A stretch of 40,879 bases of DNA from Terriglobus albidus (GTDB lineage: Bacteria; Acidobacteriota; Terriglobia; Terriglobales; Acidobacteriaceae), in contig NZ_JAGTAS010000035.1 of NCBI RefSeq assembly GCF_025685425.1, positions 1 to 40,879 of the forward strand. The letters run 5' to 3'. The notes under the pieces were generated by a model. It saw nothing but the letters and a program-made list of their open reading frames with translations. It was not told the DNA's origin and made no database searches. Numbering within the stretch: position 1 is the stretch's first letter; every line of letters starts with the position of its first letter. Positions 1-40,879 of the stretch are shown here, in pieces. The position numbers and the translations under genes were made by a program.

Positions 1-404
1 TCCCGTCCTCGTGACTACTTGAGCCAAACTCGCCCGCAGCCGTGGTTGTGGGAAAGAGGGAAACAGCTTCACCGTTTTCCGCCTTTTCCAACAACCTTTC
101 CTTGACAATCCAGACAGTCGCTGAGCGGAGCGAAGGACCCGCCTCATCGGTGTGGATCAATGCGTTGTCCAGCCATCACATTGGGTGCCCCACCCATCGC
201 GTTGCGATGGATGGGGCACCCAGTGTGTACGCTCCATTGGCTATATTCCAGAGGAGAACCGGTTTGGGGCATCCCCAGAGGACCCGATTTGAACCCGTCT
301 GTAAGGTTCCAGACCCTGGCCAAAGTGGCCATCTGTTACCCTGCGGGCGCATACTACGTCTAAGAATGTGCCGGGGTGTGTCCCCCGGCGGATGAGGTGT
401 CGCA
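1..404. other. Gene-free leader region with one palindromic repeat
   Basis: I see no convincing gene in these 404 bases. They hold a long hairpin at 183-221 (listed separately) and a GC-rich hairpin near 371-388 (CCGGGG, then CCCCGG) just before the first gene. A TGGCCA-based inverted repeat lies near 319-333. Short open frames here overlap one another on both strands and lack ribosome binding sites. Confidence 0.5.
183..221. repeat. Palindromic REP-like hairpin (GGGTGCCCCA family)
   Basis: The two arms, GGGTGCCCCACCCATCGC and its near-perfect complement, differ at one G-T position and enclose a 3-base loop. The same GGTGCCCCA(C/T)CCATCGC core recurs near 24207, 26986, 33588, 33668 and 35880, so it is a dispersed family. 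Its role is unknown. Confidence 0.7.
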
Positions 405-1580
405 ATGCGTCGGTTACAGACAGCCATACTCGCGTTGGCAATGGCCGGATTGGCCGTCCCAGGCACGGTCTACGCACAGTCGCAGCCCAGCGATAAGGAC
501 AGCAGCAAGTCTCCCCAGTCACCGACCGGCTCCCCCGTGCCGACCGACGCCAGCAAATCCACGCCCGAAGAGATCCAGAAGGCGAAGGAAGAGGCTGCGA
601 AGAAGGCCGACTCCATTCCACAGCCGGGCGAAAAGCTGAACAAAAACATTAAGAAGGGCAGCGACGACGATGTCGAGGCTGCCGGAACCCGCGATATCGG
701 CGGCCGCGGTATGGGCAACTGGTACTCCACCGATTGGGAGATCCGGAACGGCAAGGGCTACGCCATGGAGATCGAGCGCAGCGCCCGCCTGGTCACTGAC
801 CCGGTCGTCAATGAGTACATCAACCGCATCGGCCAGAACATCGTAAAAAATTCCGATTCGAAGGTTCCATTCACCATCAAAGTGCTGGATACCGACGAGG
901 TCAACGCCATGGCCCTGCCGGGCGGCTTCTTCTACGTGAACAGTGGCCTGATCCTGGCCTGTGACGAGGAAGCTGAGTTGGCCGGCGTCATGGCCCACGA
1001 GATCGCCCACGTGGCGGCGCACCACGCAGCCCGTGAGATGACCCGCATGAATTACATGCAGATCGGCCAGGTGCCGCTGATCATCTTCACCTCGGGAACG
1101 TGGACTGGATACGGCATCTACCAGGCCAGTCAGCTCGCCCTGCCGCTGACCTTCCTGCAGTTCTCCCGTAACTTTGAGGCTCAGGCTGACTGGCTCGGAC
1201 TGCAGTACATGTACCGCTCCGGCTACGATCCGCAGGCGTTCATCCAGTTCTTCGAAAAGATCGACGCCCTGCAGAAGCACAAGCCGGGCATGATCTCCAA
1301 GGCCTTCAGCTCCCACCCGCAGACGCCGGATCGCATTGAGCGCAGCGAGGACGAGATCGCCACCATCCTGCCTGCAAAGCCGGACTACGTGGTCACGACC
1401 TCGGAGTTCGACGATGTGAAGGCCCGCCTCGCGCGGCTCGAAAACAAGCGGAAGCTGAACGACACGAAGGAGGGCAACAAGCCCACCCTGCGCCGCACCG
1501 CCGGCGGCAACAACGATCCGGATTCGAACGGCAATGGCAAGTCGGACGATGATCGCCCGACCCTCGGCCGCCGCGAGTAG
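405..1580 (+). CDS. Exported M48-family zinc metalloprotease
   Basis: Secreted or periplasmic zinc endopeptidase of family M48, probably acting in envelope protein quality control. The 391-residue product starts with a Sec signal peptide ending near AYAQ-like residues (VYAQ, about 22-25). A low-complexity Ser/Pro/Lys linker follows, then the peptidase domain from about residue 100. The zinc motif HEIAH is at residues 198-202, and a downstream NFEAQAD motif gives the third ligand (Glu258). The C-terminus after about 330 is charged and probably disordered. The ATG at 405 has GAGGTG six bases upstream. A strong terminator hairpin follows. The fold and catalytic class are firm; the substrate is not known. 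It resembles the BepA-like branch but lacks visible TPR repeats. Confidence 0.9.
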   Translation: MRRLQTAILALAMAGLAVPGTVYAQSQPSDKDSSKSPQSPTGSPVPTDASKSTPEEIQKAKEEAAKKADSIPQPGEKLNKNIKKGSDDDVEAAGTRDIGGRGMGNWYSTDWEIRNGKGYAMEIERSARLVTDPVVNEYINRIGQNIVKNSDSKVPFTIKVLDTDEVNAMALPGGFFYVNSGLILACDEEAELAGVMAHEIAHVAAHHAAREMTRMNYMQIGQVPLIIFTSGTWTGYGIYQASQLALPLTFLQFSRNFEAQADWLGLQYMYRSGYDPQAFIQFFEKIDALQKHKPGMISKAFSSHPQTPDRIERSEDEIATILPAKPDYVVTTSEFDDVKARLARLENKRKLNDTKEGNKPTLRRTAGGNNDPDSNGNGKSDDDRPTLGRRE

Positions 1581-1601
1581 CCCTCAAACCTCTCTCCACA
1601 C

Positions 1602-1640
1602 GATGCCGTCCGGAACTCCGGGCGGCATCATTTTGCCTTT
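1602..1640 (+). terminator. Rho-independent terminator after the M48 protease
   Basis: A 12-bp stem (GATGCCGTCCGG with CCGGGCGGCATC, one G-T pair) and a 4-base loop are followed by ATTTTGCCTTT. It lies 22 bases after the protease stop codon. Confidence 0.8.
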
Positions 1641-1760
1641 ACTAAAACCCGCGAACAGCGGGCGCTTCATTTTCAACGATTCAACGATTCAACTATTCAA
1701 CGAGACCCCCCCGCGGAGGCTGAAGGCTCCACGGTCCCCAAACCGCACTAAAATAAAACA

Positions 1761-2162
1761 ATGGCAAAGAAGCAAGCGCGTTACACCGACGAGCACGCCG
1801 CCGCCGGGCTCGATACCAAGTTCCCTGAGATTGAAACCTGGGCAAACCAGTTTCCGGCCTACGAGATTCTGATTGATGATCCGGAGTTTACCTCCGTCTG
1901 CCCCAAGACCGGTCTGCCCGATTTCGGCGTGCTGCAGATTCGCTACATGCCGAAGAAGCGCTGCCTCGAGCTGAAGAGCCTGAAGGAATATCTGTTCACC
2001 TATCGCAACCTAGGCATCTTCCAGGAGAACATCTGCAACCAGGTGCTGGAGGACGTGGTGAAGGCCACTGATCCGGTCTGGGCTGAGGTGAAGGGCGACT
2101 TCCGCCCACGCGGTGGTATCTCGACGATTGTTACCGCCCGCTGGCCGCGGCCGAAGAAGTAG
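1761..2162 (+). CDS. queF: NADPH-dependent 7-cyano-7-deazaguanine reductase QueF
   Basis: Reduces preQ0 (7-cyano-7-deazaguanine) to preQ1 in the queuosine tRNA-modification pathway, in the cytoplasm. The 133-residue length fits the unimodular QueF type. The catalytic Cys47 is in SVCPKTGLPDFG and the conserved Asp54 follows; ELKSLKEYL and the C-terminal RGGI-type motif are also present. No Shine-Dalgarno sequence is obvious before ATG 1761 (AAATAAAACA). No other queuosine gene lies nearby, so the gene stands alone between the protease and the MFS transporter. The identification is secure. Confidence 0.95.
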   Translation: MAKKQARYTDEHAAAGLDTKFPEIETWANQFPAYEILIDDPEFTSVCPKTGLPDFGVLQIRYMPKKRCLELKSLKEYLFTYRNLGIFQENICNQVLEDVVKATDPVWAEVKGDFRPRGGISTIVTARWPRPKK

Positions 2163-2224
2163 CTTTAAGCGCTGAAGGCGCTTATGGAGAAGGCAATCTC
2201 TACAAGCTGATATTCTCCTCACGA

Positions 2225-3463
2225 ATGACGACCTCCACCAAGCTGACGACCAGGCGTGTCGCCGGGGCTACGACCGCCCTCATCCTTCTCACCGCTCTGA
2301 ACTTCGTCAATTACATTGACCGCTACATCCTGCCTGGTGTGCAGGAGATGGTGAAGGGCGAGTTCCATGCCTCGGACGCGGAGATTGGTTCGCTGACCAC
2401 GTGGTTCATGCTGGCGTATATCTGCGCCGCGCCGATTACTGGTTGGCTGGGCGACCGTTTTCCGCGTAAGCCGCTGGTCGTCTTCGGCGCAATCTTCTGG
2501 AGCAGCATGAACCTGCTCTCGGCTACGGTCCACACTTTCGGTGCGCTCAATCTACGGCATGCGGCTTTGGGATTGGGAGAGGCCAGCTTTGGCATCTTTG
2601 CTCCTGCCATTCTTTCGGACTTCTTTCCGGCGCAGGAGCGCAACCGGGTGATGACCATCTTCAACCTGGCCATTCCCGTCGGAGCCGCGCTCGGCTATCT
2701 GATCGGAGGTACCGTCGGCAGCCATTACGGTTGGCGCGCTCCGTTCTACGTCTCGGCGGTTCCGGGCATTCTCTTTGCGCTGATGATCCTCTTCATGATG
2801 CGCGAGCCGGAGCGCGGCGCCAGCGAGGTGGAGAAGACCAAGATCGGCAAGGCCGACCTGCTGGCGCTGGTCACCAACCGAGCCTATCTAAGCTCCATTT
2901 TTGGCTATGCGTTTATTACCTTCTGCATGGGCGGCCTCTCCTGGTGGATGCCGTCGTTCTTGCACCGGGTAAACGGCTATTCCTTGGGACAAGCTGGATT
3001 CACCATCGGAGCCATCACCGCTGTCACCGGCATTGTCGGCACAGCCACCGGCGGCTGGATCGCGAGCCGGTTGCTGAAACGTAATTCCAGTGCGCTGTAC
3101 CTGGTTTCCGCGTTCGGCTGTCTCGCCTCCATTCCGTTTGCTTTACTGACCTTCTTCGGCCCATCGTGGGCCACTTTGCCCTCGCTCGCGGGGGCGGAGA
3201 TCTGCCTGTTTCTGGGTACCGGACCGATCAATGCCGCCACGGTCAATGCAGTGACCGCCGCTAACCGGGCCTCAGCATTGGCCGGACAGCTTCTGCTCAT
3301 CCATCTGCTGGGCGATATGCCCTCGCCTCTGCTGATTGGCCTGGTGAGCGATCACTCCAACCTGCGGCTCGGTATGGGCGTCACCACTCTCGCTCTGGCC
3401 GTTGCGGGAGTCATCCTTCTTGCCGGCGGCCGATTCGTCAAACGGAATCCTGTAGCTGCATAA
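2225..3463 (+). CDS. MFS transporter, spinster-like
   Basis: Twelve-segment inner-membrane major facilitator of 412 residues. The N-terminal stretch NFVNYIDRYILPGVQ and the loop-2 motif GWLGDRFPRKP are typical of the MFS group that includes spinster-type and organic-anion transporters. The substrate cannot be told from sequence. The gene starts 62 bases after queF, with a small hairpin (AAGCGC/GCGCTT, 2167-2183) between, so it may or may not be co-transcribed. The last codons and stop (GCT GCA TAA) are the first unit of a tandem repeat that continues about 190 bases downstream. Confidence 0.85.
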   Translation: MTTSTKLTTRRVAGATTALILLTALNFVNYIDRYILPGVQEMVKGEFHASDAEIGSLTTWFMLAYICAAPITGWLGDRFPRKPLVVFGAIFWSSMNLLSATVHTFGALNLRHAALGLGEASFGIFAPAILSDFFPAQERNRVMTIFNLAIPVGAALGYLIGGTVGSHYGWRAPFYVSAVPGILFALMILFMMREPERGASEVEKTKIGKADLLALVTNRAYLSSIFGYAFITFCMGGLSWWMPSFLHRVNGYSLGQAGFTIGAITAVTGIVGTATGGWIASRLLKRNSSALYLVSAFGCLASIPFALLTFFGPSWATLPSLAGAEICLFLGTGPINAATVNAVTAANRASALAGQLLLIHLLGDMPSPLLIGLVSDHSNLRLGMGVTTLALAVAGVILLAGGRFVKRNPVAA

Positions 3464-3653
3464 CCGGCGTTTACAGCCGCACAACAGCGTTTCTCAGCTG
3501 CATACAGAGTTTCTCGGCTGCATACAGAGTTTCTCGGCTGCATAACAGCGTTTCTCAGCTGCATAACAGCGTTTCTCAGCTGCATAACAGCGTTTCTCAG
3601 CTGCATAACAGCGTTTCTCAGCTGCATAACAGCGCTTCTTAGCTGCATAACTT
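3455..3653. repeat. 21-bp tandem repeat seeded from the MFS gene's 3' end
   Basis: About nine and a half units begin GCTGCATAACAG or a close variant. Units at 3537, 3558, 3579 and 3600 are identical 21-mers, two (3497, 3517) are 20-mers, and the outer ones have diverged. The first unit overlaps the last codons and stop of the MFS gene, so most units carry an in-frame-type TAA. Read on the minus strand the repeat is open and gives a heptad pattern of the MQLRNAV kind. There are no spacers, so it is not a CRISPR array. Confidence 0.9.
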
Positions 3654-3698
3654 CGACATCGCTCGAAGCGTTTACTGGAGTGACGTCATCCAATCACC

Positions 3699-4700
3699 AT
3701 GAGCGAACTTCGCCTAAGCGTTCTGGACCTGGTGGGGCTGCGGCCCGGAGAAGAGGCATCGGAGGGCATTGCCCGTTCGGTGGCTCTGGCGCAGCATGTG
3801 GAAAGGCTCGGCTATCAGCGCTTTCTGCTGGCCGAGCATCACTCCATCGCCGGCATCGCCAGCTCTGCAACAGCCGTACTGATCGGACACATTGCGGGCG
3901 CGACGAAATCGATCCGTGTTGGTTCAGCGGGCATCATGCTTCCGAACCACGCGCCGCTTGTAGTGGCGGAACAGTTCGGTACGCTGGAGGCGCTGTATCC
4001 CGGACGTATCGATCTTGGTCTGGGACGTGCTCCCGGTGGAGACTTCCACACCATGCGTGCCTTGCGCCGCGATCTGAAGCAGACCGGCGACGACTTCCCT
4101 GCGCTTCTGGAAGAGCTGCGGACATATCTTGGCGATCCCAGACCGGATCAGGTAGTCCATGCGTTTCCCGGCGAGGGAAGCCGTGTCCCCGTTTTGTTGC
4201 TGGGCTCCAGCGCCTTCGGCGCACAGCTTGCCGGCATGCTCGGCCTGCCGTACGCCTTCGCGGCGCATTTCGCGCCTGAGTATCTTTATGCCGCGGCTCG
4301 GCTCTATCGCGAGATGTTCCGCCCGGGTGTATTGCAGGAGCCGTACATGATGGTCGGCGTACAGGTGATCGCCGCACCGACAGATGCGGAGGCGAAGCGT
4401 CTGTTTACGACGCCGCAACAGCGTTTCCTGCGGTTGATTCGCAATCAACCCGTGGAACTGTTGCCGCCGGTGGACTCCATGGACGGCCTCTGGGCCGACT
4501 ATGAGCAGGCTGCGGTGGAGAGCAAGCTGGGCGCCGCGATTGTCGGTAGTTCGGAGACGGTGCGCGCCGGCATCGAGAAGCTCGCCCGCGACACCGGCGC
4601 CAAAGAGATCATTGCAGTCACTGACACTTACGACTTCGACGACCGTCTGCGCAGCTATGAGCTGCTGGCAGAGGCTGTGCGCCCCGTTCCTACTGTGTAG
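3699..4700 (+). CDS. Luciferase-like flavin-dependent oxidoreductase
   Basis: Cytoplasmic LLM-class (bacterial luciferase-like) oxidoreductase of 333 residues, expected to use FMNH2 or F420 in a TIM-barrel fold. The N-terminal [14 protein letters not shown] segment, the LAEHHSI motif near residue 46, [13 protein letters not shown] and the [11 protein letters not shown] motif near residue 105 mark the MsnO8-like subgroup. The substrate is unknown. The gene follows the tandem repeat directly and has no clear ribosome binding site before ATG 3699. Its stop overlaps the stop of the convergent DUF296 gene by 11 bases. Confidence 0.88.
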
Positions 4701-5247
4701 GGTCGATCAGCTTCATGCCGGAAGGATCGTCCGGCCGCTTCTTCAATGGTGTGTTGTTCACTGTCACGAAGAATTCAAGCGTTGGATTAACATTCAGTTC
4801 CCACACGTGACCGCCGACCGTGGAGCCATTGCGTTTGCTCAGGACAGCGTGCATGTGTACGACAGGCTTGTCCTGAAAGGTCGCAATATCTCCGGTCAGG
4901 GAGACGACCTCGACCTGCTCCTGCACCGGGACGGCGACATAGATCTTGCGGGAGAGATCCAGCCAGCCGAGAGTGGCGCTGCTGATCGCTCCGATGGCCG
5001 TGAAGTGGGCATCGTTCGCGTGGTACTTGTTCGCGAAGTCGACCATACCGCTCAGCGCTTCATCGCCCTTCAGGAAGATCACGGCATACACCTTTTCTTC
5101 GGGCGTATCTTTCACCAGCTTGACCTGCATATGAGGCGCTTTGCCCGGCGGAATGGGACGTGTGGGCAGGATAGTTTGCTCCTGTGCATAGGCGTGCGTG
5201 AAAGCGAGACAGACGGAGAGTGCCAGAGAGATCACAAACGGTCGCAT
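4690..5247 (-). CDS. Exported PPC/DUF296-domain protein
   Basis: Small periplasmic or secreted protein with a plant-and-prokaryote-conserved (PPC, DUF296) domain. I start it at ATG 5247 because the resulting protein (185 residues) opens with a clean signal peptide ending HAYAQ at about 21. Conserved features include the SLTGDIA strand near 117-122 and three histidines, His131, His133 and His147 (HMHAVL...GGHVWE), which bind metal in this family. PPC domains are known from AT-hook proteins and from stand-alone bacterial proteins of uncertain function, and the signal peptide argues against DNA binding here. Its 5' end is 25 bases from the three-copy repeat array. Confidence 0.85.
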
Positions 5248-5272
5248 GGCGAAAGAGTATCGTGAATACATC

Positions 5273-5619
5273 AAGAGCATTTTCCCTGTTTTGGGGTATC
5301 CCGGAAAAGCGTGCAGCTGGCGTTTTCATTGCGGCGGAAAACGCGCAGGAGGCGGAAGCCCTACACTACACCTACAGGGAAAATGCTCTAATCGCAATTT
5401 CCCTGTTGCTGGGTCTCCCGGAAGAGGAGTGCAGCGGCGTTTTCATTGCGGAAAACGCCCTTAGATGCGGAAGCCCTACACTACAGCTACAGGAAAATGC
5501 TCTAATCGCACTTTCCCTGTTGCTGGGTATCCCGGAAGAGGCGTGCAGCGGCGTTTTCATTGCGGAAAACGCCCATAGATGCGGAAGCCCTACACTACAC
5601 CTACAGGGAAAATGCTCTA
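5273..5619 (+). mobile_element. Type I MITE-like element, tandem array of three copies
   Basis: Three head-to-tail copies cover 5273-5390, 5391-5504 and 5505-5619. The outer ends are AGAGCATTTTCCCTGT and ACAGGGAAAATGCTCTA. Each copy has the central hairpin GGCGTTTTC/GAAAACGCC (degenerate in the first) and the conserved CCTACACTACA(C/G)CTACAG stretch before its right end. Inner copies begin with ATCGCA instead of AGAGCA. The array fills the divergent region between the DUF296 gene and glycerate kinase, and its right end lies 3 bases before the likely GTG start of the latter. The array at 28162-28507 has the same composition. Confidence 0.9.
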
Positions 5620-5622
5620 ACC

Positions 5623-6918
5623 GTGGCGACGCTCAAGGAACAGGCAAGACAGATCTATCTGCGGACTCTCGAAGCAGCCAGGCTCGATACGCATCTTGCG
5701 GAGAAGGTGCGGTGGGCCGACGGTGTCCTTCAGGTCGGAGAACACAGTTTTCCACTTGAACACTATCGGCGCGCCGTCATCATTGCACTCGGCAAAGCGG
5801 CAGTCCCCATGGCCGCATACAGCGCGGATTTGCTGCGGGGGTACCTGCCATTCACCGGGCTGGTGCTGGCTCCGGAAAACTCGGGAGCTCCGGCAGAGCT
5901 TACGTTCCTGCGTGGATCGCATCCCTTTCCGGACGAGAGCTCGCGCCGTGCCGCTGAGCTGGCTCTCGAGCTGGCGCGCGAAGCAGACGACGAGACGCTG
6001 GTGTTATGGCTCATCAGCGGAGGAGCTTCCGCCATGATGGAGATGCCGTTGGTTCCTGAGGTCTCAATGGATGAGATGGCCGCGTTTCATCGCATGCTGG
6101 TGCATTCGGGCCTGAACATCGCCGAGATGAATGCATTGCGCAAGCACGTATCCGCGGTCAAGGGAGGCCGCCTGGCTGTTGCGGCAACCAATGCTGCGAC
6201 GCAGGTGACCCTATTGGTGAGCGATGTACCGGAGGGACGCCTGGATGTGATTGCCTCCGGGCCTACCATTCCGGATGGGAGTACGATCAACTACTGCCGG
6301 GTATTGCTGTCCCGCTTGACGGAACCGTTGCCTGCAGCGATCGCTGAACTGTTCGCGAGTCCCGAGCTGCCGGAGACGCCAAAGCAGAACGATCCTGCTT
6401 TTGCCAGGGCCTTCTATCTCGAAGTGCTTTCGTCGTCCACGCTTTGCACGGAAGCCGCCGTCGCTGCGCGGGATCTCGGATTCGAGGCTGTCGTCGACAA
6501 CGGATGCGATGAATGGGCTTATGACAAGGCAGCAGTCTATCTGCTCTACAAGCTTGCCCGTCTACGGCAACCGGGCAAGCGAATCGCGTTGATCTCTGCG
6601 GGAGAGGTTTCTGTACCCGTTAGCGGACCGGCAGGTACGGGAGGACGCAACCAGCACTTCGCGCTTTATGCTGCGCAACTCATCGACGGCATGGCGAATA
6701 CTGCCGTGTTGAGTGCCGGCAGTGACGGCCTGGACGGCAACAGCCCTGCGGCCGGAGCTGTGGTCGACACTGCAACATGGGAACACGCCGTGGATCCCGC
6801 CGGAGCGCTGGAGCGATTCGACTCCGGAACCGTCTTTGCCGCCATGGGAGACGCCATTGTCACCGGGCCAACTGGGAATAACCTGCGTGACCTACGGATA
6901 TTGCTGGCAGAGGACTAG
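5623..6918 (+). CDS. Glycerate kinase, DUF4147/MOFRL type
   Basis: Phosphorylates glycerate, usually to 2-phosphoglycerate, feeding glycolysis from tartronate, serine or hydroxypyruvate. The DUF4147 N-terminal domain carries ALGKAA near residues 46-51, and the GGASAMMEMP and RKHVSAVKGGRLA motifs. The C-terminal MOFRL domain carries GGRNQHFAL and SAGSDGLDGN. I choose GTG 5623, giving 431 residues. The frame is open a further 63 bases upstream to ATG 5560, but that extension is entirely repeat sequence (element copy 3). The only Shine-Dalgarno-like stretch, AGGGA, comes from the repeat's right end about 13 bases upstream. Translation from 5560, adding 21 repeat-encoded residues, cannot be excluded. 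Confidence 0.88.
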   Translation: MATLKEQARQIYLRTLEAARLDTHLAEKVRWADGVLQVGEHSFPLEHYRRAVIIALGKAAVPMAAYSADLLRGYLPFTGLVLAPENSGAPAELTFLRGSHPFPDESSRRAAELALELAREADDETLVLWLISGGASAMMEMPLVPEVSMDEMAAFHRMLVHSGLNIAEMNALRKHVSAVKGGRLAVAATNAATQVTLLVSDVPEGRLDVIASGPTIPDGSTINYCRVLLSRLTEPLPAAIAELFASPELPETPKQNDPAFARAFYLEVLSSSTLCTEAAVAARDLGFEAVVDNGCDEWAYDKAAVYLLYKLARLRQPGKRIALISAGEVSVPVSGPAGTGGRNQHFALYAAQLIDGMANTAVLSAGSDGLDGNSPAAGAVVDTATWEHAVDPAGALERFDSGTVFAAMGDAIVTGPTGNNLRDLRILLAED

Positions 6919-7005
6919 CCTACTTCGCCGCATTGATGAATTTGGACGAGCCACAACAGTTTTTCCCCCCTGCCTCACGACCGGGGCCATGTCCCCACCG
7001 TTAAA

Positions 7006-7479
7006 ATGGAAGAGATGTTATTCGCTCCAGGCTCCTCGTTAGTAGTTGCTGTGCTGGGTTTGTTGGGTGTGCTGGTGTGGCGGCTTCGCGAGGGAAGCCG
7101 GCCGGTCACGCTCAAGACCATCATCTTCCCGCCTCTGGGAATGGCGACTGGGTTCTCGATGTTCATCGTCTCGGGCTTCCGTGTTCCTCTCGCCTGGGCG
7201 ATCGGAGCTTTCCTCATCGGCGCCCTGGTGCTCTCATACCCGCTCATCCGCACCTCGCGGCTGGTCCTTGAGCGGGACACGGTCATGATGCACCGATCCA
7301 AGTTCTTCTTCCTGGTCGTGCTGATCCTCTTCGCCATCCGTTATCTGGCGCGCGACTATGTCGGTAAGATCATTTCCGTGCAGCAGACCGCCGGCTTGTT
7401 CTTTATTTTGGCTTTCGGCATGATCGTCGCCTGGCGCACCGCCATGTTCTTCGAGTACAAGCGACTTCTCTCAACATAG
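7006..7479 (+). CDS. CcdC-like (DUF1453) membrane protein
   Basis: Integral membrane protein of 157 residues with about five hydrophobic segments. The RPVTLKTIIFPPLGM segment after the first helix and the paired-helix organisation resemble CcdC/DUF1453, a protein encoded near cytochrome c biogenesis genes in Bacillus. No ccdA or other cytochrome c gene is near, so the role here is open. ATG 7006 is used; ATG 7015 is an alternative and neither has a strong ribosome binding site. It lies 87 bases after glycerate kinase. Confidence 0.7.
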   Translation: MEEMLFAPGSSLVVAVLGLLGVLVWRLREGSRPVTLKTIIFPPLGMATGFSMFIVSGFRVPLAWAIGAFLIGALVLSYPLIRTSRLVLERDTVMMHRSKFFFLVVLILFAIRYLARDYVGKIISVQQTAGLFFILAFGMIVAWRTAMFFEYKRLLST

Positions 7480-7611
7480 AATCAAGGGCGACTTTGGCCA
7501 AGCCACGTTGAGGTACGGATAAGAAAATCGCACTCCTAGGAATATCTTGGCCTAGAGGCGCTAGAGAGACACGCAAGATGAACGATGGGACAACGTCCTG
7601 AAACTTCACAG

Positions 7612-8841
7612 CTAGCTGATCAGCATGCTGACGATGGAGGCTGAGACCAGGTTAGCCATCGTTCCGGCCAGCATGGCGCGCAGGCCTAGCCGGGCAAGAT
7701 CGTTGCGGCGACTTGGGGCCAGGGCTCCGATACCGCCGATCTGCATGCCGATGGAACCTAAGTTGGCAAATCCGCACAGGGCAAAGGTGGCAATCGAGAG
7801 CGATCGCGCGGAGATTCCGTGCGCGTTTGCCAGGTCGCCGAGGTTCTTGTAGGCGATGAACTCATTCAGAATGGCGCGGGTTCCGAGCAGGTCGCCCACG
7901 GTGCGGGCCTCATGCCAGGGGATTCCGATCAGCCACGCCACTGGAGCGCAGAGAAACCCGAGGACTGCATTCAGCGAAGGCGGAAAGGGAATATGTTTCG
8001 CGATGCCGCTCATGATGCCGTTTGCCAGCCCCACCAGCGCCAGGAAGCTGATCAGCATGATGGCCACATTGAAGGCGAGCTGTCCGCCATCGATGGTGCC
8101 GCGGGCGATCGCGCCGATCAGGTTCTCTTTCGAGTGCTCACCATCCTGCGGCGGCATGTGAACCGTCCCGGCAGTAGCAGGGACTTCCGTCTCCGGCACC
8201 AGCATCTTTGAGAGCAGGATGGTGCCGGGCGCGGTCATGATGACTGCCGAAAGCAGGTCTTTCGCGTGGATGCCGAAAGAGATATAGGCAGCCATGATGC
8301 CGCCGGAGACGTGGGCCATGCCCGAGGTCATGATGGTCATCAACTCCGACCGTGTGGCTCCATTCAGAAATGGGCGAATGGTCAGTGGCGCCTCGGTCTG
8401 TCCCATGAAGATGCTGGCGGCAACGTTCGTGCTCTCCGCGCCGGAGGTTCCCATCGTCCGCTGCATCACCCACGCCATGCCGCGGATCACCCACTGCATG
8501 ATGCCAAGGTGATAGAGCACGGCGAAGAAAGCGGAGACGAAGATGATCGTTGGCAGCACAGCGAAGGCGAAGATGTTGAGCGGGCTTTTCGGATCGCCCA
8601 GCGGACCAAAGACCATCGATGAGCCATCGACCGAATGCCCCAGGAAGCTGGTGATGAACGAAGAGCATGTGGCCAGGATGTGCTGACCAACCGTCCACTT
8701 GATGACCAGAAAGGCGAAGAGCAATTGCAGCCCGAGGCCCCAGCCCACGGTGCGCCAGCGAATCGCTTTGCGGTTGGTCGATAGAACATATGCGACGCCA
8801 AGCAGCGTCACCAGGCCAAGCAATCCGGTAAATCGACCCAA
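7612..8841 (-). CDS. Concentrative nucleoside transporter, NupC/CNT family
   Basis: Inner-membrane cation-coupled nucleoside importer of 409 residues, the usual CNT length. The N-terminal three-helix part is followed by the transport core, with FMGQTEAPLTIRPF and GTRAILNEFIAY, the two conserved CNT motifs that shape the nucleoside and ion sites. The family imports nucleosides by Na+ or H+ symport. It is the last gene of a minus-strand set with pyrimidine-nucleoside phosphorylase (65 bases upstream) and cytidine deaminase. That context points to pyrimidine nucleosides as main substrates. Identification is firm; ion and nucleoside preference are inferred. Confidence 0.92.
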   Translation of the reverse strand: MGRFTGLLGLVTLLGVAYVLSTNRKAIRWRTVGWGLGLQLLFAFLVIKWTVGQHILATCSSFITSFLGHSVDGSSMVFGPLGDPKSPLNIFAFAVLPTIIFVSAFFAVLYHLGIMQWVIRGMAWVMQRTMGTSGAESTNVAASIFMGQTEAPLTIRPFLNGATRSELMTIMTSGMAHVSGGIMAAYISFGIHAKDLLSAVIMTAPGTILLSKMLVPETEVPATAGTVHMPPQDGEHSKENLIGAIARGTIDGGQLAFNVAIMLISFLALVGLANGIMSGIAKHIPFPPSLNAVLGFLCAPVAWLIGIPWHEARTVGDLLGTRAILNEFIAYKNLGDLANAHGISARSLSIATFALCGFANLGSIGMQIGGIGALAPSRRNDLARLGLRAMLAGTMANLVSASIVSMLIS

Positions 8842-8906
8842 ATCAATACTCCAAGCGATGGACGGTGTACACGGAGTGTAACGGCCCCCGCGCCGCTACA
8901 CCAGTG

Positions 8907-10247
8907 CTACTTCACATCTGCCGCGCTAATCGGTTTCAGAATGAGCGGCCGCACCTGAGGCTTCGCGTCGCTGATCTCCATGGTTTCGAGCAGCATCTCC
9001 GCCGGTTCATCGATCTTCGAAGAACTGGCTGCGAAGATCGTCACCAGGGGATCGCCCTCCTTCAGATAATCGCCAAGTTTGGCGTGCATCGTCAGGCCGG
9101 CGTCGGCGCTTACCGGGTCGCCAGGACGCTCGCGCCCAGCGCCAAGCCGCTGGATCGCCCAGCCGACCTGGGTACAATCCATCGATGCCAGGTAGCCGCT
9201 GCGCTTCGCGGTCAATGTCCGGGTTGCGGCGGGCTTATGGAAGGCCGCCGGGTCATCGAAGATGCGGACATCGCCACCGTGGGCCTCCACCATTCGCAGC
9301 CAGTGCTCCCAGGCCTTGCCGTTGTTGAGCAGTTCTTTGCTGAGGCGTTCCCCCTCTTCGGCGGAATCTGCCTTGCCGCCGAGGAAGAGCATCTGCCCGG
9401 CGAGGCCAATCGTCAACTCAATGAGATCTTCGCTGAATGGATGGCGGATCCCCTTCATAATGTCGACACACTCCCACACCTCGACCCAGTTGCCGCTGAA
9501 GCGGCCCAGCGGCTGATCGACGGTGGTGAGCAGAGCTCCAGTCCTGGTGCCCGCAAGCTCGCCGGTCGAGACCAGAAGGCTCGCCAGAAACTCCGCATCT
9601 TCCACCTTCTTCATGAAGGCGCCGGAGCCGGTCTTCACATCCAGTACCAATGCATTGAGGCCAGCGGCGAGCTTCTTGCTCATAATGCTGGCGCAGATCA
9701 GGTAAGGTGACTCTACCGTGCCGGTGTGGTCGCGCATGGCGTACAGGATGCGGTCGGCGGGAACCAGGCGTTCGGTCTGCCCGATGATGGAGCATCCGGC
9801 CTTGCGGATGACCTCACCGAACTGTTCCATGGTGAGCTGCGTGTTGTAGCCGGGAATGGTCTCGAGTTTGTCCAGGGTTCCACCGGAATGACCCAGGGAG
9901 CGGCCCGAGATCATCGGGACACACAGGCCGGCGGCGGCCGCAATGGGCGCCAGCAGAAGCGATGTCTTGTCTCCGATACCACCCGTGGAGTGTTTGTCGA
10001 CATTGGTCCCGCGTGAGATCGCGGCATCGAAGACCTCCCCGGAAAAGCGCATGGCGCTGGTCAGATAGGCGAGTTCGGTGCGGGTAAGGCCGCGCTGAAA
10101 GACGGCCATCAGGAAGGCGGCGAGGCGGGCGTCAGTGACCTCACCGGAGACGACGTCGGCGATGAAGTTTTCGATCTGTTCGCCGCTCAGTTCCTTGCCA
10201 TCGCGCTTGGCAAGGATGATGTCAATGGGATGAAGATGTTCAGACAT
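8907..10247 (-). CDS. Pyrimidine-nucleoside / thymidine phosphorylase
   Basis: Splits uridine, thymidine or deoxyuridine with phosphate into base and (deoxy)ribose 1-phosphate. The 446-residue protein has the phosphate-binding KHSTGGIGDKTSL motif near residue 85 and the family signature SGRSLGHSGGTLDKLE near 115. Length and motifs fit both Pdp and DeoA, and sequence alone does not settle thymidine-only specificity. It is transcribed with the downstream nucleoside transporter and probably the upstream cytidine deaminase, which is 165 bases away across a type I repeat. Together they import cytidine or uridine, deaminate cytidine and release uracil and sugar phosphate. Confidence 0.92.
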   Translation of the reverse strand: MSEHLHPIDIILAKRDGKELSGEQIENFIADVVSGEVTDARLAAFLMAVFQRGLTRTELAYLTSAMRFSGEVFDAAISRGTNVDKHSTGGIGDKTSLLLAPIAAAAGLCVPMISGRSLGHSGGTLDKLETIPGYNTQLTMEQFGEVIRKAGCSIIGQTERLVPADRILYAMRDHTGTVESPYLICASIMSKKLAAGLNALVLDVKTGSGAFMKKVEDAEFLASLLVSTGELAGTRTGALLTTVDQPLGRFSGNWVEVWECVDIMKGIRHPFSEDLIELTIGLAGQMLFLGGKADSAEEGERLSKELLNNGKAWEHWLRMVEAHGGDVRIFDDPAAFHKPAATRTLTAKRSGYLASMDCTQVGWAIQRLGAGRERPGDPVSADAGLTMHAKLGDYLKEGDPLVTIFAASSSKIDEPAEMLLETMEISDAKPQVRPLILKPISAADVK

Positions 10248-10300
10248 GGTGCTGCAGGTCCTTCGCGTGCATCACGACAGCATACCGGCTCACAGGCGGC

Positions 10301-10415
10301 TAGAGCATTTTTCCTGTAGGTGTAGTGCAGGGTTTCCACATCTATGGGCGTTTCCGCAATGAAAACGCCGCTGCACTCCTCTTCCGGGATGCCCGGCAAC
10401 AGGGAAAATGCTCTA
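10301..10415 (-). mobile_element. Type I MITE-like element, single copy
   Basis: A 115-base copy in reverse orientation, with ends TAGAGCATTTTTCCTGT and CAGGGAAAATGCTCTA and the central GGCGTTTCC...GAAAACGCC hairpin. It lies in the cytidine deaminase-phosphorylase spacer. The last three bases of its right end (coordinates) form the TAG stop of the cytidine deaminase on the minus strand. Confidence 0.9.
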
Positions 10416-10853
10416 GTCGTGTGCCAGTTTGAAGCCGAACGGTATCAGGGCAGATAACGGCGCGGAGGCAGCCACTCCATCCAGGCCGGGGAAGAAGATC
10501 CAGGTCTCAGTGTCACCGAACTCCAGCAGCGTTTGGCGGCACGCGCCACAGGGCATGCTGGCCGCACCGTTCAGATTCGTTACGGAGACGGCGCGGATCT
10601 TGATCCCTGGCCCCTTGTGTGACACCGCCGCGGAGATGGCGCTCTGTTCAGCGCAGCAAGTCAGCCGGTACGACGCATTCTCCACATTGCAGCCCACATG
10701 GATGGAGCCGTCGGAGAGAAGCACCGCCGCTCCCACCTTGAACTTGGAGTACGGAGAGTAAGAGTTCCGTGCAACGCGCTGGGCGAGCGTGTGGAGCTGC
10801 TCAATCAGTTCATGGTCCAGGCCGGAGGCGTGTGGTTTTGGGGCTGTCGTCAT
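10413..10853 (-). CDS. cdd: Cytidine deaminase
   Basis: Hydrolyses cytidine and deoxycytidine to uridine and deoxyuridine in the cytoplasm. The 146-residue protein is of the small homotetrameric type. It has the nucleoside-binding NVENASY motif, the catalytic CAEQSAI (zinc Cys plus the proton-shuttling Glu) and PCGACRQ with the remaining two zinc cysteines. It is first in the salvage set. Its stop codon (TAG, 10413-10415) is supplied by the end of a type I repeat, so the repeat inserted exactly at, or has replaced, the original end. The C-terminus is full-length compared with the family. Confidence 0.95.
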   Translation of the reverse strand: MTTAPKPHASGLDHELIEQLHTLAQRVARNSYSPYSKFKVGAAVLLSDGSIHVGCNVENASYRLTCCAEQSAISAAVSHKGPGIKIRAVSVTNLNGAASMPCGACRQTLLEFGDTETWIFFPGLDGVAASAPLSALIPFGFKLAHD

Positions 10854-10900
10854 CGTGGAAAACGATCATACCAAAGGCAAGGTTCGCGTTTGGTGGCGGC

Positions 10901-11017
10901 TAGAGCAGTTCTCCTAAAGGTGTAGAGCGGAGTTTTGGCACTTTGCGCCGTTTTCCTTCGAAGAAAACGGCATTCACGGTTTTATCCAACACCTACAGTG
11001 TTAGGAGAACTGCTCTA
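10901..11017. mobile_element. Type II MITE-like element
   Basis: A 117-base element with a perfect 17-bp terminal inverted repeat, TAGAGCAGTTCTCCTAA and its complement. The central hairpin is CCGTTTTC/GAAAACGG with CTTCGA between. The design parallels type I (same TAGAGCA start, central GTTTTC/GAAAAC hairpin, GGTGTAGAGC near the left end) but the sequence differs. It lies between the divergent cdd and lhr genes, and a second copy is at 35900-36033. Confidence 0.9.
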
Positions 11018-11066
11018 ACCCATCGCTGGCCATAAGGCCCCGGCAGGCATCTAATAGACGCAACGC

Positions 11067-14000
11067 ATGGCCCGCACGACGAAAGACGTCTCCAGCACCG
11101 CCACCTCTGCAGCCGATGTGCTGGAGCTCTTCCACCCGGTGACGGCTGGCTGGTTCCGTGCCGTCTTTGAAGGCCCAACGCCGCCCCAGGTGGAGGGCTG
11201 GCCGGCCATCGCACGTGGTGAATCGACACTGATCCTGGCGCCGACCGGTACCGGCAAGACGTTGACCGCATTCCTCTGGTGCCTCGATAAGCTAATGCTG
11301 CAGACTCCACCGGAAAAGCAGGGAACAGGCGTCAAGGTCCTGTATCTGTCTCCGCTTAAGGCTCTTGCGGTGGATGTCGAGCGCAATCTGCGCTCGCCGC
11401 TGGCGGGCATCGCCAATCAAGCGCAGCAGATGGAGACGGAGTTCTATGAGCCCGTCATCTCCGTCCGCACCGGCGATACCAGCCAACTGGAGCGGGCGCG
11501 CTTTCGCCGCCATCCCGGCGACATTCTGATCACGACACCGGAGTCGCTCTATCTGCTATTGACCAGCGAGGCGGGAGAGGCTCTGCGTTCGGTCGAGACG
11601 GTCATCATCGATGAGATTCATGCGCTTGTTCCCACGAAGCGTGGAGCGCACATGGCCATGTCCCTGGAGCGGCTGGAGGCTCTCTGCGGGCGACCGCTAC
11701 AGCGCATTGGCCTCAGCGCGACGCAGCGGCCGCTGGAAGAGGTGGCGCGGTTCCTGGGAGGAGCAGAGAGCCGCCCGCCGGTAGAAGAGACGCAATCTCA
11801 ACCGGGTGGCGATGAGCCCGACGAAGCTGCGGCGGGCGTACGCTTCCGCCCCGTAACGATCGTTAATGCTGGAGCGCGTAAACGGCTGGAGCTTCGGGTC
11901 GAAGTACCGGTCGAGGATATGGCCCGCCTGGGCGAGGTGGAAGACCTTCCCAGTGGCCCGGCATCACAGGGCCCAAAACGTACCAGCATCTGGCAGTCCA
12001 TCCATCCACGGCTGCTGGAGATCATCCGTCAGCACGAGTCCACCATCTTGTTTGTCAATGCGCGGCGCATCGCCGAGCGTCTTGCTGGAGCGATCAATGA
12101 TCTTGCCGGCGAACAGATCGCGCGCGCGCATCACGGTAGCCTGGCAGCATCACAGCGTTCTGAGATCGAGGAGATGTTGAAGGAAGGCCGCCTGAAAGCC
12201 CTGGTGGCGACCTCATCCCTTGAGCTTGGCATCGATATGGGAGCTGTGGATCTGGTGATCCAGATCGAGGCTCCGCCATCGGTCGCGAGCGGCCTGCAGC
12301 GGATCGGACGCGCCGGACATACCGTGGGTGCTCCGTCGTCGGGCGTGATCTTTCCCAAGTACCGGGCCGATCTGGTTGCCTGCGCTGCTGTGACACGCGC
12401 CATGCATGAGGGCCATGTGGAGGCGACCCGCTTCCTGCGGAATCCGCTGGATGTGCTGGCGCAGCAGATCGTCGCTATCGTCTCGCAGCCGCCGATGGAT
12501 GCAGAGACGGCGGAAAGCTGGCGCACGCGCCGACAGGAGGAGTCGCCGGGAATGGGGTATGACGCTCTCTTCGACCTGGTGCGGGGCTGCGCGAACTTTG
12601 CCGGCCTTTCGCGCACTAGCTTTGACGGCGTACTCGACATGCTGGCAGGCCGATATCCCTCGGATGAGTTCGCCGAACTGCGTCCGCGTGTGACCTGGGA
12701 CCGTACCGCCAACTGGCTGCTGCCGCGCGAGGGTGTGAAGCGCATCGCGATCCTCAATGCAGGCACGATTCCAGATCGCGGGCTCTACGGTGTCTTCCTC
12801 TCCGGTGAGCGGGCCAAGCCGGTCCGCGTCGGTGAACTGGATGAAGAGATGGTCTTCGAGTCGCGTACCGGAGACACCTTTGTCCTGGGAGCATCGACGT
12901 GGCGGATCGATGAGATCACACACGACCGTGTGCTGGTCTCGCCTGCTCCGGGAGAACCTGGCAAGATGCCCTTCTGGCATGGCGATGGAGCGGGGCGTCC
13001 GCTGGAGTTCGGCCGCAGGATCGGTCAGCTTGTGCGCGAGTTGCGCGATATGCCGCGGCCGGCCGCGGTGACCAAGCTGACACGCGAACATGACCTTGAT
13101 CCCATGGCGGCGGAGAATGTACTGCGCTATCTCGCTGACCAGGAGATAGCGACACGCATTGTTCCGGACGATCGCAATCTCGTCATCGAACGTGTGCGTG
13201 ATGAGCTGGGTGACTGGCGCGTCTGTGTGCTCACTCCCTTCGGGTCGCGCATCCACGCGCCCTGGGCGATGGCGGCGACCGCGCGTGTGAAGGCAGCCAG
13301 CGGCGGCGATGTTGAGACCATGTGGTCTGAGGACGGCTTCGTGCTCCGCTTTCCGGAGACTGATGAGCCTCCTGCAGTGGAGCAGCTCCTGCCGGAGCCG
13401 GACGAGGCCGTGCAACTGGTGATGCGCCAGCTTGGGGCGACAGCGTTGTTTGCGGCGAAGTTCCGCGAAGCCGCCGCACGGGCATTACTGCTGCCGCGCC
13501 GCCGTGCCGATGGACGGGCTCCTCTGTGGCAGCAGCGGAAGCGGGCTTACGATCTGCTAGCGGTCGCATCGCGTTATGCGGAGTTTCCCATGCTGCTGGA
13601 GACATACCGCGAGTGCCTGCGCGATGTCTTCGATCTGCCCGCGTTGCGAGAGATCCTCGGACTCATCGCACGCCGCGATCTGCGCGTGCACACGGTGGAT
13701 TCACGCACGCCCTCACCTTTTGCTTCGGCGCTGCTCTTCAGCTATGTGGCGAATTACATCTACGACGGCGACGCGCCTCTGGCGGAGCGCCGTGCACAGG
13801 CACTGTCGATCGACCAGGAACAGCTTCGCGAGCTGATGGGCGATGCCGATCTTCGCGAGCTTCTGGATGGCGCTGCGATTGCAGAGACCGAAGAGCAGCT
13901 TCAGCTCCGCGCCGAAGGATATCGCGCGCGCAACGCCGACGGTGTGCATGATCTGCTGCTGCGTCTCGGTGACCTGCGTCCGTCAGAGCTGCTGGAGCGC

Positions 14001-15743
14001 GTGGTCTCGCCCGAAGTGGCGCTGACCGTCGATCGTTTGAAGAAGTCCAGACGCGTTTTGGAGATCAGCATTGCCGGCGACAAGCGGCTCATTGCGGTGG
14101 AGGATGCGGCGCGATATCGCGATGCGCTCGGCATTCCATTACCGCCGGGACTCCCCGCGGCGTTCTTAGAGAAGACGCAGGATGCACTGACGGATCTGGT
14201 CCGCCGCTATGCCCGCACACATGGACCCTTCACGACTGCGGAAGCGGCACGGCGATTCGCTTTGCCGGCGCCGCAGGTCGAAGCGACACTCCAGCGGCTG
14301 GTGCAGACCGGGCGTGTTGTGGAGGGCGGTTTCCGGCCCGAGGGATCACATCGTGAGTGGTGCGATGTCGAGGTGCTGCGCACCATCCGCCGTAAATCGC
14401 TGGCGAAGCTGCGCAAGGAAGTGGAGCCAGTAGAGCAACGGGTGTTGGCGCGCTTCTTCACCAATTGGCAGGGAGTAGTCACACCGCGTCGCGGTCTCGA
14501 TGCTGTGCTGGACGCGGTCGAAAATCTGCAGGGCTCGCCTGTTCCTGCATCGCTGCTGGAGAGTGAGATTCTGCCCGCACGCATCGCGACGTACAAGCCT
14601 GCCGATCTCGATACGCTGATCGCAGCGGGCGAGGTGATCTGGACCGGTCTCGAACCGTTAGGAGAACGAGACGGGCGCGTCGGACTGTACCTCGCCGACA
14701 AGCTGCCGCTGCTGTGGACGCCACGACCCATGCCGGAAACAGCGGGCAAGGAACTGCAGGTCGTGGAATATCTGCAGCAGCGCGGAGCGACCTTCTTCGC
14801 GCAACTGCTGGAAGGGACCGGAGGAGGATATCCCGGTGATCTTCTCGATGCATTATGGTCGTTAGTCTGGAAGGGACTGGTAACGAACGATTCGCTGCAT
14901 GCGCTGCGTGCATACAGCGACCGACCGACGACCTCGCGCGTGCCCGCACGCCGCATTCATAATCAGCAGGCTGCTTCTGGTTTCCGTTCGCGACGGACAA
15001 CACCTCCAACAGGGCAGGGGCGATGGGCGTTGAATGCGGTTGCTTTTGCCGATCCGGCAGAGCGTGCCACGCAGTGGTCGCATGCCATGGCGCAGCAGCT
15101 TCTCGCGCGATACGGCATCGTCTTTCGCGAGACAGCGCATGCGGAGAATCTGCCCGGAGGTTTCTCGGCAATCTATGACGTATTGAAGGCAATGGAGGAG
15201 TCCGGCAGAATCCGCCGCGGCTACTTCGCTGCCGATCTGGGGGCGGTGCAGTTCGCATTGCCGGCTGGCTTGGATCTACTACGAACCCTGCGTAACAAAG
15301 TGCAGCAGGACGAACCGGAGATGCTGCTGCTGGCCGCCACAGATCCGGCCAATCCCTACGGCTCATTGCTGCGCTGGCCTGCGGCTCCTGATGCGTCAAG
15401 TACTCTGACACGTTCCGTCGGTGGCCGCGTGGTCCTTTGCGATGGAGCGCTGGCGGCCTACCTTCGCCGCGGCAATCCAAACGTACAGGTCTTTCTTCCG
15501 GAAGAAGAACCCGCGCGCACACAGATGGCTCGATCTCTCGCGCAATTCTTCGCCCAGGTTGTTGGCCGTAAAGAAGAGGGCGATGAACAGCGCTCGCGTG
15601 CAGGCATGCTGATCGCGACGGTCAATGGCATTCCAGTGGCCGAGAGCCCAATGGCAAAGGCTTTGCTGGAAGCAGGATTCATCGCTGCACCGATGGGCTT
15701 CAATTTGAGAAAGCAGCTCGCTCCCGTTCAGCAATTCACCTGA
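11067..15743 (+). CDS. lhr: Large helicase-related protein Lhr
   Basis: Very large superfamily 2 DNA helicase of 1558 residues, the length expected of bacterial Lhr. Walker A APTGTGKT is at about 58-65, the DEIH box near 182-185, the SAT motif near 214, and the helicase C-terminal domain with LELGID and QRIGRAGH at about 385-418. A winged-helix and Lhr-core region follows, then the long bacterial C-terminal extension. Lhr translocates 3' to 5' on single-stranded DNA and unwinds DNA:RNA hybrids, with a role in repair of DNA damage. It is followed after 18 bases by a Nei-type glycosylase, a pairing that supports a base-damage repair role. ATG 11067 lacks a clear ribosome binding site. Confidence 0.95.
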   Translation: MARTTKDVSSTATSAADVLELFHPVTAGWFRAVFEGPTPPQVEGWPAIARGESTLILAPTGTGKTLTAFLWCLDKLMLQTPPEKQGTGVKVLYLSPLKALAVDVERNLRSPLAGIANQAQQMETEFYEPVISVRTGDTSQLERARFRRHPGDILITTPESLYLLLTSEAGEALRSVETVIIDEIHALVPTKRGAHMAMSLERLEALCGRPLQRIGLSATQRPLEEVARFLGGAESRPPVEETQSQPGGDEPDEAAAGVRFRPVTIVNAGARKRLELRVEVPVEDMARLGEVEDLPSGPASQGPKRTSIWQSIHPRLLEIIRQHESTILFVNARRIAERLAGAINDLAGEQIARAHHGSLAASQRSEIEEMLKEGRLKALVATSSLELGIDMGAVDLVIQIEAPPSVASGLQRIGRAGHTVGAPSSGVIFPKYRADLVACAAVTRAMHEGHVEATRFLRNPLDVLAQQIVAIVSQPPMDAETAESWRTRRQEESPGMGYDALFDLVRGCANFAGLSRTSFDGVLDMLAGRYPSDEFAELRPRVTWDRTANWLLPREGVKRIAILNAGTIPDRGLYGVFLSGERAKPVRVGELDEEMVFESRTGDTFVLGASTWRIDEITHDRVLVSPAPGEPGKMPFWHGDGAGRPLEFGRRIGQLVRELRDMPRPAAVTKLTREHDLDPMAAENVLRYLADQEIATRIVPDDRNLVIERVRDELGDWRVCVLTPFGSRIHAPWAMAATARVKAASGGDVETMWSEDGFVLRFPETDEPPAVEQLLPEPDEAVQLVMRQLGATALFAAKFREAAARALLLPRRRADGRAPLWQQRKRAYDLLAVASRYAEFPMLLETYRECLRDVFDLPALREILGLIARRDLRVHTVDSRTPSPFASALLFSYVANYIYDGDAPLAERRAQALSIDQEQLRELMGDADLRELLDGAAIAETEEQLQLRAEGYRARNADGVHDLLLRLGDLRPSELLERVVSPEVALTVDRLKKSRRVLEISIAGDKRLIAVEDAARYRDALGIPLPPGLPAAFLEKTQDALTDLVRRYARTHGPFTTAEAARRFALPAPQVEATLQRLVQTGRVVEGGFRPEGSHREWCDVEVLRTIRRKSLAKLRKEVEPVEQRVLARFFTNWQGVVTPRRGLDAVLDAVENLQGSPVPASLLESEILPARIATYKPADLDTLIAAGEVIWTGLEPLGERDGRVGLYLADKLPLLWTPRPMPETAGKELQVVEYLQQRGATFFAQLLEGTGGGYPGDLLDALWSLVWKGLVTNDSLHALRAYSDRPTTSRVPARRIHNQQAASGFRSRRTTPPTGQGRWALNAVAFADPAERATQWSHAMAQQLLARYGIVFRETAHAENLPGGFSAIYDVLKAMEESGRIRRGYFAADLGAVQFALPAGLDLLRTLRNKVQQDEPEMLLLAATDPANPYGSLLRWPAAPDASSTLTRSVGGRVVLCDGALAAYLRRGNPNVQVFLPEEEPARTQMARSLAQFFAQVVGRKEEGDEQRSRAGMLIATVNGIPVAESPMAKALLEAGFIAAPMGFNLRKQLAPVQQFT

Positions 15744-15761
15744 GTTTGGATCTCTGACTGT

Positions 15762-16667
15762 ATGCCTGAAGGCGATACCATCTTCCGTGCTGCACGAGCT
15801 CTAACCAAAGCGCTGACCGGCAAGACGGTCACGCGCTTTGAGACGGCCCTGGCGCTCTTGCAGCGTGTCCATGACGATACGCCCATCACCGGCCGCACCG
15901 TAGAAAAGGTGGAGGCGCGCGGCAAGTGGCTGTTGATCTATCTCTCCGGCGATCTGGTTCTGCTCACACACATGATGATGAACGGCTCCTGGCACATCTA
16001 TAGAACCGGAGAACGCTGGTGGCGTCCTCGCAGGGACATGCGTCTCATTCTCGGAGTGGATGGGTTCGATGCGGTGGCCTTCAATGTCCCTGTCGCTGAG
16101 TTCCACACCGCACGTTCGCTTGCGCGGCACACAGTGCTACCGAAACTTGGCCCGGATGTGCTTGACGCCAGCTTCACACCACAGACCGGTCTGGAGCGTC
16201 TCAAAGCACGAGCCGCCTCACACCCGGAAGACGAGATAGCAGTCGTTCTCCTGAACCAACAGGTGATGGCGGGTCTCGGCAATGTCTACAAGTCAGAGGT
16301 GTGCTTCACCGCGCAGGTACATCCCTTCCGCAGGATGAGTACGCTCACTGACGAGGAGATGCTGCACCTTGCCGATCACGCTCAGCGCTACATGCAGGCA
16401 AATGTGCAGGAAGGCACCAGCGGCAGCATCGTTACCTATACCGGCCCCCGCCGTACCACCCGCCGCATCGACCGCGAAGAGCGCCTCTGGGTCTACGGCC
16501 GAGCCGGAGAACCCTGCCGCCGCTGCGGCACAACCATCCTCTCGCGCAAACAAGGTACGCAGGCAAGGCCGACCTACTGGTGCCCGAACTGCCAGCCATG
16601 GAAGGGAAGCGGGGCAGCTCCGGAAGGGTGGGCGCTTTTGCGGCGAAGCCGCAAAAGCAGTTGCTAG
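15762..16667 (+). CDS. Endonuclease VIII-like (Nei/Fpg family) DNA glycosylase
   Basis: Bifunctional DNA glycosylase/AP lyase removing oxidised bases. The start MPEGDT gives the catalytic Pro2 and Glu3. The helix-two-turn-helix region includes NQQVMAGLGNVYKSE near residues 166-180, and the C-terminal zinc finger has cysteines at about 252, 255, 274 and 277. The 301 residues end in an Arg/Ser-rich tail (ALLRRSRKSSC). That tail is encoded by a hairpin (16634-16658) and by the left arm of the inverted repeat that encloses the next gene, and the TAG stop lies inside this arm. The native C-terminus was therefore probably altered by that insertion, downstream of all catalytic parts. It is co-transcribed with lhr. 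Confidence 0.93.
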   Translation: MPEGDTIFRAARALTKALTGKTVTRFETALALLQRVHDDTPITGRTVEKVEARGKWLLIYLSGDLVLLTHMMMNGSWHIYRTGERWWRPRRDMRLILGVDGFDAVAFNVPVAEFHTARSLARHTVLPKLGPDVLDASFTPQTGLERLKARAASHPEDEIAVVLLNQQVMAGLGNVYKSEVCFTAQVHPFRRMSTLTDEEMLHLADHAQRYMQANVQEGTSGSIVTYTGPRRTTRRIDREERLWVYGRAGEPCRRCGTTILSRKQGTQARPTYWCPNCQPWKGSGAAPEGWALLRRSRKSSC

Positions 16668-17110
16668 TTGCTGGTTCCTGGTTGCTAGTTGCCGGATACA
16701 ATCCCGGAATGCCGACATCTTATCGAGACCTAAAGGTCTGGCAACGCAGCATCGATTTGGCCGAGCTTATTTACAAGCTAACGAAAACCTTTCCGCGCGA
16801 AGAAGTCTTTGGGCTTTCGGCTCAGATGCGTCGAGCGAGCGTCTCTATCCCATCAAATATTGCTGAAGGCTCCGGACGAACGACTAGGAAAGATTTCCGC
16901 CAGTTTATTGTGATCGCTCGAGGTTCAAATGATGAACTGAATACACAACTCATCCTCGCCGAGCGGCTTGGTTTTGGGGATCCAGAGATGCGAAAGGGAT
17001 CGGCGCTTCTTTCGAGTGAGATAGGAAAGATGTTGACTGCCTTGGAAGCTTATCTGTTGAATACACCATGCTCGAAGAACTAGCAACCAGGAACCAGCAA
17101 CTAGCAACTG
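16658..17110. mobile_element. IVS-like element: four-helix-bundle gene in a 33-bp inverted repeat
   Basis: The arms 16658-16690 and 17078-17110 are perfect 33-bp inverted complements, starting CAGTTGCTAGTTGCTGG and ending CCAGCAACTAGCAACTG. They are rich in short GTTGCTAG/GTTGCTGG sub-repeats. The 387-base loop holds a complete four-helix-bundle gene. Outside the arms are further hairpins: GCTTTTGCGG/CCGCAAAAGC (16634-16658) on the left and CAAGCCC/GGGCTTG (17111-17127) on the right. The layout matches intervening sequences of 23S rRNA genes, but this one lies between protein genes. Confidence 0.8.
16709..17083 (+). CDS. Four-helix-bundle protein (23S rRNA intervening-sequence protein family)
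   Basis: A 124-residue protein of the family (TIGR02436-like) encoded in 23S rRNA intervening sequences; the diversity-generating-retroelement accessory Avd is a structural relative. The signature features are YRDLKVWQRSIDLA near residues 5-18, FPREEVFGLSAQMRRAS (29-45), SIPSNIAEG (47-55) and the C-terminal helix. ATG 16709 gives the typical MPTSYRDL N-terminus. Its TAG stop lies in the right inverted-repeat arm, just as the stop of the upstream glycosylase lies in the left one. The function of these proteins is not settled; RNA or nucleic-acid binding has been proposed. No reverse transcriptase or variable repeat is nearby. Confidence 0.88.
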   Translation: MPTSYRDLKVWQRSIDLAELIYKLTKTFPREEVFGLSAQMRRASVSIPSNIAEGSGRTTRKDFRQFIVIARGSNDELNTQLILAERLGFGDPEMRKGSALLSSEIGKMLTALEAYLLNTPCSKN

Positions 17111-17284
17111 CAAGCCCTCCGGGCTTGCTGATTCAATTATTCAATCATTCAATCATTCTTCCCTGCTATAGGATAGGAACCATCGGGCTACAGTTCTTGG
17201 TTTTCCGCGTCGGGGGATTCGTCCATCTGCGTGGGGACCAGCTTCATCTCCAAGGTCAGTCGCAACTAAAGGAGTGTTTTTCCC

Positions 17285-18877
17285 ATGGGTATTACACGGC
17301 GCGATTTCCTTACGCGCGTAGGGCAGGCTGGCGGTTTCAGCGCTGCAGTTGTCACCATGCAAGCTCTCGGCCTGATGCCGATGAAAGAAGTTGAGGCTGA
17401 GCAGGTTAAGGCCACAACCGGTGCAGGGAAAGGTGTCAGCATCGTCGTCCTCGGCGGAGGCGTCGCCGGTTTGGTGACCGCCTACGAGGCCCGTAAACTC
17501 GGGTACAACGTCACCGTTCTGGAAGCCCGCCATCGTCCCGGCGGCCGTGCCTATTCGGCCCGCGGCGGAGACGTTCTTGAGTTTGTCGACGGCACCAAGC
17601 AGAACATCACCTGGGCTCCCGGCCTGTACTGGAACATGGGTCCCGCCCGTATCCCCTCCGTGCACGGCACCATCCTGCACTATGTGCGCGAGCTCAAGGT
17701 GCCGATGGAGGTCTGCGTCAACACCTCCCGCTCCACGCTACTGCAGAACGACAAGGTCAACGGCGGCAAGCCCTACACCCAGCGCAAGGTCATCAACGAT
17801 ACCCGCGGCGAAGTTGCTGAGCTGTTGACCAAGGCTCTGAACGGCGGAGCTCTCGACTCCGAGCTCACCAAGCAGGACCGCGAGCGCCTGGCCGACATCA
17901 TGCACCTGTGGGGACCGCTGGACGGCAAGAACAAGTACACCGGTTCTGACCGTGCCGATGTTACCCAGTACCCCGGCGCCGGCCCGCAGGAGATGATCGT
18001 CAACCGCGAGCCCATCCCGATGCACGCGCTTCTCGATGGCAACTTCTGGAACGCTGAGCTGTACGAAGAGCAGTGGGACTGGCAGGCGACCATGATGCAG
18101 CCGGTCAACGGCATGCAGCAGATCTCGAATGCCTTGGCCAAGTCGCTCGGCCCCATCGTCAACTTCAACTGTCCGGTCACCGAGATCACCAAGACCGACA
18201 AGGGTGTGAAGGTTGTCTACGAGAAGGCAGGCGTGCAGCACACCATCCAGGCCGATTACTGCGTCTGCGCCATGCCGCTGACGATCCTGAACAAGATCAA
18301 GGCGGACCTGTCGCCCGAGGTGAAGGCCACGGTCTCTCGCGCTGCTGACTCCTACCGTGGTTCCTACAAGGTGCCGTGGGAAGCCTCGACCCGCTTCTGG
18401 GAGAAGGACTTCAACATCTACGGCGGCCTCAGCTTCCTTGCTAAGGGACCGCAGCCCATCTGGTATCCCTCGAACAATCTCTTCGCCGAGGGCCCAAGCA
18501 TGATCTGTGCCGGCTACCAGGACGAGGCGATCGACGGCTTCAACAAGCTGTCGATGGAGGAGAAGTTTGCTGCCTCGCGTCAGTCCATCGAAAAGATGCA
18601 CCCCGGCTACGGCAAGCTGCTCTCCAAGCCCGTCTTCTGTGGCTGGAAGCACGTGAAGTGGAACGAGGGTTCGTGGATCGGCGCCATCACCAAGGCCGAC
18701 TACGCCACCATCACGCAGAATGATGGTCCCATCTATTTCGCCGGTGACCACACTTCGCACGTCGTGGGTTGGCAGGAGGGCGCCGCCGGAAGCGGACGCC
18801 GTGCCATCCAGATGATCAGCGATCACGTGAAGGCAGCCCGCCTCGGCGGAAAGCACTCCGACACGGTAAGCGCCTAA
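17285..18877 (+). CDS. Tat-exported flavin amine oxidase
   Basis: FAD-dependent monoamine/L-amino-acid oxidase-type enzyme of 530 residues. The N-terminus has a twin-arginine signal (TRRDFLTRVG) followed by a hydrophobic stretch, so the folded flavoprotein should be exported. The dinucleotide-binding motif VLGGGVAGL is near residue 56, followed by the VLEARHRPGGRAYS segment typical of the family. The C-terminal FAD motif is IYFAGDHTS. Amine oxidases yield an imine, ammonia and hydrogen peroxide. AAGGAG lies about 10 bases before ATG 17285. The next gene encodes an exported RidA that could hydrolyse the imine. The substrate is unknown. Confidence 0.9.
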   Translation: MGITRRDFLTRVGQAGGFSAAVVTMQALGLMPMKEVEAEQVKATTGAGKGVSIVVLGGGVAGLVTAYEARKLGYNVTVLEARHRPGGRAYSARGGDVLEFVDGTKQNITWAPGLYWNMGPARIPSVHGTILHYVRELKVPMEVCVNTSRSTLLQNDKVNGGKPYTQRKVINDTRGEVAELLTKALNGGALDSELTKQDRERLADIMHLWGPLDGKNKYTGSDRADVTQYPGAGPQEMIVNREPIPMHALLDGNFWNAELYEEQWDWQATMMQPVNGMQQISNALAKSLGPIVNFNCPVTEITKTDKGVKVVYEKAGVQHTIQADYCVCAMPLTILNKIKADLSPEVKATVSRAADSYRGSYKVPWEASTRFWEKDFNIYGGLSFLAKGPQPIWYPSNNLFAEGPSMICAGYQDEAIDGFNKLSMEEKFAASRQSIEKMHPGYGKLLSKPVFCGWKHVKWNEGSWIGAITKADYATITQNDGPIYFAGDHTSHVVGWQEGAAGSGRRAIQMISDHVKAARLGGKHSDTVSA

Positions 18878-18885
18878 GATAACCA

Positions 18886-18914
18886 GGGGCGGGCCAGTCA
18901 GGCTCGCCCCGTTT
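18886..18914 (+). terminator. Terminator or attenuator between amine oxidase and ridA
   Basis: A 10-bp stem (GGGGCGGGCC with GGCTCGCCCC, one G-U pair) and a 5-base loop are followed by GTTTTCC. It sits between two genes that look functionally coupled, so it may act as a partial terminator that lowers ridA expression. Confidence 0.65.
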
Positions 18915-18945
18915 TCCTTGTGAACGAATTTTCAGGAGACCTCGC

Positions 18946-19431
18946 ATGAAGAAGACCATCCTCGCTCTCGCCCTGGCCGCCGCTGCCGCCACCACCGCCC
19001 ACGCGCAGACCACAGTCAAGCACATCCAGGACGACAAGGGCTTCATCGCCACCGGCGTCTGGGCCGGCGACACCTACTATCTGTCCGGGCAGCTTCCTTC
19101 GCCCGTCACTCCGGCCGACCCGGCCAAGGGCACTCCGGCCGACTACGGCGACACCAAAACGCAGGCTGCGTCAGTGCTGGCCAAGATCGATGCGCAGTTG
19201 AAGGCCCAGGGCCTGACTATGGGCGATGTGGTGAAGGCGACCGTCTTCCTGGCTGCCGATCCCAAGACCGGCAAGCTGGAGTTTGCCGCGATGAACTCTG
19301 AGTTCGTAAAGTACTTCGGAACCAAAGATCAGCCGAACAAACCGGCTCGCTCGGCCGTGCAGGTGGCGGCCCTGGTCGCTCCTGGCGCTGCTCTGGAGAT
19401 TGAAGTCATCGCTGTGAAGAGCAAGAAGTAA
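18946..19431 (+). CDS. Exported RidA-family (YjgF/UK114) protein
   Basis: A Rid protein of 161 residues with a Sec signal peptide (cleavage after AHA near residue 20). Canonical RidA hydrolyses reactive enamines and imines to ketoacids. The conserved substrate-binding arginine is in NKPARSAVQV, and the C-terminal LEIEVIAV strand is typical. GGAG lies 8 bases before ATG 18946. It follows the Tat-exported amine oxidase by 68 bases. Because both are sent across the membrane, the pair predicts periplasmic amine oxidation with imine clearance. Whether this subgroup has deaminase activity is inference. Confidence 0.88.
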   Translation: MKKTILALALAAAAATTAHAQTTVKHIQDDKGFIATGVWAGDTYYLSGQLPSPVTPADPAKGTPADYGDTKTQAASVLAKIDAQLKAQGLTMGDVVKATVFLAADPKTGKLEFAAMNSEFVKYFGTKDQPNKPARSAVQVAALVAPGAALEIEVIAVKSKK

Positions 19432-19457
19432 ATTTCGTACAAGAGGTGTGGGCTAGT

Positions 19458-19591
19458 ACTTCGAGCGAAGCTCGAAGTAGTGGAGCCGTGGGCTTCAGCC
19501 CACGGTTTCTCAGCTAAAACGAAATGGGCTTTTAGCCCTGGGCCTTAGTTTTTCGATTCTCGGAAACGACCCAGGGTTGAAGCCCATTCAT
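19458..19591. repeat. Composite palindromic repeats between ridA and DUF503
   Basis: Three hairpins lie in the 242-base gap: ACTTCGAGCG-type 19458-19478, the perfect CCGTGGGCTT/CAGCCCACGG palindrome 19486-19505, and an AATGGGCTTTTAGCCCTGGG block pairing with CCCAGGGTTGAAGCCCATT (19523-19588). The last two recur in the same order at 27049-27147. No gene is visible. Confidence 0.75.
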
Positions 19592-19673
19592 TCCAGATCT
19601 TCAGTCAGCGCTGAAACCCGCTCCCACCCTTTCCGTTCATACAATTTGGTGGACGCACTTCGGAAATCAACAC

Positions 19674-19970
19674 CTACTCCTCCATCAAATCCGCCGACGC
19701 ATCCAAAATCTCAGCACCTAACCCCGGCGCTAACCGGTGTGCCGCGTCTTCCACCTGCTGCAACAGGCCAAGCACGTAATCGCGCGAAGCTGAGATCGCA
19801 ACGACGCCGATGGTCGCGCGGTTCCACAGGCTGGCATCGTCCATTTCTGCGACGGAAATATTGAAGCCGTGGCGCAATTTGTCTTTGAGCGAGCGCACGG
19901 CCTGGCGGCGGTCTTTCAGGGACTGCGCATGTTCGATGTGAAGCTCGATCGTCAGGCGGCCAATAGGCAT
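19674..19970 (-). CDS. DUF503 (YlxP-like) protein
   Basis: A 98-residue protein of the DUF503/YlxP family, small ferredoxin-like-fold proteins often encoded near nusA-infB-rbfA and of unknown function. Characteristic are the start (IGRLTIELHI), SLKDRRQAVRSLKDKLR and the FNISVAE motif. It starts one base after the stop of the YagU-like gene, so the two are surely co-transcribed. It is not in the usual infB neighbourhood here. Confidence 0.85.
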   Translation of the reverse strand: MPIGRLTIELHIEHAQSLKDRRQAVRSLKDKLRHGFNISVAEMDDASLWNRATIGVVAISASRDYVLGLLQQVEDAAHRLAPGLGAEILDASADLMEE

Positions 19971-19971
19971 C

Positions 19972-20430
19972 TTAGAGAACGCGGCGTATCACGGAACGTA
20001 CCGTCTCTGTCACTACGCCGTACACAACGTGGGAGATCATCTCGCTGCTCCGCTCGCGCACATCCTGATCTTTCGGCTCGGCTGCCAGACCCAGCTTCGG
20101 ATATACGCTTTCATGCGTCAGGGTGGCGAGCACGACACCAAACTGTGCTCCGTTACGCGCTGTGGCAGCAGGGTAGAGCTCCGCGAGCATTCCGTAGGCT
20201 CCGCCGGCCGCTGCGCCGAAGCCCCAGTGGATCGTCTGTGCCGCAGCGGCTTTGGTGGAAGGGGGGAGGTGGCCGGCAAGCTTCTCCGTCAGAATCTCCG
20301 ACGGCTCCAATTCGCCATGCGTGTGCGGGGGATAGAACTTCTCGACGAGGCCCTTGGCAGCGGTAGCGACAAGGCCTGCGGCGACACCCGCCAGCAGGCC
20401 CTTCAGTAGATTCGGTTTTGCGTTCGACAT
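19972..20430 (-). CDS. YagU/DUF1440-like membrane protein
   Basis: A 152-residue protein resembling the YagU/DUF1440 inner-membrane family. Features are an N-terminal Gly/Ala-rich helix (LLKGLLAGVAAGLVATAAKGLVE), a HWGFGAAAGGAYG segment in the middle, and a C-terminal HVVYGVVTE helix. E. coli YagU has been linked to acid resistance; no function is established for this one. It lies 18 bases after the acidic-protein gene and one base before DUF503, forming a three-gene minus-strand operon. Confidence 0.75.
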   Translation of the reverse strand: MSNAKPNLLKGLLAGVAAGLVATAAKGLVEKFYPPHTHGELEPSEILTEKLAGHLPPSTKAAAAQTIHWGFGAAAGGAYGMLAELYPAATARNGAQFGVVLATLTHESVYPKLGLAAEPKDQDVRERSSEMISHVVYGVVTETVRSVIRRVL

Positions 20431-20448
20431 GGCAATTCGTTGGATGCT

Positions 20449-20775
20449 CTATTCGTAGTCGTCGTCGTCCTCTTCATCCTCATCATCGTCGTCGTAGTCC
20501 TCGTACTCGGGCTCGTCCTCGGCGTCCTCGTCGTACTCGTCCTCGTCTTCGTCGTCTTCATCTTCTTCGTCGTCGAAGTCTTCGTCTTCTTCGTCCTCGT
20601 AATCGCCATCCTCGTCGTCGGCGTCGTCCTCATCCTCGTCGTCGTAATCCTCATCCTCATCGTCATCGCTCACAGGGGAGGCCAGCCACATCTCGGCGGC
20701 GTTGAGGGCCAGCAGGCCTTCGGGTACGAAGTCGTGGGTGGCGGGTTGCATCAGGAGGTTTTCGTTCAGTTCCAT
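20449..20775 (-). CDS. Extremely acidic low-complexity protein
   Basis: A 108-residue protein, not recognised. The first 36 residues are ordinary (MELNENLLMQ, then a hydrophobic LLALNAAEMWL). Residues 37-108 are about 85% Asp/Glu, broken mainly by single Tyr, Ala, Gly, Phe or Pro. I choose ATG 20775 because AAAAGGACG lies just upstream. The codons GAC, GAG, GAT and GAA are mixed, which argues against simple trinucleotide slippage alone. It is the first gene of an operon with the YagU-like protein and DUF503. Such tails can bind cations or mimic nucleic acids, but no function should be assigned. Confidence 0.65.
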   Translation of the reverse strand: MELNENLLMQPATHDFVPEGLLALNAAEMWLASPVSDDDEDEDYDDEDEDDADDEDGDYEDEEDEDFDDEEDEDDEDEDEYDEDAEDEPEYEDYDDDDEDEEDDDDYE

Positions 20776-20875
20776 GATTCGTCCTTTTGGGATGGGGTTA
20801 GGTTCGGGTTCGTTTTGTGAATGCACGAATAGACGCTGAGAAAACAATACGGGATGTGACTCCCACACGAAAATT

Positions 20876-22306
20876 TTAGGCCGATAACCGGGCTAAGTGT
20901 TCCTTATCCGGTGGCGGCGTCAGGTAGCTTACAACGATCAGGCACAGGAGTGAAACCAGTAATGCAGGAAAAATTGCATCCCGTGCCGCAATGGCCTGTG
21001 GAAGCAGATGTTTCACCCAGGCCGTATCCCACGAGACGGTCACGACTGTACCCGCTGCAATGGATGCGACGGCCGCGGCACCGGTCGCACGCTGCCAGAA
21101 AAATGCCGCCAGAATCACCGGCGTCAGCGCCGCTGAGTAAATGGTATAGGCATAAAGTGTCTTGGCCAGGACGCTGGTTATTCCTACCGCCTGCCAAAGA
21201 GCCCATCCGCCCAGCAAAACTACCGTCAGCCGCGAGACAATCAACACTTTCTTATCAGACGCATCCGGAGAAAGATAGCGTACATAGATGTCATTGATCA
21301 GGTTAGTGGCGGGGGAGAACAGAAAGCTGTTTGCCGTGGAGATCACCTTGGCAAAGATCGCGCCCATCATCACCGCCCCCAGCAGACTCGGCAATGAGTG
21401 CAGGGCAGTAAAGGCCAGAATCTCGCGCGGATAGGGCTGAGAACCGTTCTGCTTCGCCAGGACATTCCCCACGATTGCCAGCGCCACGATCACCGTCTCA
21501 AGGATGACGGTGCCGATGATCCAGCCCACCACTGCAACCCTGGCATCCTTCTCACTCTTGGCCGAAAAGAACTTCTGATACATCGACTGGTTGCCCAGCA
21601 TCAGCAGACAGGTCGGCAGAAAGATCTCCAGCGCCTGGATCAGAGAAAAATCTCCCAGAGGCGTGAAGTAGCTCGCCGGCAGCGCCGCATGCACGGCGCC
21701 CCATCCGCCTGCCGCATGGACCAGAAGCGGGAAGGAGATCACCAGTGAGAAGGTTGCAAGCAAGCCAATGACCAGATCGGTGTAAGCCACCGAAGACATG
21801 CCCGCAATCGCGGTGAAGAAGATCACGAACGCGGCAATGATGTACCGGCCCAGCATTGGCGAGATGACGCCGGGAAAGATAAGCGAGAGAATGTCGCCGC
21901 CGCCAATGAACTGGTAGCTGGTAATGGCGGTAAAGGCGAACAGGATCGCGATCACTCCCAGCACGCGGGCCGTCTGGTTGTAGCGTGCCTCCAGAAGGTC
22001 GGGAATGGTGAACTGCGCGAACTTTCGTGCGCGGGGAGCGATGAAGTAGATCAGCAGCAGCCCTGCCCATCCCCCACCGCCCTGCCACAGGGCAACAAAG
22101 CCGTGCTTGTAGGCATTCTCCGCGCCGCCAAGAAGGGAACCTGAGCCGATCCACGACGAGAGCAGAGTGAAAACCAGAACGAAGGCGGGAAGGGAACGGC
22201 CTGCAACCAGGTAGTCCGCCTTTGTCTTCACCTTGGAAAGCCGAGTGAAAGAGACGGTTAACAAGGTCGCGACGATAATGCTCAGGACGATGGCGTACAG
22301 GTTCAT
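20876..22306 (-). CDS. Sodium:solute symporter (SSS family)
   Basis: Inner-membrane Na+-coupled transporter of about 476 residues and 13 predicted helices, with a LeuT-type fold. The N-terminal DYLVAGRSLP motif after helix 1, SSWIGSGSLLGGAENAYKHG in helix 2 and the RARKFAQFTIPDLLEARY loop are typical of the SSS family. The substrate is unknown; the family includes proline, pantothenate, sugar and carboxylate transporters. ATG 22306 is chosen because the upstream open frame (to 22411) is not membrane-like. No strong ribosome binding site is visible. It is divergent from the L,D-transpeptidase gene. Confidence 0.88.
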   Translation of the reverse strand: MNLYAIVLSIIVATLLTVSFTRLSKVKTKADYLVAGRSLPAFVLVFTLLSSWIGSGSLLGGAENAYKHGFVALWQGGGGWAGLLLIYFIAPRARKFAQFTIPDLLEARYNQTARVLGVIAILFAFTAITSYQFIGGGDILSLIFPGVISPMLGRYIIAAFVIFFTAIAGMSSVAYTDLVIGLLATFSLVISFPLLVHAAGGWGAVHAALPASYFTPLGDFSLIQALEIFLPTCLLMLGNQSMYQKFFSAKSEKDARVAVVGWIIGTVILETVIVALAIVGNVLAKQNGSQPYPREILAFTALHSLPSLLGAVMMGAIFAKVISTANSFLFSPATNLINDIYVRYLSPDASDKKVLIVSRLTVVLLGGWALWQAVGITSVLAKTLYAYTIYSAALTPVILAAFFWQRATGAAAVASIAAGTVVTVSWDTAWVKHLLPQAIAARDAIFPALLVSLLCLIVVSYLTPPPDKEHLARLSA

Positions 22307-22459
22307 AGCAAGCAGTGTCACGACAGTGTAGCGGAAGCGCTGTGGATCGAATGGTCTTTTCTTGCCTCCGCAGGGACCTGGAAGGGCCGTTCCGTTTTCT
22401 CTGGCTGACAATGGGGTGACTTATGGCATCGTAGGGAACAGATGCAGCACGGAGGCTGT

Positions 22460-24187
22460 GTGAACGGTAGAGTCCTGGGTGGTCGTGTGTTTGCCGCGGC
22501 AATGATCGCGGTTCTGATAGCAGCAGGTGGTTGTAAGCGAAAGCACGGTGTCGGCAAGACGCTCGAAACCTTCTCCCCGGACTACTCCAATCAGCTGCAG
22601 CAGTTGGACGCCACCGGCAATCTGCCCATGCTGCGTTGGCCCAACTACACCGACTACAAGAACTATGTGCAGAACTTCTATGCCATGCGCGAATATCGAC
22701 TGGCGTGGACACGTGATAAGAAGCCGGTAAAGGCAACCACGGATATCATCCATCTCTTCCAGACGATCGATCGCAAGGGGCTGAACCCGGAAGACTATGA
22801 TGCCGACCGTTGGCCGCAGCGCCTCGCCGGGCTGTCTTCTGCGTCAGATGATGAGCTGGCAAAGTTCGATATCGCGATGACGGTCTGTACCATGCGCCTC
22901 GTTAGCGACCTGCACATTGGCCGTGTGAACCCTCAGCACTTCGACTTTGATGTCAATGCCCTCGGAAAGCGCTACGATCTGCCGACCTTCCTCGCGGAAA
23001 ACGTTGTCGACTCCGAAGATGTTGCTTCGCAGATCGCATCGGTTGAGCCCAACAGCGACCAGTACCGCGCGACCGAAGATGCGCTCGGCAAATACATCGA
23101 CATGGCAAAGGCGAATCCGCAGTGGGATCCGCTGCCGGCTGTAGCCAAGCCGATCCTGCCCGGCGGCGAGTATCCCGGGCTGCAAGCCATGTGGCAGCGG
23201 TTTACCATCCTGGGCGATACCCAGGGAGAGGCACCTACCGGAAATGCCTATACCCCGCAGGTTGCGGAGGTTGTAAAGCACTTCCAGCACCGCCACGGCC
23301 TGGAAGAGAACGGGAAGCTGGGGCCGCAGACAATTGCAGCGCTGAACATCTCTCCCGCATCACGAATTCACCAGTTCCAGGACACCCTGGAGCGCTGGCG
23401 CTGGCTTCCGGACGAGTTCCTGAAGGCGCCGCTGCAGGTCAACCTGCCGGAGTTTGTTCTGCGCGTGCATGATCCCGTTACCCATAAGCTCGACTTCAGC
23501 ATGCGTGTCGTGGTGGGGCAGTTTATCGGCCAGCATCAGACGCCGGTCTTCACACAGAAGATGAAGTACATCGTCTTCCGTCCCTACTGGACGGTGACGA
23601 CCAACATCGCCCGCAAGGAGATCGCTCCACACGTCGCGAAAGATCCTGGATATCTGGCAAAGAAGAACTTTGAAGCGGTGAACGCGCAGGGCCAGCCGGT
23701 GACAAGCTATAACGCTGATTCGATCGCACAAGGCCGCGTGATTGTCCGCGAGAAACCGGGGCCAAAGAACTCTCTCGGTCTGGTGAAGTTCATGTTCCCC
23801 AACCAGTACGACATCTACATGCACTCCACGCCCGCGACGCAGCTCTTTGCCAACTCCAAGCGTGACTTCTCACACGGTTGTATCCGCCTGCAGGAGCCGG
23901 AGAAGCTCGCTGACTGGGTATTGAAAGATCAACCGGAATGGCCCGAAGAGAAGATCCACGACGCCATGAACAACGGGCCGGACAATAAGACGGTTGTGCT
24001 GAAACAACCGCTTCCGGTAGTGATCTTCTACGCTACAGCCCAGGTGGCGGAGGATGGAGATATCCACTTCTACGACGATGTCTACGAGTACGACAAACAG
24101 CTGGAAGACGTCCTGCGCAAGGGTTATCCCTACCCCTGGTTCAAAGAAGAAGTAAAACCCAAAACCGCCCCAGGCGAGACAGTTTAG
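22460..24187 (+). CDS. L,D-transpeptidase, YcbB/LdtD type
   Basis: Forms 3-3 cross-links in peptidoglycan or anchors proteins to it, in the periplasm. I prefer GTG 22460 (575 residues) because GGAGG lies 4 bases upstream; ATG 22442 is also in frame. The N-terminus has a hydrophobic helix and a possible lipobox (IAAGGC). After the YcbB N-terminal scaffold domain comes a peptidoglycan-binding domain around residues 255-300 (QVAEVVKHFQHRHGL...TIAALN). The YkuD catalytic domain has His455 and SHGCIR, with catalytic Cys474. A convergent DUF882 gene follows, a partner type also next to ycbB in E. coli. Confidence 0.93.
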   Translation: MNGRVLGGRVFAAAMIAVLIAAGGCKRKHGVGKTLETFSPDYSNQLQQLDATGNLPMLRWPNYTDYKNYVQNFYAMREYRLAWTRDKKPVKATTDIIHLFQTIDRKGLNPEDYDADRWPQRLAGLSSASDDELAKFDIAMTVCTMRLVSDLHIGRVNPQHFDFDVNALGKRYDLPTFLAENVVDSEDVASQIASVEPNSDQYRATEDALGKYIDMAKANPQWDPLPAVAKPILPGGEYPGLQAMWQRFTILGDTQGEAPTGNAYTPQVAEVVKHFQHRHGLEENGKLGPQTIAALNISPASRIHQFQDTLERWRWLPDEFLKAPLQVNLPEFVLRVHDPVTHKLDFSMRVVVGQFIGQHQTPVFTQKMKYIVFRPYWTVTTNIARKEIAPHVAKDPGYLAKKNFEAVNAQGQPVTSYNADSIAQGRVIVREKPGPKNSLGLVKFMFPNQYDIYMHSTPATQLFANSKRDFSHGCIRLQEPEKLADWVLKDQPEWPEEKIHDAMNNGPDNKTVVLKQPLPVVIFYATAQVAEDGDIHFYDDVYEYDKQLEDVLRKGYPYPWFKEEVKPKTAPGETV

Positions 24188-24436
24188 TACCCCCCAATAC
24201 ACTGGGTGCCCCATCCATCGCGTATCGGGGTCCCCAGCGAACTCGTTCGCTGGGGTGAGAACGCGATGGGCGGGACATTCGAGCTTCGCTCGAACCGCCT
24301 TTTGTTTGTCATTTCGTAGCGATAGCGGAGAAATCCGCTTCTCTACCGATGGCTTGTCGGAAGCTCAACCGCTGAAGTCAGCTCCTGGGGCGTTGCCCCA
24401 GGCTGGTATAGAACGCGCCTTCAGCGCTCCAACTCA
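24188..24436. repeat. Nested palindromic repeat cluster
   Basis: This 249-base convergent gap holds the GGGTGCCCCATCCATCGCG repeat near 24207, a GTCCCCAGCGAA/TTCGCTGGGG hairpin inside it, TTCGAGC/GCTCGAA near 24279, and a GTCATTTCGTAGCGA segment also found near 33875 and 36263 (complement in the former). It ends with GGGGCGTTGCCCC plus CGCGCCTTCAGCGC near 24391-24428. No gene is visible. Confidence 0.75.
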
Positions 24437-25042
24437 TTAATCGTTATGCGCCGTACCGTACGTCCACTGCCGCACCGGCCCGACATCCACGTGCACAAAC
24501 TGTGACACCGGATAATACCCCACACCGCCGGCATGCAGGCTCAACGCAGCCTGACGCAGCTTCGCCGTCGTGACTCCCGGCACACGGATATCGATCGCCT
24601 TGGCCAGCACATGTTGCGAGTTCTTCGCTACGCCCGTATCCGCGCTGCGGCCGCGCAGGAAGTTGTTGCTCCACGGCGTGCGATAGCCACAAACGATATC
24701 AATCACGTTGTTGGGCCGTCCAAGCCGGGCAAGCAGTGTGTGCAGCACGTCAAACTCTTTCGGGTCGTAGTGGGCAACATCACCCGTGCGATGGTCCCTC
24801 AGAAAGCTGTTCAGCTTCGCAATACCCGAGGGCACATACTCGTTGCCGATCTTATAAACCACATCGATGTCCTCGCCAGTATGCAGGTGATGCAGACGCA
24901 GGCGGTATTGCTCGAGCGGACGGCTTGGCGCCGGCTTCATACCAGTGGGGAGGTCGTTGGCGTGTGCCGCCGTGCGGGAGCCAAAGAGGATCAGGAGGAG
25001 GGCGCTGAATACGGCGCCGCAAGCCAGACGGCGAAACTGCAT
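24437..25042 (-). CDS. DUF882 / YcbK-like (peptidase M15-type) exported protein
   Basis: A 201-residue exported protein with a signal peptide (cleavage after TAAHA, near 28) and a DUF882 domain of the M15/DacX-like zinc peptidase fold. The zinc ligands are visible as His144 and Asp151 (SQHVLAKAID) and His184 in FVHVDVG, with the CGYRTPW motif at 118-124. In E. coli the family member MepK/YcbK cleaves the 3-3 cross-links made by L,D-transpeptidases such as YcbB. Here the two genes are convergent neighbours, so a synthesis/hydrolysis pair is a reasonable inference. Confidence 0.88.
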   Translation of the reverse strand: MQFRRLACGAVFSALLLILFGSRTAAHANDLPTGMKPAPSRPLEQYRLRLHHLHTGEDIDVVYKIGNEYVPSGIAKLNSFLRDHRTGDVAHYDPKEFDVLHTLLARLGRPNNVIDIVCGYRTPWSNNFLRGRSADTGVAKNSQHVLAKAIDIRVPGVTTAKLRQAALSLHAGGVGYYPVSQFVHVDVGPVRQWTYGTAHND

Positions 25043-25109
25043 GAAAAAAGTCTCCGAATGAGGAATGACGATTCGTAAATCGCAATCGGGATTTGGGCTT
25101 GCTCTTCCT

Positions 25110-25412
25110 TTAAGTATACGTTGCCGGGTCCAGCTTTGCGGCGACCTCCTCGGCCCGGATGCATGTGATCAAAATCATTTTGGATCGGCTGGTCTGGCCG
25201 CTCTTCAGGATTACTCGGCTTTGCGAAAGCCCCAGTATTTCAGCAAGATAACGCAACAACGCGACGTTGGCTTTGCCCTCGACAGGAGGAGCCGTCAGTG
25301 CGATCTTGAGAGCTCCATCGTGCTCGCCGGTAATGGCAGTGCGCCGGGCTCCCGGATGCAGACGGACTGGGAGCAGGCAATCCTCGCCGCTCTGCTGCAG
25401 TCGCAGGCTCAT
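25110..25412 (-). CDS. DUF167 (YggU family) protein
   Basis: A 100-residue DUF167/YggU protein of unknown biochemical function. Typical features are RLHPGARRTAI, the core APPVEGKANVALLRYLAEILG and the RVILKSGQTSRSK motif. Its start codon overlaps the stop region of the yggS-like gene by 4 bases, which implies coupled translation. YggS and YggU are neighbours in many bacteria, though the usual YggT between them is absent. Confidence 0.9.
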   Translation of the reverse strand: MSLRLQQSGEDCLLPVRLHPGARRTAITGEHDGALKIALTAPPVEGKANVALLRYLAEILGLSQSRVILKSGQTSRSKMILITCIRAEEVAAKLDPATYT

Positions 25413-26101
25413 GGCTGCGAGTACTCCCGTTGGCCAAAGATGGCTGTTCCCACACGCACGCAGGTGGAGCCTTCTTCGATGGCGACAGTGTAATCGTGCG
25501 ACATCCCCATGGAGAGCTGGGTCAGGGTAGCGATGCTGCTCTGTGCCCGATCGCGCAGCTCACGCAGATGGCGGAAGTAAGGACGTGCTTCCTCGCCCTG
25601 TGCATCCAGAGGAGGGACGGTCATCAAACCCACAGGAATTACATGGCTCAGCGCAGGCAGCGCCTCCAGCAAAGCCGGAAGCTCCTCCGGAGCCATGCCG
25701 TGCTTTGAGTCTTCATGCGAGAGCTTGATCTCAAGCAGGATCGGAAGCTTGCGTCCAAGGGCTTGCGCAGCCGTGTCGAGCCGCTGCGCAATGCGTAGCG
25801 AGTCAACGGCTTCAATCGTATGAAAGAGTCCCGCGGCCTTGTTGGTCTTGTTCGATTGCAGCGGACCGATGAGGTGCATCTCCATGTCGGGCAGAGAGAG
25901 TTGCGCGGACTTTGCCTCCCACTCCTGCACGCGGTTCTCGCCGAAGAGCCTCTGTCCCCCAGCGTAGGCCTCTTCAATCGCCGATGCGGGATGTGTCTTC
26001 GAGACGGCCATCAGCGCGACATCGGCTTCGTTCCTGCCGGCCTTTGTGCAGGCAGCGGCAATCTGTTCGCGGACGCGCTCCAGGTTTTCTACGATGGACA
26101 T
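25409..26101 (-). CDS. PLP homeostasis protein, YggS/PLPBP family
   Basis: Cytoplasmic pyridoxal 5'-phosphate-binding protein that buffers PLP and affects amino-acid balance; no enzyme activity is established for the family. I start at ATG 26101 (230 residues), which gives the typical MSIVENLERVREQI N-terminus. The PLP lysine is Lys35 in AVSKTHP. GENRVQEWEAK, HLIGPLQSNK and the C-terminal LSMGMSHDYTVAIEEGSTCVRVGTAIFG region are all present. It is divergent from the DUF486 gene and coupled to YggU downstream. Confidence 0.93.
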   Translation of the reverse strand: MSIVENLERVREQIAAACTKAGRNEADVALMAVSKTHPASAIEEAYAGGQRLFGENRVQEWEAKSAQLSLPDMEMHLIGPLQSNKTNKAAGLFHTIEAVDSLRIAQRLDTAAQALGRKLPILLEIKLSHEDSKHGMAPEELPALLEALPALSHVIPVGLMTVPPLDAQGEEARPYFRHLRELRDRAQSSIATLTQLSMGMSHDYTVAIEEGSTCVRVGTAIFGQREYSQP

Positions 26102-26128
26102 ATCTCTAGTTTTGCATCTGAGGAAGAT

Positions 26129-26458
26129 ATGTGGACGATTCTGCTTCTCATTGGTTCGAACATCTTTATGACTATCGCCTGGTATGGACATCTGAAGCAC
26201 CGCGACGCCGCGCTGTGGACGGTGATTTTCGTAAGCTGGGGAATTGCTTTTTTTGAGTACTGTTTGCAGGTTCCGGCCAACCGCCTCGGCGCCAGCAAAT
26301 TCTCTCCTGAACAGCTCAAGGTGCTGCAGGAGGTCATTACCATGTCAGTCTTCGGAGTCTTTGCCGTTCTGTATTTCGGCGAGAAGCTGCGCTGGAACTA
26401 CTTCGCCGCCTTTGGTTGCCTGGTAGGCGCCGCCTTTTTCATGTTTCACAAGTTCTAA
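26129..26458 (+). CDS. DUF486 (DMT-like) small membrane protein
   Basis: Four-helix inner-membrane protein of 109 residues, DUF486 family, related to small drug/metabolite transporters. Visible features are the MTIAWYGHLK motif after helix 1, VSWGIAFFEYCLQVPANR, the QLKVLQEVITM segment and the C-terminal AAFFMFHKF. ATG 26129 has GAGGA just upstream. The function is unknown. Its TAA stop is also the first three bases of a type I repeat, so the repeat sits exactly at the gene's end. It is divergent from yggS with only 27 bases between starts. Confidence 0.9.
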   Translation: MWTILLLIGSNIFMTIAWYGHLKHRDAALWTVIFVSWGIAFFEYCLQVPANRLGASKFSPEQLKVLQEVITMSVFGVFAVLYFGEKLRWNYFAAFGCLVGAAFFMFHKF

Positions 26459-26568
26459 AACATTTTCACTGTTGCCGGGTATCCCGGAAGACGGTGCAGC
26501 GGCTTTTCATTGCGGAAAACGCCCATAGATACGGAATCCCCGCACCACACCACAGTGAAAAAGTTCTA
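26456..26568 (+). mobile_element. Type I MITE-like element, variant ends
   Basis: A 113-base copy with ends TAAAACATTTTCACTGT and ACAGTGAAAAAGTTCTA. Relative to the common form, two changes occur in both arms (GC to AC and CCCTG to CACTG on the left, with matching changes on the right), so pairing is kept. Its first bases form the stop codon of the DUF486 gene. Confidence 0.88.
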
Positions 26569-26623
26569 GCGGGCAGCACAAAATGTGCCGAAGGCGTCTT
26601 ATCTGGACGCACGGAGGTGAAAG

Positions 26624-26893
26624 ATGACCTACATGACACGCGCTGCGGTGCTGGGATGTGCCTTGAGCCTGGGCCTGACTGGTTTTGCTCAGGAAACCAG
26701 CGAGCAAACCCGCCAGGAAGCCAACAAACAGACCCAGAAGCAGCTCAAGAAAGAAGCCAAGGCTGAGAAGGCCCAGGCAAAGGCAGATAAGGCCAAGCAG
26801 AAGCAGCTGAATTCCAGCGAACAGAAGAAAGCCGACAAGGCCCAGGACAAGGCCGATAGGAAGGCAACGGAAGCAGAAATGCCACCGAAGTAG
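26624..26893 (+). CDS. Small secreted Lys/Ala/Gln-rich coiled-coil protein
   Basis: An 89-residue protein, not assigned to a family. A signal peptide (about 1-22, ending TGFA) is followed by a highly charged, low-complexity stretch of Lys, Ala, Glu and Gln with repeated KADKAKQK/KADKAQDK units, likely a single long helix or disordered. GGAGGTG lies 4-5 bases before ATG 26624, a good ribosome binding site. The stop codon at 26891 is also the first base triplet of an inverted-repeat-arm remnant. Confidence 0.75.
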   Translation: MTYMTRAAVLGCALSLGLTGFAQETSEQTRQEANKQTQKQLKKEAKAEKAQAKADKAKQKQLNSSEQKKADKAQDKADRKATEAEMPPK

Positions 26894-27261
26894 TTGCTGG
26901 TCGCTAGTTCCTGGTTGCTGGTTGAAAAACAGAGGCGGATCGAGCTCAGCTCGATCCGCCTCTATCTACCTGCCGCTATACAGTGGTGCCCCCCATCCAT
27001 CGCATCGCGATGGGTGAATGTTTGGGCGAAGCTCGAATCGGGTGGGAGCCGTGGGCTGAAGCCAGGCTTTCAGCCCACGGTCTATCGGCCATATAGAAAT
27101 GGGCTTCAGCCCTGGGCTTTTCCTCACGGACAGAGGAGGCCCAGGGCTAAAAGTCCGCCTACTTTTAGGCCTTTATCAGCGGGCTGGAAGCCCGCTGCTC
27201 CCACCAGTTTCAGCCATGCTTTTGCGCCTGCGTCAGCGCACCTGCCGTTTTACGATCTGGT
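26891..27261. repeat. Repeat-filled intergenic region
   Basis: No gene is seen. From 26891 to about 26924 lies a degenerate single copy of the GTTGCTAGTTGCTGG arm that flanks the four-helix-bundle gene. Next is the hairpin at 26931-26963 (listed separately). Around 26985-27018 is the GGTGCCCC..CCATCGC family. From 27045 to about 27147 is the GCCGTGGGCT/AGCCCACGG and AATGGGCTTCAGCCC block shared with 19486-19588. GCGGGC/GCCCGC (27178-27194) closes the region. Confidence 0.7.
26931..26963. terminator. Perfect 16-bp stem hairpin, possible terminator
   Basis: AGAGGCGGATCGAGCT and its exact complement are separated by one base and preceded by GAAAAAC. It could terminate transcripts from the small secreted protein gene or, read from the other strand where the A-run becomes U, from the DUF4188 side. 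Confidence 0.55.
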
Positions 27262-27732
27262 TTACTGCTGCAACCGCTCCCGCGCCGTATTCAACCGTCC
27301 GATCGCAGGCACATGCTGTGCCGCACTGGCCAGACCGAAGCGTGGCATGTGGGAATAGATCGCTTCATACTGTCCGGCCTTTACCAGGTAGGTCTCGTGA
27401 AAGACACCGACAGCCGCGCTCTTCACCACGCGCCGGTTGAACTCGGCCCACGCCGGCAGATGTTCATGATCGCGCGCATGTGCATAGGCATGAAGCTTGT
27501 CGAAGCTCCGCCAGTACTGTACCGTCATCACCGTCCGCCAGCCTAGGAAGATCTCGTGCCGAAGAAAGCCAAGCTCCGGCTGGCGATAGAGCTCCTTCAG
27601 CATGCGCGGCATCGTCTGTGTGACCGGCATCCATTTGTGTACGGCCCATAGCGAGTTGATGCGCATGCCGATCAGGAAGACGACGAAATCTCCCTCGATC
27701 TGTGCGGTGTAGCGTCCCGTATGTACCGCCAT
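27262..27732 (-). CDS. DUF4188-domain protein
   Basis: A 156-residue cytoplasmic protein of the DUF4188 family, which has a dimeric alpha/beta-barrel-like (ferredoxin-type) fold and is sometimes annotated as monooxygenase-like. Motifs seen are FLIGMRINS, ELGFLRHEIFLGWRTVMTVQYWRSFD and the acidic/His region AHARDHEHLPAW. The function is unestablished. I use ATG 27732, two bases after the VOC gene stop (27735), which implies a two-gene operon. Confidence 0.82.
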   Translation of the reverse strand: MAVHTGRYTAQIEGDFVVFLIGMRINSLWAVHKWMPVTQTMPRMLKELYRQPELGFLRHEIFLGWRTVMTVQYWRSFDKLHAYAHARDHEHLPAWAEFNRRVVKSAAVGVFHETYLVKAGQYEAIYSHMPRFGLASAAQHVPAIGRLNTARERLQQ

Positions 27733-27734
27733 AG

Positions 27735-28148
27735 CTACTCTGCCCTCCATTGAAGTACCACGCCGAATCCATCCGGATCACGCATTTCCAGCTGTCGCAT
27801 GCCGTACCAGGCCGTCTGCGGAGGCTTACAGGACACGCCCTTTGCCTTTAGCTCCTCGTAGGCGCCATCCACATCCGGACAGCCAAGATAAAGTGTCGTG
27901 TCCTGGTGAGCTGCCAGGCGCATGGGATTTTCCAGGTCGGGACGCTGGCCTTCGTCATAAGCCGTGTTCAACATCAAATCCGCGTCGTCGCGCTTGAGCC
28001 ACGCCCAGTGAAAGCGCTCTGTGCCGTTTTCAACAGCATAGGTCGCGGAACGCTGATGGATCTCAAAGCCGAGGTTGTCGCAGTAGAACCGCACCGACCG
28101 CGGCATATCGAAGACTCCCAGAAGCGGACAAAGGCCGCGAATCTCCAT
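27735..28148 (-). CDS. VOC/glyoxalase-fold protein
   Basis: A 137-residue vicinal-oxygen-chelate superfamily protein with the beta-alpha-beta3 fold. Seen are SVRFYCDNLGFEI near residues 18-30, the dimer-strand segment DTTLYLGCPDVDGAYEELKAKG, and the C-terminal MRDPDGFGVVLQW, typical of bleomycin-resistance or glyoxalase-like members. Activity and substrate cannot be assigned. ATG 28148 has GGAGG 7 bases upstream. The type I repeat array begins 14 bases before the start codon, directly behind the ribosome binding site. Confidence 0.85.
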   Translation of the reverse strand: MEIRGLCPLLGVFDMPRSVRFYCDNLGFEIHQRSATYAVENGTERFHWAWLKRDDADLMLNTAYDEGQRPDLENPMRLAAHQDTTLYLGCPDVDGAYEELKAKGVSCKPPQTAWYGMRQLEMRDPDGFGVVLQWRAE

Positions 28149-28161
28149 GAAGGGACCTCCG

Positions 28162-28507
28162 TAAAGCATTTTCCCTGCAGGTGCAGAGTAGGGTTTCCGC
28201 ATCTATGGGCGTTTTCCGCGATGAAAACGCCACTGCACTCCTCTTCCGGGATACCCAGCAACAGGGAAAATGCGATTAAAGCATTTTCCCTGCAGGTGCA
28301 GAGTAGGGTTTCCGCATCGATGGGCGTTTTCCGCGATGAAAACGCCGCTGCACTCCTCTTCCGGGATACCCAGCAACAGGGAAAATGCGATTAAAGCATT
28401 TTCCCTGCAGGTGCAGAGTAGGGCATCCGCATCTATGGGCGTTTTCCGCAATGAAAACCCCGCCGCACTCCTCTTCCGGGATACCCGGCAACAGGGAAAA
28501 TGCTCTA
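28162..28507 (-). mobile_element. Type I MITE-like element, second tandem array of three copies
   Basis: Three copies in reverse orientation at 28162-28276, 28277-28391 and 28392-28507, with a 115-base period. The first two differ at only a few positions. Junctions read TGCGATTAAAGCA, which in the element's own orientation is TGCTTTAATCGCA, matching the TGCTCTAATCGCA junctions of the array at 5273. The array lies between the VOC gene and thioredoxin reductase and fills almost all of that 391-base gap. Confidence 0.92.
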
Positions 28508-28539
28508 AAGGTGCCGACAGGATATCGCGGCCTTATGAA

Positions 28540-29493
28540 TTACCGTCCGTGCTCTTCGAGGAACTTCTCGACTTCCAGCGCGGCCATGCAGCCGGTGCCG
28601 GCGGCCGTGATGGCCTGGCGGTAACGGCGGTCCTGCACATCGCCGGAGGCGAAGACGCCGGGAACAACCTGCCCATTCAGGGTGCAGAAGACGTTATTCA
28701 CCGTCTTGATGTAACCGTCGTCGTCCAGATCGATCTGGTGGCGGAACATCTTCGCGTTGGGCTCATGACCGATGCCCAGAAAGAGACCCGACAATGGCAG
28801 GTGATCTACGACATTGGTCTTGATGTTCCGCAGCTTCAGGCCTTTGACGTCCTTCTCTTCTACGCCCAGAACTTCGTCCACCACCGTGCTGGTGCGGAAG
28901 ACGATGTTCGGATGAGCCATCGCGCGCTCCAGCATGATTTTGCTGGCACGGAAGTTTTCGCTGCGGTTGATCAGCGTCACCTTGGTCGCAAAACGGGTGA
29001 GAAAGAGAGCCTCTTCCATGGCCGAGTCGCCGCCGCCCACCACCGCGATCTCCTTGCCGGAGAAGAAGAAGCCATCGCAGGTAGCGCAGCTCGAGACTCC
29101 GTGACCGATCAGGGCCTGTTCGCTGGGAATCCCCAACCAGCGGGCCGAAGCTCCGGAGGCGATGATCAGCGTGCGGGTGTGAATCGTCTCCTTGCCCAGG
29201 TTCAGCTCGAATGGGCGCTTGGACAGATCGACCGAGACCAGGTGAGCCATCTTGAGCTCCGCACCGAAGCGCGTCGCCTGCTGCTTCATGTTCTCAATCA
29301 GCTCAGGCCCCTGTATGCCCTCGGGCCAGCCAGGGAAGTTTTCGACCAGCGTGGTGATGGAAAGCTGTCCGCCGGGCTCATGACCCTCCAGAACGAGAGG
29401 CTTCAGGTTGGCGCGGGCGGTGTAGATGGCAGCCGTCAGGCCGGAGCAGCCGGAACCGAGGATGACTGTATCGCGGGTTGTATGGTCGGACAT
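28540..29493 (-). CDS. trxB: Thioredoxin reductase
   Basis: NADPH- and FAD-dependent reductase of thioredoxin in the cytoplasm. The 317-residue product (ATG 29493) has the FAD motif GSGCSGLTAAIYTARANL near residue 13, GGQLSITTLVENFPGW, the redox-active CATC near 140, the NADPH motif GGGDSAMEEA, and C-terminal ASGDVQDRRYRQAITAAGTGCMAAL. The family usually has GSGPAG, whereas this protein has GSGCSG. Upstream frame to 29742 is open but lacks family similarity and overlaps a divergent gene, so it is not used. The gene stands alone, with no trxA nearby. Confidence 0.95.
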   Translation of the reverse strand: MSDHTTRDTVILGSGCSGLTAAIYTARANLKPLVLEGHEPGGQLSITTLVENFPGWPEGIQGPELIENMKQQATRFGAELKMAHLVSVDLSKRPFELNLGKETIHTRTLIIASGASARWLGIPSEQALIGHGVSSCATCDGFFFSGKEIAVVGGGDSAMEEALFLTRFATKVTLINRSENFRASKIMLERAMAHPNIVFRTSTVVDEVLGVEEKDVKGLKLRNIKTNVVDHLPLSGLFLGIGHEPNAKMFRHQIDLDDDGYIKTVNNVFCTLNGQVVPGVFASGDVQDRRYRQAITAAGTGCMAALEVEKFLEEHGR

Positions 29494-29580
29494 GGCTAAG
29501 GTTTGATTGTAAACGGCGTCCGGAAGATTCAAACCAGCCCACGCTCCGCCGCGGCGCGGATTCGGAGCGACAATAGATCC

Positions 29581-29781
29581 ATGGCGAATCTTGTACTTGT
29601 CTATGGAATGCGACTTCTGCCCGCTGATGAGATCTCCTCCGTCGGCGATGCCCCCATCGAGCTGAAGAACGGCAATGCGGCCCGAGTGACCATGCATCTG
29701 CTGGAGGGCTCCCGCGAACAGATCGAGGCCCAGTTGAAGCAAAGCCTGGATGCTTTCTTCGATTTCTATCCTGAAATTTAG
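29581..29781 (+). CDS. Small hypothetical protein
   Basis: A 66-residue predicted cytoplasmic protein starting MANLVLVYGM, with an acidic C-terminal half (EGSREQIEAQLKQSLDAFFDFYPEI region, residues 42-66) that looks helical. No family recognised. ATG 29581 is divergent from trxB with 87 bases between starts. A GGAG lies about 13 bases upstream, which is far for a ribosome binding site. The frame is plausible by codon use but unsupported by any motif. Confidence 0.55.
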   Translation: MANLVLVYGMRLLPADEISSVGDAPIELKNGNAARVTMHLLEGSREQIEAQLKQSLDAFFDFYPEI

Positions 29782-29864
29782 GAGCTCCGCCGGCTGCTAC
29801 TTTTGATCTGGGGCCGAATAGGAATTGGGTGAGCCGGTAGCACAACCTGTTGCATCGTATTGGT

Positions 29865-29979
29865 TAGAGCATTTCTCTGTTGCTGGGTATTGCGGAAGAG
29901 CGTGCAGCGGCGTTTCCTCGCGGAAACGCCCATAGGATGAGAAGCCGAAGCCCTACACACCCACGGGGAAAATGCTCCA
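29865..29979 (+). mobile_element. Type I MITE-like element, diverged copy
   Basis: A 115-base copy in forward orientation: TAGAGCATTTCTCTGTTGC at the left, hairpin GGCGTTTCC/GGAAACGCC in the middle and CACGGGGAAAATGCTCCA at the right. Its right end is 10 bases before the NDH-2 start codon and abuts the ribosome binding site. Confidence 0.88.
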
Positions 29980-29989
29980 GGGGGTACAG

Positions 29990-31330
29990 ATGGCCGAACG
30001 CAAACGGGTGGTTATTCTGGGAGCGGGATTTGCCGGTCTACGCGCAGCGCAGACCCTGGCGAAACAGGCGATGGATATCACGATCGTCGATCGTCGTAAT
30101 CACCATACCTTCCAGCCGCTGCTGTATCAGGTGGCTCTGGCTGTGCTGAATCCCTCCGATATTGCACAGCCGATCCGTGCAGTCTTCCGCCACAATTCCA
30201 ATGTCGAGGTGCTGATGGACGAAGCCATTAGCTTCGATCTCGACCGCAGGCGGGTTGATCTTCGTTCGGGTGCACAGCTCACCTACGACTATCTGATCGT
30301 CGCCACCGGATCGACGCACTCCTACTTCGGGCGTGACGAATGGTGCAAGCTGGCTCCCGGCCTGAAGACCATCGAAGACGCTGTGGAGATCCGTCGGCGC
30401 GTGTTGCTCGCTTTCGAGCTCGCCGAGCGCGAGATGCTCGAAAAAGGCACACACCCGGAGCTGAACTTCGCCATCATCGGCGGCGGACCCACCGGGGTAG
30501 AGCTTGCCGGAGCCATTTCGGACATCGCTAAGTTATACATGCGGCGTGACTTCCGCCATATCGATCCATCGCAAGCGAAGGTGCTGATTTTGGAGGGCTC
30601 GCCCAGCATTCTGGCGGCATACCCGGAGGATCTCCGCGAAAGCGCCGTCCAGCAGCTCAACCACCTTGGAGTCCAGGTGCTGACCGGGCAACACGTCACC
30701 GACGTTCAACCCGGGTACGTGATTCTGGGTACCGGACCAAACGCAAAGCGGATCGACACCGTCGTGACCCTATGGGCCGCTGGCGTGCAGGCCTCACCGC
30801 TTGGAAGACTGCTTGGGGTAGAGATCGACCGGCGCGGCTGCGTCCTGGTCGACCAATTCCTCAACCCGAAGAACCATCCGGAGATCTTCATCTGCGGCGA
30901 TCTGGCGCATGTGGAGCAGGACGGTCGCCAGGTTCCCGGCACGGCACAGCCGGCCATGCAGATGGGCATCCATGCCGCAAAGCTGATCCTCGCCGATCTC
31001 AACGGGGAGAAGCGTACCCCGTTCCACTACTTCGATAAGGGCGATATGGCCACCATCGGCCGCAAGGCGGCCATCGCCAAGGTGATCTGGCCCTTCAAGG
31101 CCCACATGTCCGGCTTTCCTGCCTGGATCGTCTGGCTGGTGATCCACATCAGCTTCCTTATCAACTTCCGCAGCCGGCTTTCGGTCTTCCGCCAGTGGGC
31201 GTACACCTATCTCTTCTTCAAAGATGGTGCACGGCTGATAGTCGGTTCACAGAACCTGCCAGGATGGAATGAGCAGCAGGTCGAAGAGAAGCTCGACCTC
31301 AATGCTCCGGAGCTCACCGCAAAACGATAG
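29990..31330 (+). CDS. Type II NADH dehydrogenase (NDH-2)
   Basis: Peripheral membrane NADH:quinone oxidoreductase that feeds electrons to the respiratory chain without pumping protons. The 446-residue product has the FAD motif [14 protein letters not shown] (residues 7-20), the [14 protein letters not shown] segment, the NADH motif [14 protein letters not shown] near 160, and [11 protein letters not shown] for the flavin. A C-terminal hydrophobic region near 365-390 should attach it to the membrane. ATG 29990 is preferred over ATG 29972 because CAGGGGG lies just upstream. A DJ-1/PfpI gene follows after 8 bases. Confidence 0.9.
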
Positions 31331-31338
31331 GAGAAGTC

Positions 31339-31926
31339 ATGGCCCACGCGAAGCTGCTCATGCTGGTTGGCGACTACGTTGAGGACTATGAAGTCATGGT
31401 CCCCTTCCAGACCCTCCAGGTGCTGGGACATACCGTCGATGCCGTCTGCCCGAAGAAGAACAAGGGCGAGTTTGTCCGCACCGCGATCCACGACTTCGAA
31501 GGGGACCAAACGTACAGCGAGAAGCGCGGCCACAACTTCGTGCTGAATGCAACCTTCGCCGACGTGGACGCTGCGAACTATGACGGCCTGGTGATTCCCG
31601 GTGGCCGGTCGCCGGAGTACCTACGGACGGATGAAGCCGTGCTGAAGACGGTGTGCCACTTCTTCGACGCTGGCAAGCCGGTTGCGGCTGTCTGTCATGG
31701 TCCGCAGCTTCTTGCTGCGGCGGGTGTGCTGCAGGGCAAAAAGATCAGTGCGTACCCGGCATGTGCTCCAGAGGTCAAGCTGGCAGGCGGATCGTATCAG
31801 TCGATTGGGATGACCGAGGCGGTTGTGGATGGAAAGCTGGTGACAGCTCCCGCATGGCCGGCGCATCCGGCATGGCTCTCAAACTTCGAACGTGTACTGC
31901 AGACCTATCTTGCTTCCAGGTCGTAA
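31339..31926 (+). CDS. DJ-1/PfpI family protein
   Basis: A 195-residue class I glutamine-amidotransferase-like protein of the DJ-1/PfpI group. The nucleophile elbow is [10 protein letters not shown] with Cys119, and Glu15 is placed to assist, as in the family. The segment [18 protein letters not shown] is typical of PfpI/YhbO-type members linked to stress and carbonyl damage. No proteolytic or deglycase activity should be assumed. AGGAGA lies before ATG 31339. It follows NDH-2 by 8 bases, so a respiratory/oxidative-stress pairing is likely. Confidence 0.88.
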
Positions 31927-31955
31927 AGATCAAAGCGTTGTCACAGCAGAGCGGG

Positions 31956-31995
31956 TCCGCGGAGGATGCCGGAACATCCTCCGCGGGAGCTTTGG
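31956..31995 (+). terminator. Hairpin after the DJ-1 gene
   Basis: A perfect 12-bp stem (CCGCGGAGGATG at 31957-31968 with CATCCTCCGCGG at 31975-31986) and a 6-base loop are followed by GAGCTTTGG. The T-run is short, so termination is likely but not certain. Confidence 0.55.
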
Positions 31996-32020
31996 AGAGA
32001 GAAAGCAGGTACTGCTTTGC

Positions 32021-32554
32021 TTACGCCATCTTCCGGCGTCCGCTCGCGAGCTCACGGACGTGATTCATAAAGATTGAGCGCTGCAGGCTGTCCAACTGGC
32101 TGACGTAGCCGGCGATCTCCGCCAGGAACGGGTCAGACATCAGCACGGCAGCCTCATCGCTGCGGCGCGAGCGCGAGTCGCGCAGCAACGCCGAGATATC
32201 GACCTGCAGTGCGGTAGCGAGACGCTCCAGCGAACCGAGTGTCGGCATCGCCTTGCCATTCTCAATCTTTGAGATGTAGGTGCGCGGCACGTTCATGCGC
32301 GTCGCCAACTGGCGCTGCGACAGGTTGCGGACGCGGCGCAGATCACGCACAGCGGTCGCTACCTGCAACGAGCCTTCCTGGGCCGGCTGCGGCGGAACGA
32401 TTGCAAGGGGTGCTGGTGCTACCTCGGGCTCATCAGCCTCAAGCGGCTTGTGGCAGCGGCGGCACAGCGCATTTGCCGTCCGGAACTGAACCAGACTGCA
32501 GTGATCGCAACGAAGAACTTCCCGCTGTTCGACGGGAGCCATCATGGTTGCCAT
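32021..32554 (-). CDS. Zinc-ribbon plus HTH (XRE-type) regulator
   Basis: A 177-residue putative transcription regulator. An N-terminal zinc ribbon has cysteines 16, 19, 31 and 34 (CDHC...CRRC). A Pro/Ala linker follows, then a Cro/C1-type helix-turn-helix at about 65-125 (LSQRQLATRMNVPRTYISKIENG) and a C-terminal helical tail (FLAEIAGYVSQLD...). I use ATG 32554; the open frame continues to a TTG at 32584 and ATG 32545 is also possible. No strong ribosome binding site is seen. The combination resembles regulators common in Acidobacteria, but the target is not known. Confidence 0.85.
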   Translation of the reverse strand: MATMMAPVEQREVLRCDHCSLVQFRTANALCRRCHKPLEADEPEVAPAPLAIVPPQPAQEGSLQVATAVRDLRRVRNLSQRQLATRMNVPRTYISKIENGKAMPTLGSLERLATALQVDISALLRDSRSRRSDEAAVLMSDPFLAEIAGYVSQLDSLQRSIFMNHVRELASGRRKMA

Positions 32555-32796
32555 ATTCAATTTGTCGCGAAGTCGCCAGAGCAAGGGACCCGCCCACCCG
32601 TCAATGCCTGGACGGAATGGATGTGCCTAGATTGACACCCGGTTACTGCTTAGTCAAGGGGAATCCCGGTGATTATTAGCTAAAACAGGGAGAAAACCCG
32701 AAAAAGAACCAAGAAAGTAACTTGTTTCTACAGGCGGAGTAAGCACCTGAGGAAAAGAGGGTAGTTTTCCTACGCTGTCATCCCCGAGTGAAGGCG

Positions 32797-32910
32797 CAGA
32801 GCATTTTCCCTGTGGGTGTAGTGTAGGGATTCCGCATCTATGGGCGTTTTCCGCAATGAAACGCCACGGCACTCCCATTCCGGGATACCAGCAACAGGGA
32901 AAATGCTCTA
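32797..32910 (-). mobile_element. Type I MITE-like element, single copy
   Basis: A 114-base reverse-orientation copy with ends AGAGCATTTTCCCTGT and CAGGGAAAATGCTCTA. The left TA is CA here. It lies upstream of the HD-domain gene, about 46 bases before its start. Confidence 0.88.
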
Positions 32911-32956
32911 GCCGTAACGATGTCTGCTTTTCAGATGGGAGGCAAATTTCATTACC

Positions 32957-33574
32957 ATGTCTCACATGAATCCATATACCCGCGATCGCGCATGGGAAGT
33001 ATTGAAGGAGTGGACTGAGTCGGCCAGCCTGATCAAGCATGCACTCGCCGTGGAGGCCTGCACTGCGTTCTACGGCGCCCGCGAGGCAGAACGATTGGGC
33101 TTGAGCGGAGACGAGGCCGCGGCATTCATTGAGAAGTATGCTATCGCCGGCCTGCTGCACGACTTCGACTATGACCGGCATCCTTCGCTCGAAGAACATC
33201 CCTTCGTCGGTGAAAAAGTGCTCGCCGAGCAGGGCTGGCCCGAAGAGATCCGCCGCGCCATCTTGTCCCACGCAGATTACAGCGGCGTACCGCGAGAAAC
33301 CCATCTGGAGCGCTCTCTCTTCGCCTGTGACGAGCTCGCAGGCTTTCTGACGGCATGTGCCTTGGTGAAACCTAGCAAATCGATCTTCGAAGTCGAAGTA
33401 GCAGGCGTAAAGAAGAAGATGAAAGACAAAGCCTTCGCCCGCGCCGTAAAGCGAGAGGACATGACACAGGGGGCAGAGCTGCTGGGGATTCCTATCGACG
33501 ATCACATCAGCAACTGCTTGACTGCTTTGCAGGCTCGTGCCGAAGATCTGGGATTGAAAGGAACCGCCGCTTAG
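32957..33574 (+). CDS. HD-domain hydrolase
   Basis: A 205-residue cytoplasmic protein with an HD metal-dependent phosphohydrolase fold. Metal ligands appear as His28 (IKHALAVE), His68-Asp69 (GLLHDFDYDRHP) and probably Asp125 (FACDELAGF), with His105 in ILSHADY. The family hydrolyses various phosphorylated or nucleotide substrates; the substrate is unknown. The 5' side holds a type I repeat and GGGAGG about 14 bases upstream, which is rather distant. Confidence 0.88.
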   Translation: MSHMNPYTRDRAWEVLKEWTESASLIKHALAVEACTAFYGAREAERLGLSGDEAAAFIEKYAIAGLLHDFDYDRHPSLEEHPFVGEKVLAEQGWPEEIRRAILSHADYSGVPRETHLERSLFACDELAGFLTACALVKPSKSIFEVEVAGVKKKMKDKAFARAVKREDMTQGAELLGIPIDDHISNCLTALQARAEDLGLKGTAA

Positions 33575-33957
33575 TTACCCATACACGGGGTGCCCCATAT
33601 TCCGGTGTCCCCTTTAGGGATATGGGTGTTCGCGCTACGCGCGAACCATCCACATGTTCGAGCGCCCGGGTGCCCCACCCCTCGCGGAGCTAGGGTGGGC
33701 CAGGAAGGCGCGAATTTCAAACAAGCCGAGGAACAGAGCGCTGAAGGCGCGCCCAATACCAGCCTGGGGCAACGCCCCAGGTTTACGACCAACAAGCGTC
33801 CAAAGGGCTGAAGGCCCGCTCTATAGTTCAACCGCCTGGGGGAACGAATAACAGCAGATTTCTCCGCCACGCTACGAAATGACAAATCAAAACACGTATC
33901 GAGCTTCGCTCGATCTCCCACAGATGCTGCGCATATATGGGGCACCCGATCCTTGGC
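33575..33957. repeat. Repeat-filled intergenic region
   Basis: No gene is seen in 383 bases. It contains GGGGTGCCCCATAT (33588), AGGGATAT and TTCGCGC/GCGCGAA hairpins (33617-33647), GGGTGCCCCACC..TCGCGGAGCTAGGGTGGG (33668-33699), GCGCTGAAGGCGCG plus CCTGGGGCAACGCCCCAGG (33738-33782), AAAGGGCTGAAGGCCCGCTCTATA (33796-33820), a CATTTCGTAGC segment in complement (33872) and TCGAGCTTCGCTCGA (33899). The copy at 33668 is the uninterrupted counterpart of the one carrying a type II element at 35900. Confidence 0.75.
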
Positions 33958-34128
33958 TTACGCCCTCAATAACGATTTCGTCTCACGCTCCGCAGAGCCC
34001 CGCCCCTGCCGCAACATCTGATTCGTCAACAACAATTCCGCCAGCATCTGCCGCAGCCGTTCATTCTCTGCTTCCAACTCTGCCAACCGCGGCATCAGCA
34101 GGTCGGTTCTCAATGTCTGTTCATCCAC
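33958..34128 (-). CDS. Small coiled-coil protein in the ECF sigma operon
   Basis: A 56-residue protein (start GTG 34128) made almost wholly of a predicted coiled coil: RLAELEAENERLRQMLAEL at about 14-32, then a basic tail. The start is chosen because GGAGGCGAACC precedes it, and its GTG overlaps the TGA-stop region of the upstream membrane protein, implying translational coupling. Leucines at heptad-like spacing suggest dimerisation. No family was recognised. It is the third gene of the sigma factor operon. Confidence 0.65.
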   Translation of the reverse strand: MDEQTLRTDLLMPRLAELEAENERLRQMLAELLLTNQMLRQGRGSAERETKSLLRA

Positions 34129-34504
34129 GGTTCGCCTCCTCTTTCTTCGGGATCTCATCGCCGCGTCCCCACGGCCCGCCGCGGTGTCCGGGGTGTCCTG
34201 GCCAGCAGCGGCTGCCGCGTAAACCCTCGCGTAACTTCTCCCGCTGCTCCGGAGACATCTGTTCCCAGCGCTCACGCATATGGCGTCCCCAGCGATGGCC
34301 GTCATGATGCCTGCGGCCGTGGAAACCGCCAAAGAGCAGCTTGCCAAGAACAAAGAGCCCCAGTGCTTGCCAGTAGGTAATGCGGGGCAGGGCGAAGATC
34401 GCCGGCATCAGCGCATTCCACAACAGCATGACCGCAAATCCAACGACCGTTGCAGCCACCACAACGATCAGCAACACCTTCACAACTTTGAATGGCTTTC
34501 TCAT
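34121..34504 (-). CDS. Small membrane protein with His-rich C-terminal region
   Basis: A 127-residue protein, not assigned to a named family. Two hydrophobic segments (about 8-35 and 40-60) are followed by a His/Arg/Gly-rich region (GRRHHDGHRWGRHMRERW) and the motif WEQMSPEQREKLREGLRG, reminiscent of Spy/CpxP or DUF3106-type helical motifs. It starts 3 bases after the sigma factor stop and overlaps the coiled-coil gene, so the three are one operon. It could serve as a sensor or anti-sigma partner, but it lacks a recognisable anti-sigma zinc motif, so this is only inference. Confidence 0.7.
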   Translation of the reverse strand: MRKPFKVVKVLLIVVVAATVVGFAVMLLWNALMPAIFALPRITYWQALGLFVLGKLLFGGFHGRRHHDGHRWGRHMRERWEQMSPEQREKLREGLRGSRCWPGHPGHRGGPWGRGDEIPKKEEANRG

Positions 34505-34507
34505 CGC

Positions 34508-35071
34508 CTACCTGCTTTCGAATACATCTTTCATCTCTTCCAGCCGCTCCCGCAGATGCAGCACGGCATATCGTTTGCGCGAAAGCAGTGTGCTTACACC
34601 GACGCCGGTCGCGGCGGATATTTCTTTGAAGCTCAGCCCGTCGATCTCATGCGCGATAAACACCTCGCGCTGTGCCTCCGGCAATTCATCCAGAGCTTCT
34701 TCGATCAGGTCCATCAATACCTCTCGCGCATACGCCGCTTCCGGGCCTGCATCGCGCGACGGTAGCAGATCCTCAAGCGTCAGTGCGCTGTCGTCCACCA
34801 CCGGCTGCTGCAATGACTCCGGAGTCTTCTTCCGGAACATATCCGTGATCCGGTTGCGGGCCACGGTAAACATCCAGCCGGTGGCCTGTTCCACAGGCCT
34901 CATCATCCGATAGGTCTCTACCAGCTCGTAGAAAACCTCCTGCAGAATGTCCTCGGCTTGATCGGCATCCTTCACACGCCGGAGAATGAAGCTGCGTAGA
35001 CGTGGTTTATCACGCTCCATCGTCTCGGTAAGGAACCGGTCCTGTTCGTCGAGGCTCATCTCGTGCGTCAT
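34508..35071 (-). CDS. ECF-type RNA polymerase sigma factor
   Basis: A 187-residue sigma-70 family ECF factor. Region 2 (DQAEDILQEVFYELVETYR and the GWMFTVARNRITDMFRKK segment) and region 4 (LPEAQREVFIAHEIDGLSFKEISAATGVGVSTLLSRKRYAVLHLRERL) are well conserved. They are joined by an acidic linker with a VVDDSALTLEDLL stretch. It is the first gene of an operon with a small membrane protein and a coiled-coil protein. No obvious zinc-binding anti-sigma gene is present. A type I repeat lies 57 bases upstream of the start. Confidence 0.93.
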   Translation of the reverse strand: MTHEMSLDEQDRFLTETMERDKPRLRSFILRRVKDADQAEDILQEVFYELVETYRMMRPVEQATGWMFTVARNRITDMFRKKTPESLQQPVVDDSALTLEDLLPSRDAGPEAAYAREVLMDLIEEALDELPEAQREVFIAHEIDGLSFKEISAATGVGVSTLLSRKRYAVLHLRERLEEMKDVFESR

Positions 35072-35127
35072 GCGCTTCGCTCACTCTGTAGAACGAAGCA
35101 ACTCAAAACATATTGCAGATTTTCTTG

Positions 35128-35243
35128 TAGAGTATTTTCCCCGTAGGAGTAGAGTAGGGCTTCCGCATCCATGGGCATTTTCCGCGATGAAAACGCCGGC
35201 TGCACTGCTCTTCCGGGGTACCCAGCAACAGGGAAATGCTCTA
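35128..35243 (-). mobile_element. Type I MITE-like element, single copy
   Basis: A 116-base reverse-orientation copy with ends TAGAGTATTTTCCCCGT and CAGGGAAATGCTCTA. It lies in the divergent region between the sigma factor and TetR genes, its right end 13 bases before the TetR start. Confidence 0.88.
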
Positions 35244-35256
35244 ATACTCGGTAGAG

Positions 35257-35823
35257 ATGGCGCGGCCCCTCAGTCCGGAAAAACGCTCCGCCCTGCTGCA
35301 GGCGGCGATTCATGAAATTGCAGCCTCAGGACTTTCCGTCTCCACCGCGCGGATCGCGAAACGCGCCGGAGTAGCCGAAGGAACCCTGTTTACCTACTTC
35401 GCGACCAAGGAACAGCTTCTCAACGAACTCTATCTTGAACTAAAGGTGGAAATCTATGGCGCCATCCACAACGGTTTCCCCGTAAAGGGATCGCTGCGGG
35501 ACCGCGCCTGGCATGTCTGGTCGGTCAGCCTGGACTGGGCGATTGCCTATCCTGAAAAGAGATCCGTCTCCATGCGCCTGAATCTCTCCGAAGTGCTGAC
35601 GGAAGAGACCAGGGCGAAGAGTGCCTCCATGCGAGGAGAGGTAGACAGTGCGCTTGCCGGGGTAGAAGAACGCATCACTGCGAAAGGATTGCCGAAGGGC
35701 TTTGCCAGCTCCATGATGGGCGCGATGCAGGATGCAGCCATGGAGTACATTGCCAAAAAGCCTCGCCAGCGCGAAAGTCTGAAAGAGAAGACGTTCGATC
35801 TCTTCTGGCGTGCTTTGCAGTAG
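35257..35823 (+). CDS. TetR/AcrR-family regulator
   Basis: A 188-residue repressor-type protein. The N-terminal helix-turn-helix is at about 10-55 (RSALLQAAIHEIAASGLSVSTARIAKRAGVAEGTLFTYFATKEQLLNELY), with the typical TetR pattern GTLFTYF. The C-terminal ligand domain is generic and its effector unknown. A short-chain dehydrogenase gene lies downstream on the same strand, but 763 bases of repeats separate them, so regulation of it is only possible. There is no good ribosome binding site before ATG 35257, which is 13 bases from a type I repeat. Confidence 0.9.
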   Translation: MARPLSPEKRSALLQAAIHEIAASGLSVSTARIAKRAGVAEGTLFTYFATKEQLLNELYLELKVEIYGAIHNGFPVKGSLRDRAWHVWSVSLDWAIAYPEKRSVSMRLNLSEVLTEETRAKSASMRGEVDSALAGVEERITAKGLPKGFASSMMGAMQDAAMEYIAKKPRQRESLKEKTFDLFWRALQ

Positions 35824-36586
35824 CAGCGGCGCAGGAGCGGTCATCCAATTCGGTTTTTATCGTCAGGAATTCAGGCCGGGGTGCCCATCCTCGCGGAGCT
35901 AAAGCATTTCTCCTAAAGGTGTAGAGCGGAGTTTTGGCAGTTTGCTCCGTTTTTCTTCGAAGAAAAGGGCATTTACAGATCTATCCAACGCTACAGTTTT
36001 AGCCAACGCTACAGTTTTAGGAGAACTGCTCTAAGGTGGGCAAGGAAGCCACTACCTTCGAACAAGCCGCTGCTCAAAAGCGCTGAAGGCGCGCTCCATA
36101 TCAGCCTGGGGCAACGCCCCAGGATAGGTTTCTCCTAAGTGCAGAAAGGGCTGAAGGCCCGCTCTATAGTCCTGCACTGAAATCAGTCCTGCACTGAAAT
36201 CAAGTGATACACCTAGTTCTCTCCTCGAAGGTATCGCGTGAAGCTCAATCTTCTTTTGATCGTTATTTCGTAGCGATGCGGACAAATTTATTTGCGCATA
36301 AATGCGCCACGATGGAGCGGGCCTTCAGCCCTTCGACCATCAATGGGATTCGTGACCTGGGGCGTTGCCCCAGGCTGATATGGAGCGCGCCTTCAGCGCT
36401 CTGTCTGCGGCTTGTTCGAAGGTCGTGGCTTCTTTTACCTGTTCTGATTCCCCGAGCGTAGTGCATCCGATCCCGTATCTGCCTCCACTCTCTTTACATC
36501 CATGGAATGGACTGAATGTTCTTCAAAAATAAATGAGCAACTACTCACTCATTATGGAGTCTGATCCTGCAGGAGGAATTTTCAAG
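35824..36586. repeat. Large repeat-filled intergenic region
   Basis: No gene is seen in 763 bases. From 35880 it has GGGGTGCCC...TCGCGGAGC, cut by a type II element (35900-36033), and resumes as AGGTGGGCAAGGAAG. Then GCGCTGAAGGCGCG plus GCCTGGGGCAACGCCCC (36079-36122), AAGGGCTGAAGGCCCGCTCTATA (36147-36168), and a CCTGCACTGAAATCA doublet (36171-36200). The inverse arrangement GGGCCTTCAGCCC and CCTGGGGCGTTGCCCCAGG follows (36320-36375), with CGCGCCTTCAGCGC (36386-36400). The CATTTCGTAGCGA segment is near 36263. Confidence 0.75.
35900..36033. mobile_element. Type II MITE-like element inserted in another repeat
   Basis: A second type II copy (134 bases) with ends TAAAGCATTTCTCCTAA and TTAGGAGAACTGCTCTA and central CCGTTTTTC/GAAAAGGG-like hairpin. 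An 18-base internal duplication (CCAACGCTACAGTTTTAG, twice) makes it longer than the copy at 10901. It interrupts a GGTGCCCC-family repeat whose uninterrupted form is at 33668-33699. Confidence 0.9.
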
Positions 36587-37450
36587 ATGAGTAAGGTCTG
36601 GTTGGTAACAGGAAGCGGCAACGGTCTCGGACGGGATATCGTGGAGGCTGCCCTCGCAGCCGGAGATTCAGTGGTCGCCGGTGCGCGGCGTCTCGAAGAA
36701 CTTGAACCGCTGCTAACCCAGTACGGAGACCTCATCAAGCCGGTGAAGCTGGATGTTCGCGACGAAGAGGCCACGAAGGCAGCTGTGCAAACAGCCATCG
36801 ATACCTTCGGCCGCCTGGATGTGCTGGTCAACAACGCCGGCTACGGGCTGTTTGCTCCCTTCGAGCAGATCTCCCCGGATGACTTCAAGGGCATTATCGA
36901 CACCTGCTTTTACGGTGTGGTCTACACCACCCGCGCAGCCTTGCCGCAGATGCGCAAGCAGCGTAGCGGATTGATTTTCCAGGTCTCTTCCATCGGCGGT
37001 CGCATCGCTATGCCGGGGAACGCGCCGTATCACGCCGCCAAGTGGGCCGTGGGAGGCTTCAGCGACTCGGTTGCACTCGAGGTTGCACCCTTCGGTGTAA
37101 AGGTTTGCACTCTGGAACCCGGCGGTATCCGCACCAACTGGCTTCGACGCGCCGGCGCAGGTCTCCCCAACCTGCTGCCGGAGTATGAGCCTTCGGTTGG
37201 CCAGCTCATCGCCCTACGAGACAAATACGAAGGCCACCAGGAAGGAGACCCGAAGAAGATAGCCGCTCTGATCGTGAAGCTGGCCGACAGTGAGGAGGTG
37301 CCCATGCGCCTGATCCTCGGGGTCGACGCCGAGATGCGGGTCAAAACGGCGGAAGATGCGCGTCATCAGGAGGCGGAGCGTTTCCGGGAGCTGACGCATT
37401 CCACCGTCTTTGAGGGAACGGTACCTTTTGCGGAGCTTCAGACGCGGTAA
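36587..37450 (+). CDS. Short-chain dehydrogenase/reductase
   Basis: A 287-residue classical SDR with Rossmann fold. The cofactor motif TGSGNGLG is near residue 9-16, NNAGYG near 81-86, and the catalytic YHAAK near 148-152 with an upstream serine (SSIGG). Arg residues after the second strand (AGARR) suggest NADP(H) preference. The substrate is not known. I use ATG 36587 because AGGAGG lies about 10 bases upstream; ATG 36533 is in frame but less convincing. A convergent SDR gene follows, with a shared hairpin between the stops. Confidence 0.88.
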   Translation: MSKVWLVTGSGNGLGRDIVEAALAAGDSVVAGARRLEELEPLLTQYGDLIKPVKLDVRDEEATKAAVQTAIDTFGRLDVLVNNAGYGLFAPFEQISPDDFKGIIDTCFYGVVYTTRAALPQMRKQRSGLIFQVSSIGGRIAMPGNAPYHAAKWAVGGFSDSVALEVAPFGVKVCTLEPGGIRTNWLRRAGAGLPNLLPEYEPSVGQLIALRDKYEGHQEGDPKKIAALIVKLADSEEVPMRLILGVDAEMRVKTAEDARHQEAERFRELTHSTVFEGTVPFAELQTR

Positions 37451-37462
37451 CAGCTTCGAGTA

Positions 37463-37488
37463 GGCAGGGGCCGCTTAGCGGCCCTGCC
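37463..37488. terminator. Bidirectional hairpin between convergent SDR genes
   Basis: GGCAGGGGCCGC at 37463-37474 pairs, with one bulge, with GCGGCCCTGCC at 37478-37488, the TTA between being the stop codon of the minus-strand SDR. The right side has GGAAGTTCTTG. It could terminate both genes, although the T-runs are weak. Confidence 0.5.
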
Positions 37489-38335
37489 CGGAAGTTCTTG
37501 TCAACCCAAGCAGTTTGCCAACGTAGCGGTCCACCATGCGCGCGGGCACGATCTTTGGGAGTATCCAGCCCCGAAATTTATGAGGCACCACAGCGTACCT
37601 GGCCTTTGGCCTAGCGACTGTAAGCGCCAAATGGATCACTTCGCCCACCCGCTCAGGAGGAAATCCCTGTCTGCCTCCGGTGAGGAAAATCTGTCCAAAA
37701 CGCTCCAGCGCCGTGGCATATTCCGTTTGGCGGAACTGCTCGATCCCAGTGGCCTCGGCCTTGTCCCAGATGGGTGTTACGACAGCTCCCGGCGCCACGA
37801 CGATCACGTCGATGCCATGCAGCAACAGCTCCCGCCGCATCGATTCTGAGACAGCCTCCAGACCAAACTTAGACGCAGCATAGGCGCCCAGGAAGGGCGA
37901 AGCCAACTTTCCGGAGACGGAGCTGATATTCACAATGCGTCCCGATGGCCCAGTACGGCTGCGATCCGCACCCAACAGGGGAGCAAAGACCTGGCTCAGA
38001 CGAACCGGGGCCACCAGGTTCACCTCGAGCTGACGCCGGAAGTCATCGATCGGCAGATAGGCCAGTGGACCATGGACGGCAATGCCGGCGTTATTGACCA
38101 GTCCCGCCAGTGTTTCTGTGCCGAGTACGGAGCTAACCTCCTGAAAGGCACGCTGGATGGAGGCCTCATCGGTGACGTCCATCAACAGGGGAGTGCACTC
38201 TGATGGCAGTTTGTGGAAATCTTCCTGCCGGCGGACCATGCCGAAGACATGAAATCCATGGCTGGTGAGGACTCGTACGGTGGCCAGGCCAATGCCGCTG
38301 GAGGCCCCGGTGACGACAATCGATCTGCGGGACAT
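37475..38335 (-). CDS. Short-chain dehydrogenase/reductase
   Basis: A 286-residue classical SDR. The start MSRRSIVVTG at ATG 38335 places TGASSGIGLA at 9-18, NNAGIAV near 90, the serine in NISSVSGK and the catalytic YAASK near 155. The upstream open frame to 38467 is repeat sequence (a decayed type I copy) and is not counted. The long C-terminal part is typical of SDRs acting on hydrophobic or carbonyl substrates, but the substrate is unknown. The gene is adjacent to, and convergent with, the other SDR. Confidence 0.88.
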   Translation of the reverse strand: MSRRSIVVTGASSGIGLATVRVLTSHGFHVFGMVRRQEDFHKLPSECTPLLMDVTDEASIQRAFQEVSSVLGTETLAGLVNNAGIAVHGPLAYLPIDDFRRQLEVNLVAPVRLSQVFAPLLGADRSRTGPSGRIVNISSVSGKLASPFLGAYAASKFGLEAVSESMRRELLLHGIDVIVVAPGAVVTPIWDKAEATGIEQFRQTEYATALERFGQIFLTGGRQGFPPERVGEVIHLALTVARPKARYAVVPHKFRGWILPKIVPARMVDRYVGKLLGLTRTSGQGR

Positions 38336-38346
38336 GCCGCCCAGCT

Positions 38347-38451
38347 TAGAGCATTTTCTCTGTTGCTGGTATCCCGGAAAGGCATCCAGCGGCGTTTTCA
38401 TCTGCTCATAGATGCGGAAGCCCTGCACTGCACCTACAGTGGAACGCTGTA
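38347..38451 (+). mobile_element. Type I MITE-like element, decayed copy
   Basis: A 105-base degenerate forward copy: TAGAGCATTTTCTCTGTTGC at the left, GGCGTTTTCATC in the middle (its GAAAACGCC partner lost) and ACAGTGGAACGCTGTA at the right. It lies 12 bases upstream of the minus-strand SDR start and near the end of the rplK transcript. Confidence 0.75.
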
Positions 38452-38475
38452 CCGGGTTTGGCCGCACAAAGAGAA

Positions 38476-38498
38476 ACGGAGCGCCATAGGCGCTCCGT
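38476..38498 (-). terminator. Rho-independent terminator after rplK
   Basis: A perfect 10-bp stem (ACGGAGCGCC with GGCGCTCCGT) and 3-base loop. Read on the minus strand it is followed by TTCTCTTTGTG. It lies 25 bases past the rplK stop and closes the transcript there. Confidence 0.75.
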
Positions 38499-38523
38499 GC
38501 CTGCGAGAGTGCAAGAAAATCTC

Positions 38524-38958
38524 TTAGCCGACGACTTCGATACCCATCGAGCGGGCGGTACCCTTGATCGACTTGATCGCGGTTTCTACGGAAGCTGCGT
38601 TCAGGTCAGGCATCTTCTGGATAGCGATCTCCCGAACCTGGGCCTCGGTCACCTTACCAACCTTGTCCTTGTTCGGGGCGCCGGCGCCCTTCTGAATACC
38701 AGCAGCCTTCTTCAGAAGATTGGCGGCGGGGGGCGTCTTGGTCTCGAAGGTGAACGAACGGTCGGCGTACACCGTGATTACGACCGGAATAGTCATTCCG
38801 GCGAGTTCTTTGTTCTGCGTGCGAGCGTTGAACTGCTTGCAGAACTCCATGATGTTAACCTGCGCCTGACCGAGGGCGGGGCCGATCGGCGGCGCCGGGT
38901 TGGCCTTACCGGCCTCAACCTGCAGCTTGACGTATCCTTGAACCTTTTTCGGTGCCAT
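38524..38958 (-). CDS. rplK: 50S ribosomal protein L11
   Basis: Ribosomal protein L11 of the GTPase-associated centre, binding 23S rRNA; 144 residues, a normal length. Seen are the N-terminal [28 protein letters not shown] region and the C-terminal rRNA-binding domain with [12 protein letters not shown] at the end. ATG 38958 is preceded by AAGGACAAGCAAC, and a hairpin (38975-38992) lies just upstream. Downstream there is no rplA. Instead come a terminator, a decayed repeat and an unrelated SDR gene, which is unusual for this gene. Confidence 0.97.
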
Positions 38959-39084
38959 GTTGCTTGTCCTTCGTGTCTGCGCGGGCGCAGACGTAAATTT
39001 CACTTCCATGCTGACTGCCGCAGGTGAAGCATCCCGCCGTCAGCGCGGCCCAGTGGTAGAAGACACCAGGCAAAACCCTTCGTA

Positions 39085-39702
39085 CTAGACGATCTTGTCG
39101 ACCTTGGAGAACTCGATCTCGACCGGAGTTGCGCGGCCGAAGATCGAAACCATGACCTTGAGCGTCTGTTTGTCGTCGTTGACGTCGTCCACCGTGCCGT
39201 TGAAGTTCGCAAACGGCCCTTCGGTGATGCGTACCTGCTCGCCCTTGTCGAACTTGACCTTGAGCTTGGGCTTCTCCTTGGAGACATCGGCACGGAACAG
39301 AATCGAGCTGACTTCTTCTTCGCTCAGCGCTACTGGCTTATCGCCGGTGCCCAGAAAGCCCGTAACCCGCGGCGTGTTCTTGATGATGTGCCACAGGTCG
39401 TTATCGAGATCCATCTCCACCAGCACATAGCCAGGCAGGAAGACGCGCTCGATAGTGTATTTCTTACCGTTGCGGAGCTCAGTGACCGGCTCCGTAGGAA
39501 TCATCACGCGGCCGATCTTGTTCTGCAGACCAAAGGCCTGCACACGGCTCTCAATGGACTCGCGCACTTTGCGCTCAAAGCCGGAGTAGGCGTGGATGAT
39601 GTACCACTTGAAGTTTTCATTCGACGGAGGCGCCAGCTCAGCGGGGGGAACCTGCTCACCACCGTCGTTGCTGCTGCCTGCCGGGTTCAGTTCTTCTGAC
39701 AT
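39085..39702 (-). CDS. nusG: Transcription termination/antitermination factor NusG
   Basis: Binds RNA polymerase and links it to Rho or to the ribosome. The 205-residue product has a 28-residue acidic/Pro-rich N-terminal extension before the NGN domain (WYIIHAYSGFERKVRESI, PGYVLVEMDLDN). The C-terminal KOW domain (FDKGEQVRITEGPFANFNGTVDDVN) is at about 148-175. It lies between secE and rplK in the usual order, with a 126-base gap to rplK. Identification is secure. Confidence 0.97.
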   Translation of the reverse strand: MSEELNPAGSSNDGGEQVPPAELAPPSNENFKWYIIHAYSGFERKVRESIESRVQAFGLQNKIGRVMIPTEPVTELRNGKKYTIERVFLPGYVLVEMDLDNDLWHIIKNTPRVTGFLGTGDKPVALSEEEVSSILFRADVSKEKPKLKVKFDKGEQVRITEGPFANFNGTVDDVNDDKQTLKVMVSIFGRATPVEIEFSKVDKIV

Positions 39703-39731
39703 GGATGCCTTCTTCAGAGTGCGGGGAAATA

Positions 39732-39992
39732 TTAGTGCGAGGTCAGCTTATCCAGGACGACTTCAATGGCCCTGCCAATGACGTTGTCCACAATCCAGAA
39801 GTAGAAGGCAAAGACAAACACGGTTACGATCACGACGATCGTAGTCGAGCGAACCTCGGTCGGTGAGGGCGCTACTACCTTCTTCAACTCGTTGCGCACG
39901 TCCTTGAGAAAGCCGCTCAGCTTTGCCGGCTGCGACTTCCAAACCTGTATTCCCTGGCTTTGCTCTTCTGCCACTGCGACCGCCTTGGCCAT
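39732..39992 (-). CDS. secE: Preprotein translocase subunit SecE
   Basis: Small inner-membrane subunit of the SecYEG channel. The 86-residue product has one C-terminal membrane helix (TTIVVIVTVFVFAFYFWIVD) and the preceding amphipathic FLKDVRNELKKVVAPSPTEV segment, which is the conserved SecE signature. ATG 39992 is used; the frame is open further up only through the tRNA gene. It lies between tRNA-Trp and nusG. Confidence 0.95.
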   Translation of the reverse strand: MAKAVAVAEEQSQGIQVWKSQPAKLSGFLKDVRNELKKVVAPSPTEVRSTTIVVIVTVFVFAFYFWIVDNVIGRAIEVVLDKLTSH

Positions 39993-40013
39993 AAATGTAC
40001 CTTCTCGAATCTT

Positions 40014-40089
40014 TGGCAGGGGCGGAGGGATTCGAACCCCCAAGTTCGGTTTTGGAGACCGACAGTTTAACCGTTGAGCTTACGCCCCT
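40014..40089 (-). tRNA. tRNA-Trp (CCA)
   Basis: A complete cloverleaf of 76 bases with encoded 3' CCA. The acceptor stem is AGGGGCG/CGCCCCT, the anticodon stem TCGGT/ACCGA with loop CTCCAAA gives anticodon CCA, and the T-arm has GGTTCGAATCC. A tRNA-Trp between rpmG and secE is the common bacterial arrangement. Confidence 0.97.
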
Positions 40090-40146
40090 GTGATGACTTA
40101 CCCCGCCAGACCGGCTTCAGCCTGTCTCTCTGGACGGGGAAGTCTC

Positions 40147-40296
40147 TTACTTGGTTTCCTTATGCGCGGTATGCTTCCGGCAGAACTTGCAGAACTTCGA
40201 GAATTCCAGACGGCCCGTGGTCGTCTTCTTGTTCTTGGTGGTCGAGTAGTTCCGGTTCTTGCACTCCGGGCACTGCAGGGTAACGATCTCGCGCAT
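40147..40296 (-). CDS. rpmG: 50S ribosomal protein L33
   Basis: A 49-residue ribosomal protein L33 (start ATG 40296, [12 protein letters not shown]). It keeps both cysteine pairs (CPEC and CKFC) expected of the zinc-binding form, and the [16 protein letters not shown] core. AAGGAGAG lies 6 bases upstream of the start, a good ribosome binding site. It is followed by tRNA-Trp and secE. Confidence 0.96.
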
Positions 40297-40667
40297 AATT
40301 GCTCTCCTTCACTTGGCCAGCCACCTCGGCTGGCAAGCAGCGATGTCCTTCATCGGACGTTTTACCGCCCTCCCGACACGCCGCGACGCAGGGCGTATGG
40401 CCCCTGCTACCAAAATCCTGAGTTTTGTTCCTGGAAGCGAAGCGGTCAGGCCACGCATTCGCCTTGGACTATTATCCACGAAAGCTGCTGTGAGGGGAAG
40501 GGCGGAAGCCGAGATTGCTGATCGAAAACGCAATCTTCTGTGGAAGTTTCGTATGCTGCTAAGTCTCTCGAAGCAAAACAAAAGCGGCGAGCTGAAGCTC
40601 GCCGCTTTTGTTAATCATTGCGTCAGGCATTTACGCGCGAAGCGCGTCTCCCGCCGTCCGCTTAGAC
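40297..40667. other. Intergenic region between tuf and rpmG
   Basis: No gene is visible in 371 bases. It holds a hairpin just upstream of rpmG (40311-40335, TTGGCCAGCC/GGCTGGCAA) and the tuf terminator. The promoter of the rpmG-tRNA-Trp-secE-nusG-rplK transcript should lie here, but I could not place its boxes with confidence. Confidence 0.5.
40580..40610 (-). terminator. Rho-independent terminator after tuf
   Basis: A perfect 14-bp stem (AAAAGCGGCGAGCT with AGCTCGCCGCTTTT) and 2-base loop are followed on the minus strand by GTTTTGCTT. It lies 57 bases after the tuf stop. Confidence 0.85.
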
Positions 40668-40879
40668 TTACTTGACGATCTCAGCGATGGCGCCTGCACC
40701 GACGGTGCGGCCGCCCTCACGGATGGCGAAGCGGAGACCCTTCTCCATCGCAACCGGTGTGTGCAGCGTTACTTCCAGGCTGACATTGTCGCCAGGCATC
40801 ACCATCTCGCGGCCCTCAGGCAGCTTGACCGTGCCCGTAACGTCGGTCGTACGGAAGTAGAACTGAGGACGATAGTTGG
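40668..40879 (-). CDS. tuf: Elongation factor Tu, C-terminal part
   Basis: The last 70 codons of EF-Tu (domain 3), cut by the end of the window. Residues such as [18 protein letters not shown] and the closing [13 protein letters not shown] are exact for the family. EF-Tu delivers aminoacyl-tRNA to the ribosome. Placement before rpmG and tRNA-Trp on the same strand is the typical translation-gene order. Confidence 0.96.

Follow-up and report, generated by a model that had tools for sequence, protein, structure and literature searches.

The window, the whole 40,879-nucleotide stretch analyzed here, is contig C38 of the 6.1-Mb draft genome of Terriglobus albidus (58 contigs; G000 below). Copies of two short repeats, types I and II, lie among genes that Pfam identifies as ordinary, including those for ribosomal protein L11 and NusG; 2 of 20 frames have no match. 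Profile searches with nhmmer identify twelve type I and two type II copies, and the loci were compared with the orthologous stretch of G002 (~90% identical) and with pieces of G012, G015 and G017:

5273..5619, plus strand: type I array of three units with joints TCTA-ATC-GCA, found by profile; empty in G002 with no visible TA
10301..10415, minus strand: type I between cytidine deaminase-like and pyrimidine phosphorylase-like genes on the same strand, found by profile; empty in G002 with one TA
10901..11017, plus strand: type II upstream of an Lhr-like helicase gene, found by profile; empty in G002 with one TA
26456..26569, plus strand: type I, found by profile; G002, G012 and G015 empty with a single TA
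28162..28508, minus strand: type I array of three units with joints at 28268 and 28383; a single copy there in G002, G012 and G015, absent from G017
29864..29979, plus strand: type I, found by profile; present in G002, G012 and G015, absent from G017 (one TA)
31329..31330, no strand: TA of an empty site in G000; type I in G002 and G015, another TA-flanked element in G012
32797..32911, minus strand: type I, found by profile; G012 and G015 empty with no clear TA, G002 site not readable
35128..35244, minus strand: type I between ECF sigma factor-like and TetR-like genes; present in G002 and G015, none seen in G017, where the left flank alone aligns
35900..36033, plus strand: type II with an 18-bp internal tandem duplication near the right end, found by profile; orthologous site not readable
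38347..38451, plus strand: type I with the central hairpin partly deleted, found by profile; empty in G002 with one TA, present in G012

The profiles derive from the window copies, so recovery of these 14 is by construction; the same search yields no further type I or type II copy in the window. A sequence-only reading had listed the same twelve and two copies, and its coordinates agree with the profile matches to within 2 bases. Its description of the copies needs amendment: the array-internal units at 5388, 5502, 28162 and 28277 do not start with TAGAGCA but have the left end TAATCGCA, and copy 38347 retains only part of its central hairpin. The unusual length of copy 35900 is explained by its 18-bp duplication.

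Both types are abundant across the genome. The 16-bp type I end, TAGAGCATTTTCCCTG, matches G000 226 times in forward and 224 times in reverse orientation with at most one mismatch (450 in total), and the reversed sequence used as a control matches 0 times in either orientation; type II ends have 20 and 23 matches and their controls 0 and 0. Counts of this size against controls of zero exclude chance. Contig C28 (640 kb), chosen without regard to the elements, yields 7 type II copies and 55 matches to type I, of which 46 reach 95 bp or more; scaled to the whole genome, this predicts ~440 copies of type I and ~65 of type II. Together the two types occupy ~1% of the genome, as calculated from 53 copies of ~116 bp in 640 kb. 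The window is denser, with 14 copies in 41 kb; C28 has 46 of type I and 7 of type II in 640 kb, counted at a length of at least 95 bp. At ~116 bp, a copy is too short to encode a transposase; the small size, the lack of a transposase gene and the high copy number are as expected of MITEs. No Rfam family spans a type I or type II element at gathering thresholds. Type II occurs in a second length class of 154–156 bp in addition to that of ~118 bp; it accounts for 17 of the 102 best-scoring covariance-model matches, has no member in the window, and in the three such copies read contains a 37-bp internal hairpin module.

Other repeats share the window. Rfam identifies Acido-Lenti-1 (RF01687, listed as an sRNA) at 24384–24428, 36079–36123 and 36356–36400, and the segment at 33737–33781 is similar to it without being an Rfam match. 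A 21-bp tandem repeat (ACAGCGTTTCTCAGCTGCATA and variants) has at least 6 copies at 3442–3670, repeats rich in GTTGCTGGTT-like units lie at 16648–16691 and 26881–26924, and a dispersed repeat of ~200 bp at 27007–27223 has further copies in C28 and G002.

The host range of the family is narrow. Searching related genomes with the ends, a check the sequence-only reading had proposed, finds hundreds of end matches in 4 of 61 genomes (own plus 60 relatives). The TAGAGCATTTTCCCTG end is present in ten of the 61, and it is abundant in G000 (450 end matches), G002 (290), G012 (253) and G015 (218); the remaining six have one or two matches each, in one case equal to the genome's own control count. All four copy-rich genomes belong to one genus, and among the 15 other genomes of that genus (of 19), 12 have no match and 3 have one. 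The four copy-rich genomes also contain type II ends, which are absent from six further genus members tested. A type II covariance model, applied to no more than 150 candidates per genome and with rough E-values, gives 4 weaker matches in G008, 1 in G010 and none in 13 other genomes. This model also detects type I copies, at E-values of ~1e-11 to 1e-13, which indicates that the two types share one layout. A suspected strand bias of the G002 copies is not real, as both orientations occur.

Comparisons with the sister genomes provide evidence for insertion at TA. Polymorphic sites, expected of a mobile element, are found between sister species, the level at which the genomes were compared, and many have a single TA. 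At locus 10301, G002 reads GGCGGC-TA-GTCG where G000 reads GGCGGC[TAGAGC...GCTCTA]GTCG. Six of the ten window loci (5273, 10301, 10901, 26456, 32797 and 38347) are polymorphic among the sister genomes, and the empty site has a single TA in four of these six, the exceptions being 5273 and 32797. Three loci (28162, 29864 and 35128) are common to the readable copy-rich relatives and are not seen in G017, to which 35128 aligns on one side alone; the tenth, 35900, is not readable. A reciprocal case lies at 31329–31330, where G000 is empty, G002 and G015 carry type I, and G012 carries a different TA-flanked element (L088 1120–1360) with ends TAGGGCGTGTCATCAAATT.

The larger contig gives a similar picture. 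Of the 53 C28 blocks, the 48 that reach 90 bp were compared with a 400-kb part of G002: 28 have no flank there, 5 are not readable, 12 are empty and 3 present; by eye, 10 of the 12 empty sites have a single TA, one of these with a few extra bases, and those at 300959 and 376701 have no clean TA. In the reverse comparison of 11 of 12 G002 blocks with G000, 4 are without flank, 3 are present and 4 are scored empty, but none of these 4 has a clean TA, one is a 36-bp remnant and the alignments are poor. The bases next to the TA are biased: a pyrimidine (T or C) precedes it in 56 of 69 cases, and a purine (A or G) follows it in 73 out of 94, the second figure including array joints. At C28:626008 a type II copy is nested in a type I copy, at C28:570987 another shares a TA with an adjoining type I copy, and one nested type II copy has TC on both flanks. 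The empty sites with a single TA indicate that the TA target is duplicated upon insertion. No excision event came to light incidentally in these comparisons.

Autonomous elements with similar ends are found among IS630-type transposases. DDE_3 transposases are present in 19 of the 61 genomes, and 30 of their loci were examined (L019, L020 and L099–L126; one further match was assigned no locus). L099, from the same genus, and L100, from the same family, have matching inverted ends ~1.02 kb apart; the left end of L103, also of the same family, resembles type II; and L102 of G015, whose TAGAGCA ends have a more distant sequence, is the sole such IS630 in the four copy-rich genomes. All six transposases compared with the NCBIfam IS630 family transposase model match it, five above the cut-off of 100 and L103, a partial frame, with a score of 93. 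A scan of named genomes with four transposases retained the best 80 of 479 loci, 61 of which have both flanks in range. Among these best 80, TAGAGC lies in the left range in 50 of 65 and in the right one in 60 of 76; 42 of 61 have it at both ends, a figure that includes several copies from one genome, such that the loci are not all independent; four scrambled hexamers give 1–2 of 65, 0–3 of 76 and 0 of 61, respectively.

The similarity extends past the hexamer, but it is partial beyond the first 13–16 bases. Over the 18 positions following the hexamer, the best IS630 ends match MITE ends at 13–14, where shuffled ends average 8.4–9.0 and reach the best score in 0–3 of 1000 shuffles; the 51 IS630 ends compared come from 32 selected loci and are not a random sample. 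The type I left end is similar to the right ends of L153, L149, L151 and L147, and the type II ends are similar to L147, L148 and L103. The earlier suggestion that two related mobilizing enzymes account for the two types fits this pattern, with type II resembling L147, L148 and L103 and type I resembling L149 and L153 among others. The sequence-only reading named two outcomes that would count against it, a lack of autonomous elements with matching ends in relatives and a lack of polymorphic sites, and neither was borne out: autonomous IS630 elements with TAGAGC ends occur in the genus, the family and beyond, and sister species differ in their insertions. No IS630 among the loci examined has the full 16-bp type I end with its sub-terminal sequence. 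L182 has the exact 16 bp at its left end, but its interior and right end differ. The two DDE_3 loci of the own genome have no match to the MITE ends and are rejected as the mobilizer, and the two of the complete genome G002 show stray hexamers only. No partner with the same ends was found within the same genome, G000, G012 and G015 being drafts; such a partner is helpful, not required, for an old family. As a side observation, by eye, L023 and L031 (both in G034) and L028 (G006) are elements or fragments with TAGAGCA-like ends and other interiors, one containing an Acido-Lenti-1-like hairpin and two containing GTCATTCTGAGC-type repeats.

Types I and II are thus very probably two related non-autonomous miniature transposon families of the IS630/Tc1/mariner kind, and the IS630/mariner-derived reading first made from the bare sequence is supported by the IS630 ends, the empty sites with TA, the polymorphism and the copy number. 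Both may be read as internal-deletion derivatives of acidobacterial IS630 elements, with both ends of an IS630-like element retained in each type and a short middle part that bears a hairpin between them. In the parent IS630, one end would read TAGAGCATTTTCCCTGTTGCTG and the other TAGAGCATTTTCCCTGTAGGTGTAG. An IS630 transposase with TAGAGC ends probably recognized the ends of a copy in trans, and would have excised it and joined it to a TA, preferably in the setting YTAR, with duplication of the TA. We infer this enzyme and its cut-and-paste steps from the ends and targets; it is not found in draft G000 or complete G002.

Hairpins and tandem arrays are also features of REP/BIME-like elements moved by Y1 (RAYT-type) transposases, of which the genome contains 10 Y1_Tnp loci. 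An origin of this sort for types I and II is nevertheless highly improbable. None of the 10 Y1 loci (3.2–3.4 kb each) is bracketed by outward type I ends, searched as a 14-mer with at most 3 mismatches, and RAYT mobilization is rejected on this count. L017 does have a type I copy on either side, but with ends pointing in the wrong direction, two Y1 loci are bracketed by Acido-Lenti-1 hairpins instead, and the TA duplication fits IS630. The Acido-Lenti-1 hairpins form inverted pairs ~0.5 kb apart, at L011 1389–1433 and 1985–2029 and at L012 1311–1355 and 1903–1947. Bracketing of 2 of the 10 loci suggests that Acido-Lenti-1 may be a transposase-associated repeat. Excerpts of one account describe tyrosine transposases flanked by terminal repeats in Acidobacteria and do not name Acido-Lenti-1 (PMC3733652).

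The tandem arrays have an unusual joint. In 30 of 34 pattern-exact G000 joints, the units are joined by TA-NNC-GCATTT rather than by TAGAGCATTT; the search, for AAATGCNNTA, 0–25 bases and GCATTT, is exact and misses altered joints such as those at 5388 and 5502. By hand tally, the 34 distinct joints comprise 30 with a three-base spacer always ending in C, one with two bases (TC) and three with 19–25 bases. The 30 three-base joints represent 19 places, 18 of which are arrays by profile search; the joint at C28:604974 adjoins a single copy only, and the arrays at the contig ends of C42 and C55 may be one array. Among the relatives, G002 has four plain two-base joints, one TGC and two longer joints at 7 places; G015 has three plain joints and ATC, AGC and GAG at 6 places; and G012 has two plain joints, ACC, GTC and four longer joints at 8 places. 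By eye, in arrays whose flanks were read, the triplets show no consistent match to the left or right flanks, and flank-derived filler was rejected as their source.

Two routes to such arrays are proposed. First, a new copy probably entered the terminal TA of an old copy, which would leave the two-base joint. Neighbors at plain joints are 77–94% identical (four pairs: L228, L238, L243 and L245), as expected for separate insertions at a shared TA. Second, we infer that units were probably copied locally by recombination from a rare dimer with the joint TA-ATC-GCA. Neighbors at three-base joints are 92–100% identical in 25 of 28 pairs and 81–87% identical in the others, where the median of all pairs is 86%. 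Array-internal units are closer to the consensus (95.2% vs 91.4%) but form no separate group. The outer ends of arrays are usually intact, so that transposition of a whole array might be possible as well.

Such movement is central to an alternative for the three-base joints, in which all go back to a single ancestral dimer that was mobile as a unit, the arrays then growing and shrinking by recombination. This is a serious contender, if somewhat short of an even chance. By place, the joint is ATC in 11 of 19, GTC in five, and CTC, ACC and AGC in one each, such that each of the eight non-ATC joints is one substitution from ATC, and the joint is identical within each of the 8 arrays with at least two listed joints. 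However, unit number differs between relatives at the same place, with three units at 28162 against a single copy in three relatives and two at C28:301894 against one in G002; internal units are often most similar to others of their own array, and they form no clear separate group. A further proposal treats TA-NTC-GCATTT as a second, joint-type left end, the arrays as aborted or one-ended transposition products captured beside their parent, and the near-invariant hairpin as a transposition or RNA signal kept in both types. It has a single basis: the three-base joint lacks exactly two bases, GA, which coincides with the cut offset of ISY100, a member of the same superfamily that, in the consulted excerpts, is cut exactly at its 3’ ends and two bases inside its 5’ ends (PMC2170065). 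We regard this proposal as rather unlikely.

The central hairpin is the most conserved part of the element. Among 117 full-length G000 copies, from which repeat-fetched loci were removed by sequence and flank identity and in which a few duplicates may remain, the central 25 bases differ from the consensus at 2.8% of positions (bootstrap 2.1–3.6), against 8.9% and 12.5% in the two arms and 8.7% and 5.2% in the two ends. Across 179 copies from four genomes, pairing is intact in 97.8% of cells for the nine base pairs of the hairpin. Changes in these pairs comprise 19 one-sided and 2 two-sided changes, with 35 broken cells; the outer stem has 34 two-sided changes, which coupled transposon ends also produce. 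Conservation of the hairpin is strong, and covariation is almost absent. An RNA-structural constraint, as suggested in the sequence-only reading, may exist: the hairpin varies least of all parts, but compensatory changes are nearly lacking.

It is conceivable, though we consider it doubtful, that the elements spread as MITEs and are now retained for a role of the hairpin in RNA, such as in processing, termination or stability of neighboring transcripts. The gap between hairpin and arm substitution argues for such a role, as do the GTTTTC/GAAAAC hairpin that both types hold despite different outer sequences and the stable folds of four elements on both strands (z of -3.4 to -8.8). Against it, the hairpin has 2 double changes to 35 broken pairs, 12 of 15 readable C28 insertions are absent from G002, and low variation could stem from selection during amplification only. 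In addition, orthologous hairpins vary at a rate close to that of the ends and lower than that of the arms: in a small set of 11 pairwise comparisons at 6 loci, 26 of 266 hairpin, 30 of 342 end and 91 of 645 arm positions differ, with 16 of the 26 hairpin differences coming from one poorly aligning locus.

Several described systems resemble these families. One is RUP of Streptococcus pneumoniae, for which the excerpts consulted give ~107 bp, ~110 copies, IS630-like ends and TA targets and a presumed mobilization by IS630-Spn1 (PMC2229807, PMC3049150); RUP differs in host and end sequence and in having its partner IS in the same species, where none was found here. Correia/NEMIS elements of Neisseria have, according to one excerpt, a similar size, TA termini, a long stem in RNA and two length classes, 107 and 155 bp, comparable to ~118 and 155 bp for type II (PMC2229807). 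The label ‘Correia-like’ is apt in design only. ERIC/IRU elements of enterobacteria are similar in design, with TA termini and many copies in the excerpted text (PMC2229807) and a length of ~127 bp in another (PMC2759123). IS630 elements with TAGAGC ends (L099, L100, L102, L103, L147–L153 and others) share TAGAGC termini, TA borders and part of the sub-terminal sequence, but they encode a transposase and are ~1 kb long. Excerpts of the RUP, Correia and ERIC literature name no acidobacterial IS630 MITE (PMC2229807, PMC3733652, PMC2864571, PMC2170065, PMC10969869, PMC3049150), although PMC3733652 describes other repeats next to tyrosine transposases in Acidobacteria. Among the papers listed in literature searches, many of them on eukaryotes and so a weak test of absence, none names the type I/II family in its title or the opening of its abstract.

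As IS630-related MITEs comparable to pneumococcal RUP, types I and II add a new pair of families to a well-known kind. The surprise is modest; what invites further attention is how array units are joined and how little the hairpin varies. Many insertions differ between sister species, and the four copy-rich genomes therefore represent a natural set for timing MITE bursts; they are equally suited to the questions of what leads IS630-type MITEs to build arrays and whether the hairpins of such elements function in RNA. Many bacterial IS630 elements are linked by the TAGAGC signature, which may aid the assignment of further orphan MITEs.
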